Positions 1 to 64,000 of a stretch of DNA of 64,000 nucleotides are shown piece after piece. The notes beneath the pieces are model-generated. The model was not told the origin of the DNA and did not search any database. It was given only the letters and a program-made list of their open reading frames with translations. Each line of letters opens with the position of its first letter. Position 1 is the first letter of the stretch. This DNA comes from Clostridiales bacterium Firm_13 (GTDB lineage: Bacteria > Bacillota > Clostridia > Saccharofermentanales > Saccharofermentanaceae), in the NCBI GenBank assembly GCA_001603035.1, contig LVAS01000002.1, forward strand, positions 1 to 64,000, read 5' to 3'. The position numbers and the translations under genes were made by a program.

Positions 1-706
1 GTCTGGCAGATGCTTCGAATTTTCGAAACGTCGAGCCCGTCTTTTCTTATCGCCGCTTCCTCAGAATACGCGATCGAATGGATGCATCATTTTGGAAGAA
101 GAGATCTTCCGAGACGGATCGAACGGATACGCGACTTTTCGCGATCGGCGTCGGTCCTTCTCGGGAATCGGAACGAGGGGGACGCGGCCGTTTTCCGAGA
201 TCCGATGCGGATTGTTCTTTCATCAGGTACAGCGGGAGCCGATCCACAAACGTCTTGCGAAGCTCGGAATCGACGCTGAATTCTCCGATCTTACAAGAAT
301 TGTGATGATTCCGTCTCCCTGGCAGAGGGAGGAGGACTTTGACCGTTGCCTTGACGCGCTTCACACGATATGCGCGGACGGGGAGAGCTCGCTTATTTCG
401 ACAAAAGGGGCAGCCGATGTGAAGAGGACTGACCGACTTTACGGCGAACTTCTGTCCTTGGCGCCTCAATATGCGAAGCCGTTGAGAACGGTTGTTTTCG
501 GGAATCACCCGAGTGAAGAGATATGCCTTACGGAGGCGGAAGGACGGATTTCACTCGTTACGATCGCTCCTTATCCGCCCGGGATCGCGCTTCTGTGGCC
601 GGGAGAGAGGATAGATCGGGAGAGGATATCGCTACTGCTCCGGCTGACCGAAGCCGGATTGCCGATTCAGGGAATTCGGGATCGAAAGATTCGCGTCATT
701 TCCTGA
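1..706 (+). pseudogene. Orn/Lys/Arg decarboxylase family, C-terminal part, frameshifted and cut by the window edge
   Basis: Two overlapping frames together give one recognisable protein. Positions 1 to about 235 read in frame 1 (RIFETSSPSFLIAASSEYA, then DPMRIVLSSGTAG), like the TSSPSYLLMASLD block of PLP-dependent Orn/Lys/Arg decarboxylases. From about 237 the homology continues in frame 2 (HKRLAKLGIDAEFSD, later APYPPGIALLWPGE, the typical C-terminal domain) to the TGA at 704-706. Frame 1 on its own stops at 277-279. One extra base, most simply in GGG 234-236, explains the switch. The family normally decarboxylates ornithine, lysine or arginine for polyamine synthesis, and a member often lies upstream of tmk in Firmicutes. 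The 5' part, including the PLP lysine, lies outside the window. It may be a true pseudogene or a base-call error; the family call is firmer than the substrate. Confidence 0.78.
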
Positions 707-715
707 AGAAAAGGT

Positions 716-788
716 TTGGAGATCAAACATCCGATGCGATATAATGCGAAGAGGTCTGTACAAAACGCGCAAGACATGCGATATAATG
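716..788 (+). promoter_or_regulatory. Two tandem promoter-like boxes upstream of tmk
   Basis: The 13-mer ATGCGATATAATG occurs twice, at 734-746 and 776-788, each containing a perfect TATAAT (740-745 and 782-787). The upstream copy has TTGGAG at 716-721 with an 18-base spacer; the downstream copy has only a weak -35. The second lies 25 bases before the tmk start, with its predicted start site beside the Shine-Dalgarno. At least one probably drives the tmk operon. Confidence 0.5.
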
Positions 789-806
789 AATTAGGAGCTG
801 CGCTAC

Positions 807-1439
807 GTGAAGATGCATTCTGGAATTTTTGTCACGTTCGAGGGAATTGACGGCAGCGGGAAGTCCTCTCAATTATCGGCGTTTGTGAAGATGCTTGAGA
901 GGTCCGGGCGAAAGGTCACACTCGTACGCGAGCCGGGAGGAACAAAGATCGGAGAGAAGATCCGATCGCTTGTTCTTGACAAGGAGAATTACGGGATGGT
1001 CCCCGAGGCCGAACTGCTTCTTTATGAGGCGGCAAGATCGCAGATTGTCAGCGAGATTATTCGCCCGGCTCTTTCGGATGGGCAGGTGGTCATAAGCGAT
1101 CGGTATTATGATTCGAGCACTGCGTATCAGGGATATGCAAGAGGTCTTCCGCTCGAAGACGTACGCTTTCTGAACCGCTTCGCGACAGGGGGCCTTGAAC
1201 CGGATATCACATTCCTTCTCGATTTGCCTGCAGAGGCGGCTTGGGAGAGAATGGGGGGGCGATTAGATCGGAAGGATCGTCTGGAGATGGAGGGCTTGAC
1301 CTTTTTGGAGACGGCTCGTCGGGGATATTTGGAGATGGCCGCCGCGATGCCCCGCTTTGTAGTTCTTGATGCGGCCGGTCCGGTCGATAAGATAGCAAGA
1401 GATATTGAACGCAAGTTTTGGGAGGTAATAGACAGATGA
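807..1439 (+). CDS. tmk: Thymidylate kinase
   Basis: Phosphorylates dTMP to dTDP in dTTP synthesis, in the cytoplasm. The 210-residue length is normal. The P-loop is GIDGSGKS at residues 13-20, REPGGT (41-46) is the family's TMP-contacting motif, and DRYYDSS follows in the middle. The start is GTG 807, placed by AGGAG at 793-797 nine bases upstream; an in-frame ATG at 813 is less well spaced. The stop codon overlaps the ATG of the next gene (ATGA). The order tmk-darA-holB-ricT matches the Bacillus and Clostridia tmk operon, except that yaaR is missing between darA and holB. Confidence 0.96.
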   Translation: MKMHSGIFVTFEGIDGSGKSSQLSAFVKMLERSGRKVTLVREPGGTKIGEKIRSLVLDKENYGMVPEAELLLYEAARSQIVSEIIRPALSDGQVVISDRYYDSSTAYQGYARGLPLEDVRFLNRFATGGLEPDITFLLDLPAEAAWERMGGRLDRKDRLEMEGLTFLETARRGYLEMAAAMPRFVVLDAAGPVDKIARDIERKFWEVIDR

Positions 1440-1765
1440 AGCTCGTATTCGCAATCGTACACGATGAGGACAGCCCGCGATTGATGGCGGAACTAAACAA
1501 GTCCGGCTTCCGGGTCACCAAGCTCAATTCTTCCGGCGGATTTCTCCGTTCGGGGAATACAACGCTTATGATTGTCGTCGAGGACGAGCAGATCGAGGAA
1601 GTTATGGGACTGATCCGCAAGTATTCTTCGAGTCGTCAATCCGCGATTAACACGAATGTTACGCCTTCTGCGATGGGCGGCGCCTACATCCCATACCCCG
1701 TTGAGGTGATGGTGGGCGGCGCAACCGTCTTTGTTCTGAATGTCGAACAATTCGAGAAGATGTAA
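1436..1765 (+). CDS. darA: Cyclic-di-AMP receptor, PII-like (DarA/PstA/YaaQ family)
   Basis: 109 residues beginning MKLVFAIVHDED, the hallmark of the YaaQ/DarA family, with the SGGFLRSGNTT loop and a YIPYP-VEVMVGGATVFVL tail. Family members are PII-like trimers that bind cyclic-di-AMP and are thought to relay it to potassium, osmotic or cell-wall control; the downstream partner is unknown. The start at 1436 is fixed by GGAGG at 1421-1425 and by the ATGA overlap with tmk. Position between tmk and holB is the conserved one. No c-di-AMP cyclase is in this window. Confidence 0.93.
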   Translation: MKLVFAIVHDEDSPRLMAELNKSGFRVTKLNSSGGFLRSGNTTLMIVVEDEQIEEVMGLIRKYSSSRQSAINTNVTPSAMGGAYIPYPVEVMVGGATVFVLNVEQFEKM

Positions 1766-1768
1766 CTT

Positions 1769-2776
1769 ATGGGATGGTCCTCCGTCATCGGACAGAAAGT
1801 TGCTAAACATCGCCTCGGCACGCTGTTTTCCGGCGAACCGGGGCATGCTTATGTCTTGACCGGTCCGACGGGAATCGGAAAGACGATGCTCGCGATGGAA
1901 ACGGCTCGGGCTTTGCTTTGTTCCGAAGTCACATCGGACGGCGCATGCGATCAATGTGCGAATTGCCGCTACACAGCTGCCGGAACGCATCCTGATCTCC
2001 GTATCCTGGCGATTCCGGACGGCGAGAAGGGAATTCGCGTCGCCGACGTCCGCTCCAAAGTCTCTTCCGACATAAGCATCTATCCGCAGATAGCGACGCG
2101 TAAGGTTTACGTGATCGACGGCGACGGCCTTAACGAGGAAGGGCAGAACGCAATCCTGAAGACTCTCGAAGAGCCGCCGTCGTATGCGGTATTCCTGATT
2201 ACGGTGCAGGATGCGAGTAAGTTACTTCCGACCGTTATGTCCCGTTCGGTTACCGTCGCATTATCCCCGAACACGGAAGAAGAGGTCCTTTCGATCCTCA
2301 CTTCTCGGCTGGGAGTTCCCGCGAAGGACGCCGTTTTTTATGCGCGATATGCCAACGGCATTCCCGGACACGCGATCAACCTTGCCCAGAGTCAGTGGTT
2401 CTCCGGACTTCGCGAGGATGTCGCCGGCTTGATTTTTTCTATCCCTGACGCCGGCAAGGCGTCGATTCTTACATCGGCGTATTCCTTTTTTGAAACGGAA
2501 AAGGATCACTGCGATGAGATTCTTCTGATTATCGGACTGATTTTTCGAGATATGGCTTTCCTTACGTCGGACGGCGGGGCGGTGAACTTGCTGAACGACG
2601 ATAAAAGAGATAAGATGAAGTCTGTTATTTCCCGCCACAAGTTATCCGTTTCGAATATCCGCCGGGCCAACGACGCGGTTACGCGCGCTTCCCGTTCGCT
2701 TCTTGCAAACTGCAGCTATGAAAGTACGGTTTGTCAGATGCTTTTAAGTATACAGAAGGAGTTATCCAATGCCTAA
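1769..2776 (+). CDS. holB: DNA polymerase III, delta-prime subunit
   Basis: 335 residues; part of the clamp loader that places the beta clamp on primed DNA. The Walker A motif is GPTGIGKT at residues 32-39. A zinc-binding module follows (Cys...CDQCANC), then a long AAA+ core with EEGQNAILKTLEEPP. The sensor motif normally written SRC appears as MSRS, so the arginine is kept. The gene starts three bases after darA and overlaps ricT by eight bases. Confidence 0.93.
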   Translation: MGWSSVIGQKVAKHRLGTLFSGEPGHAYVLTGPTGIGKTMLAMETARALLCSEVTSDGACDQCANCRYTAAGTHPDLRILAIPDGEKGIRVADVRSKVSSDISIYPQIATRKVYVIDGDGLNEEGQNAILKTLEEPPSYAVFLITVQDASKLLPTVMSRSVTVALSPNTEEEVLSILTSRLGVPAKDAVFYARYANGIPGHAINLAQSQWFSGLREDVAGLIFSIPDAGKASILTSAYSFFETEKDHCDEILLIIGLIFRDMAFLTSDGGAVNLLNDDKRDKMKSVISRHKLSVSNIRRANDAVTRASRSLLANCSYESTVCQMLLSIQKELSNA

Positions 2777-3779
2777 AGTCGTTTCGGTCCGTTTTCACGA
2801 CGCCGGTAAAATGTATCATTTTGATCCGGCCGGCTATACGTTGCATTTAGGAGACGCCGTTATCGTTGAGACAAGTCTCGGCGTCGATCTCGGACATGTC
2901 GCCGAAGAGACTGTCGAACTGCCTCAAGAACAGATCACGGAACCGCTTCTGCCCGTCATTCGCCCGGCGAACGACGCGGATCTTCATAAGTATGAAGAAA
3001 AGAAGCGGAAGGAGTCGGAGGCTTTTGCGCTTTGCCAAGAGAAGATCGCTTCCCGCGGCCTTAAGATGAACCTTGTCGAAGCGGAGTATGCCTTTGACGG
3101 CAAGAAGCTTACGTTCTTTTTTACGGCGGACGGCCGGGTCGATTTCCGCGAATTGGTGAAAGACTTGGCGGCGATATTTCGTACCCGCATTGAATTGCGC
3201 CAGATCGGCGTGCGTGATCAGGCAAGAATGATAGGCGGCCTGGGACTTTGCGGCAGAGAACTTTGCTGCTGTTCCTTCCTAAGCGATTTTGTTCCGGTCT
3301 CGATCAAGATGGCGAAGGAACAAGGGCTTTCCATGAATCCGACGAAGATATCCGGCGCATGCGGACGATTGATGTGTTGTCTCAAATACGAACAAGAAGC
3401 CTATGAAGACGCACATTCTCGACTCCCCAGACAGGGCGATATCGTTCGAATCGAACAGGGTCGCGGGACGGTGGTCTCGGTTGATCTTCTTCGCGAACGG
3501 ATTACGGTGCGATTGGACAATGAGGAGACGGCGGATCTTGTCAATCTTCCCGCCGAAGAAGCCGAAGTTCTTACAAGGAAAGGGAAGAAGCCGAATGCGC
3601 CGGCGCCCTGCGGAGGAAAGAACTGCGGACAGTGTTCATCGGATCACCGCCCGACAGGCGGACAGACGGAGTCGGAGAATACCGATCATGTCGAGCCTTC
3701 CTTGTCGGAGGCAGCGCCCTCGTCGCCTCTTTCTTTGCTCGAGACGGAAGAAGACGAATTGATTGACTTTAACGATTGA
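2769..3779 (+). CDS. ricT: PSP1-domain protein RicT (YaaT)
   Basis: 336 residues. The PSP1 domain covers the middle, with the cysteine-rich segment GLGLCGRELCCCSFL and GACGRLMCCLKYE. In Bacillus subtilis RicT works with RicA and RicF in an Fe-S-containing complex that activates RNase Y and affects sporulation and biofilm phosphorelays. Neither partner is seen here. After the domain comes an acidic, low-complexity tail with an added Cys motif (CGGKNCGQC) that is not part of the core. The start overlaps holB by eight bases, so the two are likely coupled. Confidence 0.9.
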   Translation: MPKVVSVRFHDAGKMYHFDPAGYTLHLGDAVIVETSLGVDLGHVAEETVELPQEQITEPLLPVIRPANDADLHKYEEKKRKESEAFALCQEKIASRGLKMNLVEAEYAFDGKKLTFFFTADGRVDFRELVKDLAAIFRTRIELRQIGVRDQARMIGGLGLCGRELCCCSFLSDFVPVSIKMAKEQGLSMNPTKISGACGRLMCCLKYEQEAYEDAHSRLPRQGDIVRIEQGRGTVVSVDLLRERITVRLDNEETADLVNLPAEEAEVLTRKGKKPNAPAPCGGKNCGQCSSDHRPTGGQTESENTDHVEPSLSEAAPSSPLSLLETEEDELIDFND

Positions 3780-3899
3780 GCGAATTGACGGGAAATGTCG
3801 CGATGAATTTTGGAAAGCTTTTTGCGTTTTTTTCCTTCATTCTTGCGTCTGCTTTCTCGGAATGATAAAATATCCGAAGTGAGAATAGGAGGTGTCCTT

Positions 3900-4070
3900 A
3901 TGGCATATGTAATTTCTGATTCCTGCATTTCCTGCGGTTCCTGCGAGAGCGAGTGCCCGGTTAACGCGATCAGCCAGGGCGAGACGCAGTACGTTATTGA
4001 CGCGGCGGCTTGTTTAGATTGCGGATCCTGTGAAGCGGCTTGCCCGGTCAGCGCCATTTCTGCCGGCTGA
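3900..4070 (+). CDS. Small 2x[4Fe-4S] bacterial ferredoxin
   Basis: 56 residues with two CxxCxxCxxxCP motifs (CISCGSCESECP and CLDCGSCEAACP), the classic clostridial low-potential electron carrier. The start at 3900 has AGGAGGT at 3887-3893, a strong site expected for an abundant protein. It lies between ricT and a methyltransferase where Bacillus has yabA, and has its own terminator, so it is probably an independent unit. Confidence 0.96.
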   Translation: MAYVISDSCISCGSCESECPVNAISQGETQYVIDAAACLDCGSCEAACPVSAISAG

Positions 4071-4095
4071 TTTTGCATTTTCCCGCACATTGGAG

Positions 4096-4135
4096 TACCC
4101 TCTGAGTAATTTTATATTACCCCGAGGGTATTTTT
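4096..4135 (+). terminator. Rho-independent terminator after the ferredoxin gene
   Basis: TACCCTC (4096-4102) pairs with GAGGGTA (4124-4130), followed by T5 at 4131-4135. The loop is long (21 bases), so the hairpin is moderate. It lies between the ferredoxin stop and the Shine-Dalgarno of the next gene. Confidence 0.6.
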
Positions 4136-4153
4136 CTATTTTCAGGAGGAAGT

Positions 4154-4948
4154 GTGATCCAGAGAGAAACGGATCAAAATCAAGAGACGACGGAAGACCT
4201 TGGCCGCGGCGGATATCGACTGATTCAATCCCGAAAGGGTTTCCGCTTCGGGGAGGATACGGTACTGCTCGCCTATTTTGCGGATCGGGTTATCGGCAGC
4301 TCCAAAGGCGTTGTTCGATGCGCGGAATTGGGAGCCAACTCCGGAGCGGCGTCCGTTCTTCTTGCCGCGCGGAATTCGCGCGTGCGGATTGATGCGGCCG
4401 AAATCCTTCCGGCCGCTTACGCTCGCCTAACTCGTAACATCACCCTGAATGCGCTCGAAGATCGTATTTTCCCATTTTGTATGGATTTACGAACGATAAG
4501 AACAGGCGACGACAAATGCTGGCATAGGACCTCTTACGATGTTGTTTTCTTCAATCCCCCTTACCGAGCGGAGGGAAGAGGACCGACGACGACAAGGGAA
4601 TCAGAAGGGGATGAGTTGCGACTCGCTCGATTTGAGGTGAACGGAGGCGTTAAGGATTTTCTCGCGGCGGCGGAATATCTTCTTACGCCGGGCGGTCATT
4701 GTGTGCTTGTCCATCGGGCGTCTCGTTTACCGGAAGTCTTGTCGGAAGCGCGGGCGCTGCGGCTGGAGCCGGAACTCTTGCGGATGGTTCACGCGAAGGC
4801 AGATCAACCGGCGAAGACCTTTTTGCTTTCATTACAGAAACACAGGAAGACGGGCGGATTTCAGGCGGGTCCTCCGCTCCTCTTAAGAGATGACAAGGGT
4901 GCCGTTTCAAAAGAACGAACGGAGATCTATTCCGAGGAGGCGAAGTAA
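4154..4948 (+). CDS. Class I SAM methyltransferase, TrmN6/YabB-like (tRNA1(Val) A37-N6)
   Basis: 264 residues. FRFGEDTVLLAYF near residues 33-45 is the N-terminal signature of the YfiC/YabB family, then comes the SAM-binding ELGANSG and the N6-adenine catalytic motif NPPY. Members methylate adenine 37 of tRNA-Val or related targets. The start GTG 4154 sits after AGGAGGA (4144-4150). The C-terminal ~25 residues (PPLLLRDDKG onward) are an extra low-complexity tail. The stop overlaps rsmI by one base (TAATG), the same pairing as yabB with rsmI in Bacillus. The exact tRNA target is inferred from the family. Confidence 0.85.
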   Translation: MIQRETDQNQETTEDLGRGGYRLIQSRKGFRFGEDTVLLAYFADRVIGSSKGVVRCAELGANSGAASVLLAARNSRVRIDAAEILPAAYARLTRNITLNALEDRIFPFCMDLRTIRTGDDKCWHRTSYDVVFFNPPYRAEGRGPTTTRESEGDELRLARFEVNGGVKDFLAAAEYLLTPGGHCVLVHRASRLPEVLSEARALRLEPELLRMVHAKADQPAKTFLLSLQKHRKTGGFQAGPPLLLRDDKGAVSKERTEIYSEEAK

Positions 4949-5784
4949 TGCTTTATTTGGTAGGAACACCGATTGGGAATCTGGGAGATCTCTCCGACAG
5001 AGCCAAGGAAATTCTTGCTTCGGTCGATCGAATCGCGTGCGAAGATACAAGGCGGACCGGCCTTCTTCTTTCTCGTCTGGGCATTCAAAACCGCCTGATC
5101 AGCTATCACGAGCATAATCGCGCATCCAAAGGCGCCTATCTGATTACCCTTTTGATGAGCGGAGAGAAGATTGCGCTGGTATCCGATGCGGGCATGCCTT
5201 GCGTATCGGATCCCGGTGAAGACCTGGTACGCCTTTGCGCCGAAAAGGAGATCCCGGTCACGGTGATTCCGGGCCCTGTCGCGGGGATCGCCGCGCTTTC
5301 CTTGTCCGGTCTTGACACGTCGCGATTTGTTTTTGAGGGTTTTCTGCCGACCGAAGGCAAGGCACGCAAGGATCGCCTTCGTGTCGTTTCTGACTCCGAG
5401 ACAACCGTCATTCTTTACGAGGCACCGCATCGTTTGCAAAAAACTCTCGGGGATCTCTCACAATCGGGCTGCGGAAGCCGAAGAATTGCGATTTGTCGAG
5501 AATTGACCAAGAAATATGAAGAGGTGATCCGGACGACGGTGGATGAAGCGATCATTCGCCTTGAAGAAAAGTCTCCCAAGGGGGAGTTCGTACTGGTATT
5601 GGAGGCGCGTTCCCACGAATCGTCCGACGTCGGTTCAACTCTCACAGAAGAAGAGCGAATGAAAAGAATGCTCGGTTTGCGGGAGGATGGCCTGTCCACG
5701 AAGGAAATCGCGGCGATTCTCGCCGAAGAATGGCACGAACCTAAAAAAAATTTGTATTCATGGATAATAAAAATGATAAACTAG
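4948..5784 (+). CDS. rsmI: 16S rRNA (cytidine1402-2'-O)-methyltransferase
   Basis: 278 residues, normal length. It starts with LYLVGTPIGNLGDLS (GTPIGNL at residues 6-12), has CEDTRRTG and, further on, VIPGPVAGIAALSLSGLDT, all diagnostic of RsmI. It methylates the ribose of C1402 in the 30S decoding centre together with RsmH, whose gene is at 44903. The C-terminal helical region (LSTKEIAAILAEE) is also family-typical. Confidence 0.95.
   Translation: MLYLVGTPIGNLGDLSDRAKEILASVDRIACEDTRRTGLLLSRLGIQNRLISYHEHNRASKGAYLITLLMSGEKIALVSDAGMPCVSDPGEDLVRLCAEKEIPVTVIPGPVAGIAALSLSGLDTSRFVFEGFLPTEGKARKDRLRVVSDSETTVILYEAPHRLQKTLGDLSQSGCGSRRIAICRELTKKYEEVIRTTVDEAIIRLEEKSPKGEFVLVLEARSHESSDVGSTLTEEERMKRMLGLREDGLSTKEIAAILAEEWHEPKKNLYSWIIKMIN
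5752..5780 (+). promoter_or_regulatory. Candidate promoter for the EAL-domain gene
   Basis: TTGTAT (5752-5757), a 17-base spacer, then GATAAA (5775-5780), inside the 3' end of rsmI. The predicted transcript would start near 5787, which fits the ATG at 5825 with GGAG at 5815-5818. Confidence 0.45.
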
Positions 5785-5824
5785 TTTTATAGTGCGCAAA
5801 GCCACACCATTTACGGAGCTTCAT

Positions 5825-8314
5825 ATGCTGAAGAGTTGCTCTCCCGTTTCATTTGCGTCGGGCGGAGTGTCTTCCGAGGAGGATACACAAAAGCCGCGTT
5901 TCCCGGCCGATTTCAGTCATGCGTTTCCCGTTATACGGGAAGTCTGTTTTGCGCTCTTCTCGCTGGATTTAGATACGAGATACATGACCTTCCAAGGACC
6001 TATTTGTGATATGATTCCCGCTCTGTCTTTTCGTGTCGAACTATCTATGTACCTGCGACTTGTGCCGGAAGACGAACGCGCCGACACCGTTCGCAAGTAC
6101 ATGGGATTTATCGGTTTCCCACATAATGACGGAGACACATGCACATTTGAGCATTCGCTTCTTCCCAAGGAAGACGTCCGTCTTCTTCTTCGTGTATCTC
6201 TTCAATACCGGTGTGACGACGGCGGAACCTATATTTGGGGCATTGCGTCGGATCGCACAGAGTACTCCCCCGAATTGTTTGTGGCGCGAATGCTATCACA
6301 CCGGAATCGGGAATATGCCGTCTGCTTCGACAAAAAGCGCGAGCGTTGCTTTGTCAATGAATCCCTAAAGAATCTGCTGTCCCTCGATTCCTCTCGAATT
6401 GACAACGCGCTTTCCTATTTCAGTCGCGTCGTCCATCCCGAGGACAAAGACGCACTTCTCTCGGACATTCGTTCGAGTCTTCGAGATGAAAATGAGTGCG
6501 CACTTCGCGAATACAGGCTGATCTCCGGACAAGGGAATGAAGTCTGGGTTCATCCGTATGCGGTGTCGGCGTATGATTCGCCGGGCGGCACGAAGTTTAT
6601 CGCGGCCCTCTTTGCCGATGTTTCGGAGAGGAAAAAGAAAGAGCAGGTACATAGGAATATTATCGAGAGTTCCTCCGCGATTGTTTTTGTCGCCGATCTT
6701 TGCAATGACGAGGTTACTTTTTCGGATAATTTGCAAACGGTTTTCCCGAAAGAGCGGTTGCACAGAAAGGATTCAATCCTTGATCTGATTCGCGAAAACA
6801 TTCACCCGGACGATGTAGCACATGTCCTGTACCCCGCCCAAGAGATGATCGCAGGCGTGCGCGAAAAGTTTGCATGCGAATTTCGGATACTCCGCGGGGA
6901 GGAGACAATCTGGTTTGCGAGTCGTGGAGCTGTCTACACCGAAAAGACGTCGGGTCACAGGCAGATCGTCGGAACCATGATTAATTTGAACGAAATGAAC
7001 CGTTTCAAAAAATACACGGATGACCGCATACACATCAGCGAGATTACCGGTCTCCCGCTTCGCGCGAGACTGATCGGAGACACAGAACGGGTTCTTCATG
7101 ACCGCAATGTTTTCTCCGTCGGCATGATCCTTTTCGATATTCGTGAGTTCCACGCATTAAATGATCGCTTCGGGCACGATGCGGGGAATGAGATTCTTCT
7201 GGCCGTGAAAGATCGCTTGCATGCGGGGCTTCCGAGCGGCGCGTCCCTATATCATATCGGCACGGATCTTTATGCCGTTTTGTGGGCGCACGCGACGAGA
7301 ATACAGATTGACAGATACCTACGATTTGTTTCGGAGGAATTGGCAGAACCGTTTGTGATTCAGAATTCGACAATTTGTCTTCTGTTTGCGCTGTCTGCCG
7401 CCTTGTATCCGGTCAGCGGGCGAACGGCGGAAGAGCTTCTTGTGAACGCTGAAATTACTCTTCACAAAGTCAAAAAGGAAAAGAAAACGGGGTATGCGAT
7501 TTACACCCCGAACGATCGTCTTGAGCTTACTGAGAAACTGGATTTTGAGATGCAACTCTCGAGTTCTCTTCGCAATATCGACGATCATTTTCGACTGTAT
7601 TATCAACCGCTTATTTCTGCAAACGGCGAACATGTCGTCGGCGCCGAGGGCCTTTTACGGTGGGTTTCGCCGCTTGGTGATGTCGTCGATCCGGAACGCG
7701 TGATCGCGGGACTGTCATCCGGCGGTTTCATGGAGAATATTGGGAATTGGGTTTTGGAGACAGGGATCGCCCAGTGCAAGAAGTGGATTGACGACGGAGC
7801 GGACAGGAACTTCTTCCTACATCTTAACATTACGGCGGAGGATCTGATGCGCCCGGACTTCTCGAAAAGCGTTCTCGAACGTATCCGACGTCACGGTATT
7901 ACGCCGTCGAACCTCGTTCTTGAAATAACGGAATCCTCACTTATGAAGAATATGCTGACTTGTCGCGAAAATCTTATCGCGCTCCGGAACGAGGGCGTTA
8001 AGATCTCTTTGGATGACTTCGGAAGCGGATATTCCTCGCTCAATTATCTCCGCGAACTGCCGATTGACGAAGTCAAACTGGATAAAGCATTTCTAGCCGA
8101 CGCGCCCGGAGAGCGTTACAATCCCGCTTTTTTATCCGCGATCGTAATCCTTGCGCACAGTATGCATACCCGCGTTTGCATTGAGGGGATCGAGACGAAA
8201 GAACATGCCGCCAATGTTCGAGCGCTGAATGCCGATCTTTATCAGGGGTATTATTTCGGGAGGCCCGTCGCGCAGAAAGAATATGAGATGCGTTTTCTTC
8301 CGCGCGGAAGGTAA
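5825..8314 (+). CDS. PAS-PAS-PAS-GGDEF(degenerate)-EAL protein, probable c-di-GMP phosphodiesterase
   Basis: 829 residues, no membrane segment seen. Three PAS-like regions cover about residues 35-150, 160-275 and 275-395, then a GGDEF-fold domain (about 405-555) and an EAL domain (about 565-820). The GGDEF active site reads GTDLY, so it should not make c-di-GMP. In the EAL domain the signature is EGLLRW instead of EALLRW, but the family's catalytic set looks kept: Glu of EGL, Asn of LNITAED, Glu of LEITES, DDFGSGYSS, Lys of VKLDKAF, Glu of IEGIET and Gln of LYQGYYFGRP. The call is therefore a sensory c-di-GMP hydrolase. The ATG at 5825 is chosen because it has a Shine-Dalgarno; GTG 5792 has none. 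Confidence 0.88.
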   Translation: MLKSCSPVSFASGGVSSEEDTQKPRFPADFSHAFPVIREVCFALFSLDLDTRYMTFQGPICDMIPALSFRVELSMYLRLVPEDERADTVRKYMGFIGFPHNDGDTCTFEHSLLPKEDVRLLLRVSLQYRCDDGGTYIWGIASDRTEYSPELFVARMLSHRNREYAVCFDKKRERCFVNESLKNLLSLDSSRIDNALSYFSRVVHPEDKDALLSDIRSSLRDENECALREYRLISGQGNEVWVHPYAVSAYDSPGGTKFIAALFADVSERKKKEQVHRNIIESSSAIVFVADLCNDEVTFSDNLQTVFPKERLHRKDSILDLIRENIHPDDVAHVLYPAQEMIAGVREKFACEFRILRGEETIWFASRGAVYTEKTSGHRQIVGTMINLNEMNRFKKYTDDRIHISEITGLPLRARLIGDTERVLHDRNVFSVGMILFDIREFHALNDRFGHDAGNEILLAVKDRLHAGLPSGASLYHIGTDLYAVLWAHATRIQIDRYLRFVSEELAEPFVIQNSTICLLFALSAALYPVSGRTAEELLVNAEITLHKVKKEKKTGYAIYTPNDRLELTEKLDFEMQLSSSLRNIDDHFRLYYQPLISANGEHVVGAEGLLRWVSPLGDVVDPERVIAGLSSGGFMENIGNWVLETGIAQCKKWIDDGADRNFFLHLNITAEDLMRPDFSKSVLERIRRHGITPSNLVLEITESSLMKNMLTCRENLIALRNEGVKISLDDFGSGYSSLNYLRELPIDEVKLDKAFLADAPGERYNPAFLSAIVILAHSMHTRVCIEGIETKEHAANVRALNADLYQGYYFGRPVAQKEYEMRFLPRGR

Positions 8315-8342
8315 ACCTTCTCATTCGTTTCGCCGCTTTCGT

Positions 8343-8371
8343 TTGTAAACACCGAATTGATTCGCTATAAT
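8343..8371 (+). promoter_or_regulatory. Sigma-A-type promoter of metG-tatD
   Basis: TTGTAA (8343-8348), 17-base spacer, TATAAT (8366-8371), about 36 bases before the metG start. No T-box or S-box-like leader fits in the short space. Confidence 0.75.
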
Positions 8372-8407
8372 CAGTAGATATGGATTTTACCCGGGGAGGA
8401 ACATATC

Positions 8408-10393
8408 ATGACTGAGAAGAAGACCTTCTATATCACAACTCCGATTTATTATCCGTCCGGCAATCCGCATATCGGGCACTGCTATACCACGCTCGCCTGC
8501 GATTGCCTCGCGAGATATAAGCGAATGCAGGGGTTTGATGTCATGTTCCTGACCGGTACCGACGAACACGGCCAGAAGATTGAGAAGAAGGCTTCCGCCG
8601 AGGGCGTCACTCCGCAGGAGTATGTCGACGGAATCGTCGCCAATTTTAAGAGACTTTGGGAGCGAATCGGAATTACCTATGATCGCTTTATTCGAACGAC
8701 GGATGACTATCACGTCGAGTCGGTGCAGCGGATTTTCAAGGATCTCTATGACCGCGGATATATTTATAAGGGCGAGTACGCCGGCAAGTACTGTGTTCCG
8801 GATGAAGCGTTCTGGACGGAGAGCCAGCTTGTCGACGGCAAATGTCCGGAATGCGGACGCGAAGTAGTAGACGCGAGGGAAGAGGCGTATTTTTTCCGGT
8901 TGTCCTCCTTTGCCGACCGGATTGAAGCGCTGCTTACCGACGAAGAGAAAGCTTTTCTGGAACCGCAGTCGCGCGTGAATGAAATGGTGAACAATTTCAT
9001 TCGACCGGGACTGGAAGATCTCTGTGTCTCCAGAACCAGCTTTTCGTGGGGGGTTCCGGTTTCATTTGATGACAAGCATATCGTTTATGTTTGGATCGAC
9101 GCGTTGTCCAACTATATCACTGCCCTAGGATATGATAATGAGAGGTACTCGGATTTTTCACAATACTGGCCTGCCGATGTGCATATGATGGCGAAGGAGA
9201 TCGTGCGGTTTCACTCGATCATCTGGCCCGCGGTTCTGATGGCGCTCGACGTACCGCTCCCGAAGAAGATTTACGGACACGGTTGGATTACCTTTAACGG
9301 AAGTAAGATGGGAAAGTCGACGGGGAATGTCATTGACCCGTTCATCCTTGCCGATCGATACGGCGTCGACGCACTTCGATATCATCTTCTCCGCGAGATG
9401 CCGTTCGGAGCCGACTGCGCATTCTCGAATGAGTTGATGATTACGCGATTAAACAGCGATCTGGCGAATGATCTCGGAAACCTTTTATCGCGTACGGTCG
9501 CGATGGTTCTTAAATACTTCGACGGAACTTTGCCGGTTGCGCGCGAATACGAGGCGATCGACGAAGATCTCTCCGCGCAGGTTCTGGCATTACAAGCGAC
9601 AGTAGAGTCGAATTTCGAGAGTTTCCATTTTTCTGTGGCGCTGGCGGAAGTTTTCCGGGTTATTTCTCGTGCGAATAAATATATCGACGAGACGGCGCCA
9701 TGGGTTCTTGCGAAAGATGCGGCGAAGGCGGCGCGCCTTGCGACCGTCCTCTATCATCTTCTCGAGACAATCCGCGTCGCGTCGATTCTGCTTTCTCCGG
9801 TTATGCCGAATACGATGCCGGAAATTTGGCGACAAATCGGCGCGAGTCCGGAAATGACAAAATGGAGTTCAGCAGGGAATTTCGGCATTCTTACGCCTGA
9901 CGTTACGGTAAGTAAGGGCGAGGTTCTTTTCCCGCGAATTGACATGGACAAGGAGATTGAATACCTGAACGGAATTCTCGCCCCCGCTGCGACCGAATCG
10001 AATCCGACAGGGACTCCGGCGGCCGCCGCTCCCGGCGAACAACCGGAAGGGAAGCCGGAAGAGAAGAAACCGGAGATCCTGATCGATGACTTTGCAAAAC
10101 TGGATCTAAGAGTCGGTAAGGTTCTTTCGTGCGAAGCCGTGAAGAAATCCGACAAGCTCCTTTGTTTTTCTCTGGACGACGGCATGGGTGGGCGTCAAAT
10201 CCTATCCGGCATCGCGCAGTATTACAAGCCGGAAGAACTTGTCGGGACAAATGTCATTTTTATCGCGAACCTTGCGCCGCGCACGATGCGCGGACTTGTT
10301 TCGGAAGGAATGATCCTCTCTTCCGCGACTCCGGAGGGATACCGCCTGATTCGCCCGGAGGGCGATCCTCTTCCGGGGGCTGAGGTGTCCTGA
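8408..10393 (+). CDS. metG: Methionyl-tRNA synthetase with C-terminal tRNA-binding domain
   Basis: 661 residues. HIGH is at residues 21-24 and the KMSKS loop reads KMGKS at about residue 300. The zinc-knuckle region has Cys-x2-Asp followed later by CPEC, so one of the four usual cysteines is Asp. A Pro/Ala/Glu linker near 535-560 joins the anticodon-binding helices to a C-terminal EMAP/Trbp111-like domain (FAKLDLRVGKVL ... SEGMILSSA) that helps bind tRNA. Cytosolic enzyme charging both initiator and elongator tRNA-Met. GGGGAGGA directly precedes the ATG. The stop overlaps tatD by one base. Confidence 0.97.
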   Translation: MTEKKTFYITTPIYYPSGNPHIGHCYTTLACDCLARYKRMQGFDVMFLTGTDEHGQKIEKKASAEGVTPQEYVDGIVANFKRLWERIGITYDRFIRTTDDYHVESVQRIFKDLYDRGYIYKGEYAGKYCVPDEAFWTESQLVDGKCPECGREVVDAREEAYFFRLSSFADRIEALLTDEEKAFLEPQSRVNEMVNNFIRPGLEDLCVSRTSFSWGVPVSFDDKHIVYVWIDALSNYITALGYDNERYSDFSQYWPADVHMMAKEIVRFHSIIWPAVLMALDVPLPKKIYGHGWITFNGSKMGKSTGNVIDPFILADRYGVDALRYHLLREMPFGADCAFSNELMITRLNSDLANDLGNLLSRTVAMVLKYFDGTLPVAREYEAIDEDLSAQVLALQATVESNFESFHFSVALAEVFRVISRANKYIDETAPWVLAKDAAKAARLATVLYHLLETIRVASILLSPVMPNTMPEIWRQIGASPEMTKWSSAGNFGILTPDVTVSKGEVLFPRIDMDKEIEYLNGILAPAATESNPTGTPAAAAPGEQPEGKPEEKKPEILIDDFAKLDLRVGKVLSCEAVKKSDKLLCFSLDDGMGGRQILSGIAQYYKPEELVGTNVIFIANLAPRTMRGLVSEGMILSSATPEGYRLIRPEGDPLPGAEVS

Positions 10394-11220
10394 TGCGACT
10401 TTTCGAGACCCATGCGCATTTAAGCGACGAAAGATTCGACGGGGAGATCCCGTCGATTCTTTCGCGGGCATCGCAAGCAGGTGTCGCTTATCTGACGGTT
10501 GCCAGCGCCGATGGGGCTGAGAGCAGGTCGTCGATCGACATCGTACGGCAATATTCCTCCGCGACACTCCCGCTTTACTGTATGGTCGGGTATCATCCGC
10601 ATGTCGCCTCTTCTTTTGGCGAAGAAGATGAAGCTTTTTTGCGGGATGTCCTTTCGCGGAGAAAGGACCTTCGAATATGTGCGCTGGGAGAGATCGGACT
10701 CGACTATTTCTACGACAATTCCCCTCGCGAAATACAACGCGAGGTATTTCGCAAACAACTGGACATTGCGTTTGCTTACGATGTTCCGATTGTCCTTCAC
10801 GAGAGAGACGCCGCCCAGGATTCTCTGACGATTCTCCGTGAGTATTATGCGTCCGGTAGGCTTCGCGGCGTACCCGGCGTTTGTCACTGCTTTTCGGGAA
10901 GCGTTGAGACGGGGAGAGAATTGGTCCGAATGGGCTTCTATTTGGGGTTTGACGGGCCGATCACATTCAAAAACAACAAAAGAGCGCCCGAGGTCCTCCT
11001 CTCTGTCCCGAAGGAGCGCTTGCTGATCGAGACAGATTGCCCTTATCTGACGCCGGAACCCCATCGCGGACAGCGCAACGAACCCGCATATGTCCGCAAT
11101 GTCTTGGAAAAGATGGCGGCGATCCTTTCTCTTGACCCCGAAGTTCTGGCAGAGGTAACGACAGAGAATGGCAAGCGATTGTTCGGAATCGAGGAGAGCA
11201 GTTCCGAATCCTTTGCATAA
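10393..11220 (+). CDS. tatD: TatD-family metal-dependent DNase
   Basis: 275 residues of the TIM-barrel TatD/YabD family. Metal ligands can be read: ETHAHLSD near the N terminus, GEIGLDYF, VLHERD, CHCFSG and ETDCPYLTPEP. Family members are 3'-5' exonucleases or tRNA-processing nucleases acting in DNA repair or turnover. The metG-tatD arrangement is the conserved Firmicute one, with a TGATG overlap. Confidence 0.93.
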   Translation: MRLFETHAHLSDERFDGEIPSILSRASQAGVAYLTVASADGAESRSSIDIVRQYSSATLPLYCMVGYHPHVASSFGEEDEAFLRDVLSRRKDLRICALGEIGLDYFYDNSPREIQREVFRKQLDIAFAYDVPIVLHERDAAQDSLTILREYYASGRLRGVPGVCHCFSGSVETGRELVRMGFYLGFDGPITFKNNKRAPEVLLSVPKERLLIETDCPYLTPEPHRGQRNEPAYVRNVLEKMAAILSLDPEVLAEVTTENGKRLFGIEESSSESFA

Positions 11221-11323
11221 ATGCGACCGAGGCAAGATTCGTCTTTGAAACAGATGAAATGGCGTGCCGAATTGTCCGACGAAACCGCTTTCTGTTCGAC
11301 TCGATGCAAAAGGAAATTTCCTG

Positions 11324-11353
11324 TTGACAAACCATAGGTTAATCCCGTATACT
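11324..11353 (+). promoter_or_regulatory. Promoter of the three-gene tRNA cluster
   Basis: Perfect TTGACA (11324-11329), 18-base spacer, TATACT (11348-11353), 38 bases before tRNA-Val. The 171 bases from the tatD stop to the tRNA hold nothing else that I can recognise. Confidence 0.8.
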
Positions 11354-11391
11354 TCCTATTGCGCTCCGGAAATGAGCGCACAAGTTTCCTC

Positions 11392-11467
11392 GGGAGCATA
11401 GCTCAGCTGGGAGAGCATCTGCCTTACAAGCAGAGGGTCACAGGTTCGAGCCCTGTTGTTCCCACCA
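11392..11467 (+). tRNA. tRNA-Val (anticodon TAC)
   Basis: 76 bases with encoded CCA. Acceptor GGGAGCA pairs with TGTTCCC, D-stem GCTC/GAGC, anticodon stem TCTGC/GCAGA around loop CTTACAA, T-stem ACAGG/CCTGT with TTCGAGC. Anticodon TAC reads GTA and probably GTG/GTT valine codons. Confidence 0.96.
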
Positions 11468-11472
11468 TAGAT

Positions 11473-11549
11473 GGCGCAGTAGTTCAGTTGGTTAGAATGC
11501 CAGCCTGTCACGCTGGAGGTCGAGGGTTCGAGCCCCTTCTGCGTCGCCA
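11473..11549 (+). tRNA. tRNA-Asp (anticodon GTC)
   Basis: 77 bases with encoded CCA. Acceptor GGCGCAG pairs with CTGCGTC (one G-U), anticodon stem CCAGC/GCTGG around loop CTGTCAC, T-loop TTCGAGC. Only five bases separate it from tRNA-Val, so the two are processed from one transcript. Confidence 0.96.
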
Positions 11550-11553
11550 TAAC

Positions 11554-11575
11554 AGCCGGTCCGCAAGGACCGGTT
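11554..11575 (+). other. GNRA-capped hairpin between tRNA-Asp and tRNA-Phe
   Basis: AGCCGGTCC (11554-11562) and GGACCGGTT (11567-11575) pair around the tetraloop GCAA. A nine-pair, GC-rich stem with a GNRA loop and no T-run fills almost the whole spacer between the two tRNAs, so it is not an intrinsic terminator. It could be a processing or insulating structure in the precursor RNA. Confidence 0.6.
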
Positions 11576-11582
11576 GCTATAT

Positions 11583-11658
<76 letters not shown>

Positions 11659-11660
11659 GA

Positions 11661-11711
11661 AGAAGCTGTCTCATATGGCTTGTGATAAGCCGGATGAGAC
11701 GGCTTCTTTTT
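11661..11711 (+). terminator. Terminator of the tRNA cluster
   Basis: A 14-pair stem (11661-11674 with 11694-11707, one G-U) carrying an inner GGCTT/AAGCC helix, followed by a T-run ending at 11711. It starts three bases after the CCA of tRNA-Phe. Confidence 0.88.
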
Positions 11712-11782
11712 GTTTCCCGGATGCACGCCGATCAGCTCTGCCTTGTCCTGTCAGGGGCAGACCGATTTGTGCGCGCGTTTTC

Positions 11783-11811
11783 TTTCCATTCAGGATGGCA
11801 TAAGCTATAAT
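11783..11811 (+). promoter_or_regulatory. Promoter of the Ca2+-ATPase gene
   Basis: TTTCCA (11783-11788), 17-base spacer, TATAAT (11806-11811); a GGCCGATCGGCC palindrome follows at about 11820-11831, in the expected 5' leader. Confidence 0.65.
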
Positions 11812-11854
11812 ATATTTCCGGCCGATCGGCCGAACAATGACGGAGGTCCGATAC

Positions 11855-14605
11855 ATGATTGATAAACCGTATACGATGACAAATGAGGAAGTACTGACAG
11901 CGCTTTCGACAGACGCCGAGAAGGGACTTCTTTCCGGCGAAGCGGAGAAGAGGCTTCTTACTTACGGACTTAATTCTCTCGGCGAGAAGAAACCGGTACC
12001 TCTCTGGCGCAGATTCTTACAACAATTCCTCGATGCCATGGTGTTAATTCTGATAGCCGCAGCCGCACTCTCGGCGATTATGGCACTTCAGGAGGGCAAG
12101 CCGGAAGGTTGGATCGATGTTTTTGTTATTCTTGCTATCGTAATTATCAACGCCGTATTGGGCGTCTATCAGGAGGGAAAGGCAGACCAAGCGATTGCCG
12201 CACTGAAGAGAATGAGTTCGCCGCAATCGAAGGTCATTCGCGATGGCAAACAGATCCTGATCCCATCCGACCAGCTGGTTCCCGGTGATATTGCCGTGCT
12301 TGAAGCCGGAGATCTCATTGCGGCGGATATACGTATATTGACCCAGAGCTCGCTTAAGGTTGAAGAAGCCTCGCTTACCGGCGAATCGGTTCCTGTCGAA
12401 AAGAATGGCGACGCGGTTCTGCCTGCCGATTGCGGTCTCGGCGATCGGGAAAACATGCTTTTCATGGGCACGGCGGTCACTTACGGCCGTGCGCGCGGAG
12501 TCGTCGTCGGAACTGCCGCCAATACGGAACTCGGACACATCGCCTCCAAACTTCAGAATATTGAAGAGTCGGTGACACCGCTTCAGAAGAGCCTTACAAG
12601 TCTCGGCAAGGTGCTGGGAATTATCTGTATCGCGGTGTGTGCGATCGTTTTTGTCGTTGACGTTTTTGTGCAGAAGGAACCCTGGAACGAAGCGCTGATG
12701 ACTGCGATCAGCCTCGCGGTCGCCGCGATCCCGGAAGGACTTGCCGCTGTCGTCACCATCGTGCTTTCGATCGGAATGACGCGCATGGCCGGACGGCATG
12801 CCATTGTTAGGAAGCTTCTTGCGGTCGAAACACTGGGTAGCGTCGACGTAATCTGTTCGGATAAGACGGGTACTCTCACACAGAACGAGATGACTGTAAA
12901 GACACTTTACGACGGCGAGAATATCTACGATGTCGGCGGTATTGGCTATGCGCCGGAAGGCAAAATCACCGATGCCTCAGGGAACGACGCCGCCATTTAT
13001 GGCGTTCTGGAACGACTTCTTTTGTCCGGCGTTCTCTGCAGCGACGCGGTGACCAACCAGAAGGAAGACGGTCGCTATTCCTGTATTGGCGATCCGACAG
13101 AAGCGGCCCTCGTCGCCGCCGGTGCAAAGGCCGGATTCCGGAAGGAAGCGGTATCCGCCAAGTATCCTCGAATTTCCGAACTGCCTTTTGATTCCGATCG
13201 GAAGATGATGACGACGTATCATTCCGATATCGAGCCCGGGGTGATTCATTCTTTCACAAAGGGCGCGCCTGACATCATTCTCGATCGCTGTCTGATGATA
13301 CAGACCAAAGACGGCCCCGTCCCGCTTTCCCCGGAGAAGAAGGAAGAGATTCTTTCGGTGAATCACTCGTTTGCTTCGCGTGCTCTGCGCGTTTTGGCGT
13401 TTGCGTATCGATTGCATGACGGAGCGCTTGCCTCCGTCACGATGGCAGATTTTGAACACGAAAAGGATCTCGTATTTTTGGGCCTCTGCGGCATGATTGA
13501 CCCGGCGAGAGAAGAGGCAAAGGACGCGATTGCCGTTTGCCGCGAGGCGGGGATTCGCGCGGTCATGATAACCGGTGATTACAAGGATACCGCGGTTGCG
13601 ATTGCGGAAGAACTTGGCTTAATGACAGAAGGATACCAGAGTCTCTCCGGCGCCGAGCTTGACCGCGTGACGGATGAACAACTGCCCGAGGTCGTCGAAA
13701 AGACGGCTGTCTATGCGCGCGTATCCCCCGATCACAAGGTGCGCATTGTATCCGCGCTCCAAAAACATAACCATATTACTTCGATGACGGGCGACGGCGT
13801 AAACGATGCGATGGCATTAAAGACGGCGGATATCGGAGTCGCGATGGGCATAACGGGAACGGATGTCGCCAAGAATTCGGCGGATATGATTCTGACCGAC
13901 GACAACTTTGCGACAATTGTCCACGCGATTGAGGAAGGGCGAATCATCTACAGCAACATTCGCAAGTTTGTCGGATTCCTTCTTTCCTGCAATGTCGGAG
14001 AGATTTTGGTGATCTTCATTATTTCGCTGATTCCCGCGTCGCTGATTCCGGGTATCGGGGTCCCGCTCACGGCCATTCAGTTGCTTTGGTTGAACCTTGT
14101 GACGGACAGCTTTCCCGCGCTTGCGTTGGGAAGAGAAAAGGGAGAACCTGACATCATGAAGCTCCCGCCGCGCGACAAATCGGAATCCATCATCAACCGC
14201 AAGATGAAGATCAGTATCGCCGTGCAGAGTCTCGCCATTTTCATTTCCGTTTTCGTCTCGTTCGTGCTGGGGCTCCGCGTATTCTTTGTCGACAGTTCGG
14301 ATCCTCTTACGCCTTCGAGAACAATGGCGTTCGCTACACTTATTTTGGCCGAACTTTTCCGCGCGTACGCTTCCAGATCGGAACACACGAGTGTTTTTAA
14401 GTTAGGGCTCTTCTCCAACAAATCGATGAACTATGCGGTCGCGTTTTCGCTTCTCCTTCTTATCGCCGTCATCTATATTCCGACGGTAAACACGATTTTT
14501 AGCAATGTCGCGTTGCCGGCTCTCGCCTGGGTTCCGATCCTACTTCTGGCTTTGATTCCGTTTTCGGCAAGTGAGATCTACAAGTTAATCCGTTATCGGA
14601 AGTAA
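11855..14605 (+). CDS. P-type calcium-transporting ATPase (P2A, SERCA/LMCA1-like)
   Basis: 916 residues from ATG 11855, chosen because GGAGG at 11842-11846 lies upstream of it; ATG 11837 would lie before that site. Order: actuator domain with LTGES, TM4 with AAIPEGL (the Ca2+-binding PEGL of P2A pumps), phosphorylation motif DKTGTLTQNE (Asp336), KGAPD nucleotide-binding motif, hinge MTGDGVNDA, then TM5 with SCNVGEI and TM6 with LNLVTDSFPA, which carry the second set of Ca2+ ligands (Asn, Glu, Asn, Asp). It should export Ca2+ across the plasma membrane using ATP. Ten membrane segments are expected. Single-gene unit between a promoter and the separate secG promoter. Confidence 0.92.
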   Translation: MIDKPYTMTNEEVLTALSTDAEKGLLSGEAEKRLLTYGLNSLGEKKPVPLWRRFLQQFLDAMVLILIAAAALSAIMALQEGKPEGWIDVFVILAIVIINAVLGVYQEGKADQAIAALKRMSSPQSKVIRDGKQILIPSDQLVPGDIAVLEAGDLIAADIRILTQSSLKVEEASLTGESVPVEKNGDAVLPADCGLGDRENMLFMGTAVTYGRARGVVVGTAANTELGHIASKLQNIEESVTPLQKSLTSLGKVLGIICIAVCAIVFVVDVFVQKEPWNEALMTAISLAVAAIPEGLAAVVTIVLSIGMTRMAGRHAIVRKLLAVETLGSVDVICSDKTGTLTQNEMTVKTLYDGENIYDVGGIGYAPEGKITDASGNDAAIYGVLERLLLSGVLCSDAVTNQKEDGRYSCIGDPTEAALVAAGAKAGFRKEAVSAKYPRISELPFDSDRKMMTTYHSDIEPGVIHSFTKGAPDIILDRCLMIQTKDGPVPLSPEKKEEILSVNHSFASRALRVLAFAYRLHDGALASVTMADFEHEKDLVFLGLCGMIDPAREEAKDAIAVCREAGIRAVMITGDYKDTAVAIAEELGLMTEGYQSLSGAELDRVTDEQLPEVVEKTAVYARVSPDHKVRIVSALQKHNHITSMTGDGVNDAMALKTADIGVAMGITGTDVAKNSADMILTDDNFATIVHAIEEGRIIYSNIRKFVGFLLSCNVGEILVIFIISLIPASLIPGIGVPLTAIQLLWLNLVTDSFPALALGREKGEPDIMKLPPRDKSESIINRKMKISIAVQSLAIFISVFVSFVLGLRVFFVDSSDPLTPSRTMAFATLILAELFRAYASRSEHTSVFKLGLFSNKSMNYAVAFSLLLLIAVIYIPTVNTIFSNVALPALAWVPILLLALIPFSASEIYKLIRYRK

Positions 14606-14622
14606 TGCGTGACGAAGGCTAC

Positions 14623-14651
14623 TTGCGCCCATAGCGCCGATGTGGTAGAAT
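14623..14651 (+). promoter_or_regulatory. Promoter of secG
   Basis: TTGCGC (14623-14628), 17-base spacer, TAGAAT (14646-14651), 44 bases before the secG start. Confidence 0.6.
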
Positions 14652-14695
14652 TGGGCGGATTTAATGAATGAACGTATCGGATTGGGAGGCCACTC

Positions 14696-14944
14696 ATGGA
14701 AGTAATTGCCATCATTCTAGCGTCTTTTGATATACTCGTCTGCTTGGCTCTTGTCCTTCTCGTTGTTTTTCAAGAGGGCAATGACAAGGGTATGGGCGTG
14801 ATCGGCGGCGGCGCGGATACATTTTTCGGCAAAGAGAAGGGGCGTGCGATTGACAGCAAGCTCAAGAAGATTACTTCTTTTCTCGCGATTGCCTTTGCGA
14901 CCCTGACGATTGTTCTTTACCTGATTCTCTCCCGCGGATTCTGA
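14696..14944 (+). CDS. secG: Protein translocase subunit SecG
   Basis: 82 residues with two membrane helices (about 4-24 and 58-79) and the conserved loop QEGNDKGMGVIGGGADTFFG between them. Accessory subunit of the SecYEG channel that assists SecA-driven export. GGGAGG precedes the ATG. secG followed by rnr is a widely conserved Firmicute pairing; here an intrinsic terminator separates them. Confidence 0.94.
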   Translation: MEVIAIILASFDILVCLALVLLVVFQEGNDKGMGVIGGGADTFFGKEKGRAIDSKLKKITSFLAIAFATLTIVLYLILSRGF

Positions 14945-14976
14945 GACATTCCGGAAGAAGATTTGGCGGCACTTTG

Positions 14977-15002
14977 AAGCCCGGTCATTGACCGGGCTTT
15001 TT
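14977..15002 (+). terminator. Terminator of secG
   Basis: AAGCCCGGTC (14977-14986) pairs with GACCGGGCTT (14990-14999) around a three-base loop, followed by the T-run to 15002. The T-run is also the start of the -35 box of the rnr promoter. Confidence 0.85.
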
Positions 15003-15029
15003 GCAGTTACGGGCAATTCGTTCTATACT
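15001..15029 (+). promoter_or_regulatory. Promoter of rnr
   Basis: TTGCAG (15001-15006), 17-base spacer, TATACT (15024-15029). The expected transcript start is near 15036, exactly where the in-frame ATG MDLSERE lies. Confidence 0.65.
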
Positions 15030-15062
15030 GGCCTTATGGATTTATCCGAAAGAGAGAAAAGC

Positions 15063-17204
15063 ATGAAGAAGAAGCATTCGTCCTCGAAGAGACCCAATAA
15101 ACAAAGCGGAAGTTACTCGCCGTCGTTTTCCGATTCGCGCGGCGGAAGGCGTAACGGTCGACCTCATGGCGAGTCAACCGAAGCGCGTGCGCCGTCCGGA
15201 AATCATTCTTCCCGGCCGAGATCTTCAGGCGCCTCGACGGGGAAAAGAAGATATGCCGGAGGGGCTTCTGTTTTGCCCGTGGCGGAGAATCTGCCCAAAG
15301 GTCCTCTGGCGATTCAGAACCAGTGTGTCGGTATCTTACGTGAAGCGGGGATCGACGGCTATTGCGTGCCGGACCCAGGTTATGACGGAGCACAATACGG
15401 GAGTGTCCGAATCCGCAACGCGCATTTGAACGGTTCGCCGTTCGGAATGAAAGTCGTCGTGCGCATCCTGAATCCTTCCGCCGAACCGGGCGAATACGAG
15501 GGCGAGGTTATCGAAGTCCTCGGGGATCCCGGACGGACGGACGTTTTGATGCTCTCCATACTGCGACAATACGGGCTTTCGACCGAGTTCCCGGCGGCTG
15601 TGGTTGAAGCGGCTTCCGAACTCCCTCTTGATCCGAGCCCGGAAGAAATCGAGCGGGAGATTCAGTCGGGACGCAAAGACAGAAGATCTCTTCGTACGAT
15701 TACGGTGGACGGAGAGGATGCGAAAGATCTCGATGACGCCATATCTATCGAGAAAATTCCGGGCAAAGGGTACCGCCTTTATGTTCATATTGCGGATGTT
15801 TCCCATTATGTGACGGACAGAAGTACTCTTGATGTCGAGGCGCGCAACCGGGCGACAAGCGTTTATCTGACAGATCGCGTTATCCCGATGCTTCCGCCCA
15901 AATTATCCAATGGACTTTGCAGTCTGAACCCGAATCGCCCAAGGCTTACCTTGACGGCCGAGATGCGTGTCGGATTCGACGGTGAAGTTACGGGAGGAAA
16001 GGTCTACGAGAGCATCATCGAGAGTGATGCCCGTACGTCCTATAAAGAAGTGTACGGAGTGCTTTTCGAGAATCAATATTTGGACCGGTATGAAAGTTTT
16101 GTTCCGATGTTCCAATTGATGCGGGAGCTTAAGGATGTATTAACCGCGAAGAGACTGCGTCGCGGTGCGATCGAATTTGATTTTCCGGAGACGCATGTCG
16201 ATCTTGATCCCAACGGGAAACCCTTGTCGATCTACGCGTATCCGATCAATTATGCCAACGGAATTATCGAGGAATTTATGATTCTGGCAAATGAATTTGT
16301 CGCAACAAAGTTTGCCGGACTCAAATATCCCTTTGTCTATCGCGTACACGAGGAACCGGATCCAATGAAGATACGCGATTTTCTGTCGGTCGCCAAGCTT
16401 TTCGGCGCACATACCGGCCACGGGAAAGCCACCCCGGGATTCCTTTCTGATTTGATGCGAGAGATCGAAGGGGAGACGTATGCGCCGGCACTCTCGCAAC
16501 TTCTTCTTCGATCCCTTGCCAAAGCCCGTTACAGCCCGGAAAACCTCGGGCACTTCGGTCTCGCGTCTGCGGGTTACTGCCACTTCACATCGCCGATACG
16601 CCGCTATCCAGACCTGTACATACACCGGATCATCAAGAGTTACCTCCACGACGAGGACAAGCGCGCCTATTTTGCCGGAGAAGTGGACGACGTTTCGGAA
16701 CACAGCTCCGCGATGGAGAGGAATTCCATGGATGCCGAGCGCGCTTCTGTTAACCAGAAGGCGGCCGAATACATGACGGAACACGTCGGGGAGGATTACG
16801 AAGGTATTCTGTCCGGTATCTTTTCCGGCGGAATATTCGTTCGACTTGCCAATACGGTCGAAGGAATGGTGCCGTTTCGTACAATGGACGACTATTATGA
16901 ATTTGACGAGCGGCGTCTCGAGGCGCGCGGCAAAATGAGCGGTCGTGTCTTTTGCATCGGACAGCCCGTGCGAGTTACGGTTACCGGTGCCGATATCTAT
17001 CTCCGGAGGATTGATTTTGCTCTGGCGAACCGTGACGAGAATAAAAAGACAAGAGGAAAAGCGTCCGTCGCCGCTACGCCGAGAAATGATTTGAACCGGG
17101 TCGAAAACGGGAATCGATCCGAATTTGGGGTCAAAAAAGGGACTTCAAAGAAGTCCTCCAAGTCGGCATTATCCAAGCGGGCACGCTCGCATAAGAAGCG
17201 CTGA
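15063..17204 (+). CDS. rnr: Ribonuclease R
   Basis: 713 residues from ATG 15063, which has a weak AAGAGAG upstream; an in-frame ATG at 15036 would give 722 residues and a nearly leaderless message. The first ~65 residues are a basic Lys/Arg/Ser-rich extension. Then come cold-shock-like domains, the RNB catalytic domain with DGEDAKDLDDAIS (the clustered Asp residues that bind Mg2+), HIADVSHYV, HFTSPIRRYPDL, and a C-terminal S1 domain followed by another basic tail. It is the 3'-5' exoribonuclease that degrades structured RNA and works in quality control. Confidence 0.93.
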   Translation: MKKKHSSSKRPNKQSGSYSPSFSDSRGGRRNGRPHGESTEARAPSGNHSSRPRSSGASTGKRRYAGGASVLPVAENLPKGPLAIQNQCVGILREAGIDGYCVPDPGYDGAQYGSVRIRNAHLNGSPFGMKVVVRILNPSAEPGEYEGEVIEVLGDPGRTDVLMLSILRQYGLSTEFPAAVVEAASELPLDPSPEEIEREIQSGRKDRRSLRTITVDGEDAKDLDDAISIEKIPGKGYRLYVHIADVSHYVTDRSTLDVEARNRATSVYLTDRVIPMLPPKLSNGLCSLNPNRPRLTLTAEMRVGFDGEVTGGKVYESIIESDARTSYKEVYGVLFENQYLDRYESFVPMFQLMRELKDVLTAKRLRRGAIEFDFPETHVDLDPNGKPLSIYAYPINYANGIIEEFMILANEFVATKFAGLKYPFVYRVHEEPDPMKIRDFLSVAKLFGAHTGHGKATPGFLSDLMREIEGETYAPALSQLLLRSLAKARYSPENLGHFGLASAGYCHFTSPIRRYPDLYIHRIIKSYLHDEDKRAYFAGEVDDVSEHSSAMERNSMDAERASVNQKAAEYMTEHVGEDYEGILSGIFSGGIFVRLANTVEGMVPFRTMDDYYEFDERRLEARGKMSGRVFCIGQPVRVTVTGADIYLRRIDFALANRDENKKTRGKASVAATPRNDLNRVENGNRSEFGVKKGTSKKSSKSALSKRARSHKKR

Positions 17205-17438
17205 TCAGATCTCTACGCGGTACTTATTCAGCGCGTCGACCAGATCCTCGCAATTCTCCGCGTGTATCTCCAACGTAATCGGGCGCTGCAGTTCCAGACT
17301 GAAGATGCCCATGATCGATTTAGCGTCGACAACATAGCGCCCGGACGACAGATCGACATCGTAGGGAAAGGAATTCACGGTGTGAACGAAATCCTTGACA
17401 TCTGTGATAGATTTGAACTGCACGGTAAATCGAATCAT
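17205..17438 (-). CDS. HPr-like protein without the PTS histidine (Crh-like)
   Basis: 77 residues from a start preceded by GGAGGG on the minus strand (17444-17449). The fold markers of HPr are present: VDAKSIMGIFSLEL matches the region around regulatory Ser46 of HPr (here Ser41). The segment where HPr has the phosphorylated His15 (LHARPA) reads SITDVKDF, so it cannot be a PTS phosphocarrier. Bacillus Crh likewise keeps Ser46 and lacks His15, and serves CcpA-dependent carbon control; whether this protein is HPr-kinase regulated is inference. Its stop abuts the rnr stop, the two forming TGATCA. Confidence 0.82.
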   Translation of the reverse strand: MIRFTVQFKSITDVKDFVHTVNSFPYDVDLSSGRYVVDAKSIMGIFSLELQRPITLEIHAENCEDLVDALNKYRVEI

Positions 17439-17550
17439 GACAACCCTCCGAGGGACGAATCGGGAGACACAGCCCACAAATATTAAGTTTATCACAGGCT
17501 CCTTCTGTGTCAATTCAAATGAGCCATTAAGCGTCAAAGGAGACAGCAAA

Positions 17551-18885
17551 ATGTCGGATCACAAGAGAAACGAAGGCGAGAATCATGCCTATCGCGTCGC
17601 TTTTCAGACGCTCGGATGCAAGGTGAATCAATATGAGACGGATGCCGTACGGAAGACCTTTCTCGATCTTGGATTTGTTGTCTGCGAAGAGAGCGAGAAT
17701 CCCGACGTCGTTGTGATCAACACGTGTACGGTTACCTCGGAAGCGGACCGCAAATCACGTCAGATGATCCGTCGCGCCGGCCGCCGTAATCCGAATGCCG
17801 TAATTGCGGCGATGGGTTGCCAGGTCGAGATGCGACGAGACCGTGAAAACTACGGCGAGGAAGTCGCCGTAGGCACCAAGAGCCGCGATCAATTAGCCGA
17901 ACGGGTGCTCGCCGTTCTCGAGAAACGTGAATATGTAAGCGACAATTCGGATTTTGATCCCGCTTCCTACCCCGAGTTCGGCCCGGTCATTTCACGCGAG
18001 GAGACGCGCGCCGTCATTAAGATTCAGGACGGCTGTGACAATTTTTGCAGTTACTGTATCATTCCTTTTGCCCGCGGTCGGATTCGAAGTCGGGACAGAC
18101 ATGCGGTTCTAGAAGAGGCAAGACTTCTTGCGGCAGAAGGGTTTTCCGAGATCGTTCTGACCGGTATTCATGTGTGTTCTTACGGAAGGGAGCGCGGCGA
18201 GTCTTCGCTCTCTCTTGCGGAGTTGGTTCAGGAAATTGACGCAATCCCAGGAATCGAACGCATTCGGGTCGGCTCTCTCGAACCGTCTTCGTTAACCGTC
18301 GAATTTGTTCGCGCAATCGCGGGAGCCAAGAAATTGTGCCCGCATTTTCACGTTTCTCTTCAGAGCGGTTCTGACTCGGTCCTTTCTCGCATGAATCGAA
18401 AATATACTTCACGCGACTACGAATCCGGAATTCGACTGCTCAGAGAGAGTTTTGAAGAGATGTCACTTACGACGGACATCATTGTCGGATTCCCCGGGGA
18501 GACGGATGCCGAACATAGAGAGAGCCTTCGATTCGCCGAAACGATCGGCTTTACGAAGATCCATGTCTTTCCCTATTCGGAAAGAATCGGCACACGCGCC
18601 GCCTCTTTCCCAGAAAAGGTACCTGCCCGCACGAAATTGGAGCGAAGAGATGAATTTTTGCTCCTTTCGAACCAATCGGCCGCCGCCTTTGCCGAAAAAT
18701 ACATCGGTCGATCGGTACTTATGCTTATCGAGTCCGACAAGTTGGACGGTTGGATTTCCGGATACACTCCCAACTATATCCGAGTCCATGTGAGATCCGA
18801 ACACAGTACAAAGATCGGAGAGACGGTTCCTGTTCTTGTCGAATCTGTATCCGGCGGTGAGATTTACGGGAGAATTCTTTTTTGA
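17551..18885 (+). CDS. mtaB: tRNA (N6-threonylcarbamoyladenosine37-C2)-methylthiotransferase
   Basis: 444 residues from ATG 17551 with AAAGGAG upstream. UPF0004 domain: FQTLGCKVNQYETDAV and INTCTVTSEADRKS supply the first [4Fe-4S] cluster, together with GCQVE. The radical-SAM motif is CDNFCSYC within IKIQDGCDNFCSYCIIPFAR. A TRAM domain closes the protein (YIRVHV ... GETVPVLVES). It converts t6A37 to ms2t6A37 in tRNAs reading ANN codons. The MtaB rather than MiaB or RimO call rests on GCKVNQYE and the overall spacing. Confidence 0.92.
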   Translation: MSDHKRNEGENHAYRVAFQTLGCKVNQYETDAVRKTFLDLGFVVCEESENPDVVVINTCTVTSEADRKSRQMIRRAGRRNPNAVIAAMGCQVEMRRDRENYGEEVAVGTKSRDQLAERVLAVLEKREYVSDNSDFDPASYPEFGPVISREETRAVIKIQDGCDNFCSYCIIPFARGRIRSRDRHAVLEEARLLAAEGFSEIVLTGIHVCSYGRERGESSLSLAELVQEIDAIPGIERIRVGSLEPSSLTVEFVRAIAGAKKLCPHFHVSLQSGSDSVLSRMNRKYTSRDYESGIRLLRESFEEMSLTTDIIVGFPGETDAEHRESLRFAETIGFTKIHVFPYSERIGTRAASFPEKVPARTKLERRDEFLLLSNQSAAAFAEKYIGRSVLMLIESDKLDGWISGYTPNYIRVHVRSEHSTKIGETVPVLVESVSGGEIYGRILF

Positions 18886-18924
18886 AATTGACCTGATTTC
18901 TTAATCTTATTTTCTGAAGATGCA

Positions 18925-18933
18925 TGATACAAT
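18925..18933 (+). promoter_or_regulatory. Extended -10 promoter of ireB-ruvX
   Basis: TGATACAAT at 18925-18933 (TGn plus TACAAT) without a clear -35, 47 bases before the ireB start. Confidence 0.45.
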
Positions 18934-18979
18934 GAAATGGAATGAAAGATCAGCATCATCATTTTCGGGAGGTGATCCT

Positions 18980-19234
18980 ATGGTGGATTCCGAGACAGCG
19001 AGATTTTCGCTGAATATGGATAAGACGGAGGACGTTCGTGAGTTAATGTCTTATGTGTTGTCCGCACTTGAGGAGAAGGGCTACAATCCGATCAATCAAC
19101 TTGTCGGCTATTTTATGTCCGGTGACCCGACGTATATTACCAATCACAAGGGCGCGCGCGGTATCATACGCCGCATTGAACGTGATGAACTGCTTGAAGT
19201 GATTATTCGGGAGTACTGTGCCAAGCTCAAATAG
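18980..19234 (+). CDS. ireB: IreB family regulator (UPF0297)
   Basis: 84 residues from ATG 18980 with GGGAGGTG just upstream. [15 protein letters not shown] and [20 protein letters not shown] are the family signature. In Enterococcus IreB is a substrate of the Ser/Thr kinase IreK and lowers cephalosporin resistance. ireB-ruvX-DUF1292 is a conserved triplet in Firmicutes, kept here. Confidence 0.93.
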
Positions 19235-19246
19235 GGAGGACCATAC

Positions 19247-19675
19247 GTGACCCGAATCATGGCGATCGACTACGGAACCAGACGTATTGGAGTTGCGCTC
19301 AGCGACACGCTTCGAATAACGGCGCAGGGATTTGAGACCATATCCTGGAATGGAGAGAATCCGGAATATGCGATTGTCAGACTTTGCGAGATTATTCAAG
19401 ACAAGGATGTCGGAGTTATCCTGATCGGACGCCCGACAAGGACAGACGGAGGGGCCAGCGAATCCCAACGGAAGGCCGAATTGTTCGGATCTCTTCTCGC
19501 GTCGCGGTGCGGTGTATCTCCGATTTATGTTGATGAGAGATATACGACGGTGATCGCTTCGAGATTCCTTTCCGATACCGGAGTATCGGGCCGGGACAAG
19601 AAGAAAGTAGTCGATCAGGTTGCCGCCGAAATCCTTTTGCGCGAGTATCTGGAAACTCTTCGCATGCGCAATTGA
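19247..19675 (+). CDS. ruvX: Putative pre-16S rRNA nuclease / Holliday junction resolvase-like YqgF
   Basis: 142 residues starting at GTG 19247 after AGGGAGGA. RNase H-like fold: MAIDYGTRRIGVALSD (catalytic Asp), IGRPTRTDGGASE, and YVDERYTTVIA with the second acidic site, ending DQVAAEILLREYL. Members trim the 5' end of 16S rRNA; a Holliday-junction role was the older proposal. Confidence 0.93.
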   Translation: MTRIMAIDYGTRRIGVALSDTLRITAQGFETISWNGENPEYAIVRLCEIIQDKDVGVILIGRPTRTDGGASESQRKAELFGSLLASRCGVSPIYVDERYTTVIASRFLSDTGVSGRDKKKVVDQVAAEILLREYLETLRMRN

Positions 19676-19679
19676 TTCA

Positions 19680-19688
19680 TGCTATAAT
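19680..19688 (+). promoter_or_regulatory. Extended -10 promoter upstream of the DUF1292 pair
   Basis: TGCTATAAT at 19680-19688 (TGn plus a perfect TATAAT) with no clear -35; it lies a few bases after the ruvX stop and 57 bases before the next gene. Confidence 0.55.
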
Positions 19689-19744
19689 GATTCCAAGAAT
19701 TTTGACCCTACATATTAGGCGCACAAGCGCGACGGGAGGCTTAT

Positions 19745-20095
19745 ATGTTTTTAGAAGAATGCGGATGCGGACATGAGGGATGCTCGGATGATTGCTCTGC
19801 GGAGAACTGCGAGGATCAGGCGATCATTACCATGGTCGACGCCGAGACCGGTAAGGAGTATCAGTTTTCCGTTGTAGACGATTTCGAATACAAGGGGAAC
19901 GCGTATTGTGTTCTCGTTACAATTGACGAGGAAGAGCCGGAGCTGGTCATCACAAAGGTTGTTCAGTTGGAAGGCGATGAGGAAGGCCTCATGAGTCTCG
20001 ATGAAGACGAAGCCGATGAGATTTATGCCGAGTATGATCGTCTCTGCGAGGAAGCCGAAATCGAAGATGAAGACGACACAGACGAAGAAGGCTAA
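19745..20095 (+). CDS. DUF1292 protein (YrzB family)
   Basis: 116 residues. The family core is readable: AIITMVDAETGKEYQFSVV, then YCVLVTIDEEEPELVITKV. A cysteine cluster precedes it (CGCGHEGCSDDC) and the C terminus is strongly acidic, including DEDDTDEEG. Function unknown; the gene follows ireB-ruvX in many Firmicutes. GGGAGGC upstream places the ATG. Confidence 0.88.
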   Translation: MFLEECGCGHEGCSDDCSAENCEDQAIITMVDAETGKEYQFSVVDDFEYKGNAYCVLVTIDEEEPELVITKVVQLEGDEEGLMSLDEDEADEIYAEYDRLCEEAEIEDEDDTDEEG

Positions 20096-20414
20096 GCCTG
20101 ACAGACGAACCGCCGCCTCGCTCAATAAGTCAGATGAAGCTCTTGCGGTCCTTCGAGACGCATCGAGCGGCAAGGACTACTATCTGTCGATCATCGACTC
20201 ATTTCCGATGTCCGGAAGAGAGTACGTGGTGATGTATAATTATGAGCCGGACGACGGTAATCACGAAGATCCTGAACTGGTCATCATGCGTACCGAGTTT
20301 GCACGCACGGGTGACCAGTACTTTTATTCCATCTGCGATAAGCGGGAACTGGATCAGGCGTTCCGATTGTTTATGAGTCGATTCGCTTCGACCGGTCCAG
20401 CGGGAAAGATCTGA
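20067..20414 (+). CDS. Second DUF1292-like protein, overlapping the first
   Basis: 115 residues from ATG 20067, which lies inside the acidic tail of the upstream DUF1292 gene (29 shared bases) and is preceded by GAGGAAG at 20048-20054. After a basic N terminus it reads ALAVLRDASSGKDYYLSII, YVVMYNYEP and EDPELVIMRTEF, the same strand order as the upstream protein, so it is a diverged paralogue. Translational coupling is likely. Function unknown. Confidence 0.75.
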   Translation: MKTTQTKKAKPDRRTAASLNKSDEALAVLRDASSGKDYYLSIIDSFPMSGREYVVMYNYEPDDGNHEDPELVIMRTEFARTGDQYFYSICDKRELDQAFRLFMSRFASTGPAGKI

Positions 20415-20482
20415 TTTCTGCCGATTGCCGCTCTTTCGGCTACATGTGATTAAGGTCGACGCCGGCCTCTTCAGGAGTTTAG

Positions 20483-23400
20483 ATGTTTCGTATTCCGGAA
20501 CGGATTCATAAGCGACCTTTTTTCGTCGCATCTGCCGTTATTGCAGGAATTCTTCTGATTTCCGGCGCGGTTCTTTATACGCTCGGGAACTACGGATTCT
20601 CAAGCCAAATTCCTCGCGTTACGATTCATTCGGAAACCTCGGGGAAGAGCGTCGGAACAGTGGGTCTCAATCTGCGACGAATACCGAGTTCGAATCTGAT
20701 CGCCAATCCGTCTTTTGAGAAGATTCAATATGATCAGGTTTATACCGCAGCCAGTGCGGCGAACGGAGTTGTCTATGTTCAGAATCCGTCGTCCGGCTCT
20801 TCTGACTATGCTCAGGATTTCTTCGCCGGCGGAACACTTCGGGTCGGAGCGCTGGACAAGGACGGGAATTTCGTAACGGTGATGGAGACCGGAATTACCG
20901 GATTTGCATCCAATCAACTGGGGATATCCTCCGCGCTTTCTGCTCCCGCCGATGTTCCGGAAACAGAGTCTTTTTCGGCGATCGCATCTTCTTCATCGAC
21001 CACTGTCGCGGTCGGGACCGCGGGGCTTCTTGTCTCGGATCTGACGGCGGCTGCGCCCGTCGTCGTTTCCCTCGGAATCTCCGAAAATATTTCGGATATC
21101 AGTTGTGTCGGGGATCGCTTCTTCGCGATTACAGAGACAGGGAAGTTCCTATCCTCTGCCGATGGCAAAGCTTGGTCCCTGTTTTCTGCCGACGCGTATC
21201 CATCCACATCGTTTCATACGGTTACTTCTGCCGGGAAGATTGGTATTGCGGGCGGCGACGGAGGAGCGGTTTTGATTTGCTCCGACGGCATTGTCAACAA
21301 GGGATCTTCCGGAACGACGCAGACAATAAGGACTTCTTGCAGCGACGGGAAGATCGCTTTACTGGCGGGGGATAACGGGACAGTACTCGCAACTTCAAAC
21401 GGAGTTCTTTTTCGACAATTGACGGAAGAGGAGTTACATGCGTTTCTTTCGCCGGCGAACTGGGTTTGCTCGACGGAAGCAAACGGTGTCTTTCTGTTGG
21501 CGGGAGTTGACGGGGAGATCGCCGTCGGAACCTTAGACGCTACTTCGGGGAAGTTTACCTTTGAAAACAGAATCGCCGTCGATTCGTCCGGCACCAGAAT
21601 CAGCGCAAAACGCGTTCAGATTCTTCCGACAGGGGAGTATCTTCTCTTAGATACGATCGGCAATCTCTATTGTTCCGATTCGGCGTCTACTTCCTGGAAC
21701 CTTGTCTCCGACTCCGAGATTCCTTCGGTCGATATGACAGGATTATCGTCGCAAGGCAAGATTATTCTCTCGCGCGGCATCTTATCGCGCATCACCCAGA
21801 TCTACACGAGAATTCAATACGAGAATCCCCAGACGGATGCCGTGATCTCTTCCGGAGATCTTTGTTACTTGTCGTCTGCGCGTCCCTCCGCCTTCGAGCA
21901 GAAGGTAACCGGATCGTGGGAATCAGCCGGCGGACAGACCGACTTGAAGACACAGGAAGACGCACCGGCGGGGGGCGGGCAGTTCTCCCTTCTGATGACC
22001 GGTCTCACCGGCGGAATGACGGACGATGTGCATTGTATTTCGCAAGTGCTGAGCGACGGAAACACGCCGGTCTTTGAGGCGGACACGATCTATCAGGCTA
22101 AGGTATGGCTGAAGCAATCCGGCATTTCCGATCATTCCGTTATGTTATGGGTATCGGGCGGATTTGAATCGACCGGGACGACATTTACCGATGTCGGCGG
22201 AGGATGGCGGCAGTATACGTATACATTTGTTTTGCCGGCAGGCGCGTCAAAGACAAGTCAGAACGAAGTCCGACTCAATATCGCATTTCGGGGCGCGGGG
22301 GCGCTCTCCGTTGACAAGGTTTTTCTGGGGAAGGCTGACAGTGCCGAGACAGGGATTCCGGACGTTTACACCTCGACGATCACCGCGTCGAATCCCGGCT
22401 TACTTCGACTCGAAAACGTCTCGATCGGCCGTCTCGGATGTGCGCGGGACGCGTGGCTTTTGCCTTCCGGAAATGAATCCAATACGACCTCCCCGGATAC
22501 GACATTACCCGGAACCAACTCCCTTGAGAGTTCTCTCGTTCTCGCGAAAAAGGCAGGAGCGACCCCTTGGCTTGTGATCGGATCCGGCGCGGATTCCGAT
22601 ACGGTTGACCAGCTTCTCGGATACCTTTGCGGTACGATTTCTGATCCATACGGCAAAATTCGACTTGACAACGGGACCGCGGTGCCGTGGTCGATGCAAT
22701 TTGAACGCATCGTTCTGGAGATCGGCGACCCCGACGACGTGTTCCAAACAGATCTTCAACGCGCCGCCTATGTCAACTATATTTTGGATCGCGTCGCCGC
22801 ATCTCCTTATTATGTAGACATAAAGGATAAACTTGTTTTTCTGGATGGTATGGCATATTCCGGCGGAACGATGCGCTCAAAAGCCGATTATCATACCGCG
22901 GATCTGACGATTACGAATATTCTGGCAAATTCCGCGACTGTCCTATCATTTGGGACTGCCGTTCAGAATGGCTACTCTGATTACTTTGATCGGATTCCCA
23001 GAATGCCTTCAACATCGGATCGACCTTCGGAGGGCGCCGGCGAATGGATTCGTTCGACAGAGGTGAACCTGTTTGCGCCGTTGGCAAAAGTGGGAGGAAG
23101 CGCCGCGCCCGCAACGATAACGACCGCCGGGTATGCGCGGATTCTTCTTGACGACCTCGGCAGCCACTCCTCCAACGCGCTTCTTACGATTCCCGTAACG
23201 CTCGGAAGGCCGTTGTCGGATTATGAATCTCTGTTTGGCTTGGCGGATACGGCGTCTTCTGACAGCAAGATCACTTCGTCCAACTCCAAAACGCTTTTGG
23301 CTACGATCAGCGCACTTCGAGACGCGGTAACGGGTACCGGCATGGTGACGGAGATTGACACGTCAAACGCACTCTCCGAGAACGCGGCGGACGGGCTCTA

Positions 23401-23626
23401 TGTATATGCGTTCCGGAATGCCGAGACAATTCGCGTCGTCTCCATAAATACATCCGAACAGACGATCATGTTCTCTCTCGCTTTGGACACGACGATGAAC
23501 GGAGCATCGACCCAGATTTATCGCACGAACGGAGAAAAGGGCCAATCGGGAACACTATCGGAAAGAGACAGTCGAATCAGCTTGCTGCCCGGGGAAATCT
23601 GTATCGCCGAGATCCCTGTCGCCTGA
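20483..23626 (+). CDS. Large membrane-anchored extracellular protein: beta-propeller-like, CBM-like and glycosidase-like regions
   Basis: 1047 residues. One N-terminal membrane helix (about 13-34) after a basic start, so the rest should be outside the cell. NLIANPSFE near residue 72 resembles the opening of CBM4/9-type modules. Residues ~85-430 hold repeated segments such as AITETGKFLSSADGKAW, IAGGDGGAVLICSDG and LAGDNGTVLATSNG, like BNR/Ycf48 propeller blades. Residues ~480-620 look like a jelly-roll carbohydrate-binding module (FEADTIYQAKVWLK ... WRQYTYTFVLP). The last 400 residues have KAGATPWLVIGSG and FERIVLEIGDPD, reminiscent of GH51-type barrels, but the usual GNE acid/base motif reads GDP. 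I do not recognise the exact family. No partner genes. Confidence 0.7.
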   Translation: MFRIPERIHKRPFFVASAVIAGILLISGAVLYTLGNYGFSSQIPRVTIHSETSGKSVGTVGLNLRRIPSSNLIANPSFEKIQYDQVYTAASAANGVVYVQNPSSGSSDYAQDFFAGGTLRVGALDKDGNFVTVMETGITGFASNQLGISSALSAPADVPETESFSAIASSSSTTVAVGTAGLLVSDLTAAAPVVVSLGISENISDISCVGDRFFAITETGKFLSSADGKAWSLFSADAYPSTSFHTVTSAGKIGIAGGDGGAVLICSDGIVNKGSSGTTQTIRTSCSDGKIALLAGDNGTVLATSNGVLFRQLTEEELHAFLSPANWVCSTEANGVFLLAGVDGEIAVGTLDATSGKFTFENRIAVDSSGTRISAKRVQILPTGEYLLLDTIGNLYCSDSASTSWNLVSDSEIPSVDMTGLSSQGKIILSRGILSRITQIYTRIQYENPQTDAVISSGDLCYLSSARPSAFEQKVTGSWESAGGQTDLKTQEDAPAGGGQFSLLMTGLTGGMTDDVHCISQVLSDGNTPVFEADTIYQAKVWLKQSGISDHSVMLWVSGGFESTGTTFTDVGGGWRQYTYTFVLPAGASKTSQNEVRLNIAFRGAGALSVDKVFLGKADSAETGIPDVYTSTITASNPGLLRLENVSIGRLGCARDAWLLPSGNESNTTSPDTTLPGTNSLESSLVLAKKAGATPWLVIGSGADSDTVDQLLGYLCGTISDPYGKIRLDNGTAVPWSMQFERIVLEIGDPDDVFQTDLQRAAYVNYILDRVAASPYYVDIKDKLVFLDGMAYSGGTMRSKADYHTADLTITNILANSATVLSFGTAVQNGYSDYFDRIPRMPSTSDRPSEGAGEWIRSTEVNLFAPLAKVGGSAAPATITTAGYARILLDDLGSHSSNALLTIPVTLGRPLSDYESLFGLADTASSDSKITSSNSKTLLATISALRDAVTGTGMVTEIDTSNALSENAADGLYVYAFRNAETIRVVSINTSEQTIMFSLALDTTMNGASTQIYRTNGEKGQSGTLSERDSRISLLPGEICIAEIPVA

Positions 23627-23682
23627 ATGGACCTCGCTGTAAATGGTGCGTTATTTTCTTTTGACAGGGCACAAATTCAGTC

Positions 23683-23711
23683 TGGACAATCCTTCATTCA
23701 TTCGCTATAAT
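23683..23711 (+). promoter_or_regulatory. Promoter of tRNA-Val(GAC)
   Basis: TGGACA (23683-23688), 17-base spacer, TATAAT (23706-23711), 12 bases before the tRNA. A perfect TTGACA at 23661 is too far from the -10 to serve. Confidence 0.7.
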
Positions 23712-23723
23712 GACATAGCGTTT

Positions 23724-23800
23724 GGGTGGTTAGCTCAGCTGGTTAGAGTACTTGCTTGACATGCAAGGGGTCGGAGGTTCGAGTCCTCTACTACCCACCA
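23724..23800 (+). tRNA. tRNA-Val (anticodon GAC)
   Basis: 77 bases with encoded CCA. Acceptor GGGTGGT pairs with ACTACCC, D-arm GCTC...GAGT, anticodon stem CTTGC/GCAAG around loop TTGACAT, T-stem GGAGG/CCTCT with TTCGAGT. It marks the left edge of the anomalous region and is a plausible integration target, though no duplicated tRNA end was found. Confidence 0.95.
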
Positions 23801-23807
23801 ACGATGA

Positions 23808-23845
23808 AGCCTAGAGCCGTAATGGGTTCTAGGCTCTTTCTTTTT
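23808..23845 (+). terminator. Terminator of tRNA-Val(GAC)
   Basis: AGCCTAGAGCC (23808-23818) pairs with GGTTCTAGGCT (23825-23835, one G-U), followed by CTTTCTTTTT. Confidence 0.82.
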
Positions 23846-23943
23846 CTCGGATTTTCTGAATTCCCGTGGCTTTTTGGGCTTTGTGTCCTTGGCTTGTTCT
23901 ACCGTTTTTCATGGAGAATCCGGATATACTGGGGGAGGAGGAG

Positions 23944-24358
23944 ATGAGAATAGATCATTCCAGAGCCATTTTTAGATGGGCAGGAGGGACCAGATCGCAA
24001 GAGTATTTTCGTCTTATTCAGAGCCTATACAAAAGAGGCATGTCATCAAGGTAGCAAGTGAAGCGGGATTAATCTTTCGGGAGAAACAGTAAAAATCCAA
24101 AGAAATCCTCGCCTTATGGCAAAAAACATCTTTGGGCTTACTTCGGGAGATCAGATAGGGCGGATTGATTTGTTTCCGGATGCGTTCAAGAGTAAGGAAG
24201 ACTTGATTCGCACAGTGTTCCAAAAAGAAAATACACGCGAGTCAGTATGCAGAATACGGTGTAAAATATGTACAGGCAACAGGGCACGCTTTGAGGTTGA
24301 AGCATATGAAGCCGAAGAGGTCTTCATCGTTAATTTACGAAAGGACGGGAAATTCTGA
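23944..24358 (+). pseudogene. Decayed toxin-like protein tail (module 1)
   Basis: Starts at ATG 23944 behind a very strong GGGGGAGGAGGAG. No single frame runs through, but joining frames gives a smooth protein. RAIFRWAGGTRSQEYFRLIQ is in frame 1; HVIKVASEAG follows after losing a base near 24039; INLSGETVKIQRNP after losing another near 24068; then GRIDLFPDAF, KIHASQYAEYGVKYVQA after an added base near 24225, and NRARFEVEAYEAEE after a loss near 24278. It stops at TGA 24356-24358. The order FPDAF - (H)EKIH - QY-EYG - YVQ-NRARFEAEAY resembles the zincin-like C-terminal regions of phage-head-associated or polymorphic toxin proteins as I remember them. The HExxH site is destroyed at an A-run. 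The family call is tentative; the multiple frame breaks are seen directly. Confidence 0.6.
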
Positions 24359-24564
24359 TGTGCAAATGGATCGGATATTGGATCAAAGCCTGCGAAGGGA
24401 ATAATGACCATATTTGCCCATCTTGCGGGAAGGCAACCGCACATCATAAGGTCGTGCTCGTTAGCGGAAAGCGCGGGTATGTTGAGTTCTGGTGCGATAG
24501 TTGTGAATCCAAGGAATGCATGACATTTGCTGAGCCAGATACTCCCTATCCGGTTTCAGCATAA
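24358..24564 (+). CDS. Small zinc-ribbon-like protein, possible immunity or partner protein of module 1
   Basis: 68 residues, intact, ATG overlapping the TGA of the upstream pseudogene. Two Cys pairs (CPSCGK and CDSCESKEC) suggest a zinc ribbon, and GYVEFWCDSC resembles a motif I recall in small proteins encoded next to polymorphic-toxin tails. The overlap with the toxin-like frame is the arrangement expected of toxin/immunity pairs. Function is inferred from context only. Confidence 0.55.
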   Translation: MCKWIGYWIKACEGNNDHICPSCGKATAHHKVVLVSGKRGYVEFWCDSCESKECMTFAEPDTPYPVSA

Positions 24565-24587
24565 TTTATCATAAGATCAGAAGTCTT

Positions 24588-24628
24588 AAGCACTCTCACC
24601 CGAGGGTGCTTTTTTAATGCCCGAAAAA
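24588..24628 (+). repeat. Cassette-boundary repeat R1 (also a terminator hairpin)
   Basis: AGCACTCTCACCCGAGGGTGCT at 24589-24610 folds into a nine-pair stem with an ACCC loop, followed by T6, then AATGCCCGAAAAA. Bases 24588-24610 are identical to repeat R3 at 25625-25647. It lies between the module 1 partner gene and the module 2 frame. Confidence 0.8.
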
Positions 24629-24979
24629 GGAGGTGATAAGCAAGGCGTGTACACCCGAAAAAGAAAGAAAACTAAATTCAACCAAAGTAAGAAAAGAGAG
24701 AGCTTGGGAATCAAAGAATGTCTGTTGAAAAATCAATAAATGAAGAAGTCCGTCTTTGAAACGAAATACAACATAGGAAATGGAATCTTTGATTTCTTAG
24801 ACCCCGATTATCAGCCGTTTCGGCCATGGAAAGAGATTTCAGAACAATCAAAGTAACAACCACAAGATGCTTTTCTCGTTGAGCACGAGCATCAGGGGCT
24901 TAACTTGGTTAAGAAGGGGTTATCACAGCAGGATGCACACAGACACGCGAATCTATTGTATAATTACGATAAGCGCTAG
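24617..24979 (+). pseudogene. Decayed toxin-like reading frame broken by two TAA codons (module 2)
   Basis: One frame runs from ATG 24617 (MPEKGGDKQGVYTRKRKK) to TAG 24977-24979 and is interrupted by TAA at 24737-24739 and 24854-24856. After the first stop it reads MKKSVFETKYNIGNGIFDFLDP; after the second, QPQDAFLVEHEHQGLNLVKK and GLSQQDAHRHANLLYNY. The last stretch resembles the C-terminal ends of polymorphic toxins as I remember them (a His/Glu-rich helix pair ending KYNY). No frameshift is needed. A pseudogene is the simplest reading; three separate tiny ORFs are the alternative. The segment at 24661-24720 is only about one third G+C by hand count. Confidence 0.5.
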
Positions 24980-24995
24980 CAGGAGGTATGAACAC

Positions 24996-25235
24996 GTGAT
25001 CCAAATGACTAACATTTCAAAAAACGGAGATGTTATTCGCTGTAATTATGCGCTTACAGATAGTACTCGCTGGGGAACTGCTGTGCTTGATCTTCTGACC
25101 GGGGATTTTACGGAATTGATTAAGACTGATGCAGATGAGAATATCGAGAGATATGCGAGTAAGGTCAAGTATAAATTAGCCGAACTTGCCAAAATGCCAA
25201 ACATACCGGAAAAAAGGAATATCGTCTGGGGCTGA
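24996..25235 (+). CDS. Small acidic protein, possible immunity protein of module 2
   Basis: 79 residues from GTG 24996 with AGGAGGT at 24981-24987, 16 bases after the module 2 frame ends. It begins IQMTNISKNGDVIRCNYAL and ends with PNIPEKRNIVWG; LDLLTGDFTELI sits in the middle. Small proteins of this shape (short beta strands, then a helix and a VMWY-like end) are, as I recall, common beside toxin tails in Clostridia. Intact, unlike the frame before it. A TATAAT at 24959-24964 could give it an independent promoter. Function inferred from context. Confidence 0.55.
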   Translation: MIQMTNISKNGDVIRCNYALTDSTRWGTAVLDLLTGDFTELIKTDADENIERYASKVKYKLAELAKMPNIPEKRNIVWG

Positions 25236-25255
25236 CGTTAGATATCAAGACGAAC

Positions 25256-25293
25256 AGCGCTCTCACCCGAAGCCGCATTCTATGCCTAAGAAA
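25256..25293 (+). repeat. Cassette-boundary repeat R2 (diverged)
   Basis: AGCGCTCTCACCCGA (25256-25270) followed by AGCCGCATTCTATGCCTAAGAAA. It aligns with R1 and R3 at both ends (CTCTCACCCGA and TATGCC-AAGAAA) but has lost the complementary GGGTGCT, so it no longer folds as a terminator. Confidence 0.65.
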
Positions 25294-25368
25294 GAGCAAA
25301 TAATTGAAAATGTGAACAAGACCACCTTCGCGATTCATTACGGTATAGCCAAGAGCTTTTTATACTAA
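25282..25368 (+). other. Short ORF fragment after repeat R2
   Basis: 28 codons starting MPKKEQIIENVNKTTFAIHY and ending at TAA 25366-25368. It starts at the same point of the repeat as the MPEK and MPGK frames of the other two copies. The frame then continues in register into the LSM-like pseudogene. Probably the stub of a module 3 coding frame; no function can be named. Confidence 0.3.
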
Positions 25369-25383
25369 TATGAGGTGGCAACT

Positions 25384-25599
25384 TTGATTAACTTAGGGAA
25401 ATTCGAGAATGCGGGCAAGGTGAAAATAGTGACACCTGATGGCTAAGTCTTCGTCGGAAAAGCGGGAGAAGCGACAATGAAGGAGGACGAAGAAGAACTC
25501 GAACTTGACGAACCTTCTGATTGGCTTACGCTTTGGATCAATGGGCAACCCCTCTCTTTTCGACCAGAGGACATACTATCAATCGAAAAAATCGATTGA
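25384..25599 (+). pseudogene. LSM/Sm-like small protein with an internal TAA (module 3)
   Basis: From TTG 25384 (behind GAGGTGG) the frame reads INLGKFENAGKVKIVTPDG, then TAA at 25444-25446, then VFVGKAGEATMKEDEEELE and ending FRPEDILSIEKID. Apart from the stop this matches the shape of small LSM-like proteins of Firmicutes (VKIVTKDGKVFEG ... SIE). A CAA to TAA change would explain the stop (DGQVF). An internal ATG at 25477 could still make the last 40 residues. Such proteins are often found as partners next to toxin-like genes, which fits the module pattern. Confidence 0.6.
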
Positions 25600-25624
25600 G
25601 CCGCACGATCAAAGACTGCAAATC

Positions 25625-25664
25625 AAGCACTCTCACCCGAGGGTGCTCTTTTATGCCCGGAAAA
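25625..25664 (+). repeat. Cassette-boundary repeat R3 (also a terminator hairpin)
   Basis: Bases 25625-25647 are identical to 24588-24610 of R1 and fold the same way; TCTTTTATGCCCGGAAAAG follows. It lies 25 bases after the LSM-like pseudogene and is the third boundary in the series. Confidence 0.8.
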
Positions 25665-25763
25665 GAAGAGAAGCAAAGATTAAAACAAGATAATCCGCCG
25701 AGAAGAGATCCCAGAAGTAACGAGAGACGGCTCCAACGGGGCGAGGGAGCACAGACTGGATAG
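25653..25763 (+). other. Short basic ORF after repeat R3
   Basis: 36 codons: MPGKEEKQRLKQDNPPRRD, Arg-rich, ending at TAG 25761-25763. It begins inside R3 in the same way as MPEK in R1. It may be the stub of a fourth module or not be translated at all; no Shine-Dalgarno precedes it. The 154 bases from here to the next gene contain only its promoter. Confidence 0.3.
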
Positions 25764-25863
25764 TAATTTTGAAAAGTCCACCAGCTCGCTGCCAAGTAGT
25801 AACGACGCTTCTACACGTGTCCGATTTCTTCTTCCTCGAAATCATTTCTGTTTTGAGCCGCTA

Positions 25864-25872
25864 TGTTATAAT
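25864..25872 (+). promoter_or_regulatory. Extended -10 promoter of the zinc-ribbon membrane protein gene
   Basis: TGTTATAAT at 25864-25872 (TGn plus perfect TATAAT); no clear -35. It marks the return to normal host-like sequence. Confidence 0.5.
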
Positions 25873-25917
25873 GAATTTGTATTACGAGTTACTTGAGACA
25901 TAGGGGGAGGAACTGAT

Positions 25918-26613
25918 ATGATCTGTCCGAATTGTCGCAAAGAAGTTCCCGAAGGCAGTGCTTTTTGCTTTTCCTGCGGGACCAAGATGGATGTTACCGA
26001 CGCGTCGACTGCCTCTGCCTCCGAAGCGATTCTGTCGGAGCCGGAGCAAATTGACGTTTTCGCGGGTCCGACGTTGACCGAATCGTCGCCGTTTGTTACG
26101 TCGCCTCAGAAGAGTGAGGATGACGTTATCGAAGGAATTGCGCCGGCGCAAGAATTGGGATCTTCCGCCAAAGAGGTCACGGAGTCCGGCGTCGAATCGA
26201 GTATTCCGACTGCGCCCTCCGCTGCTATCCCTGCCGCGCCTGCTGCCGCCGGACCGGTTGGAACGCCCGTAATTCCCGTGCAGACGGTTAAGACGTCGGT
26301 TCCTCCGACGCCTCCTGTCGTTCTCCCGAAGAGTGCGCGCCCGATTACGACGGGAGGAACTTTCTGGTTCTTCTTTGTCACCTGTATCCCTCTGGTCGGG
26401 CTGATTGTTTTATTGGCGGTCGGTTTCGGCAGCAAAAACAAGAGCAGAAGAAGTGTGGCGCGTGCGATTCTAATCTATCAGATTCTGGCTGTACTTCTGA
26501 TCTGTCTCGCGTTTGTCGTTCTCTTCTTCGGGAATCGCTTGTTGCTGGAGCGACTCTTTGATCCGGATAGCTGGAGACAAATCGGGCAGGCGGTCACCGC
26601 GGCTTTCTCCTAA
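25918..26613 (+). CDS. Zinc-ribbon protein with two C-terminal membrane segments
   Basis: 231 residues. N-terminal double CxxC (CPNCRKEVPEGSAFCFSCG) forms a zinc ribbon. Residues ~30-135 are a Ser/Pro/Ala/Glu-rich flexible linker. Two hydrophobic helices follow (about 143-166 and 180-204), separated by the basic GFGSKNKSRRS. GGGGGAGGA places the ATG. Many Bacillota encode such zinc_ribbon_2/DUF4870-like membrane proteins of unknown function; I cannot be more exact. Confidence 0.8.
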   Translation: MICPNCRKEVPEGSAFCFSCGTKMDVTDASTASASEAILSEPEQIDVFAGPTLTESSPFVTSPQKSEDDVIEGIAPAQELGSSAKEVTESGVESSIPTAPSAAIPAAPAAAGPVGTPVIPVQTVKTSVPPTPPVVLPKSARPITTGGTFWFFFVTCIPLVGLIVLLAVGFGSKNKSRRSVARAILIYQILAVLLICLAFVVLFFGNRLLLERLFDPDSWRQIGQAVTAAFS

Positions 26614-26668
26614 TTCCGCTTTTTGTCCCTAAGCGGCAAGAAATCTGCTATATTTGCGTTTTTCTGCT

Positions 26669-26681
26669 GTAACATTGTTAC
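26669..26681. promoter_or_regulatory. Perfect palindrome upstream of the DUF4004 gene
   Basis: GTAACATTGTTAC: six-base arms around one T, lying just before a TAAAAT (26684-26689) that could be a -10. A MerR-type HTH gene follows, so an autoregulatory operator is possible. Confidence 0.35.
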
Positions 26682-26691
26682 GTTAAAATCA

Positions 26692-26732
26692 AGCTGTAGC
26701 GACTGCGAGAAGTAGTCGCGCAGCTTTTTTTT
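26692..26732 (+). terminator. Terminator immediately upstream of the DUF4004 gene
   Basis: AGCTG (26692-26696) pairs with CAGCT (26721-26725) and GCGACT (26699-26704) with AGTCGC (26714-26719), then T8 at 26725-26732. Only 12 bases separate the T-run from the ATG at 26745, and these include the Shine-Dalgarno GAGGTG. It either ends the upstream gene or acts as an attenuator. Confidence 0.82.
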
Positions 26733-26744
26733 CGAGGTGACGGC

Positions 26745-27374
26745 ATGCCGGAAGATGAACTGATTTCAAAGCGTGAATTACTACGCACAGCCCGAATATC
26801 CTACGGAACGCTTTACCGATGGAAGCGGATGAATCTCATCCCGGAATCCTGGTTCATTCACAAGTCGACGCATACGGGACAAGAGACCTTTTTCCCGCGG
26901 GAAAGGATGCTTGCCCGTGTCGGTCGCATTCAGGAGCTGAAGGGGGAACTCACGCCGCAACAACTGAGTGAGATTTTCTCTCCGAATGTGAAGAGTTTTC
27001 GAATTCCGCTCGAGGACTTTGTCCGTTTGCAACTTGTCGCCAAATTGTCTGTGACGGCCTTTTCGTCGGTATTTCCGAGTAAGAAGGAACTTTGTTTTGA
27101 TGACGTTTTCTCGATGTATGTCGTCGATCATTTGATGCGGCTTTCGGGTATTTATCTCGAAGACGCGAAGCAAGTGATCCGCATGCTGGATCGATATCTT
27201 GCATCCCGCGGCAGTAAAGAGTTTCAGTTGATATTGATGCGCAAAATGGGCATTCCCTTCACACTTCTCGTTCGCGGAGAGGACGAGATTCTTCTCGAAG
27301 AGAATACCGAGATTGTCGCCTGTGCGAATCTTTCAGAATTTGAAGAGGCCCTGAAAGACCGACTGATCGCATAA
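26745..27374 (+). CDS. DUF4004 (YhbD-like) MerR-type helix-turn-helix protein
   Basis: 209 residues. It opens with LISKRELLRTARISYGTLYRWKRM, a MerR-like winged HTH, and LIPESWFIHKSTHTGQETFFP matches the YhbD/DUF4004 family. The rest is helical with no known cofactor site. The family is uncharacterised, thought to be regulatory. It is followed after 23 bases by an ArsR gene, and its own expression may be controlled by the terminator in front of it. Confidence 0.82.
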   Translation: MPEDELISKRELLRTARISYGTLYRWKRMNLIPESWFIHKSTHTGQETFFPRERMLARVGRIQELKGELTPQQLSEIFSPNVKSFRIPLEDFVRLQLVAKLSVTAFSSVFPSKKELCFDDVFSMYVVDHLMRLSGIYLEDAKQVIRMLDRYLASRGSKEFQLILMRKMGIPFTLLVRGEDEILLEENTEIVACANLSEFEEALKDRLIA

Positions 27375-27397
27375 GCCGACAAGAGAAGGAGGCTTTG

Positions 27398-27898
27398 ATG
27401 AAGGAGACTGCTAAGAAGAAGGACAAACAGCTGGTCAGAGAGAAAGCCTACGAAATTCTTCATCTCCTTTCGGATCCGCATCGAATGAGAATTCTCCGTA
27501 CGTTGTCGGAGAACGGAGAATTGTGCGCGAAAGACATTCTTGTTCACTTCCCGATAACCCAGCCGACACTCTCGCATCATATGAGCGTTCTTCAAAAGAC
27601 AGGCCTGGTCGCCGCAAAGAAATGTGGGCGTCAGGTCTTTTATCGTATTTCTCCCGAAGGGCTTGACCTTCTGATACAGTTCTTCTCCGAGATTCGGGAA
27701 GAAGGCCTTCGGACAGACCTGATCTCAGCGACGGATTCTCCGCGATCCATCGTAAAACCATCGCCGGTTCCTTCAACTGAAACCGAGAAGGAGAACGAGG
27801 ATCCCGAGGTCGCCTCAGAGCTTTCGCATACGAAGAAAAAGACGAAAGCGGAGAAAGAGCATAAGAAAAAGAAAAAAGATAAGAAGAAGAAAAAATAG
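27398..27898 (+). CDS. ArsR-family transcriptional regulator with Lys-rich tail
   Basis: 166 residues from ATG 27398 with AGAAGGAGG. The winged-helix domain covers residues ~10-95 (LSDPHRMRILRTLSENGELC, ITQPTLSHHMSVLQKTGLV, GRQVFYRISPEG). The usual metal-sensing CVCD box reads LCAKD, so metal sensing is doubtful. From about residue 115 the protein is low-complexity and ends in a run of Lys (KKKTKAEKEHKKKKKDKKKK). No target operon is obvious beside it; DUF4004 lies upstream and perR downstream. Confidence 0.88.
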   Translation: MKETAKKKDKQLVREKAYEILHLLSDPHRMRILRTLSENGELCAKDILVHFPITQPTLSHHMSVLQKTGLVAAKKCGRQVFYRISPEGLDLLIQFFSEIREEGLRTDLISATDSPRSIVKPSPVPSTETEKENEDPEVASELSHTKKKTKAEKEHKKKKKDKKKKK

Positions 27899-27920
27899 TT
27901 CAGAAAACCCTTCGCAAAAA

Positions 27921-27957
27921 TTGACTTTTCAATTCGTAAGGATTATTATGATGTAAA
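27921..27957 (+). promoter_or_regulatory. perR promoter with overlapping PerR-like box
   Basis: TTGACT (27921-27926), 17-base spacer, TATTAT (27944-27949). Bases 27943-27957 (TTATTATGATGTAAA) match 11 of 15 positions of the Bacillus PerR box TTATAATnATTATAA, and overlap the -10. This suggests autoregulation by peroxide. Confidence 0.6.
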
Positions 27958-27983
27958 GATTACAACATGGATGGTGAATCAAT

Positions 27984-28406
27984 TTGGCACGTCAAGATCT
28001 TGTCGATACCATTATTCGTAAATTCTCCGAGAGGGAGATCCGATTGACGCCTCAGCGAATCGGAGTCTACCGCTATCTTCTTGAGAATCGCACACATCCA
28101 ACCGTAGAAACGGTTTATCAGGCACTTAAGGCCGACAGCCCCTCTTTATCCAAGACGACGATCTATAACACGGTTGATACGTTAACCGACGCCGGTTTGA
28201 TACGCGTGATTCGTGTCGGCGAAGGAGAAGCTCGCTTGGATGGCGAGATTATTGATCACGGCCATTTCTTTTGTAGAGTGTGCGGCAATGTCTATGACTT
28301 TGATCTGGACAATTGTCATCTGCCCCAGTCCTTGCCGGGATTTCGCATGGAAGGGTTTGATGTCCATGTTGCCGGAGTTTGCGCCGCTTGTGCCGAGAAG
28401 GACTAA
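27984..28406 (+). CDS. perR: Fur-family peroxide regulator PerR
   Basis: 140 residues from TTG 27984 (no ATG fits in frame; GGTGA precedes). HTH: RLTPQRIGVYRYL and SKTTIYNTVDTL. The regulatory metal site of PerR can be traced: His of THPTVETVY, Asp of ARLDG, the pair in DHGHFFCRVC and Asp of NVYDFD. Structural zinc is held by CRVC and CAAC. Having Asp at the D104 position supports PerR over Fur or Zur. It is followed by rubrerythrin and desulfoferrodoxin, the usual PerR targets in anaerobes. Confidence 0.9.
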   Translation: MARQDLVDTIIRKFSEREIRLTPQRIGVYRYLLENRTHPTVETVYQALKADSPSLSKTTIYNTVDTLTDAGLIRVIRVGEGEARLDGEIIDHGHFFCRVCGNVYDFDLDNCHLPQSLPGFRMEGFDVHVAGVCAACAEKD

Positions 28407-28421
28407 TTTCCATAGTCGCCC

Positions 28422-28438
28422 GAATGCCTATGGCATTC
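28422..28438. promoter_or_regulatory. Inverted repeat upstream of rubrerythrin
   Basis: GAATGCC-TAT-GGCATTC, perfect seven-base arms, between perR and the rubrerythrin start. It has no T-run, so it is not a terminator; an operator or an RNA-stabilising stem is possible. Confidence 0.4.
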
Positions 28439-28464
28439 CTATATAAAAAACGGAGGATAATTAC

Positions 28465-29004
28465 ATGGAATTGAAGGGAACAAAAACGGAGAAGAACCTA
28501 AATGCCGCTTTTGCCGGAGAATCGATGGCTACGAACAAATACAGCTATTACGCTTCTCAGGCAAAGAAAGAAGGGTATGTTCAGATTTCCAATATCTTTA
28601 CCGAGACGAGCGGAAATGAGAGAGAGCATGCCAAGCTCTGGTTTAAGGCGCTCCACGGCGGCGAAGTGGCAGAGACTTCCGCCAATCTTCTTGACGCCGC
28701 CGCCGGTGAAAACTACGAGTGGACCGAGATGTATAAGCAGTTCGCCGCCGACGCCCGCGAAGAAGGCTTTAACCAGTTAGCGGCCGCTTTTGAAGGCGTA
28801 GCCGCGATTGAGAAGGAGCATGAGGCTCGTTACAGAGCGCTCGCGGAACGTATCGAAAAGGGTGAAGTATTCGAACGTGACGGGATCGTCGTCTGGAAAT
28901 GCATCAACTGTGGTCATATCCACATCGGCACCAAGGCGCCTCAACTCTGTCCGGTTTGCAAACACGCGCAATCTTATTTTGAACTTCAGTCCAAGAATTA
29001 CTGA
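28465..29004 (+). CDS. rbr: Rubrerythrin
   Basis: 179 residues. The N-terminal four-helix diiron domain has the Glu/His ligands ([48 protein letters not shown]). The C-terminal rubredoxin domain binds iron through CINCGH and CPVCKH. It is an NADH-peroxidase-type enzyme detoxifying H2O2 in anaerobes. Strong CGGAGG site. Immediately after perR and before the superoxide reductase gene. Confidence 0.97.
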
Positions 29005-29082
29005 TCCTCCCTTGGAATCGGTCATTTGCCGTCCGCACTCGGTACGGCAACGTATTTGCTTATAAGCAGAAAGGTTGGTAAA

Positions 29083-29466
29083 ATGGCACGTCAATTTAAG
29101 GTTTTTAAATGCCCGATATGCGGAAATATGGTTACACTTCTTCATGAGGGCGGCGGAGAACTCGTCTGCTGCGGAAACCCGATGAAGCTCTTGACCGCCG
29201 GTGAGAACGATACAGCCGCTAAAGAAAAGCACATTCCCGTCGTAAAGGTCGAGAATGGTATTATCGAAGTTGAGGTCGGCTCGGTCGCACATCCGATGAC
29301 GCCGGAGCATTATATCCAGTTCATCGCTCTTGTGACAGACTCCGCGACGTTCATTCAGTATCTCACACCGGAAGATGCTCCGAAGGCGACATTCACGTTC
29401 ACGGCGATCCCGGAGAACTTTGAAGTTTATGAGTATTGCAATCTTCACGGACTTTGGAAAGCCTGA
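29083..29466 (+). CDS. dfx: Desulfoferrodoxin (superoxide reductase, two-iron type)
   Basis: 127 residues. The desulforedoxin-like N terminus has Cys ligands CPICGN and CCGNP for centre I. Centre II ligands are His of EKHIPV, both His of VAHPMTPEHY, and Cys/His of YCNLHGLW. It reduces superoxide to H2O2, which rubrerythrin then removes. The start ATG 29083 has only a weak AAAGG site. Confidence 0.96.
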   Translation: MARQFKVFKCPICGNMVTLLHEGGGELVCCGNPMKLLTAGENDTAAKEKHIPVVKVENGIIEVEVGSVAHPMTPEHYIQFIALVTDSATFIQYLTPEDAPKATFTFTAIPENFEVYEYCNLHGLWKA

Positions 29467-29532
29467 CAGATTCTTGACTTTCTTATATCAGTTGAACATC
29501 CGCAATAAACTTCCACAAATTTTCACATAAGA

Positions 29533-29582
29533 GTGTGCCCCAAGTGCAAAACGGGAAGTCCGGCACTTGGGGCACACTTTAT
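29533..29582. terminator. Strong terminator between dfx and ilvC
   Basis: A perfect 15-pair stem (29533-29547 with 29563-29577) around a 15-base loop, followed by TTTATTTT on the plus strand. It lies between convergent genes; on the minus strand the T-run is poorer, so it mainly serves dfx. Confidence 0.9.
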
Positions 29583-29623
29583 TTTCTTCTTGCGACAACG
29601 GTTTCTTTTACATTATGTCGCCA

Positions 29624-30622
29624 TTAATTCTTCGGCTCGTTCCAGCTCATCAAAGCGCGAAGTTCCTTGCCGACCTTTTCGATCGGATGTTCGGCTTCGA
29701 GTCTTCTTCTGGCATTAAAATTCAAACGTCCGCACTGGTTTTCGAGAATCCAGTTGCGCGCGAAGGTTCCATCCTGAATCTCAGCCAGAACTTTCTTCAT
29801 TTCCTTCTTGGTATCATCGGTGATAATTCTTTTGCCGATACAGTAATCGCCGTATTCGGCTGTGTCGGAAATCGAGTAACGCATACGGGTGAGACCGCCC
29901 TGATAGACAAGATCGACAATGAGCTTCATCTCGTGCATGCACTCATAGTACGCGTTCTCCGGATCATAACCGGCTTCGCAAAGAACTTCGAACCCGACCT
30001 TCATTAACTCGGAAACGCCGCCGCAAAGAACGGCCTGCTCGCCGAAAAGATCTGTCTCTGTCTCTTCGCGGAAAGATGTCTCGAGAAGACCCGCGCGGCT
30101 GCCGCCGATCCCGTGCCCGTAAGCGAATGCGATGTCTTTCGCATTACCGGTATAATCCTGATAGACCGCATAAAGACAAGGTACGCCGCGCCCGATCTGA
30201 TACTCGGAACGAACCGTGTGTCCGGGTCCCTTCGGCGCGATCATAAAGACATCGATGTTACTCGGCGGCACAATCCGCTGAAAGTGGATATTGAACCCGT
30301 GCGCAAATGCGAGAGCCTTGCCCTCCGTCAAATTCGGAAGGATGTCCTTCTCGTACATATCCGGCTGCTTTTCGTCATTGATCAGAATCATAATCACGTC
30401 GGCCGCTTTCGTGGCGTCGGCTGTCGTCATGACGGTAAGTCCGGCCTTCTGGGCTGTTTCCCAAGACTTGGACCCTTCGTACAGCGCAACGATCACTTTG
30501 ACTCCGCTCTCTTTTAAGTTCAGAGCGTGCGCATGACCCTGACTGCCGTATCCGACAATCGCCACAGTCTTGTTGTCGAGAGCGTGTGTCTGGCACTCGG
30601 CATCCTTGTAAACCTTTTTCAT
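29624..30622 (-). CDS. ilvC: Ketol-acid reductoisomerase
   Basis: 332 residues. The N-terminal Rossmann fold has [17 protein letters not shown]; the knotted catalytic domain has the acidic Mg2+ ligands in [12 protein letters not shown] and [14 protein letters not shown], plus [12 protein letters not shown]. Second common step of valine, leucine and isoleucine synthesis. The gene has a GGAGGA site and follows ilvN after 58 bases; ilvB, ilvD and ilvE are not in the window. Confidence 0.97.
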
Positions 30623-30680
30623 GTGTTCCTCCTTATATGTTCGATATTGACTTCAATGAAACGAAGAGAGATTCTCGGCG

Positions 30681-31184
30681 TCAACTGTCGAGACTTAAGA
30701 CCCGGTCTCCTCGCTCGATCGCGATTCGCCCGGTTCGCACCATCTCCAAAACGCCGAAAGGTTCCAACATCTGCGCCAGCGCGTTGATCTTATCGTCGCC
30801 GCCGGAAATCTCGATGGTCGCGGTAGAAGTGGAGACGTCAACGATATGACCGCGAAAAATATCGACGATCTGCAGGACCGACGTACGCGTCGCATCATCA
30901 CAGGTGACCTTGATGAACACAAGCTCGCGGGTAAAGTGCGCGTCCGGTTCCAAGCATTTGACCATCAGTACAATCGGCAACTTATGCAATTGCTTGACCA
31001 TCTGATCCACCTCGGTATCATCCGCGTCCAGACTTACCGTAATACGGGATATCTCCGGATTCTGGGTTGTACCGACGGCAAGGCTCTCGATATTGAATCC
31101 GCGTCTTGCGAACAGATTGGAAACACGGGCCAAGACGCCCGCATGGTTCTCGACAAGAATGGAAAGATTTCTTCTCGTGCTCAT
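30681..31184 (-). CDS. ilvN: Acetolactate synthase small (regulatory) subunit
   Basis: 167 residues. ACT domain at the N terminus (LSILVENHAGVLARVSNLFA, GFNIESLAVG) followed by the ALS small-subunit C-terminal domain (LVFIKVTCDDATRTSVLQI, EISGGDDKINAL). It makes acetolactate synthase sensitive to valine. The catalytic ilvB is not adjacent, which is unusual. No Shine-Dalgarno is visible before the ATG; a 13-codon ORF with a strong site ends four bases upstream, so coupled translation is likely. Confidence 0.95.
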   Translation of the reverse strand: MSTRRNLSILVENHAGVLARVSNLFARRGFNIESLAVGTTQNPEISRITVSLDADDTEVDQMVKQLHKLPIVLMVKCLEPDAHFTRELVFIKVTCDDATRTSVLQIVDIFRGHIVDVSTSTATIEISGGDDKINALAQMLEPFGVLEMVRTGRIAIERGDRVLSLDS

Positions 31185-31188
31185 ATGC

Positions 31189-31230
31189 TTATCTTCGCGA
31201 GCGCAAAGGATTCCTTCTTTGCGAGCTCAT
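31189..31230 (-). CDS. Short upstream ORF of ilvN
   Basis: Minus strand: GGAGG (31236-31240), five bases, then ATG and 13 codons (MSSQRRNPLRSRR), TAA at 31189-31191, four bases before the ilvN ATG and out of frame with it. It contains the hairpin CGCAAAG/CTTTGCG. With five Arg and only one Leu it does not look like a branched-chain attenuation peptide. Its role may be to bring ribosomes to ilvN. The remaining ~150 bases to mscL hold no other gene; a TATAGAAT near 31270 on this strand may be the -10. Confidence 0.5.
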   Translation of the reverse strand: MSSQRRNPLRSRR

Positions 31231-31382
31231 ACGCGCCTCCTGTCAGTGATTTCTCTTACGTTAACATGATTCTATACCCGAAACAACCAAGCGAATTCGA
31301 CCGCTCGGCAAAAGGACGGAAAGCAACAGGAAACAGAACGAAATATGCGAAAACGATCCTCTTTGAGAAGTGCTTCTGCAAA

Positions 31383-31835
31383 TTACTTCGTTTGATTTCC
31401 CGATTTGAGAAGATCCCGAATCTCGGTAAGAAGCGCGATATCCGCAGGAGTCTCGGGCGCAGCCGGAGCTTCCTCTTCCTTCTCCTTCTTCATCTTGGAC
31501 TCGGCAAGAGATCTGGCCTTGTTTATTCCCTTCACAACGAGGAAAATAACGATGGCGACGATCAGAAACTGAAGAATCGCATTAATGAAAAGACCATATC
31601 CGATCGCGACCTCCGGCTTCAGCACTTCTTTTGTCGCAGGATCGAGGACTGCCGCCTTCAGGACGACCTTGAGCGAGGAGAAATCAATTCCGGATGTGAG
31701 CATTCCGATACAAGGCATGATCACATCTTTCACGAGAGAATTAACGATCGCGGTGAATGCCGTAGCGATGACGACACCGATAGCAAGATCCATGACATTT
31801 CCACGAAAAATGAACTGCTTAAACTCTTTCCACAT
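31383..31835 (-). CDS. mscL: Large-conductance mechanosensitive channel
   Basis: 150 residues from an ATG behind GGAGGG on the minus strand. MWKEFKQFIFRGNVMDLAIG and VVIATAFTAIVNSLVKDVIMP form the N-terminal helix and gate; GYGLFINAILQFLIVAIVIF is TM2; the end is a charged helical bundle (LLTEIRDLL). Opens under membrane tension to release solutes after osmotic downshock. Confidence 0.96.
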   Translation of the reverse strand: MWKEFKQFIFRGNVMDLAIGVVIATAFTAIVNSLVKDVIMPCIGMLTSGIDFSSLKVVLKAAVLDPATKEVLKPEVAIGYGLFINAILQFLIVAIVIFLVVKGINKARSLAESKMKKEKEEEAPAAPETPADIALLTEIRDLLKSGNQTK

Positions 31836-31896
31836 AAAAAACCCTCCGATAGTCGGCATTGCCGAATAATGTAATCTATTTATAGCATATCGCGGG

Positions 31897-31934
31897 CAAA
31901 AAAAGAAGGGCGTACCTTCCGCGAAGGCACGCCC
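31897..31934 (-). terminator. Terminator of the small P-loop gene
   Basis: On the minus strand GGGCGT (31934-31929) pairs with ACGCCC (31913-31908), with an inner CCTT/AAGG helix, then a T-rich run (complement of 31897-31905). Confidence 0.78.
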
Positions 31935-31957
31935 ATTCTGATAATCCCAAAGTCGTA

Positions 31958-32368
31958 TCAGCAGTATTTTTGGATGGAGTCGGGTAAGGATTCCTTGGCG
32001 CTGCTGCAAACGATCGTAATATTGATAGACCCATCGGATAAAAACGCATCGAGTTTCTGCAAAAACGCATCGAATTTGTCAATATCTTCATCCTTCGCGA
32101 TCTTAAAAATACTGTCGATATAGATATGTGTGAGATCATAATCCTTTGCGTGGATCCCCGCGATAAAACTCAGCAGTTGGTCGTAGCCTACGCACGGATA
32201 TTCATTGATATCAATCAGTCGAATCCGGTACTTCAGAAGCCGGTCAAGTCGGTTCCCACTCTGGATACAGACGATATTGTTGTTTTCCTGGATGGCCTGC
32301 TCGTTAATGTCATCAACAAGCTGTGCGGTTTTGCCGGTGCCCTTGGCGCCTGCTATTACTCGTATCAT
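31958..32368 (-). CDS. Small orphan P-loop ATP-binding protein
   Basis: 136 residues from the third of three ATGs (32366-32368), the one best spaced (nine bases) from AAGGGAG. Walker A is GAKGTGKT near the N terminus. DLTHIYIDSIFKI gives a Walker-B-like acidic strand, and ITIVCSSAKESLP a sensor-like strand. It is much shorter than AAA+ or ABC proteins and matches small uncharacterised P-loop proteins of Clostridia. Single gene with its own terminator. No function can be named. Confidence 0.75.
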   Translation of the reverse strand: MIRVIAGAKGTGKTAQLVDDINEQAIQENNNIVCIQSGNRLDRLLKYRIRLIDINEYPCVGYDQLLSFIAGIHAKDYDLTHIYIDSIFKIAKDEDIDKFDAFLQKLDAFLSDGSINITIVCSSAKESLPDSIQKYC

Positions 32369-32671
32369 TGGCATCATCTCCCTTGTGTTGATTATCCAAT
32401 TGATTGGATTACTATTATTCTACCCGATTCTCTTGATTTATTGAATAGGATACTTGGGTTTTTTTGTGGGATTCTTTGTTCAATATGCAATACGCATAAC
32501 GAAATGGAAGCATCGTGACACAGCTTTATGCTTAAATGAGAAAGACAGCGTTTCCGCTCGTCGGAAATGCTTGCCCTATTATCCCTATTATGATAAACTG
32601 ACTGTACGATTGTGCTTTTGTGAAGAGTGGGTGATGCCCGCTCTTTCTTTTGCGCAGAAAACGGAGGAGAT
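32369..32671. promoter_or_regulatory. 303-base divergent intergenic region with an operator-like palindrome
   Basis: Towards the minus-strand P-loop gene there is TTCAAT, 17 bases, TAGAAT (minus strand, about 32418-32446), and a perfect inverted repeat TCCAAT-TG-ATTGGA at 32395-32408 just downstream, where a repressor could sit. Towards rimP the only candidate is TATGAT at 32589-32594 without a good -35. No ORF with a ribosome site is seen. Confidence 0.35.
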
Positions 32672-33142
32672 ATGACAGGTCGTTCCAAGGTTGCCGAACG
32701 CGCTTTTTCTTTGGCGCAGCCGGTAATAGAGGGACTCGGATGCGAATTGGTCGACGCCGAGTACAAAAAAGAAGGTTCCTATTACTATCTTCGGCTTTTT
32801 GTTGACCGCAAAGGCGGAATCGGGATTGACGATTGCGAAGCGGTGAGTCGGGCGGTCGATCCTCTTTTTGACAAGGATCTCGGCGTGGTTCCTGATTATT
32901 TTGAGGTCTCTTCGCCGGGGCTCAATCGCCCGTTAAAGACGCTGAAAGATTTTTTGCGTCATGAGGGTGAAGAGGTCGAGGTAAAGCTTTTTGCTCCGAT
33001 CGAAGAGTCCAAGTCTTGGACCGGGAGAATTCGAAATGCCGATGAAGACAGTTTGACAATCGTTGTGACAGAAGGCGGAGAAAGGTTGATAAAGTTCCCC
33101 GTCGAGGCAATATCCGCGGTCAAGCGCGTGATTCGTTTCTGA
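32672..33142 (+). CDS. rimP: Ribosome maturation factor RimP
   Basis: 156 residues from ATG 32672 with CGGAGGA. LGCELVDAEYKKEGSYYYLRLFVD, GIGIDDCEAVSRAVDP and YFEVSSPGLNRPLK are the family signatures, followed by the SH3-like C-terminal domain. It assists 30S assembly. First gene of the nusA-infB operon, in the usual order. Confidence 0.95.
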   Translation: MTGRSKVAERAFSLAQPVIEGLGCELVDAEYKKEGSYYYLRLFVDRKGGIGIDDCEAVSRAVDPLFDKDLGVVPDYFEVSSPGLNRPLKTLKDFLRHEGEEVEVKLFAPIEESKSWTGRIRNADEDSLTIVVTEGGERLIKFPVEAISAVKRVIRF

Positions 33143-33252
33143 TTCTATTTAGGCCGTCCGGACAGGCCGCTCCTTCAAGAGCAAAGCGCCGGATTCGAAA
33201 GAGATATTACAAAAGAAGCGCAAGCTGTTAAATGGAAGGAGTATCCACACAA

Positions 33253-34428
33253 ATGAACGAGAAATTGATCGAGGCGATCAAGCTGCTTGCCAAGGAGCGC
33301 GGCATCGATGAGGAAGTACTTTTTGGGGCGATTGAAGAGGCGATCGTCGCCGCTTTTAAGCGAGAGTTTTCCGACGCCCGCCAGAACGATAACGTTTTCG
33401 CGGAAATCGACCGTGAAACCGGAGAAATGTATGTCTATGAGGTTCGTGAGGTTGCCGAGGTCGTGGATAATCCGAAGACGCAGATCTCTCTTGAGGAAGC
33501 GCGCGCGATCGATCCCGAGTTGGAAGAGGGAGACAGTATTGAGATGACAATCCCCGTCGAATCTCTCGGAAGACTTGCGGCGAGCGCCGCGAAGAGCGCG
33601 ATCAACCAGAAGCTCCGCATGGCCGAACATACTCGGATCCAGGATGAGTTTTCCGGACGTATCGGCGAACTCGCATCCGGACTTGTCCAGCGGAAAGACA
33701 GCAAGTTTGTTTTCGTCGACATCGGCCGCGCCGAGGCGACGCTGACCCGTCAGGAGCAGGTCAAAGATGAGAAGTACGATTTCAATAAGCGGATGCGCTT
33801 TTTGATTCTTAAAGTAGAAGAGCATAACGGTCGCCCGGTGATTTATGTTTCGAGAAGTCATCCGCATCTTGTGAAGAAACTTTTCGAGCAGGAAGTCCCC
33901 GAGATCGCGTCGGGCATCGTCGAGATTGTCTCCGTCGCGCGAGAGGCCGGTTCAAGAACAAAGATCGCGGTTGTCTCGCATGACGAGAACGTCGATCCCT
34001 TAGGCGCGTGCGTCGGACAGCGAGGAGCTCGTGTTCAGGCGATCATGGATGAGATCGCACCGGAGAAGGTTGATGTCATCGAGTGGAGTTCCGACCCCGC
34101 CGAATTTATCAGTAATGCCCTTTCTCCGGCGAAAGTCGTACGGGTCGACACCGAGGTCCTTACAAAGCCGGACGGCTCCAAGGAAATGGCGGCGCGCGTC
34201 GTCGTTCCGGATCATCAGTATTCTCTTGCGATCGGTCGTTCTGGCCAGAACGTTCGTCTCGCCGCCAGACTTACAGGTTGGAAGATCGACATCAAGAGTG
34301 AGTCTCAGTTCCGCGAGTTGATTCAAGACGAGTTGATGTCGCGTTTTACGGTCGCCGAGGAGGAAACGTCCGAAGAGTCGACCGAGGCGAGTTCGGATGC
34401 GTCAAACGATTCTCAACCGGAAGCCTGA
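33253..34428 (+). CDS. nusA: Transcription factor NusA
   Basis: 391 residues from ATG 33253 (GGAAGGAG upstream). N-terminal RNA-polymerase-binding domain, S1 domain (about 130-200), then two KH domains with DPLGACVGQRGARVQAI and YSLAIGRSGQNVRLAARL. The acidic, Ser/Glu-rich last 25 residues are a disordered tail; the C-terminal acidic repeats of proteobacterial NusA are absent, as usual in Firmicutes. Acts in pausing, termination and antitermination. Confidence 0.96.
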   Translation: MNEKLIEAIKLLAKERGIDEEVLFGAIEEAIVAAFKREFSDARQNDNVFAEIDRETGEMYVYEVREVAEVVDNPKTQISLEEARAIDPELEEGDSIEMTIPVESLGRLAASAAKSAINQKLRMAEHTRIQDEFSGRIGELASGLVQRKDSKFVFVDIGRAEATLTRQEQVKDEKYDFNKRMRFLILKVEEHNGRPVIYVSRSHPHLVKKLFEQEVPEIASGIVEIVSVAREAGSRTKIAVVSHDENVDPLGACVGQRGARVQAIMDEIAPEKVDVIEWSSDPAEFISNALSPAKVVRVDTEVLTKPDGSKEMAARVVVPDHQYSLAIGRSGQNVRLAARLTGWKIDIKSESQFRELIQDELMSRFTVAEEETSEESTEASSDASNDSQPEA

Positions 34429-34444
34429 TTACGGAGAGTGAAGA

Positions 34445-34738
34445 ATGCCCGTCAAGAAAATCCCACAACGGATGTGTGTATCCTGCAGAACGAGAAAGAA
34501 CAAGAAGGAACTGATTCGGATTGTCCACATGCCCTCCGGCGTAACCGAGGTTGATCCTTCGGGCAAGAAGCCCGGACGAGGAGTATATGTCTGCAGAAGC
34601 AGAGCATGCATCGAACAGGCGGTTAAGGCCAATCGCATCGAGCGAGGACTTAAGTCGGAGGTCTCGAAAGAAACGATTGACCGGTTGGTTCAGGACGCGT
34701 TGCAGTATACAATAGACGAAGCGGATAAAGGAGAATGA
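34445..34738 (+). CDS. ylxR: YlxR family (DUF448) RNA-binding protein
   Basis: 97 residues. MCVSCRTRKNKKELIRIV and GRGVYVCRSRACIEQAVK are the DUF448 signature (the nucleic-acid-binding fold described for YlxR). Conserved between nusA and infB; proposed nucleoid-associated or RNase P-related regulator in some species. The stop overlaps the next start. Confidence 0.92.
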   Translation: MPVKKIPQRMCVSCRTRKNKKELIRIVHMPSGVTEVDPSGKKPGRGVYVCRSRACIEQAVKANRIERGLKSEVSKETIDRLVQDALQYTIDEADKGE

Positions 34739-35148
34739 TGGTCAAGAGATCGGAAGATCATAAGAAACCGCCGGCCGATGAAAATGCCGTTTTGCTCTTT
34801 CTGGGCCTTGCGACAAGAGCGGGCAAGACAGTATCCGGCTATGACGCCGTTCAACAAGCCGTCTTTGCCGGTGCGGCTCATCTTGTTCTCGTTGCCGCGG
34901 ACGCATCGGAAGGGACGGCCAATAAAGCTCGGATTGTATCCGAAGAATATGAAGTCCCGTTCTTTCGTTTTGCGACAAAAGATAAGCTGGGCAAATATCT
35001 CGGGAAAGAAGAACGCGCCGTCGCGGCCGTTCTTGACGAAGGGTTTGCCAAGAGACTGATACAGATGATCGGGGAATGCAGTGAAGTGACAGTCGGGGAG
35101 AACATCGACCGCGAAAGCGAAGAGGCAATTAACAGGAGGAAGAAATGA
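34738..35148 (+). CDS. ylxQ: Ribosomal protein L7Ae-like (YlxQ)
   Basis: 136 residues. After a short basic start: [20 protein letters not shown] and [17 protein letters not shown], the L7Ae/L30e/S12e fold that binds kink-turn RNA. ATG 34738 is preferred over ATG 34735 because it is five bases from AAGGAG. Conserved place before infB. Overlaps infB by four bases. Confidence 0.9.
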
Positions 35149-38100
35149 CCGATAAGAATCTGAATGGCGCTGCCGCGCCGGACAACACGAATAAGAAGCC
35201 GGAAGAAAGCACCGAGACACAGGGTGTAGGGATTACCGTAAGCGGTATTTCCGGCACAAAGACCCTGCGTGTCGGCAGAGTCAACAAGCGTCCCAAGGAT
35301 TCGAATTCGTCAGAATCGACGCCTGAAGCGTCCGCGGTTGATAAACACGTTGAACCGACGCAGACAGTTCCTTCGCCGGTTACGGATCATGTCGAGACGA
35401 AGCCGACAACCGTAAGCCCCGTCGAGCAGAAAGCGTCCGATAAGAAAACGGAAGACAATAAGTCGACACAGAAGGAAACAACTGCTGCGGCTTCTGCTTC
35501 CGCAAGCGAACCCCGTCTGACGACGCCTGTTTCGACGTCGAATGTTGACGCTCCGGCTTCTGCCGCGGAGACCCGCGAAAAGCCGATATCTCCGGCACCG
35601 ACGGAACAAGATACAACAGTTCGATCTTCGACAGTTGTATCTCCGCGTCCGCAGGGACAGGACGGCTACAATTCCCGCCCGCAAGGTCAGGGCGGATACA
35701 GCCCGCGCCCGCAGGGACAAGACGGTTACAATTCCCGCCCGCAAGGTCAGGGCGGATACAGCCCGCGTCCGCAGGGACAGGACGGATACAATTCCCGCCC
35801 GCAGGGACAGGGAGGATACAGCCCGCGTCCGCAGGGACAGGACGGTTACAATTCCCGCCCGCAAGGACAAGGCGGATACAGTCCGCGTCCGCAGGGACAG
35901 GACGGATACAATTCCCGCCCGCAGGGACAGGGCGGATACGGCCCGCGTCCGCAGGGACAGGGCGGATACAGCCCGCGTCCGCAGGGACAGGACGGATACA
36001 ATTCCCGCCCGCAAGGACAAGGCGGATACAGCCCGCGTCCGCAGGGTCAAGACGGATATAACTCCCGCCCGCAGGGACAAGGCGGTTACGGCTCTCGCCC
36101 GCAAGGACAGGGAGGATACAGCCCGCGTCCGCAAGGACAAGACGGCTACAATTCTCGCCCGCAGGGACAGGGCAGCTATGGCCCTCGCCCGCAAGGACAG
36201 GGCGGGTATGGTCCTCGTCCGCAAGGACAGGGCGGGTACGGTCCTCGCCCGCAGGGACAGGGCGGCTACGGCTCTCGCCCGCAAGGACAGGGCGGATTTT
36301 CCGGGCCTCGACGTTCGGACTTCGGACAGTCAAAGGATGATAATTTTGTACGTACCAAAGAGGATAACGGATATGCGTCTCGCAATTCCTCTCGCGGTGC
36401 GAGACCCCAGCATTCCGGGGATGCCGGCCCGGAGGTAGTCGAGAAGGAAAAGGCCAACTTTGCGGCACGTGACGCTTACGATAAGATTCGTAAGGATCCG
36501 GCAAAGGAGACCAAAAAGGAAGCTCCCAAGCCGGGAACGACCACCGTCGACCGCCGTAATATCAATAAGAAGGCTGTTTCTGCGGCGTTCTCCGGACGCG
36601 GGGCTTCGGAGATCCTTCAGGATGACTCCGCCCTTGACAAGTTTTATCCGGCCGGCTCCAAAGGCCGCCGTCCGCAACGCAAAAAGGGTCAGATGGGGAT
36701 GCAAGCGGCACCTAAGCCGGTGCTTTCGCACGTGTCTCTTCCCGAGTACATCACGATCAAAGAGTTTTCGGAGGGTATTCAGAAGCGTTCCGCCGATGTA
36801 ATCAAGAAATTGATGAAGCTCGGTGTTCTCGCGACGATCAACCAAGAAATTGACTTTGATACCGCGACTTTGATCGCGGCGGAATTTGGTATCACGACCG
36901 AGCAACTTGTCGAGGTAACAGAGGAAGATATCCTCTTTGACGATTCCGAAGATCAGGCGGAGAACCTGATTCAGCGTCCGCCTGTCGTCGTTGTCATGGG
37001 TCACGTCGATCACGGTAAGACTTCGCTTCTCGACAAAATTCGTTCGACTTCCGTCGTCAAAGGCGAGGCCGGCGGCATTACGCAACATATCGGTGCCTAT
37101 ACGGTTCGACTCAAAGGACGCCAGATTACGTTCCTTGATACACCCGGTCATGAGGCGTTTACTACGATGCGTGCCAGAGGAGCTCAGGTTACGGACATTG
37201 CAATCCTTGTTGTGGCGGCTGACGACGGTGTCATGCCGCAGACAATCGAAGCGATCAACCATGCGAAAGCGGCCAATACGGAGATCGTCGTCGCGATTAA
37301 CAAGATCGATAAACCGGGTGCCAACTTAGAAAAGGTCAAACAGGAATTGTCGCAACACGGAATTATTCCCGAGGAGTGGGGCGGAACGACCGTCATGGTT
37401 CCCGTCTCGGCAAAGACCGGCGACGGTATCGACGAATTGTTGGAAATGGTCCTTTTGACCGCAGATATTCTTGACCTGAAAGCGGATCCGCACAAGCAGG
37501 CAAAGGGCACGGTTATTGAAGCCAAACTCGACAAGAACAGAGGCCCTGTCGCGACTGTTCTGGTGCAGAGAGGAACGCTTCGATCCGGTGATACGATTGT
37601 TACGGGTCCGATTGTCGGTCGCGTTCGCGCGATGACAGACGACAAGGGCGCGTCCGTTAAGAAAGCTGGGCCGTCGATTCCCGTCGAAGTTCTGGGCCTT
37701 CCCGAAGTCCCGGATGCGGGTGAGATTTTCTATGCGGTTACAGACGAGAAGGTCGCGCGTGAACTTGTCGAAAAGAGACGTGTCAAGCACAGAGAAGATC
37801 AACTCCGAAAGAGTTCTCGCATGTCTCTCGAGACGCTTGCGCAGAATCTTGCCGCAGGAGAAGTGAAGGATCTGAATCTTATCGTTAAGGCCGACGTTCA
37901 AGGTTCGGTCGAAGCGATGGTTCAGGCGCTCGAGAAGCTGTCGAACGAAGAAGTGCACGTCAAGGTGATTCACGGCGGCGTCGGTGCGATTACCGAATCG
38001 GATATTGTTCTGGCGGATGTTTCCAACGCGATTATTATCGGCTTTAACGTGCGTCCCGGTACCGGAATTGCCGAGAAGGCAAAGGACTCGGGCGTCGATA

Positions 38101-38471
38101 TCAAGCTGTACCGAGTCATTTACAGCGCGATTGAGGATATTGAGGCCGCCATGCGCGGCATGCTCAAACCGAAGTTCGAGGAAGTGATCCTCGGACATGT
38201 CGAGATTCGCCAGATTTTCAAGGTGTCGAATGTCGGAACCATCGGCGGCGCCTATGTTACAGACGGCAAGATTCCGCGTACCGCGGAGGTTCGTGTCGTC
38301 CGCGACGGAATCGTGGCTCACGAAGGAAAGCTTGCTTCGCTCAAACGTTTCAAGGATGACGCGCGCGAGGTTGCCGCCGGTTACGAATGCGGTATCTCGA
38401 TCGACGGGTTCAATGACATACGCGAAGGAGACATCATCGAGGCTTTCGAGATGCGGGAGATTGCCCGTTGA
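35145..38471 (+). CDS. infB: Translation initiation factor IF-2 with a long repeat-rich N terminus
   Basis: 1108 residues, far longer than Bacillus IF-2 (about 716). Residues 1-166 are Ser/Thr/Pro/Glu-rich and disordered. Residues 167-386 are 22 tandem decapeptides of type [10 protein letters not shown] / [11 protein letters not shown] charged region follows, then the IF2_N domain ([20 protein letters not shown]). The G domain starts at residue 619 (GHVDHGKT), with DTPGHEAF and NKID, and domains II-IV complete the protein, ending in the C-terminal fMet-tRNA-binding barrel. The GTPase brings fMet-tRNA to the 30S subunit. The catalytic part is normal; only the N terminus is unusual. Confidence 0.97.
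35643..36300 (+). repeat. 30-bp tandem repeat array inside infB
   Basis: About 22 units of 30 bases, each with CCGCAGGGACAG or CCGCAAGGTCAG as core, often organised as 60-base pairs ([10 protein letters not shown] then [10 protein letters not shown]). Synonymous differences (CAGGGACAG, CAAGGACAA, CAAGGTCAG) show the units are not all recent copies, but several are nearly identical. Long open frames on the opposite strand here are artefacts of the repeat. Confidence 0.95.
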
Positions 38472-38506
38472 GGGTGTTTTTCGCGACAAAGGGAGATTAA
38501 TAAAGA

Positions 38507-38872
38507 ATGAGACTGGAACGTTCCGCCCGTGTGGGCGATGAGATGCAACGTGTCATATCCGGCATTTTGCGCGAAGAGGTACGGGATCCGAGAATCCCGC
38601 TCATGACTTCGGTACTGGAGGTTAAGATGTCGCATGATCTTACGCATGCGACGGTTTACCTCTCGATTCTCGGTAACGATCGCGAGAAGGATGAATGTCG
38701 CGCCGCCATTCAAAGCGCTTCGGGATTTATCCGCCGGGAAGTCTGCAAGCGAGTTAAGCTGCGGACTGCCCCGGAGATCCATTATGTTTTTGACGAGTCG
38801 ATTGAAAAGGGAATGAATCTCATGAGTCTGATCGACAAGACTGTGAGGGAGGACCGCGAGCGTGGAAGATAG
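38507..38872 (+). CDS. rbfA: Ribosome-binding factor A
   Basis: 121 residues. MRLERSARVGDEMQRVISGIL, VSILEVKMSHDLTHATVYLS-like core and KLRTAPEIHYVFDESIE identify RbfA, a KH-fold 30S assembly and cold-adaptation factor. Overlaps nrnA by 11 bases. Confidence 0.94.
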   Translation: MRLERSARVGDEMQRVISGILREEVRDPRIPLMTSVLEVKMSHDLTHATVYLSILGNDREKDECRAAIQSASGFIRREVCKRVKLRTAPEIHYVFDESIEKGMNLMSLIDKTVREDRERGR

Positions 38873-39884
38873 TGCGATTCGAATCGCGGACCGCCTGATA
38901 TCCTTTGCAAATACCGAATCTGCCGTTCAGATTTTTCCGCATGTTCGCGTCGACGGCGACAGTCTCGGTTCGGCTGCGGCAATGGCACTTGTTCTCAGGC
39001 GACTGAATATCCGGTCCTCTGTGGTTATGGACGAGCCGATTCCGGAACGTCTTACCTTTCTGGAGATTCCGGAAGACCTTGTTATCATTTATGATCCGAA
39101 ACGGAAGGATGAATATTGCAAAAGCCAAGGCATCGCTCTTGCGGTCGACTGTTCGGAAGGTTCTCGCATGGGGAAATCCGGACAGCTTTATGACTGCTGT
39201 TCGGAGCCTCTTGTGATTGACCATCATATCTCAAGCGGCGAATCGAAGGGCTTCCGTTACATTGATCCTTTGGCGGCGGCGGCGGCCGAGCTTGTCCTGC
39301 GGATTATTCATATCCTTGAAGATAAGACCGGCAAGAAACTTCTTGACCCTCTGTCTTCGAATTGTCTCATGGTCGGGCTTCAATCTGACACCGGCCGATT
39401 CTCTTATCAGAATACGACGCCGGAGACTTTTCGAGCGGCATCAGAACTTCTCGAAAACGGCGCCAATGTCTATATCAATGCATATAATCTCTTCGATTTG
39501 ACGAATGTCGAGAGAATGCGTCTGATCGCGCGGGCGATGTCGGAGGCACAGTTCTTCTTTGGAGGGCGGCTTGCCTTAACCGTCGTTACACAGGACATGA
39601 TTCGCGATTGCCGAGCGACGGATGATGCGTCGGACGGACTCGCATCCAACTTGCGCGATATCAAGGGGGTTGTTGCTTCCTTTGCCGTACGCGAGACGCC
39701 GGACGGAGAGATCCGCGTAAACATCCGATCCTACCAACCCTTTGATTCCGCTGCTTTTGCCTCTTCCTTCGGCGGCGGCGGGCATCAGCGGGCCGCGGGC
39801 TTTACCGTGACGGGGAAACAGGCGGATGAGGTATGCGCCCTGATTCTTGAAAAGGCTGGTGAGGTTCTATCGGACAGATCGTGA
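38862..39884 (+). CDS. nrnA: DHH/DHHA1 phosphoesterase NrnA (oligoribonuclease / pAp phosphatase)
   Basis: 340 residues from GTG 38862 behind GGGAGGA. HVRVDGDSLGSA (motif I), AVDCSE, LVIDHH (DHH), then DHHA1 with FGGGGHQRAAGF at the end. Degrades nano-RNAs and, in this family, 3'-phosphoadenosine phosphate or linear dinucleotides such as pApA and pGpG, so it could finish the breakdown of c-di-AMP and c-di-GMP products. Conserved between rbfA and truB. Confidence 0.92.
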   Translation: MEDSAIRIADRLISFANTESAVQIFPHVRVDGDSLGSAAAMALVLRRLNIRSSVVMDEPIPERLTFLEIPEDLVIIYDPKRKDEYCKSQGIALAVDCSEGSRMGKSGQLYDCCSEPLVIDHHISSGESKGFRYIDPLAAAAAELVLRIIHILEDKTGKKLLDPLSSNCLMVGLQSDTGRFSYQNTTPETFRAASELLENGANVYINAYNLFDLTNVERMRLIARAMSEAQFFFGGRLALTVVTQDMIRDCRATDDASDGLASNLRDIKGVVASFAVRETPDGEIRVNIRSYQPFDSAAFASSFGGGGHQRAAGFTVTGKQADEVCALILEKAGEVLSDRS

Positions 39885-40837
39885 CGACAACATCGGATAT
39901 TGAATCCGGAATCCTTCTGGTCAATAAACCGGTTGGGATGACGTCGTTTCAGGTTGTTTCCCGAATAAGAAAACTGTGCGGTGTTCGCAAAGCGGGACAT
40001 TGCGGAACGTTGGACCCTTTTGCGTCGGGTCTTTTGCCGGTTGCGGTCGGAAGGGCGACGCGTGTCGTTCGTTATATGGATTCTTATGATAAGACATATC
40101 GTTGCCGCGTCCGCTTCGGAGCGTTTACCGATACGCAAGATCGGGACGGGGTTCAAACGGGAGGACGTTTGCCGACCGATTCGGAACTTCGAGCGCTCGA
40201 AGAGTCGGATTATGAACAAATTCGGCGCATGATTCTGAATCTTTCCGGCGATCGAATGCAAATACCTCCGATGTATTCCGCCGTCAAGTCGAACGGCAAA
40301 CCGCTCTACGCCTATGCTCGACAAGGTATCACGCTGGAGAGATCGGAGCGTCCGATTCGAATTCATCACGTCGAAGTGCACGCGATCGGCGTCGACGAAG
40401 CGCTCTACGCGGATTTTTCTGTCTCTTGTTCCAAAGGAACTTACATCCGAACGCTTTGTGATGATCTCGGTCGTGAATCCGGATTCGGCGCCTACGCGGA
40501 CGCACTGATTCGAACGAGATGCGGACCGTACCCTTTAAGCGATTCCCATACTCTCGAAGAACTGGAAGAGAAGAAGTCTCGAGGCGAGTTGGCCGATCTT
40601 TTTTTGCCGGAGGATTCGGCGCTGTCTCATCTTCCGTCGCTTTTCCTATCAGAGGAAGAAGAAGCGGCGATTCGAATGGGCAAATTATTGGACCTGTCTC
40701 TCTTTGCATCGCGAATGACCGATTGTACAACGGGAGTTCGTACGGTGGTAAGAGGGAACTGCGGACCGATCGCGGTCGTGTACCCGGATATACGAGAGGG
40801 CCGTGAAATTCTTAGAATTGAAAGGGTGTTTTCCTGA
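39881..40837 (+). CDS. truB: tRNA pseudouridine55 synthase
   Basis: 318 residues from GTG 39881, overlapping nrnA in GTGA. ILLVNKPVGMTSFQVV and AGHCGTLDPFASGLLPV contain the catalytic Asp of GTLDP; YDKTYRCRVRFGAFTDTQD and KGTYIRTLCDDLG follow. Modifies U55 in the T-loop of tRNAs. The C-terminal region is longer than the minimal enzyme. Confidence 0.95.
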   Translation: MTTTSDIESGILLVNKPVGMTSFQVVSRIRKLCGVRKAGHCGTLDPFASGLLPVAVGRATRVVRYMDSYDKTYRCRVRFGAFTDTQDRDGVQTGGRLPTDSELRALEESDYEQIRRMILNLSGDRMQIPPMYSAVKSNGKPLYAYARQGITLERSERPIRIHHVEVHAIGVDEALYADFSVSCSKGTYIRTLCDDLGRESGFGAYADALIRTRCGPYPLSDSHTLEELEEKKSRGELADLFLPEDSALSHLPSLFLSEEEEAAIRMGKLLDLSLFASRMTDCTTGVRTVVRGNCGPIAVVYPDIREGREILRIERVFS

Positions 40838-40838
40838 T

Positions 40839-41843
40839 ATGGATATCTGGCAGTTTGCGACAAATCAGGAGGGGCTTCCCAAAGCTCCGGAAGGATTTAC
40901 GGAAGGATCTCCGCGTGCAATTTCTCTCGGTTATTTTGACGGGGTACACGCGGGCCATCGGATCATCCTCGAAAAGTTGATCTATGAGGCGCAAAAGCGC
41001 AGCTTGCCTCCTGTCATACACACGTTCTCCGACACTCCGATATCAAAGCTTGTCTCCGGAGAAGATACGCATCGCGGCGATTTGACGACCCTGAAAGAAC
41101 GTTGCTACTTTTTCTCTCGCGTCGGCGCCGCGGAAACGACTCTTTTTCCGTTTAACGACAGGATTGCCCATATGGAACCGGAGGATTTTTTCCACAAATA
41201 TCTTGTCGAAAAGCTCGGCGCCAAAGTCTTGATTGCCGGAGATGATTATCGTTTCGGGCGAGGACAAAGCGGCGATATGAAGCTTCTTAAAAGTCTTTGC
41301 GATCCACTGGGGATTGAGGTATTCTCTGTTAAGCCTTTGTGTTTTGAAGGTCGAAAGGTCTCATCGGGTTGGATACGCGATCTCGTTTCTGCGGGAGATA
41401 TCCGGACGGCGAATCGACTCTTGGGTTATCCGATCTCTTATCAGGGCGTCGTAGAGGAAGGGAAGAAGCTGGGGAGAACGCTCGGGTTTCCGACGGCGAA
41501 CGTCCGTATTACCGACGGCAAGATCATCCCTCGATACGGCGTATACGCGTCCCTTCTTTCCACAGACTCCGGAACATTCCCGTCGGTGACCAGTATCGGT
41601 CTTCGACCGACCGTGAATTCGACGGACCCGAACCCGCTTTCGGAGACGACAATCATTGACTGTGACACCAATCTGTACGGTAAGAATATCCGCGTGCATC
41701 TGCTGCATTTCCTGCGCCCCGAATTCAAATTTCCGAATGTTGAAGCCCTTCGCGATCAGGTGAATCGAGATATGGCAGAAGTGCGGCATTATCACGAACA
41801 CCACGCGGCAGACTATACGATTATGCTTCCGGGTGTGTTATGA
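40839..41843 (+). CDS. ribF: Bifunctional riboflavin kinase / FAD synthetase
   Basis: 334 residues from ATG 40839, one base after the truB stop. The N-terminal nucleotidyltransferase has ISLGYFDGVHAGH and GDDYRFGRGQSGD; the C-terminal kinase has GRTLGFPTANVRI and RYGVYAS. Makes FMN and FAD from riboflavin. GTG 40803 is in frame but inside truB with a poor site. No FMN riboswitch precedes it. Confidence 0.93.
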   Translation: MDIWQFATNQEGLPKAPEGFTEGSPRAISLGYFDGVHAGHRIILEKLIYEAQKRSLPPVIHTFSDTPISKLVSGEDTHRGDLTTLKERCYFFSRVGAAETTLFPFNDRIAHMEPEDFFHKYLVEKLGAKVLIAGDDYRFGRGQSGDMKLLKSLCDPLGIEVFSVKPLCFEGRKVSSGWIRDLVSAGDIRTANRLLGYPISYQGVVEEGKKLGRTLGFPTANVRITDGKIIPRYGVYASLLSTDSGTFPSVTSIGLRPTVNSTDPNPLSETTIIDCDTNLYGKNIRVHLLHFLRPEFKFPNVEALRDQVNRDMAEVRHYHEHHAADYTIMLPGVL

Positions 41844-41907
41844 TAATCCCGTCGCGGCGAATGAATAACCGCGCGGCAGATTTTTTGCGAGATTGAGGTG
41901 CTTTGCT

Positions 41908-42966
41908 ATGGCTCTTCCTGTCTTCCTTACGGCCACGGACGTGAGTTTTCCGGGGCTCGGACTTAATAACCTTCACATTGATCGAGTGGCGTTTATGCTC
42001 GGTTCTTTCTCCGTTTATTGGTATGGTATTTGCATCATTGCCGCTTTTGCTCTCTGCATCGGCCTTGCTATGTACCATTCTAAGAAATACGGATTTACCC
42101 CGGATGATGTGATCGACGTATCTTTGGTTATTATTCCGGCGGCAATTATCGGAGCCCGCCTCTATTATGTCGCATCTGCCTGGGACGAATTCTCATCGAA
42201 TCCCCTTTCTGTCTTCGATATTCGCAGCGGCGGACTTGCCGTTTATGGCGGGGTTCTTCTGTCAATTATTGCCGTTATTGTTTTAGCCAAGGTCAAGAAA
42301 CAACCGCTCGGTGCTCTTTTCAACGTGTTGATCGTGTATATTCCGCTCGGACAGGCGATCGGCCGTTGGGGCAATTTCTTCAATCAAGAGGCTTTCGGAA
42401 CGAATACGACACTTCCGTGGGGGATGATCAGCGCGAAGACATCCGCTTACATTTCGGCTTTTTGTCCGACGCTCGACCCTTCTGTCCCTGTTCATCCGAC
42501 TTTCCTTTATGAGTCGATCGCATGTCTTATCATTTTTGCGATATTACTGCTTGTTCGCCGCCACGCGAAGATGCCTTTTACGGTTGCGGCGGCTTACTTT
42601 ATTCTTTATGGAATCGCTCGTTTCTTTATCGAGGGTCTTCGTACCGACTCGCTCTATATCGGCAGTACCGGCCTTCGTACGTCGCAGCTTATGTCCGCGG
42701 TCCTGGTTGTATTCGGCTTCGTACTCCTTGCTGTTTTCCGGTATCGCGGTATTCCCGTGAAGTACCCCGCGCCTGCGGAAGCGGTTGCGGCGGACGTTTC
42801 GGCGACCGAGCAAGCGGAGACATCTTCTGCCTCTTCGGAGACCGATACGGTTGCCGAAGCAGGAACTCCCGCGGAGATTTCCGGGGAAGAGACGTCAGAC
42901 GACCCGGATACCGTGACCGATGAATCGGTCTCCGAATCGATCGACGAGAAATCGGACGAACAATGA
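41908..42966 (+). CDS. lgt: Prolipoprotein diacylglyceryl transferase
   Basis: 352 residues from ATG 41908 with GAGGTG seven bases upstream. Polytopic membrane protein with the Lgt signature IGARLYYV, SGGLAVYGGV and GRWGNFFNQEAFG, and HPTFLYES later. Transfers diacylglycerol from phosphatidylglycerol to the lipobox cysteine. The last ~70 residues are an acidic Glu/Ser/Thr/Ala-rich tail not needed for catalysis. Its stop overlaps rodA. Confidence 0.94.
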   Translation: MALPVFLTATDVSFPGLGLNNLHIDRVAFMLGSFSVYWYGICIIAAFALCIGLAMYHSKKYGFTPDDVIDVSLVIIPAAIIGARLYYVASAWDEFSSNPLSVFDIRSGGLAVYGGVLLSIIAVIVLAKVKKQPLGALFNVLIVYIPLGQAIGRWGNFFNQEAFGTNTTLPWGMISAKTSAYISAFCPTLDPSVPVHPTFLYESIACLIIFAILLLVRRHAKMPFTVAAAYFILYGIARFFIEGLRTDSLYIGSTGLRTSQLMSAVLVVFGFVLLAVFRYRGIPVKYPAPAEAVAADVSATEQAETSSASSETDTVAEAGTPAEISGEETSDDPDTVTDESVSESIDEKSDEQ

Positions 42967-44093
42967 GTTTACCCAGATCCGGAATCGAACAGATCCGCAA
43001 CAATTACTTTCGCGCTGTCGACTACTGGATTGTCGTTCCGGTTATGCTTCTGGTTGTAATTGGACTGTTTGTTCTTAACCAGGTTCTCTCGAGCGGGTAC
43101 ATTGACTACCCGCAAAATTTCTATCGCCAAGCCGGTGCTGCCATTCTCGGTATGTTTGTGGCTCTCGTTATTTGCGTCCTCGACACCAGCCTACTTAAGG
43201 CGATCGGGTGGGTTTTCTACGGCGTTGCGCAGATGATGTTGTTCATCGTGCCGTTTGACGGGTATTCGATGGAGCAGACATGGGGCGCGGATTCCTGGAT
43301 GAAGCTCCCGGTAATCGGCAATTTTCAACCGTCTGAACTGAGTAAGATCGGGCTTGTTCTGGTTGCCGCCCATATTTTTCAAGATATCGCGGATAAGAAG
43401 ATCTCGGTTCCGCGCGGATTCCTATATCTCGGACTTCTTTATGCGCCTCCGATGGCGATGATTATGATCCAGCAGAAGGATTTTGGTACGGGCATGGTTA
43501 TTGTCATCGCATTTATCGCGATGCTCTTTGTCTGGGGAATCAAGTATCGGTATCTTTTCCTTTCTTTGTCCGGCGTCATCATCGCGATTCCTTTTGTGTG
43601 GAATTTTTACTTTAACGACGTGCAGAAGAAGCGAATTCTCTCGTTGCTTTTTGCCGGATCGGACCCTTCCGCCGAATACAATTTGGTGCAGGCGAAGATG
43701 GCGATTGCCTCGGGCGGGCTTGCCGGCAATACGACCGGCAATCTGGTGTACGTTCCCGTGAAAGAATCGGATTTCATCTATACCGCAGTATCGGAGCATC
43801 TGGGATTTATCGGCACGACCGCGGTTGTCCTCATCGCCTTCTTCTTCCTGTCCCGGTGCCTTTATGTCGCCGCGAATGCCTCGCAAAAGGCATATAAGTT
43901 TATCGTTGTCGGACTCACCGCAGGAATCGCATTTCATTTCATTGAAAACATGGGAATGTGTGTCGGTCTCCTCCCGATTACGGGAATTCCGTTGCCATTT
44001 ATCAGTCTCGGAGGTACTGCGCTTCTGGTAAACTTTGCCGCAGTCGGCATCATTCTCAATATTTCCATGGAGCGGCACTTAAGTAAGAAATAG
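42963..44093 (+). CDS. rodA: SEDS peptidoglycan glycosyltransferase, RodA type
   Basis: 376 residues, about ten membrane segments. WMKLPVIGNFQPSELSKIG and QQKDFGTGMVI (the Asp expected for SEDS polymerase function), and a C-terminal LPITGIPLPFISLGGTALL, where the GIPLPF form is typical of RodA rather than FtsW. It should polymerise lipid II during elongation. A separate FtsW is at 51892. Overlaps lgt by four bases. Confidence 0.9.
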   Translation: MSLPRSGIEQIRNNYFRAVDYWIVVPVMLLVVIGLFVLNQVLSSGYIDYPQNFYRQAGAAILGMFVALVICVLDTSLLKAIGWVFYGVAQMMLFIVPFDGYSMEQTWGADSWMKLPVIGNFQPSELSKIGLVLVAAHIFQDIADKKISVPRGFLYLGLLYAPPMAMIMIQQKDFGTGMVIVIAFIAMLFVWGIKYRYLFLSLSGVIIAIPFVWNFYFNDVQKKRILSLLFAGSDPSAEYNLVQAKMAIASGGLAGNTTGNLVYVPVKESDFIYTAVSEHLGFIGTTAVVLIAFFFLSRCLYVAANASQKAYKFIVVGLTAGIAFHFIENMGMCVGLLPITGIPLPFISLGGTALLVNFAAVGIILNISMERHLSKK

Positions 44094-44149
44094 TTCGTTT
44101 TTTGCGCTTGCCCTTTTCCTTCAGGGCTGTACCCAATGATTTTGGTGTG

Positions 44150-44200
44150 CGCCTCCCCATGTCGGATGAAGATCCGCCTTGGGGAGGCGTATTTGTTGTT
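44150..44200 (+). terminator. Terminator of lgt-rodA
   Basis: CGCCTCCCCA (44150-44159) pairs with TGGGGAGGCG (44180-44189), then TATTTGTTGTTT. The rest of the gap up to 44370 shows no ORF with a ribosome site. Confidence 0.75.
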
Positions 44201-44370
44201 TGGGACAGAAGGATCGATTTATCAATTTACCTCTTGCGAAAAGTGCTTTCGCTGAATCGGCGTCATCATGACCTCTCGTATTTCTCGGTGATTTACGGCC
44301 CCTTGTGGCAACCCGACTCCGAGTCTCCCCCAAGTTTGTTCGGTTTTTCTGCGGAAAATGTCGAATCCGC

Positions 44371-44399
44371 TTGATCTTCTATCTTAACGTGTGTAAAAT
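44371..44399 (+). promoter_or_regulatory. Promoter of the mraZ (dcw) operon
   Basis: TTGATC (44371-44376), 17-base spacer, TAAAAT (44394-44399) preceded by GTG. The ftsZ promoter at 55666 has the same layout and the same GTGTAAAAT. Confidence 0.68.
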
Positions 44400-44406
44400 A
44401 CGATGT

Positions 44407-44477
44407 AAGTGGAGGAAAGTGGAGTGATTCCATATAACTGTGGTGAATAGTGGTGGATAACTCTGTGGAAACTGGGG
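44407..44477 (+). promoter_or_regulatory. MraZ operator: ten-base-spaced GTGG boxes
   Basis: AAGTGGAG at 44407-44414 and again at 44417-44424, exactly ten bases apart; then GTGG at 44440-44443 and 44450-44453, again ten apart; a further GTGG at 44465 and TGGGG at 44473. MraZ is known to bind direct repeats with a GTGG or TGGG core spaced about one helical turn apart upstream of its own gene, so these are probably its sites. Confidence 0.72.
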
Positions 44478-44484
44478 ATAACGA

Positions 44485-44919
44485 ATGGCGAGGTACACGA
44501 ACAAAATTGATTCCAAAGGCAGAGTCTTCGTTCCGGCGAAGCTTCGCGAGAGCATGGGTCAGTGTATTGTCATTACGATCAGCCTCGACAAGGGGTACCT
44601 TTCCGCTTATACAGAAGAACGATTTCAGACGATTAAGAAACAATTTGAAGCCTTGAACAGTATGGATCCGCGCGTCAGACAAGTGATGCGTCTTCTGATT
44701 GGTGAGGCGTTGACCTGTGAATTAGACGGGCAGGGAAGAATTTCGGTTTCCTCTGAATTGTGGGACCATATCGGCGCATCTCCGTCCGAGGAGATTTGCA
44801 TCATCGATCTCGGAGATAAATTGGACATCTGCACGAAGACATATTACGAGCAAAAGAAGGAGGAGTTGAGTTCCGTCATGGATCTCGACCTGACAGGCTA
44901 CAATGTCACGGGACTCTAA
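44485..44919 (+). CDS. mraZ: Transcriptional regulator MraZ
   Basis: 144 residues with two SpoVT/AbrB-like halves: YTNKIDSKGRVFVPAKLRE and CELDGQGRISVSSELWDHI. Forms a ring-shaped oligomer that represses the dcw operon through the boxes upstream. The 3' end overlaps rsmH by 17 bases. Confidence 0.96.
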   Translation: MARYTNKIDSKGRVFVPAKLRESMGQCIVITISLDKGYLSAYTEERFQTIKKQFEALNSMDPRVRQVMRLLIGEALTCELDGQGRISVSSELWDHIGASPSEEICIIDLGDKLDICTKTYYEQKKEELSSVMDLDLTGYNVTGL

Positions 44920-45880
44920 TTTCTCACATCGCCCGGTTCTCCTCGGCGAGTGTATCGAGGCATTGGCGATACGTGCCGACGGTATTTATGTCGACTGCAC
45001 GGCAGGCGGTGGCGGTCACAGCTCGGCAATTTTGCGTAACCTTAGTGCGAACGGAAGACTGATCTCTTTTGATAAAGATGACGATGCGCTGAAAGCTTGC
45101 ACAAAACTGCGAGACGCGTTGGCGTTGCCGGGGAGATGGGATCTGGTCAAGTCAGATTTTTCCCGGATCCGTGAAGAACTTTTGGATCTTGATGTCACCC
45201 GTGTCGACGGTGTTCTTGCGGATCTCGGAGTATCGTCACACCAATTAGATACGGCAGAACGTGGTTTCTCCTATTCTACCGACGGACCGCTGGACATGCG
45301 TATGGACAAAAGACAATCTGTTTCGGCGGAGACGGTTATCCGAACATATTCGGAAGATAATCTTGCGAAGATTTTCCGAATCTACGGCGAGGAGCGCTAC
45401 GCGGGAAGAATCGCTGCGGCAATTGTCGCGGCGAGGCGAGAACGGGAAATACGTACGACCAAAGACCTGTCGGACATCATCGTCGGTGCGATGCCCGGAA
45501 AGGCGAAACACGAGGACCAACACCCGGCGCGCCGTTGTTTTCAAGCGATTCGTATCGAGGTGAACCAGGAACTCGCCGCCGTATCGAAGCTTCTTTCTGA
45601 AGCTCCGTCCATTCTTTCCGATCAAGGTCGTCTTGCGATTATCTCGTTCCATTCGCTTGAGGATCGATTAGTGAAAGAAGCGTTTAAGGAACTGGAAGCT
45701 CCGTGTACCTGCCCGCGGGAGTTCCCGGTTTGTGTCTGTAACCGAACGCCGATGGGTAGGGTAATAACACGAAAACCAATAGAGGCGACAGAGTCGGAGG
45801 CGCGTGAGAACAAGAGATCTCGCAGTGCCAAGCTCCGCGTCTTTGAAAGGAATGGTGAAGAATGGAAGCTTATGCAATAA
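44903..45880 (+). CDS. rsmH: 16S rRNA (cytosine1402-N4)-methyltransferase
   Basis: 325 residues. HRPVLLGECIEAL, VDCTAGGGGHSSAIL (SAM loop), VDGVLADLGVSSHQLD and GFSY...GPLDMRMD; then FQAIRIEVNQEL and IISFHSLEDRLVK, all diagnostic. Works on the same nucleotide as RsmI (4948). The lower part has CTCPREFPVCVC, found in many Firmicute RsmH. Confidence 0.96.
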   Translation: MSRDSNFSHRPVLLGECIEALAIRADGIYVDCTAGGGGHSSAILRNLSANGRLISFDKDDDALKACTKLRDALALPGRWDLVKSDFSRIREELLDLDVTRVDGVLADLGVSSHQLDTAERGFSYSTDGPLDMRMDKRQSVSAETVIRTYSEDNLAKIFRIYGEERYAGRIAAAIVAARREREIRTTKDLSDIIVGAMPGKAKHEDQHPARRCFQAIRIEVNQELAAVSKLLSEAPSILSDQGRLAIISFHSLEDRLVKEAFKELEAPCTCPREFPVCVCNRTPMGRVITRKPIEATESEARENKRSRSAKLRVFERNGEEWKLMQ

Positions 45881-46482
45881 CCGATTGGGATGAACTGGAA
45901 GCCGCATATTTCGGGTATGAAATGCCGGGTATGCCTCCTGTTTCTTACGGTGCCGCCGTCCCTTCTGCTGTGCCTTCCTATATACCCGCCCCTTCGATTC
46001 GCGATCGTGAACAAGAGAGAAGAAGAGCGCGCGCACGACAGAAGGAGAAGCGGCTCGCCGTTCAGAGTTATCGAGCACGTGAGCATCAGATCTCGCGTCG
46101 TCGTTTTCGCGAGGCGGTTATGATTGTATGCGCAATCCTTATCGTCGCCGGAATGTTTGGGTTCATTCTTTACCGACAATCGCAAATTACTGCGTTGAAT
46201 TTTCAAAATAACGCAGCCAGTCGACGAATAAGCACGATGAACCAGGAAACAAGTCAGATTCAGGAAGAATTGGTGGCGAATACGAATCTCGATTTGATTC
46301 GTCTCAATGCGATGGAGAAACTTGGAATGCAGGATCCGAGCGCCAAACAGATTGTTGTCGTTGCCATACCGAGTGTCGATCGATTGATCACAAACGATTT
46401 TTCCTCCACAGGAACAAGCAGTAAAGCAAGTCTTGCGGCGGCGAAGGAGAATCTGGCAGAATATTATCAATCACTCCGTTGA
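45862..46482 (+). CDS. ftsL: FtsL/DivIC-type septum protein with a long basic cytoplasmic N terminus
   Basis: 206 residues, larger than typical FtsL (about 100-120). Residues 1-85 are cytoplasmic, first Pro/Ala-rich, then strongly basic (ERRRARARQKEKR). One membrane helix (about 86-105, AVMIVCAILIVAGMFGFILY) is followed by a coiled coil (ITALNFQNNAASRRISTMNQ ...) and LNAMEKLGMQDP, the usual FtsL end. The position between rsmH and the PBP gene is the ftsL position. Overlaps rsmH by 19 bases. Confidence 0.82.
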   Translation: MEAYAITDWDELEAAYFGYEMPGMPPVSYGAAVPSAVPSYIPAPSIRDREQERRRARARQKEKRLAVQSYRAREHQISRRRFREAVMIVCAILIVAGMFGFILYRQSQITALNFQNNAASRRISTMNQETSQIQEELVANTNLDLIRLNAMEKLGMQDPSAKQIVVVAIPSVDRLITNDFSSTGTSSKASLAAAKENLAEYYQSLR

Positions 46483-46498
46483 AGGGTAGGGAAATGCT

Positions 46499-48904
46499 TT
46501 GGCCAATAGACGACGCGTGAACAGACGGTTCAACCCCGAAATAGCGAGATCGTCGCCGCCCTCTCGCAAGAAGACGAATGCGAAAGAATCTTCACGTTCT
46601 CGCTTGAGTAACGGGTGGATTCTTTTTCTTGCCGTATGTATCGTCGCGGCTTGCGGATATCTCATTTTTCAACTTTACGACCTGCAAATTAATCAATACG
46701 AAACATATTCGATGCAGGCGTCCGCTCAGCATTGGCGAAGAATATCCGACGAACCTGAACGCGGAGACATCCTTGACGCAAAAGGCAATCTTCTCGCCGG
46801 GACGACCTACGTTTATACGGTGGGAATCACTCCTTCTGATTTTCATTCGACGACAAAGAACATTTCGGCGAAGGAGATCGCGACGAATGTCGCCCAATGT
46901 ATCGGCGTAGACACTTCTGTCGTCACCGCTGCAGCCGAGAAAACGGATTCGTCCTATGTTCAATTGGCCAAGAATCTTGATAAAGAGAAGATCGACGCGC
47001 TCAAAGAGTATCTGTCCGACAATTCGGTCGGCGGAACCAAGATTGACTCCGTCGCAAAACGATTCTACTCGAACGGCGATCTCGCTTCGCAGATTATCGG
47101 GTATGCGACCGCGACGGACGGACTCCTTGTCGGGCAACTCGGAATTGAAGCCGAATACAATCAAGAGTTAACCGGAAAAGAGGGCTACAGTTACGTCGAA
47201 GTCGATAATTATACGGGAAGCGCGCTTCCTTATTCGGCGCCGACCACAATCCTTGCGGAAGACGGATATAATGTCGTACTGAACATTGACAAGAATATTC
47301 AGAAGATTACGGATACGGCGTGCAAGGACGTTTATGAGAATTACAATGTCATCGAAGGCGTTACGGCGATTGTTATGAATCCATATACCGGAGCCGTTCT
47401 CGGAATGTCTTCCTATCCTGATTTTGACCCGAACAATCCGACGGCGGAGCCGACATGGATCAGTCCGGACACATGGAACGCGATGAAAGAGGATGACCAG
47501 ATTAAGCTTCTTATTTCGAAGGCTTGGAGAAATCGTGCGATATCCGATACCTATGAGCCGGGTTCGACATTTAAGGCATTGACGACGGCGATTGCGCTTG
47601 AAGAGGGACTTACGAATGAAGACGAAATCTTTAGTGACGCTCCGATCAAATCCGGTGACTACACGATTTCTTGCTGGAGAGAAAAGGAAGGCGGGAATCA
47701 TGGGCTTGAGACACTGAAACAAGCTTTTGAAAACTCCTGTAACCCAATCTTTGTGCGACTTTCGCAGCGCATCGGGATTACAAAATACTATGAGTATATT
47801 CATAATTTTGGCTTTTATAACACGACAGGAATTGACCTCCCGGCGGAGGGCGTCGGAATTTTTCACAAAAACCCGACGCTGATCGATATGCAGACTCTTT
47901 CGTTCGGCGAGTCGTCTACGGTTACACCTTTGCAACTGGCAAACGTCTACTGTGCTCTGGTGAACGGCGGAACGCTGATGACGCCGCAAGTCGCGAAATG
48001 CCTGACGGACGATACCGGAAATGTCGTAAAGGAATATGAACCCAAGGCAATTCGGACAATCTTCTCCGAATCGACGGCGGCTCGTGTCCGCGAGTTGATG
48101 AAGGGGGTCGTTATGGAAGGTACCGGTACAGCCGGTTATGTCGAAGGATATAACGTCGCCGGTAAAACCAGTACGTCGACAATCGAAACCGGTGAATACG
48201 CGGGACACCACGTGCTGTCGTTCGGCTGCTATGCCCCTTCCGATAATCCGCAGATTGTCGTACTTGTCGTCGTCAATATGCCTTCTGACAAAGAGCAGGG
48301 ATCCAGCTGCGCGACAAAGACCGCAGCCAGTATTGTTTCGCAGACGCTGGACTATATGGGCGTCGAACACGAGTACACGGATAACGACTATACGAGACTT
48401 ACAACCGCATATCAAGTCCCGGATGTTTCCGGTATGACATACAAGGAAGCCAAACGGACTCTTTATCTCGATGCCGGGTCTTTTCTTGCGGTAAAGGGGT
48501 CAGAAGATATACAATCAGACACGGTTGTGCAAATGATGTACCCGACGGCGGGCTCGGCGCTATATAAAGGTGCCACGATCGTTCTGTATGCCGCGACTGA
48601 CGCGGCTCGGATTCAGACCGCGCTTCCCGACTTTACAGGTAAGACGATTGCCGAGTGTATTCGTGAAGCGAACGCGAGCGGCGTCAATATTCAGATTACA
48701 GGCGATCCGAAAGGCGTTGTCACTTCGCAGAACCCGAAATACGCGTTGCCGTCGCAGACGACAGGAACTCCCGTTCCGACAGCGGGGGACAGTCCGACGC
48801 CGACCGGTGAACCGACGCCGACCGGCGGGGCAGAAGACACGACACAACCGACTATCGCGACATCTGTTGAGAAAGGAACCGTCATCACATTGACGATGGC
48901 GTAA
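46499..48904 (+). CDS. Class B penicillin-binding protein with two PASTA domains (FtsI/SpoVD type)
   Basis: 801 residues from TTG 46499, seven bases after AGGGTAGGG. One N-terminal membrane helix (about 38-60), a dimerisation domain (EPERGDILDAKGNLLAGT), then the transpeptidase: Ser356 of STFK, SCN in FENSCNPIF and the KTG-box as AGKTST. Two C-terminal PASTA modules follow (YQVPDVSGMTYKEAKRTLY, and QTALPDFTGKTIAECI); the second is interrupted by a Pro/Thr/Gly-rich stretch (PTPTGEPTPTGG). It crosslinks septal peptidoglycan; SpoVD would serve the spore cortex. The context favours the division enzyme. Confidence 0.9.
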   Translation: MANRRRVNRRFNPEIARSSPPSRKKTNAKESSRSRLSNGWILFLAVCIVAACGYLIFQLYDLQINQYETYSMQASAQHWRRISDEPERGDILDAKGNLLAGTTYVYTVGITPSDFHSTTKNISAKEIATNVAQCIGVDTSVVTAAAEKTDSSYVQLAKNLDKEKIDALKEYLSDNSVGGTKIDSVAKRFYSNGDLASQIIGYATATDGLLVGQLGIEAEYNQELTGKEGYSYVEVDNYTGSALPYSAPTTILAEDGYNVVLNIDKNIQKITDTACKDVYENYNVIEGVTAIVMNPYTGAVLGMSSYPDFDPNNPTAEPTWISPDTWNAMKEDDQIKLLISKAWRNRAISDTYEPGSTFKALTTAIALEEGLTNEDEIFSDAPIKSGDYTISCWREKEGGNHGLETLKQAFENSCNPIFVRLSQRIGITKYYEYIHNFGFYNTTGIDLPAEGVGIFHKNPTLIDMQTLSFGESSTVTPLQLANVYCALVNGGTLMTPQVAKCLTDDTGNVVKEYEPKAIRTIFSESTAARVRELMKGVVMEGTGTAGYVEGYNVAGKTSTSTIETGEYAGHHVLSFGCYAPSDNPQIVVLVVVNMPSDKEQGSSCATKTAASIVSQTLDYMGVEHEYTDNDYTRLTTAYQVPDVSGMTYKEAKRTLYLDAGSFLAVKGSEDIQSDTVVQMMYPTAGSALYKGATIVLYAATDAARIQTALPDFTGKTIAECIREANASGVNIQITGDPKGVVTSQNPKYALPSQTTGTPVPTAGDSPTPTGEPTPTGGAEDTTQPTIATSVEKGTVITLTMA

Positions 48905-48915
48905 CGTGAGACCGA

Positions 48916-50436
48916 ATGACGACTTATTGCGAACTCTTGGAGGGACTCCCTCATCGATTTATCGCCGGAGATCCGCACGCGGAGGTTACATCCGTCGTTT
49001 CTGACTCGAGGAAGGTGAAGCCCGGATCGCTTTTTGTCTGTGTAAAGGGTTTTGTCACAGACGGACACGATTACCTGTCTTCGGCGATTGAGAAGGGAGC
49101 CGTCGCGATACTGATCGATGAGAATCAGACGAAGATCCCCGAACCTGATCTTGCGTCACTTTGTCTTCGATCCGGTGTCAGCGTTGCCTCTTCGCCTTCC
49201 GGAAGAAGAGCGCTCGCGCACGTAAGCGCTCGGTTTTTCGGGATGCCGTCGGAAAAATTGCCGCTTTACGGTGTCACCGGAACGAAGGGCAAGACGACAA
49301 CAACCTATATGATTCGCGATATCCTTCTGGCACAAGGCCTGCATTCGGGACTAATCGGCACCGTTTCCAACATTGTCGGAGGGCATGCGAAGAATGCCGA
49401 GCGGACAACGCCGGAATCGTATGATGTTCAAGAGATGCTGGACGGAATGGTGAAAGCAAAGGATGATGCGTGCGTGATGGAGGTTTCGTCGCAGGGTTTG
49501 ATGCTTCATCGCGTTTACGGTTGCAAATTCCGCGTCGGCGCATTCACCAATCTATATCACGATCATATCGGTGAACATGAACATGCCAATATGCGTGAGT
49601 ATTTGGATGCTAAGTTGCTGCTTTTTGATTCCTCAGACATCGGAATTGTCAATCTGGATTGCTCGGTATCCGATCAGGTGCTTGCGTACGCGAAAAGTCG
49701 CTGCACCGTTTATACCTATTCCCTTGAAGGCGAGGCGGATGTCACCGCATCTGACCTTTGTCTCACGACAAAGGACGGCAGAGTCGGAACCGAGTTCTAC
49801 TTGCGCAGTCCGTGGTTTGAAGGCAAGCTTTTTGTCGCGATGCCCGGAAGATTCAATGTCTATAACGCACTTTGTGCCGCCGCTGTTTCCGGCGCGGCCG
49901 GGATCCCATTTGAAGCGGTTCGAAAGGGCCTTTCCTCAGTATTTGTGCCCGGGAGACTGCAAAGTGTTCCGAATACAGGAAGATTTCACGTATTGGTCGA
50001 TTATGCCCATAATGCGGCAAGCCTCGAAAGTCTTTTGACGACGCTGCGCGAATATTGTGAAGGCAGGCTGATTACACTTTTTGGTTGCGGCGGCGACAGA
50101 GCTCGCTCAAGACGTTTTGAGATGGGCGAGGTATCGGGAAAAATGAGCGATCTTACCGTTATTACGTCCGATAATCCGAGAAGTGAAGACCCTACGGCAA
50201 TTATCGACGACATACTCGTCGGATTTCGAAAGACATCCGGCAAATACCTCCTTGAACCGGATCGCAGAAAGGCCATTGCGCTGGCTTTGTCGGAGGCGGT
50301 CCCCGGAGATTTTGTTATCATTGCAGGCAAGGGACACGAGAACTATCAGATATTTAAGGACCGTACCATTCATTTTGACGATGCGGAAGAAGCAGAGGCG
50401 ATCCTTCGCGCGATGCAACTCTTCCCCGAGAAATGA
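48916..50436 (+). CDS. murE: UDP-MurNAc-tripeptide synthetase
   Basis: 506 residues. The ATP loop is VTGTKGKTTTTYMI; DYAHNAASLESLL and SDNPRSEDP follow. The DNPR form of the last motif is the one seen in meso-diaminopimelate-adding enzymes, whereas Lys-adding MurE has a different residue, so the cell wall is probably of the DAP type. Start ATG 48916 lies 11 bases after the PBP stop. Confidence 0.95.
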   Translation: MTTYCELLEGLPHRFIAGDPHAEVTSVVSDSRKVKPGSLFVCVKGFVTDGHDYLSSAIEKGAVAILIDENQTKIPEPDLASLCLRSGVSVASSPSGRRALAHVSARFFGMPSEKLPLYGVTGTKGKTTTTYMIRDILLAQGLHSGLIGTVSNIVGGHAKNAERTTPESYDVQEMLDGMVKAKDDACVMEVSSQGLMLHRVYGCKFRVGAFTNLYHDHIGEHEHANMREYLDAKLLLFDSSDIGIVNLDCSVSDQVLAYAKSRCTVYTYSLEGEADVTASDLCLTTKDGRVGTEFYLRSPWFEGKLFVAMPGRFNVYNALCAAAVSGAAGIPFEAVRKGLSSVFVPGRLQSVPNTGRFHVLVDYAHNAASLESLLTTLREYCEGRLITLFGCGGDRARSRRFEMGEVSGKMSDLTVITSDNPRSEDPTAIIDDILVGFRKTSGKYLLEPDRRKAIALALSEAVPGDFVIIAGKGHENYQIFKDRTIHFDDAEEAEAILRAMQLFPEK

Positions 50437-50443
50437 GGCGATC

Positions 50444-51895
50444 ATGGCTGTGCTTACATTATCGGAAATCCTGATCGCGACGGACGGTACACTTGTCGGT
50501 TCGGTTGAGAATACGAATGCAGACTCTGTTTTTTCGGGCGTTTCGACAGATACGCGTACGATATTCGAAGGAAACCTCTTCATCGCACTAATCGGAGAGA
50601 GATTCGACGGTCACAATTTCTGCCAAACCGCGCAGGAAAGGGGCGCGAGAGGATTTATCGTCTCACGCGCCGAAGCCGTCCCGCCCGGCGCAATCGGTAT
50701 CCTTGTTGCAGACACGCTGTCCGCGCTTCTTTCTGTCGCGCAATGCTACCGCAAAAAGCTGAACGCTCGCGTTATTGCCGTCACGGGAAGTGTCGGCAAA
50801 ACAACGACGCGTGAAATGCTCGCCTATGCTTTTTCCTCGATCTATCGCACACACGCGACCAAACAAAACCTGAACAACGAGATTGGTATGTCTCTTACTC
50901 TCCTCAGCGCTCCGGTGGACACGGAGTTATTAATCGTCGAGATGGGAATGAGAAAACGAGGCGAGATTCTTGCGTTAACCAAGATAGCCGAACCGGATAT
51001 CGCCATCATTACCAACGCGGGCGTCTCCCATATCGAACGTTTGGGAAGCAGAGACGAGATTCTCCGGGCAAAGAACGAGATCTGCGAAGGGATCCGGGAC
51101 GGAGGCCTTCTGCTCGTAAACGGAGACGACGAGAGACTTCCTCAATATGCGCTTTCTTTAGAAGCCAAGTCTTTCCGTATCGGGGTTGCGACACTTGACG
51201 GGAAAGAAGAAAATGCCGGATATGACTTGTTTGTCGCGGCAAAACCCGGTGATACCGACGGCGAGACAACGAAATTTACCGCGGAAATCGTTACAAGGGA
51301 TAAGAATCAAAAGAGGATCCGCCGAATCGACGATTACGCCGTGCGCGGAGTCGGACTCCATTTTGTGCGCAACGCTCTTTTTGCGATTCTTTGCGCCGTC
51401 GAGCTTGGGGCGGATTCGGAACGCGTGAAGAGAGGACTTCTCTCGTATCAACCGACCGGCAGTCGCGGCAAACTGATCCGTACCCCCCGCTATCTACTCT
51501 ATGACGACGCTTACAATGCGAGTCCGGAATCGATGGCGGCGGCTTTTGAGAGCATTCGTATTTTGGCAAAAGGAAGACGAACGATCGCCGCTATCGGCGG
51601 AATTCTCGAGTTGGGCGACCACGCCGAATCGCTTCATCGCGAGGTCGGCGAAGCGGCGGGGCGCCACGGAATCGACAAAGTGTTTGTCTGCGGAGAATAT
51701 GCCGAAAGTGTCAAAGAGGGCGTCCTGTCGGTCAATCCCAATGCGGAGGTGCTTCTATTTGCGGATCGCGATGCGCTGATCACGTCTCTTTTGCCGGCTC
51801 TGCAACCGGGCGACGTGGTCTTGGCCAAAGGTTCGCATGCCTTCGCTATGGATGCGGTGATAAAGGCGATTCTCGAACGGGAGGAGTTAACGTGA
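50444..51895 (+). CDS. murF: UDP-MurNAc-tripeptide--D-alanyl-D-alanine ligase
   Basis: 483 residues from ATG 50444. VFSGVSTDTRTIFEGNLFIAL at the N terminus, ATP loop VTGSVGKTTTREML, the substrate segment THATKQNLNNEIGMSLTLL and DDAYNASPESMAAA near the end. Adds D-Ala-D-Ala to the stem peptide. mraY and murD, commonly next, are absent; ftsW follows directly with a GTGA overlap. Confidence 0.95.
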   Translation: MAVLTLSEILIATDGTLVGSVENTNADSVFSGVSTDTRTIFEGNLFIALIGERFDGHNFCQTAQERGARGFIVSRAEAVPPGAIGILVADTLSALLSVAQCYRKKLNARVIAVTGSVGKTTTREMLAYAFSSIYRTHATKQNLNNEIGMSLTLLSAPVDTELLIVEMGMRKRGEILALTKIAEPDIAIITNAGVSHIERLGSRDEILRAKNEICEGIRDGGLLLVNGDDERLPQYALSLEAKSFRIGVATLDGKEENAGYDLFVAAKPGDTDGETTKFTAEIVTRDKNQKRIRRIDDYAVRGVGLHFVRNALFAILCAVELGADSERVKRGLLSYQPTGSRGKLIRTPRYLLYDDAYNASPESMAAAFESIRILAKGRRTIAAIGGILELGDHAESLHREVGEAAGRHGIDKVFVCGEYAESVKEGVLSVNPNAEVLLFADRDALITSLLPALQPGDVVLAKGSHAFAMDAVIKAILEREELT

Positions 51896-53226
51896 GCGAC
51901 GAGACTAGGCAAGCGCAGCGACCTGCGGCTCCCCTTCGACTCGAGCTAAATTCGCCGTATCGGATGAATATTCCGATGCTGCTTCTGACTGTCGTGCTGA
52001 TTTGTTACGGCTTGATCATTCTCTTTTCGGCAAGCATGGCGACGGGGTATGCCAACACCCAAAATCCGCTCTCCTATGTGCTCAACCAGGGCAGATGGAC
52101 GATTATCGGGATTATGCTCTGCGCTGTTCTTGTGTTCATTCCGGTGCGGATTTATGACCATATTGGCTTTGTCGTTCCCGTATATTTTCTCACCTTGGCA
52201 CTTGTCGTCTATACAAAGTTCAAAGGAGAAATCATCGGCGGATCCAGACGCTGGATTGTGATCGGCGGGCAGACATTTCAAACCTCGGAATTTGCCAAAA
52301 TTGCTTTGATTTTCTGCATCGCGGGGTATCGATCTTTCACGCTCCGCCTTCGCAAAAAAGGCAAACTCGTATGTAAAACACGACGCGGCCAGTCCTATCT
52401 CGATGCGATCGTCGATATTTTCCTTCCGGCGATGATGCTTCTTGTGTGTTTGGTCTTTGTTTTTTTGCAGCCGCACATGTCGTTTTTCATTATTATGTTG
52501 ACGGTCTCTTTCATCTGTTTTCTTGTGTCCGGAATCCCTCTCAAGCGATGGATTGACGGCGGACTGATGCTCGTACTTGTCCTTCTTATCGGCGCTAACG
52601 GTTTTATGACGTTCACATCTTTTGAACAGAAACAGGACCTTCTCGGCAATTACCAGCATGTTTTGACGCGGCTCGACATTTTTGCCGCGATGAGCGACGA
52701 AGGCGCGTCTTCAGAAACCGACGAGAAAACGACGGATTCGTCCACGGCGGATGAGAATGAAGTCTATCAGAGTAAGCAATCCCGCATTGCGATCGGCTCC
52801 GGAGGCCTTTTCGGCGTCGGATTCGGTAACAGCAGACAGAAATATAAATATCTGCCCGAAGCGCATAACGACTATGTTTTCGCCATCGCATGTGAGGAAT
52901 TGGGGTTCGTCGGAGGCGTGTCCATAATCTTACTTTTTCTTGCCTTTATGGCGGGCGGATATGCGGTTGCTTGGCATACAAAGGGCGTCTTTTCTCGCAT
53001 TATGTGTGTGGGTTATACCAGTCTTATTACGATTCAGGCGTTTCTAAATATCGCGGTCGCGATCGGCGCGATACCGCCGACCGGAATTACTCTTCCTTTC
53101 TTTAGTTACGGAGGGACGGCAAATCTCTTTTTCCTAATCGCCGTCGGAATTATTCTTGCAATTTCCCGTACCGGACTTGCAAGAAAAAAGCAGGTCATAT
53201 CGATACGTTCGGAGGATATAGAATGA
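51892..53226 (+). CDS. ftsW: SEDS peptidoglycan glycosyltransferase FtsW
   Basis: 444 residues from GTG 51892 behind GGGAGGAG. About ten membrane helices; IILFSASMATGYA, GGSRRWIVIGGQTFQTSEFAKIAL, a late GITLPFFSYGGTANL. FLQPHMSFFIIM replaces the usual QPDLGT, so the catalytic-position Asp of many SEDS proteins is not evident there. A long extracellular loop (SDEGASSETDEKTTDSST) is acidic and Ser/Thr-rich. Septal glycosyltransferase partner of the PBP at 46499. Confidence 0.92.
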   Translation: MSDETRQAQRPAAPLRLELNSPYRMNIPMLLLTVVLICYGLIILFSASMATGYANTQNPLSYVLNQGRWTIIGIMLCAVLVFIPVRIYDHIGFVVPVYFLTLALVVYTKFKGEIIGGSRRWIVIGGQTFQTSEFAKIALIFCIAGYRSFTLRLRKKGKLVCKTRRGQSYLDAIVDIFLPAMMLLVCLVFVFLQPHMSFFIIMLTVSFICFLVSGIPLKRWIDGGLMLVLVLLIGANGFMTFTSFEQKQDLLGNYQHVLTRLDIFAAMSDEGASSETDEKTTDSSTADENEVYQSKQSRIAIGSGGLFGVGFGNSRQKYKYLPEAHNDYVFAIACEELGFVGGVSIILLFLAFMAGGYAVAWHTKGVFSRIMCVGYTSLITIQAFLNIAVAIGAIPPTGITLPFFSYGGTANLFFLIAVGIILAISRTGLARKKQVISIRSEDIE

Positions 53227-54338
53227 GCATTCGCGTACTTATTGCAGGCGGAGGAACGAGCGGGCATGTGAATCCCGCGTTGGCGATTGCGGAAGCGATC
53301 CGCCGCCGTGACCCTGATTCGGTGATAGAATTTTGCGGAACCGAACGAGGAATCGAGAGCGATATCGTGCCGCGTGGAGGTTTTGTGTTGCATCCGATAC
53401 GGGCGAGAGGGATACCGACCCGTCCTTCCGTTAAGATGATTCGCGCCTTTCGCGATATGTGGGCGGGTAGAAGATCCTGCATCGCATTGATCCGTGATTT
53501 TCACCCTGACATCGTAATCGGAACGGGCGGATATGTATGCACGCCGCTCGTTTCTGCCGCAAACAAGATGAAGGTCCCCGTACTTCTACATGAACAGAAT
53601 GCGTTTCCGGGTCGTTCCAACCGTATGATGTCGCGCAAGGCTGCCGTTGTCTGCACAAGTTTTGAAGATGCGGCCGACTATTTTTCGAAAGCAAGATCGG
53701 TGGTCTTTACCGGCAATCCTGTCCGTCGAATCTTTTTCCAAATGGAACGCGAGACGGCGCGTCGCGAACTGGGTCTCGCCGAGGATACCTTTTTCCTCTT
53801 TGCCATGGGCGGAAGTCTCGGAGCGCGTACTGTCAATCAATCGATTCTTGCCATCGCGCGCAATATGCCGAAACGTGTAAAGATTGTACTCTCTGCGGGA
53901 AAACAACAATTCGCGGAATTGTCGCGGGTGATTACCGGAGATGGCATCCCGGATAATCTGGAAATACGCGAGTATATCTACAATCCCGAGGTGTATATGG
54001 CAGCCGCTGACTTGATTCTTTCGAGGGCCGGTGCGATCACCTGCGCGGAAATCGCCGCCCTCGGAGTGCCTTCGATTATGATCCCTTATCCGTTTGCGGC
54101 GGGAGACCATCAAACGTTTAACGCGAGATCTTTCGAAAAAAGGGGCGCCTGTGTAATAATTAAAGATGAGGATGTATCCGCCGAGTCGCTTCTTTCCCGA
54201 ATTCTTCCGCTTACGGACGACTCGGAACAACTGCGTCGCATGGGTCGCGCCGCCTCAGCGTTGGCTGTGCGTGACGCGGATGAGAGAATTGTTGACCAAG
54301 TTTTTCAAACCGTCTTGAAGAAGGGACAGATTACGTGA
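53223..54338 (+). CDS. murG: UDP-GlcNAc--MurNAc-(pentapeptide) pyrophosphoryl-undecaprenol GlcNAc transferase
   Basis: 371 residues. GGGTSGHVNPALAIAEAI, HEQNAFPGRSNRMMS, GGSLGARTVNQS and LILSRAGAITCAEIAALG identify MurG (GT-B fold). Makes lipid II from lipid I at the inner membrane face. Overlaps both neighbours by four bases. Confidence 0.96.
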   Translation: MSIRVLIAGGGTSGHVNPALAIAEAIRRRDPDSVIEFCGTERGIESDIVPRGGFVLHPIRARGIPTRPSVKMIRAFRDMWAGRRSCIALIRDFHPDIVIGTGGYVCTPLVSAANKMKVPVLLHEQNAFPGRSNRMMSRKAAVVCTSFEDAADYFSKARSVVFTGNPVRRIFFQMERETARRELGLAEDTFFLFAMGGSLGARTVNQSILAIARNMPKRVKIVLSAGKQQFAELSRVITGDGIPDNLEIREYIYNPEVYMAAADLILSRAGAITCAEIAALGVPSIMIPYPFAAGDHQTFNARSFEKRGACVIIKDEDVSAESLLSRILPLTDDSEQLRRMGRAASALAVRDADERIVDQVFQTVLKKGQIT

Positions 54339-55207
54339 GGGAAGAGTTCGGCGCGGCTGCCGGAAAAAGAAAAGCGGAGATACCCGCTCAAGATCCCGGA
54401 AAGAGAAAGAAGAGGATTCTTCTTCTTTTGATTCTTCTCGCCATTCTTATCGCCGGTATCCTCGTTGTCACTCTTCCGCAAATGTATATCACACGGATCG
54501 AAACCGACGGTTGCCAGTCGATTTCGCCGGACGACCTCATTCGCGACAGCGGACTTGTAACGGGAGAACATCTGTTTCGTAATCTTGGGGGCGGAATTAT
54601 TCCTTTCTTTTCGCTACGTTATGGTAATATAGAGTATAGTCTGCTTAAGGAGTACCCGTATGCGGACAATATCACGGTTCAGGCGGTCTTTCCCTCGACC
54701 GTCAGGATCCATGTTGTTGAAAGGAAGAAAATCGGCTATATCGCCGTTCCTGACGGGTATGCCGTTCTGGATACGGACGGGTATTGCGTAGAACTTGTTT
54801 CCGGAGACCCGCCGGGCAATGTTCCGATCATCGAAGGTCTCCCCGTAGAATCGGCCGCTCTCGGTCATAAGGCGGTCCTCTCCGAATCGCGCGAACTCAA
54901 TTCTTGCATTACGGTACTGGGCGCGATTGTGGCGGCGGATGAGAACAACTCCGAAGCCGACTCGTATTCTTTGATGCCGAATGTCTTGTCGATTCGAAGT
55001 ATCAAAGGTTCGTCGATATTTCTGACGATTCGATTGGAAGGTGTCAGTTCGAAGACTCTTCTTATCAAGCTCGGTTCGCTCAAAGACATATCCGACGCCA
55101 TGACTTGGCTGCGATATGCCGCCTCAAAGAACTCTTTCGACTCGTTGGGAGACGGCTATCTCGATATGTCCGGCGAGGAATATACGTTCTGTCCGACCGG
55201 AACATAA
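54335..55207 (+). CDS. divIB: Cell division protein DivIB/FtsQ
   Basis: 290 residues from GTG 54335. Basic cytoplasmic start, one membrane helix (about 29-50, LLLLILLAILIAGILVV), POTRA domain (YITRIETDGCQSISPDDLIR), then the FtsQ beta domain (YADNITVQAVFPSTVRIHVVERKK shape). Third member of the FtsL-DivIC-DivIB group at the septum. Confidence 0.88.
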   Translation: MREEFGAAAGKRKAEIPAQDPGKRKKRILLLLILLAILIAGILVVTLPQMYITRIETDGCQSISPDDLIRDSGLVTGEHLFRNLGGGIIPFFSLRYGNIEYSLLKEYPYADNITVQAVFPSTVRIHVVERKKIGYIAVPDGYAVLDTDGYCVELVSGDPPGNVPIIEGLPVESAALGHKAVLSESRELNSCITVLGAIVAADENNSEADSYSLMPNVLSIRSIKGSSIFLTIRLEGVSSKTLLIKLGSLKDISDAMTWLRYAASKNSFDSLGDGYLDMSGEEYTFCPTGT

Positions 55208-55222
55208 GGAGGTAGGAAGCGG

Positions 55223-55612
55223 ATGTTGCCTTTACTGGGATTGATTTTGGGCCTTGTGATCGGTTTGTTTTTGAACATTGACATTCCGTCCGCCTATTCG
55301 TCGTATGTCGCAGTCGCAATTCTGGCGATTATTGACTCGATTATGGGCGCGATCGTAGCCAACATGAAGAAGGAATTTAACGTACGGCTCTTTGTTACCG
55401 GACTTCTCGGCAACGGGGCCATTGCGGTGGCGGTCGCCGCGCTCGGAGACCAGTTGGATCTGCCGCTTAATCTTGCCGCTGTCTTTGCTTTCGGCAATCG
55501 AATCTTCCTGAATTTTTCGGTTATCCGAAGAATGCTTCTTGAGAAGTATGATATATGGAAGGCGAACACGCGAAAACAGGACGGAGAAACCGAAATGGAG
55601 GACAAAGAGTGA
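55223..55612 (+). CDS. sbp: Small basic protein Sbp (DUF1290)
   Basis: 129 residues. Three to four membrane segments (LPLLGLILGLVIGLFL, VAVAILAIIDSIMGAIVANM, FVTGLLGNGAIAVAVAALG). DUF1290 family, typically between divIB and ftsZ in Bacillus; function unknown. AAGGAGGTAGG precedes ATG 55223. Confidence 0.9.
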   Translation: MLPLLGLILGLVIGLFLNIDIPSAYSSYVAVAILAIIDSIMGAIVANMKKEFNVRLFVTGLLGNGAIAVAVAALGDQLDLPLNLAAVFAFGNRIFLNFSVIRRMLLEKYDIWKANTRKQDGETEMEDKE

Positions 55613-55665
55613 CACTTTTCAGAAAAATGAACGTAACATAAATGCAACATTTAGTCGCTGTTCTA

Positions 55666-55694
55666 TTGCCTGACCACAATATTTCGTGTAAAAT
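55666..55694 (+). promoter_or_regulatory. Promoter of ftsZ
   Basis: TTGCCT (55666-55671), 17-base spacer, TAAAAT (55689-55694) in the context GTGTAAAAT shared with the mraZ promoter. A TTGACA at 55703-55708 has no correctly spaced -10. The 158-base gap shows no terminator. Confidence 0.6.
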
Positions 55695-55770
55695 CAGGTA
55701 AATTGACACAATAGGTATACATCAATCGCACGTCAGTGAAATGTTAGTGAAATATACGGAGGAAAATTAC

Positions 55771-57252
55771 ATGTCAGACTACAGACTGGGCTTCTCGATG
55801 GAAGAAGAACCCTTTGCCGCTATTAAAGTAGTAGGTGTCGGCGGGGGCGGCTGTAACGCAGTTGACCGTATGATTGACAGCGCCGTGCAGGGCATAGATT
55901 TCATTTCCGTCAATACCGACCATCAGGCGCTCGCGCGCTCGAAGGCGCAGTCCCGCATTCAGATCGGTGAGAAGATCACGCGAGGTCTCGGATGCGGTGC
56001 CGATCCGAGTATCGGAGAAAAGTCGGCGGAAGAATCCAAAGATGAAATTGCGCAGGCAATTCGCGGAACGGATATGCTATTTGTTACCGCAGGTATGGGC
56101 GGCGGAACAGGAACCGGTGCGGCGCCCGTCGTCGCGCAAATCGCCCGCGAACTCGGTATCCTCACCGTAGCGGTTGTGACTCGTCCTTTCCGATTTGAAG
56201 GCCCTCGCCGTTTGGCCAATGCCGAGCGCGGTATCCGTGAAATCGAGAAGTATGTCGATTCGCTGATCGTTGTAGCGAATGATAAGCTGCTGGAGATCAC
56301 GGACGAGGACACCTCTATTGACGAAGCCTTTAACATGGCGGATCAGGTTCTCAAATTCGGCGTCGCCGGCATTTCTGATCTTGTCGCCATTCCCGGATTA
56401 ATCAACTTGGACCTTGCGGACGTGCGTCGCGTTATGACCAACGCGGGAGTATGCCATATGGGGATCGGGCGCGCTTCCGGTGAGAATCGCGCGGCAACCG
56501 CGGTTAAGCAGGCGATCAACAGCCCGCTCCTCGACACGACGATCGACGGGGCCAGAGGCGTTATCATCAACTTCACCGGCGGCCGCAATATGAAGCTCCA
56601 TGAGATTGACGAGGCGGCATCCGTCGTACGCGATGCGGTCTCGACCGATGCCGATATTATCGTGGGAGCCGTGATTGATCCGACCCTCGAAGATGAAATC
56701 ATGATTACTGTCATCGCGTCCGGATTTGAGCGTGCGGACCAGCCGCAGGGTTATCGTCCCGCGACTTCTGTGGTATCGCGTAACTCGCCCCCGATCTCGA
56801 CGCGCGAGTCGACCAATTCCGGTTTCGGCCGTGCTTCGGAAGAGCCTTCTGTTAAGCAACGCCCGCGCGAAGTGCCGCAGTTCCTTTTCGGCGATCCCGA
56901 AGAAGCGAAGCCTGTTGCGCCCGCTCCGACTCCGGTAAGACCTTCCTATGCTACACCGGAGCGGCAACCGGATCCTTCGTTCTATACGCCTGTCCAGCCT
57001 TCAGCGCCCGCTTACGATCCGTCTGCCGGCTATCAGGCGCCGAATTACCAGCAGCAGCCTTCCGGATATCCCGCTCAGCCGGGGTATGCGCCGCAGGCCC
57101 CTTCTTATGCGCAACCGCCCGTTCGTCCCCAGGCGAATCCCGCTCCGTCCAGACCGACGAGAAGCGCTCCTCAGGAACCGCAGAAGGCTCCCGAGAAGAA
57201 GAATAAGATTCTGCCTTGGTTTTTGACGGACAATGACAACATGGATGAATAA
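55771..57252 (+). CDS. ftsZ: Cell division protein FtsZ
   Basis: 493 residues from ATG 55771 with GGAGGA. The GTPase core has [27 protein letters not shown] (tubulin signature) and the T7 loop [11 protein letters not shown]. After residue ~325 comes a 150-residue linker rich in Pro, Gln, Tyr and Ala ([20 protein letters not shown]), then the C-terminal peptide ILPWFLTDN that should bind FtsA, SepF or other tethers. ftsA is not beside it. Confidence 0.97.
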
Positions 57253-57257
57253 GTCAT

Positions 57258-57713
57258 ATGAAGTGTCCATTCTGCGGCCATGACGACGACCGAGTTATTG
57301 ATTCCCGTCCCGCCGACGACGGCGCCGCGATAAGGCGGCGCCGTGAATGTATCGGATGCGGCGCGCGATTCACGACGTATGAGAAGGTTGAAACGCTTCC
57401 GCTTCTTGTCGTCAAGAAGGATGGAACAAGAGAACCTTTCAACCGTGACAAGATTCTGAACGGACTACTAAAGGCTTGTGAGAAAAGACCGGTGTCAAAT
57501 GATCAGCTAACCGAGCTTCTCTCGTATGTCGAAGGGCGGGTACAGAGCGCGCCCAATCGCGAAATCTCCTCACAGGATGTCGGCGAACTGGTGATGCAGA
57601 AGTTGAAGGAGATCGACGAGGTCGCTTATGTTCGATTTGCCTCGGTATATCGGCAATTTAAAGATGTCAACTCGTTTCTGGTCGAGCTCAACGAGATGCT
57701 CAGCAAGTCATGA
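57258..57713 (+). CDS. nrdR: Transcriptional repressor NrdR
   Basis: 151 residues. Zinc ribbon CPFCGHDD ... [12 protein letters not shown] and the ATP-cone domain ([20 protein letters not shown]). Represses ribonucleotide reductase genes in response to dATP/ATP. Starts five bases after the ftsZ stop with no clear ribosome site, so it is probably coupled to ftsZ. Confidence 0.96.
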
Positions 57714-57721
57714 GGTAATGT

Positions 57722-58441
57722 ATGAAGAAAGTTCTTGTCGTTGATGATGATCCCAATATTGTGGAAGTGCTGCGTCTCTACTTCGATAAGGACGGATTTG
57801 CTGTGATCAGCTGTCTAACCGGCGATAGAGCGCTTGACACGTTTATCTCTTCGCAGCCCGACATCGTGATTCTGGATCTCATGCTTCCCGGCAAGGATGG
57901 GTATGATATTTGCCGCGAAATTCGGAAGGTTTCGGAGACGCCGATTATTATGTTAACCGCAAGAACGGATACCCTTGACAAGGTCGTCGGACTCGAACTG
58001 GGCGCCGACGACTACGTTCAGAAGCCGTTCGAGCCCAAGGAACTCCTCGCTCGCGTTAAGGCGGTGTTGCGTCGCGTTGAAAAGAGAGAGGAGCCTGCAC
58101 CCCTTCTTTCCGACAACAAAGAATCCGGCGAGGTTGTCCAGTATCAGGGCCTCATCATCGACAAGGCGCGTTATGCCGTCCTTGTTGATGGTCTTGAAGT
58201 TGAGATGCCGCCGAAAGAATTGGAACTCCTTTTCTTTCTTGCGTCGCATCCCAACCGCGTGTTCACGCGCGAGCAACTTCTCGAAAACGTTTGGGGCTAC
58301 GATTTCTACGGCGAATCAAGGACGGTCGACGTTCATGTTAAGCGTATTCGCGAGAAGGTTGAAGATGCGACGAAAGCGGTAAACTGGCAGATTAAGACGG
58401 TATGGGGCGTCGGCTATAAGTTTGAGACGACTTCGACTTGA
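57722..58441 (+). CDS. OmpR/PhoB-family response regulator
   Basis: 239 residues. Receiver domain with acidic pair VVDDDPN, phospho-acceptor Asp52 (IVILDLMLPGKDGY), Thr of IIMLTARTD and Lys of YVQKPFEPKEL; then a winged-helix DNA-binding domain (FTREQLLENVWGYDF, RTVDVHVKRIREKVE). Pairs with the histidine kinase whose gene follows. WalR-like in shape, but the target regulon is unknown. Confidence 0.94.
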   Translation: MKKVLVVDDDPNIVEVLRLYFDKDGFAVISCLTGDRALDTFISSQPDIVILDLMLPGKDGYDICREIRKVSETPIIMLTARTDTLDKVVGLELGADDYVQKPFEPKELLARVKAVLRRVEKREEPAPLLSDNKESGEVVQYQGLIIDKARYAVLVDGLEVEMPPKELELLFFLASHPNRVFTREQLLENVWGYDFYGESRTVDVHVKRIREKVEDATKAVNWQIKTVWGVGYKFETTST

Positions 58442-58466
58442 TCAAGGAAATGGTGCGCGCGTTCGA

Positions 58467-59975
58467 ATGACAGATACCAAGAGGACGAATTCCGTTTATT
58501 TCCGAACGATTATTTCTTTGATCGTTTGCACTATTTTTGTGTTCGCGCTTCTTTGTATTATTTACTATCAGCAAATCACCAAGACGTTGTCGACCGAAGA
58601 GGCTTCCGATCTTTATGATTACGCGGTTCAGTCCGCGACAGGCTATGACAAAGTCACAGCGTCATTATCGACCGACGACGCTGTCGGAGTTGAAGATGCG
58701 TATCTGACGGCGATTGCCCAGGCTTCAGGAACCGCCGCATGGGTTGTTTCGGCGGACGGGACGATCTCGTATGCGACAGAGATCCCCGCACCTTCTATCG
58801 CACAACTGATTCAAACGGACGGAATTTACAAAATGGCGCCGGTCCATATGCAGGGCCTTACTGACCCGCAATATGGCGGCGTTATCTCCGGATCGCAGAA
58901 CGGACTCTTTACGGATCCGAAGAATATCTGGTTATCCGCGGCGTACCCGGTCGACGGGGGTAAGGCGTTTTTGATTCTCCACAAATCACTCAATATTGAG
59001 CAGGAAGCGATTATGACGCTTTCGAACGCGCTCGCGATTCCCGTTCTGATCTCCTTTGCGACCGCGCTTCTGTTATTTACATTTATGACAAGGGCGATTG
59101 TACGCCCGATCCGGCTTCTTTCCGATGTGGCGAGAAAGGTCAAGAACGGCGACTTAGCGGCGCGGATTAAGATGCCGGAGCAAGAATTGTCCTCTCCGGT
59201 ACAATTTGCGCTTGCCGACGAAATTACGGATATGATTACGTCTGTGAATGAGATGATTGAGCGTCTTGAGTCCCAAGAGAATGACAGGCGTGTCTTTGTT
59301 TCCAGCATCGCGCATGATATTCGGACGCCCCTTACTTCGGTCAAGGGATTTCTTTCCGCCATGCTGGACGGAACAATACCTCCGGAACAAATGAAACATT
59401 ATTTGGAAATTACCAAAGCGGAAGTAGATCGAATTCAATCGCTTACTGCTTCCATGTCGGAGGTGTCATCGCTCCGATCGGTCGACGAGCTCAAAATCGC
59501 GTCGTTTGATATTAACGAAATCATTCAGCAGACCTTGGTTGCTTTGGAAGGCCAGTTGAAAGAGAAGAACCTCGGAGTTCAATTGGAGACGGACCGCTAC
59601 GGCGGCGAGTGTCTGCTTGCGCGCGGCGATAAAGAGGCGATTTCCCGTGTCGTTCATAACCTGCTTATCAATGCAATTAAGTTCACTCCGCAAAACGGCG
59701 ATATCGCGGTAACAACGCAGTTTATGAGTAAAAAGAAGATGATCTATGTCATGGTCGAAGACTCCGGTCCCGGGATTCCTCAGGACAAGAGAAGCCGTAT
59801 CTTTGAGAGTTTCTACAAACTGGATTCGTCGAGGACGAACCCGGGTTCCGGACTCGGACTCTTTATCTGCAAGGAAATCCTTCTCGCGCACGGGCAGTCA
59901 ATCCAAGTTGACGACAGTCCGGTTCTGGGCGGCGCCCGATTCCTTTTCACTCTCGACAGCGGAGCAGAATTATGA
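58467..59975 (+). CDS. Membrane sensor histidine kinase (HAMP-HisKA-HATPase)
   Basis: 502 residues from ATG 58467; TTG 58422, in frame upstream, would overlap the regulator gene. TM1 about 15-35, an extracellular sensing domain (about 36-180), TM2 about 185-208, HAMP (VRPIRLLSDVARKVKNGDLA), HisKA with phospho-acceptor His283 in SSIAHDIRTPLTSVKGF, HATPase with NLLINAIKF, DSGPGIP and GSGLGLFICKEI. Acts on the preceding regulator; no cytoplasmic PAS as in WalK. Ligand unknown. Confidence 0.93.
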   Translation: MTDTKRTNSVYFRTIISLIVCTIFVFALLCIIYYQQITKTLSTEEASDLYDYAVQSATGYDKVTASLSTDDAVGVEDAYLTAIAQASGTAAWVVSADGTISYATEIPAPSIAQLIQTDGIYKMAPVHMQGLTDPQYGGVISGSQNGLFTDPKNIWLSAAYPVDGGKAFLILHKSLNIEQEAIMTLSNALAIPVLISFATALLLFTFMTRAIVRPIRLLSDVARKVKNGDLAARIKMPEQELSSPVQFALADEITDMITSVNEMIERLESQENDRRVFVSSIAHDIRTPLTSVKGFLSAMLDGTIPPEQMKHYLEITKAEVDRIQSLTASMSEVSSLRSVDELKIASFDINEIIQQTLVALEGQLKEKNLGVQLETDRYGGECLLARGDKEAISRVVHNLLINAIKFTPQNGDIAVTTQFMSKKKMIYVMVEDSGPGIPQDKRSRIFESFYKLDSSRTNPGSGLGLFICKEILLAHGQSIQVDDSPVLGGARFLFTLDSGAEL

Positions 59976-60649
59976 GAAATAAGAAGACCGTGACAGCAAT
60001 CCTTGCGATTCTACGTGAGATGTATCCCGATGCCGTCTGTTCTCTCTCTTATGACGGAGTACCTTTTCACCTTCTGGTCGGCGCCATCTTGTCGGCGCAG
60101 TGTACGGATCGCCGTGTAAATGAGGTTACAGCGCGTTTGTTTCCTGAATACCCGGATCCGCTTGCCATGTCATCGGAAACCGAAGAAGTCATCGGACAAA
60201 AAATCAAAAGTTGCGGACTTTATCACAGTAAAGCCCATGCGCTTGTCGAGACCTCACGCATGATTCTTTCCGATTATGGCGGGACAATTCCGAACACGAG
60301 AGAAGAGCTTCAACGGTTTCCCGGTGTCGGAAGGAAAGTCGCCAATCTTTTTCTCGGAGAGGTATACGGAATTCCCGCCGTCGTCGTCGATACACACTGC
60401 GGGCGCGTCGCGAAAAGGCTCGGACTCACGAATAGCGATTCTCCGCTTCAAGCCGAAAAGGATCTCATGGCTTGCGTGCCGACGGAGGAATGGATTAAAC
60501 TGGGTCATAGACTTGTCGCACACGGGCGTGCTCTTTGTATGGCAAGAAATCCTTCCTGTATGAACTGTCCTCTGAAAGAGGTGTGCGTATATGCCCGAAA
60601 TGGCAAAAGATTCGACGACCGATCCGAAAGCAACCCCCAACTATCTTGA
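59972..60649 (+). CDS. nth: Endonuclease III
   Basis: 225 residues. LVGAILSAQCTDRRVNEVT, the helix-hairpin-helix FPGVGRKVANLFLGEVYG with catalytic Lys and VVVDTHCGRVAKRLGL with catalytic Asp, then the [4Fe-4S] motif CMARNPSCMNCPLKEVC. Removes oxidised pyrimidines and cuts abasic sites. Stop/start overlap with the kinase gene. Confidence 0.96.
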   Translation: MRNKKTVTAILAILREMYPDAVCSLSYDGVPFHLLVGAILSAQCTDRRVNEVTARLFPEYPDPLAMSSETEEVIGQKIKSCGLYHSKAHALVETSRMILSDYGGTIPNTREELQRFPGVGRKVANLFLGEVYGIPAVVVDTHCGRVAKRLGLTNSDSPLQAEKDLMACVPTEEWIKLGHRLVAHGRALCMARNPSCMNCPLKEVCVYARNGKRFDDRSESNPQLS

Positions 60650-62738
60650 CACCGACGTCAGCCGTCTGCAATCCGTCGCGTCAAGGCGGTTGTCGCTTCT
60701 TCACAAGCTTGAAATTTATACCGTATATGACCTTCTTACGTACTTTCCCCGCGGATATCAGGACTGGACCCATCTTGTCCCGATCGTCGAATTGAAGGAC
60801 GGGCAGGAACAGTCGTTTTCGGCATTGGTCAGACAGAAACCGTCGATCCGACGCAAAGGGAGACTCTCGATTGTTCGCTCTGTTTTGTCAGACGAATCCG
60901 GCACGATTCGCGTCGTTTGGTTTAATCAACCATATATCGCAACAAGGATAAAGAAAGACGAAACCTATTTGTTTCGCGGTCGAGTCCGACGAGACGGCAC
61001 AGTTTTTGCCGTTACGAATCCGGCTCTCGAATCGGCGGATGAAGGGACGGCACCCGGACTCAAGCCGGTATACGCACTTACTGCGGGATTGACGCAGGGT
61101 TTCGTGCGGACACTCATATCCGGAATTCTTCCGCAAGGAATTATGGCGGTTCAGGATATTCTTCCGCCGGATTTAAGGCGGAGAGAACAACTTTGTACGG
61201 CGGCTTTCGCTTATGAGAAGATTCATCAGCCGTCCTCGGACGAAGATTTGCAGATCGCCGCCAAGCGATTGATTTATGAGGAGCTCTTTCTGGTTCAGGG
61301 CGGTCTTCGCTGGTTTCGAAGGCAGACACGGACAAATACGCGTGCCTATCCACTTTCCCTGACAAACGAGACCAAAGCCGTTCTTGAGGGGGCGATTCTT
61401 CGCCTTCCATTCCGTTTGACGGAGGATCAAAGAACGGTAATCGAAGAATGCAAGAAAGATATGTCCGGAGGAATTCCGATGAATCGACTTGTTCAAGGCG
61501 ATGTCGGATCCGGAAAAACGGCAGTTGCGATGATTGCGATGCTTTATGCCGCGCTAGGCGGAGGGCAAAGCGTATTGATGGCGCCGACGTCGATTCTGGC
61601 GACACAGCACATGGCGACGATCAGTCGATTTTTAGAGGGGACGGGCGTAGAAGCGGCGCTCCTTCTCGGATCGACACCCGCCGCCGAAAAGCGGCGCATC
61701 CGCGAAAAACTGCTGACAGGCCAAATTCATCTTCTTATCGGAACGCACGCAGTGCTTGGCGACGGGGTTGTTTTTCGACGCTTAGCTCTCACGGTAACGG
61801 ATGAGCAGCATCGGTTCGGCGTTCGTCAACGCGCCGCTTTCTTTGACCGGGATAACCATATTCCGCATACACTGGTTATGTCCGCCACACCGATCCCGCG
61901 GACCCTGGCATTGATTCTTTACGGAGATCTCGACATCTCGATTATTCATTCGATCCCCGCCGGCCGAATTCCCGTCGAAACCTATACGGCGGAAGATAAA
62001 GATGAAGAAAGACTCTTCGGTATCGTAAGGCGTCAGGTTGAAGCGGGGCATCAGGTATACTGGATCTGTCCGACCATCGCGGCGAGCGAGGCGGATAACG
62101 ATGCTGATGATAACAAAGAGGAAGAAGAGGAGAGACTCCTTTCGGCGGAAGAACTCTATGCGCGCCTTTCCGGAGAGGTTTTCCCGGACGGCAAAGTAGG
62201 CCTTCTGCACGGCGGGATGAAGCCTTCCGAAAAGGACCTCATCATGCGCCGTTTTCTCGCCGGAGAAATATCGATTCTGGTCGCGACGACCGTTGTTGAA
62301 GTCGGTGTAGACAACCCCAATGCGACGCTTATGATCATTGAAAATGCAGAAAGGTTCGGCCTTTCGCAATTACACCAACTCCGCGGCCGCGTCGGTCGCG
62401 GGACGAATCGCTCGATCTGCGTGTTGAAAAGTGCAAAGAAAGAGGGATTGGCAAAGGAACGGCTGAAGGCTGTATGCTCGACGACCGACGGGTTTGTTTT
62501 GGCGCAGAAGGATTTGGAACTGCGTGGCCCCGGAGATTTTTTCGGGACGAGACAACATGGAATTCCCGCCCTTCGTATCGCGAACTTATTCCGCGATACG
62601 GATGTACTTGCCAGAGTGTCTCTCGATCTGGAGCGAATTTTCCGAGAGGACCCCGACTTGACGATGCCCCCGCACGCTATGCTGCCAAAAGCCTTTATAC
62701 TAAGATTCGGCAGTGAGATTGAACATCCGTCACTTTAA
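60591..62738 (+). CDS. recG: ATP-dependent DNA helicase RecG
   Basis: 715 residues. It starts inside nth (59 shared bases) with AGAGGTG upstream. The wedge/OB domain is N-terminal; the usual GVGPK helix-hairpin reads LQSVASRRLSLL, a diverged form. Helicase motifs: VQGDVGSGKT, VTDEQHRFGVRQR, MSATPIPRTLAL, VVEVGVDNPNATLMIIENAE and QLRGRVGRG. An acidic insertion (ADNDADDNKEEEEERLL) separates two helicase strands. Reverses stalled replication forks. Confidence 0.95.
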   Translation: MPEMAKDSTTDPKATPNYLDTDVSRLQSVASRRLSLLHKLEIYTVYDLLTYFPRGYQDWTHLVPIVELKDGQEQSFSALVRQKPSIRRKGRLSIVRSVLSDESGTIRVVWFNQPYIATRIKKDETYLFRGRVRRDGTVFAVTNPALESADEGTAPGLKPVYALTAGLTQGFVRTLISGILPQGIMAVQDILPPDLRRREQLCTAAFAYEKIHQPSSDEDLQIAAKRLIYEELFLVQGGLRWFRRQTRTNTRAYPLSLTNETKAVLEGAILRLPFRLTEDQRTVIEECKKDMSGGIPMNRLVQGDVGSGKTAVAMIAMLYAALGGGQSVLMAPTSILATQHMATISRFLEGTGVEAALLLGSTPAAEKRRIREKLLTGQIHLLIGTHAVLGDGVVFRRLALTVTDEQHRFGVRQRAAFFDRDNHIPHTLVMSATPIPRTLALILYGDLDISIIHSIPAGRIPVETYTAEDKDEERLFGIVRRQVEAGHQVYWICPTIAASEADNDADDNKEEEEERLLSAEELYARLSGEVFPDGKVGLLHGGMKPSEKDLIMRRFLAGEISILVATTVVEVGVDNPNATLMIIENAERFGLSQLHQLRGRVGRGTNRSICVLKSAKKEGLAKERLKAVCSTTDGFVLAQKDLELRGPGDFFGTRQHGIPALRIANLFRDTDVLARVSLDLERIFREDPDLTMPPHAMLPKAFILRFGSEIEHPSL

Positions 62739-62754
62739 AGAAAGCAGGAATACG

Positions 62755-63345
62755 ATGCCGCGCGTAATTGCAGGAGAATGCAAAGGTCTGATGCTCAAGG
62801 CTCCCAAAGGGGAGAGAACCCGTCCGACGACCGACAAGGTCAAAGAGGCGCTCTTTTCTATACTCCAAAGAGAGATTCCGGACGCGCTATTCCTGGATCT
62901 GTTTGCCGGAAGCGGCCAAATCGGAATTGAGGCGGTAAGTCGGGGGGCCAAAAGTGCTGTCCTAGTCGATGAGAATCGCGACGCCGTCGCCGCGATCAAC
63001 GAGAATATACAGAAGACTCGCTTAGAAAGGAAAGTCCGTTTGATCCGAAGAGATGTTTTGGCGGCGCTTCGAGAGCTTGGGTCAGGGCCGGACACCTTTG
63101 ATATCGTCTATATGGACCCGCCGTATGATCTTGCGGTGACGATGTTTCGGAAAATTGCGGAATCGTTATGCGAAAGAAAACTGCTCTCTCCCGGCGCCGT
63201 AGTTATCCTTGAACACAGGGCCGAAGATACCGTTCCGGAAAATGTAATAAATTTGACATTCTACAGGCGTTGTAAGTACGGAACGACCATGCTAACATTT
63301 TATACTACAGATACTTGTTATAGTGGAGGTACTCCGAGCGCGTGA
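62755..63345 (+). CDS. rsmD: 16S rRNA (guanine966-N2)-methyltransferase
   Basis: 196 residues from ATG 62755 behind GCAGGA. MPRVIAGECKGLMLKAPKG, RPTTDKVKEALFSIL, LFLDLFAGSGQIGIEA and the catalytic YMDPPYD are diagnostic. rsmD-coaD is a conserved Firmicute pair, here with a GTGA overlap. Confidence 0.95.
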   Translation: MPRVIAGECKGLMLKAPKGERTRPTTDKVKEALFSILQREIPDALFLDLFAGSGQIGIEAVSRGAKSAVLVDENRDAVAAINENIQKTRLERKVRLIRRDVLAALRELGSGPDTFDIVYMDPPYDLAVTMFRKIAESLCERKLLSPGAVVILEHRAEDTVPENVINLTFYRRCKYGTTMLTFYTTDTCYSGGTPSA

Positions 63346-63836
63346 AGACGATGATTTTTCCGGGAAGTTTTGATCCGTTTTCATTGGGTCATGTCGATAT
63401 TGCCCGGCGTGCTTCACTTCTTTGCGACCGTTTGCTGGTCGCGGTTATGCCGAATCGTGGGAAGAACCCTGTGTTCAGCGTGGATGAACGACTCGAAATG
63501 GCGAGGCGTTGTCTTTGTGATATTCCGAATGTCGAAGTGATCTCCTTCGACGGTCTTCTGGTCGACCTGTACCGTTCTCATACTGCTTGTGCCGTAATCC
63601 GAGGCTTGAGAAGCGAATCGGATTTTCGCAACGAGGCGGAGATGGCCGCAGCCAATCGCCTCCTTTGTAAAGAATATGAAGTCCTTCTGCTTCCTTGCCG
63701 AATGGATCTCGCGTATACGAGTTCCTCTATTATTCGCGAGGTTGCGTATTACGGCGGAGATATATCCGGAATGGTTTCTCCTGCCATCTCTGAATTTGTA
63801 AGGACCAGATTGCAGGAAAGGAACGAGCGGCATTAA
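63342..63836 (+). CDS. coaD: Phosphopantetheine adenylyltransferase
   Basis: 164 residues from GTG 63342. FPGSFDPFSLGHVDIARRA contains the nucleotidyltransferase (T/H)xGH motif; VIRGLRSESDFRNEAEMAAAN and YTSSSIIREVAYYGGDISGMV complete the fold. Penultimate step of coenzyme A synthesis. Confidence 0.96.
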   Translation: MKTMIFPGSFDPFSLGHVDIARRASLLCDRLLVAVMPNRGKNPVFSVDERLEMARRCLCDIPNVEVISFDGLLVDLYRSHTACAVIRGLRSESDFRNEAEMAAANRLLCKEYEVLLLPCRMDLAYTSSSIIREVAYYGGDISGMVSPAISEFVRTRLQERNERH

Positions 63837-63850
63837 TGGAGGACCCGGGT

Positions 63851-64000
63851 ATGCAAGACAATCTCCGGCAGGGAAAGACCAATGAAACGGATCTCGTTGA
63901 GCTTCTGGATCACCTGACCGAGACAATCCGCGAAGCGAAAGGGATTCCGTTTTCTGACAATTGCATTGTCGATCGGGAGGATGTTCTCTATTGGGTGAAT
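63851..64000 (+). CDS. Start of a small helical protein that commonly follows coaD in Clostridia (partial)
   Basis: 50 codons to the window end, from ATG 63851 (TGGAGGA at 63837-63843, seven-base spacing; ATG 63836 overlaps the coaD stop and lies on the ribosome site). ELLDHLTETIREAKGIPFSD followed by CIVDREDVLYWVN resembles the clostridial coaD-linked protein usually annotated as an ATPase or F0F1 b-subunit-like protein (pattern: LIEKSK-IPLTGK-LID-EEILDLLD). Function unknown. Confidence 0.6.
   Translation, partial: MQDNLRQGKTNETDLVELLDHLTETIREAKGIPFSDNCIVDREDVLYWVN

Follow-up and report, generated by a model that had tools for sequence, protein, structure and literature searches.

Background

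At tufB-secE in Salmonella, an operon's terminator and the promoter of the operon that follows share overlapping DNA, an arrangement that, according to the accessible part of the report, affects both expression and fitness (PMC7055797). A second paper is, in its accessible part, unrelated to this kind of terminator-promoter layout (PMC12596718). In Bacillus subtilis, the available portion of one study describes yhbD-yhbE-yhbF (bactofilin) as a putative operon (PMC4627819), and the ram sites bound by RacA are described, in the available text, as dense near the origin and also spread elsewhere (PMC6593407). The matS site is given, in the part of the source at hand, as GTGACRNYGTCAC (PMC6907758).

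Our literature searches found no paper naming DUF4004, none on yhbD together with MerR, and none relevant to the palindrome described below. A search with the DUF4004 profile, PF13171, returned a match in B. subtilis, which served as a control, and we take yhbD to be the gene in question. Self-regulated promoters of the MerR family combine a MerR-type helix-turn-helix (HTH) fold with a palindromic operator in the regulator's own promoter, and classical MerR activators operate on promoters with a spacer of 19-20 bp.

Here, we report a computational analysis of the region upstream of a DUF4004 gene in the window, that is, the whole 64,000-nucleotide stretch that was analysed (contig LVAS01000002.1 of Clostridiales bacterium Firm_13). 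We consider it likely that the DUF4004 gene has an autoregulated promoter superimposed on the terminator of its upstream neighbor. The locus resembles tufB-secE, to the extent that the accessible part of that report describes it, in the overlap of terminator and promoter between adjacent operons, and differs in that the putative operator of a self-regulator lies within the overlap; because the tufB-secE overlap has already been described in that part of the report, the DUF4004 arrangement is not new in kind (PMC7055797). It is an unusual arrangement of known parts. Of greater interest than the promoter is that copies of its probable operator are scattered along the chromosomes of a single bacterial family.

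The assembly to which the window belongs (G000) comprises 1.68 Mb in 67 contigs and is 81% complete. Its named relatives are clostridial genomes, mostly MAGs, including Saccharofermentans and Mageeibacillus.

Layout of the locus

The DUF4004 gene occupies positions 26745..27374, with its ATG at 26745; all features given here between 25918 and 27898 lie on the forward strand. An earlier note on this DNA had assigned the gene to DUF4004, an assignment borne out by a match to PF13171 (E 1.9e-60), and structure matches place a MerR-type HTH at the N-terminus of the protein. Upstream lies a co-directional zinc-ribbon gene (25918..26613; PF13240, E 1.1e-6), whose product appears by eye to be a membrane protein; a co-directional neighbor is also found 5' of DUF4004 in loci L091, L092 and L093. 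Downstream, the order of genes is ArsR-like, PerR-like, rubrerythrin and desulfoferrodoxin. The first of these, a conserved neighbor within the family, encodes an ArsR/SmtB-type winged-helix protein with a poly-lysine tail (27398..27898; NF033788, E 2.5e-24); the PerR-like gene (27921-28406), with a profile score below the cut-off of the model, is associated with a promoter-like TTGACT-17-TATTAT.

Direct reading of the window sequence confirmed that a hairpin, a T8 tract, a Shine-Dalgarno sequence, the ATG and a palindrome are all present as previously described. The palindrome, GTAACATTGTTAC (26669..26681), is a 13-mer that is symmetric except for its central base. Between it and the hairpin (26691..26726) lies a −10 hexamer, TAAAAT (26684..26689), which the earlier note had overlooked. 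The T8 tract (26725..26732) is separated from the ATG by twelve bases (26733-26744) that hold the Shine-Dalgarno sequence GAGGTG (26734..26739) and are too short to accommodate a promoter, in agreement with the previous reading. Its corollary holds as well: the start of transcription has to be 5' of the T-tract, and polymerase has to cross the tract. The −35 position, at a spacing of 17 bp, is taken by TTTCTG (26661..26666), an uncertain element that matches poorly in the window and is not clearly defined in the family. A promoter scan of 25500-28500 returned six promoter-like sites, none of them at 26661-26689, and a search against Rfam at gathering thresholds yielded four tRNAs as the only hits in the window, with neither a leader RNA nor a riboswitch at this locus.

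The placement of a hairpin so close to a start codon is uncommon but not unique. In a survey by script of 162 gene starts from the window and a genome sample, the starts being those of mechanically called open reading frames (ORFs), a terminator-like structure was found at most 200 nt upstream of 18 and at most 25 nt upstream of seven. Four of these seven, DUF4004 included, follow a co-directional gene; the sample holds 108 such pairs.

Conservation of the palindrome and the −10 hexamer

In the family of the window, we compared 50 distinct promoters, the larger count of 63 loci being one that contains near-duplicates. In these promoters, a half-site GTAAC (GTCAC in one row and GTAAT in two) is followed at a fixed distance by the −10, and the hexamer is TAAAAT, TACAAT, TAGAAT or TACACT at the same register in all 50; the script that located the operator favored this register, which is also visible by eye in the rows.

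The same combination extends far beyond the family. Of 398 genomes sampled across the phylum, 20 carry DUF4004, G000 included. The distant set comprises 20 loci (22 minus the window itself and one for which the script found no intact ORF). The sequence AACANTGTT is present upstream of DUF4004 in 20/20 of these loci and GTAACANTGTT(A/T) in 17/20. A T(A/G)NNNT hexamer occupies the register of the window in 19/20; for two of the 19, the script printed a second copy of the palindrome, and the first copy is in register by eye. Inspection of several distant promoters revealed TTTACA or TTGACA 17 bp 5' of the −10, and several read TTTACA-17-TACACT, with the palindrome occupying the spacer.

Conservation of the protein is concentrated in its putative DNA-binding part. 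Between the window and 20 distant proteins, mean identity is 71% over HTH residues 5-53 and only 21% over residues 67-209. The AlphaFold model (mean pLDDT 73) is of good quality chiefly over the HTH, and its N-terminus matches MerR-family HTHs, among them those of NmlR, CadR, SoxR, GlnR and RacA. MerR-family chains lead both structure lists, with Z up to 8.0 over 69-94 residues and Foldseek E values of 0.08 or worse; these matches, with moderate scores, support a MerR fold but do not point to a function. No PDB sequence matched the DUF4004 profile, and no sensor domain was recognized in the protein. Because the palindrome is common to DUF4004 promoters across the phylum and the HTH is conserved far above the rest of the protein, the palindrome is most likely the operator of DUF4004 itself. 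DUF4004 gains a candidate operator that is open to direct testing.

Could another protein be the binder? The ArsR-like poly-lysine protein, rather than DUF4004, might bind both the palindrome and the dispersed copies described below, and it is the usual product of the next gene in the very family that has dispersed sites. Among 65 family rows, duplicates included, 55 have a next ORF whose 40 C-terminal residues include at least 14 lysines, an ArsR-like motif is present in 52 of the 55, and the other ten rows have no called ORF at this place; the poly-lysine tail suggests a general affinity for DNA. We nevertheless regard this assignment as unlikely: distant DUF4004 genes share the operator, yet there the next gene is, by eye, mostly bactofilin-like and not ArsR, and it is the HTH of DUF4004 that is far better conserved than the remainder of that protein. 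In having a bactofilin-like next gene, most distant DUF4004 loci resemble yhbD-yhbE-yhbF, as presented in the available portion of that study (PMC4627819), from which the window differs by its ArsR-like poly-lysine neighbor. A side observation concerns locus L094 (G001:C141), where a second DUF4004 gene, with GTAACAATGTTTTGTTAC upstream, lies beside a bactofilin-like gene and coexists with a family-type copy.

The hairpin and a predicted start within it

Folding of 26690-26733 gave −23.4 kcal/mol (z −5.6), a value that none of 200 shuffles equaled. The stem pairs 26691-26697 with 26720-26726 and 26699-26706 with 26712-26719, and the GC-rich hairpin, with a U-tract immediately 3' of it, has the layout of an intrinsic terminator, which we propose stops read-through from the upstream zinc-ribbon gene. 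Transcription by sigma-A polymerase starts 6-9 nt after the −10, a distance that here predicts a start at 26695..26698, with 26696 as the best candidate, within the hairpin's 5' arm; the lower stem is mostly 5' of this point. With such a start, the DUF4004 gene's own RNA would be without the full terminator. In RNA from 26696, eight stem pairs are left, ending 5 nt before the U-tract, and the truncated hairpin has a centroid energy of −14 and a minimum free energy (MFE) of −16.3 kcal/mol (z −1.2).

This difference recurs across the family. A simple terminator finder missed bulged hairpins, that of the window included, and folding energy therefore served as the criterion for counting them. By that count, 29 of the 50 family promoters have a hairpin, with energies of −17 to −27 kcal/mol for the read-through RNA versus −8 to −16 kcal/mol for the own RNA, and the drop is about 9-11 kcal/mol in each. 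The hairpin is absent from the other 21, in which operator and −10 are kept; wherever the genus could be assigned (12/21), these belong to genus g2. A separate upstream terminator was found in 12 of the 21 promoters without a hairpin, two of the 12 being weak, as against one of the 29 with a hairpin, where it lies inside the upstream coding sequence; Fisher's test gave p 2.5e-5, which is indicative only, given related sequences and the two weak cases. In distant DUF4004 promoters, leaders are short, and no such hairpin is apparent by eye.

Pair counts, made on 19 of the 28 distinct hairpins, showed 95.8% of cells paired. Three pairs have changes on both sides, and seven compensatory cells lie in the upper part of the stem, a number reached by 3/500 shuffles. 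Covariation support for the hairpin appears modest to weak, as five of the ten stem pairs are invariant and 116/500 shuffles also reach three pairs.

Computation showed the palindrome, the fixed register of the −10, the hairpin, the conservation and the folding energies; from these, we infer the start site, binding by DUF4004, repression and a difference in termination. The DUF4004 protein would bind GTAACATTGTTAC, beside the −10, through its MerR-type HTH and would most likely repress its own transcription. Repression appears likelier than activation of the MerR type because distant DUF4004 promoters with a clear −35 have, by eye, a spacer of 17 bp, unlike the longer one of classical MerR activators. 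Polymerase would start at about 26696, in the 5' arm. Transcripts from the upstream gene would contain the whole stem, flush to the U-tract, and would terminate; transcripts of the gene itself, with most of the lower stem missing and an 8-bp hairpin at some distance from the U-tract, would mostly continue into the gene, and the residual hairpin and U-tract may terminate some of them. A promoter inside a terminator would provide compact insulation of a self-regulated gene from its neighbor without silencing the gene.

Attenuation or antitermination, as put forward in the earlier note, would instead involve a start farther upstream, for example at the extended −10-like TGCTATATT (26646-26654), from which a leader with the whole hairpin could be made, and a factor or an alternative fold that gates passage through the terminator. 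This is compatible with a T-tract that has to be crossed, with the presence of that −10-like sequence in the window upstream of the palindrome, and with a TGC(C/T)A element that co-occurs with the hairpin. The comparison of relatives, however, makes it quite unlikely. TANNNT occurs 14-26 bases 5' of the operator in only 2/29 hairpin promoters (row L041 does not extend far enough for a call), and at the position of the window only in the window, as against 50/50 for the downstream −10. In 21/50 promoters, the hairpin is missing and operator, −10 and regulator are all retained, so the terminator is not the part that is kept; the MFE fold of the long leader retains the terminator, with no competing pairing in the MFE folds; and in 22/28 distinct hairpin sequences, the T-tract is, by eye, interrupted. 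Of what had been said about the palindrome, its membership in the control region stands, and it behaves as a DNA operator rather than as an attenuation element; the proposed attenuation is not the preferred reading, as the conserved −10 predicts a start within the 5' arm of the hairpin. The earlier note had itself named a mapped start inside the terminator as evidence against attenuation; a start at such a place is predicted here from the −10.

That the hairpin serves as a 5' stabilizer or pausing signal of the gene's own mRNA, and not as the terminator of the upstream gene, is very unlikely: the upper stem does stay in the own transcripts and shows some compensatory changes (the three pairs and seven cells noted above), but the invariant lower stem lies largely 5' of the predicted start and could not form in the own RNA, and promoters that lack the hairpin often have a separate upstream terminator.

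The TGC(C/T)A element, located at 26640-26660, was detected in 21-23 of the 29 hairpin promoters versus 0-1 of the 21 others, depending on the pattern; with TGC(C/T)A(T/C)A, the counts are 22/29 and 1/21. In 6/29 hairpin promoters, the element takes the form of an inverted repeat, GGCAAG...(C/T)TGC(C/T).

Dispersed copies of the palindrome

The sequence GTAACANTGTTAC occurs at 253 sites in 34/34 genomes of the family, compared with 2 for the reversed control, and nowhere in three sister families represented by 24 genomes, where the control gave 2 hits, both from a single genome. DUF4004 itself is present in 33/34 family genomes and in 0/24 sister-family genomes, a contrast that is one split between families and not many independent cases. 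A search of the 21 distant DUF4004 genomes for GTAACANTGTTAY returned 28 rows, against 37 for the control; by position, 13 of the 28 are the DUF4004 promoter. Exact GTAACANTGTTAC was found in these genomes at only one place. G059 encodes a shorter relative that bears the HTH (L074), and there is one exact site in this genome, in the L074 promoter. Given the absence from the sister families and the single exact site in the distant DUF4004 genomes, dispersal over the chromosome is, judged by these motif counts, specific to the family of the window. In this family, which also has the new ArsR-like neighbor, copies of the operator seem to have become distributed along the chromosome.

We read 123 sites individually, from 18 of the 34 family genomes. 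Their flanks favor TTT...AAA, with T before or A after the core at 173/246 half-sites. By shared neighbors and position, with a tolerance of 36-90 nt, 65 of the 123 fall into 23 groups, one of which holds two sites of a single genome, and 58 are singletons. A site lies upstream of gyrB in nine genomes, which represent four genera; in four genomes of g1, g4 and g5, a site follows parB at a distance of 13-114 nt; and in g1, g4 and g5, a site that starts at nucleotide 604 lies inside murT (gyrB and murT were named by eye).

In three murT pairs, third-position identity is 33-43%, yet all twelve fixed positions of the site are identical, and the central residue changes (T or N). Identical 13-nt windows make up 0.1-1.1% in the murT pairs and 2-10% in six other gene pairs; the nine pairs compared are biased in that both copies carry the site. 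These comparisons point to selection acting on DNA. The dispersed copies have the appearance of a local operator that has extended to chromosomal sites under DNA-level selection.

Two other accounts of the dispersed sites were considered. An ordinary regulon is rejected as the main reading, since TANNNT stands in promoter register at only 4/123 sites (either strand counted, one of the four being a DUF4004 promoter) and 56/123 sites are intragenic, counting ORFs of 180 codons or more. A mobile repeat is not favored because base preferences, in 63 sites, fade within ~10 bases of the core.

The origin region

With at most one mismatch, GTAACATTGTTAC occurs at seven places in G000, five of them on contig C30, which carries parB, parA, gyrB, recF, dnaN and dnaA (dnaA and ParB were identified by search, the others by eye). 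The five copies, in G000:C30:1-21883 (L103, L104), are 3.3-4.4 kb apart, with a last gap of 7.8 kb, and run through parB-parA-gyrB-recF-dnaN-dnaA-murT; three parS sites (G000:C30:3836, 3988 and 4062) lie between the first two.

In six genomes of g1, g4 and g5, 15 of 26 sites are on dnaA/parB contigs versus 0.55 expected, for a nominal p of 5e-19 that is too small, as inspection of the contigs followed the sighting of a first cluster, the genomes are related and G011, with no dnaA or ParB hit, was left out. In g3 (five genomes), the count of 4/43 sites on dnaA/ParB contigs is marginal (p 0.04), and in g2 (nine genomes), where our own tally is 2/77, clustering is not seen. Origin clustering as a general rule is accordingly rejected, being strong in g1, g4 and g5, marginal in g3 and not seen in g2.

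The dispersed sites share with matS, as given in the part of that source at hand, a 13-bp palindrome of the same layout (PMC6907758). The window palindrome is nevertheless not a matS site, as it carries A at position 3 and T at position 11, which differ from matS by definition of the motif search. Like parS, the sites include palindromes in the origin region, but they are not of the TGTTTCACGTGAAACA type, and canonical parS occurs apart from them on the origin contigs of G000 and further genomes. A further likeness is to RacA, which has, in the available text, HTH-bound sites that are partly origin-dense (PMC6593407) and whose DNA-binding domain is a structural match to the DUF4004 model (Z 5.5); the likeness comes from the structure match and not from sequence, and the clustering at the origin is limited to three of five genera.

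Together, the motif data hint at a second role of DUF4004 in handling DNA. Tentatively, and with more doubt than confidence, we suggest that DUF4004 has turned into a chromosome-organizing protein in this family, binding the family-specific palindrome TTTGTAACANTGTTACAAA at 2-12 places, including the parB-parA-gyrB-dnaA-murT array in some genera, with the ArsR-type protein, whose poly-lysine tail would coat DNA, as a partner; the palindrome at 26669 would then be both the operator and one such site, and DUF4004 elsewhere would be a local self-regulator beside bactofilin genes. This would be a possible route from a transcription factor to a nucleoid or origin protein.

Two further observations concern g2. 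A ParB match is present in 12/12 genomes of this genus, and canonical parS (at most one mismatch) is missing in 11/12. Instead, two copies of TGTTCCACGTGGAACA were found in each of four g2 origin regions (L189, L191-L192, L193 and L200).
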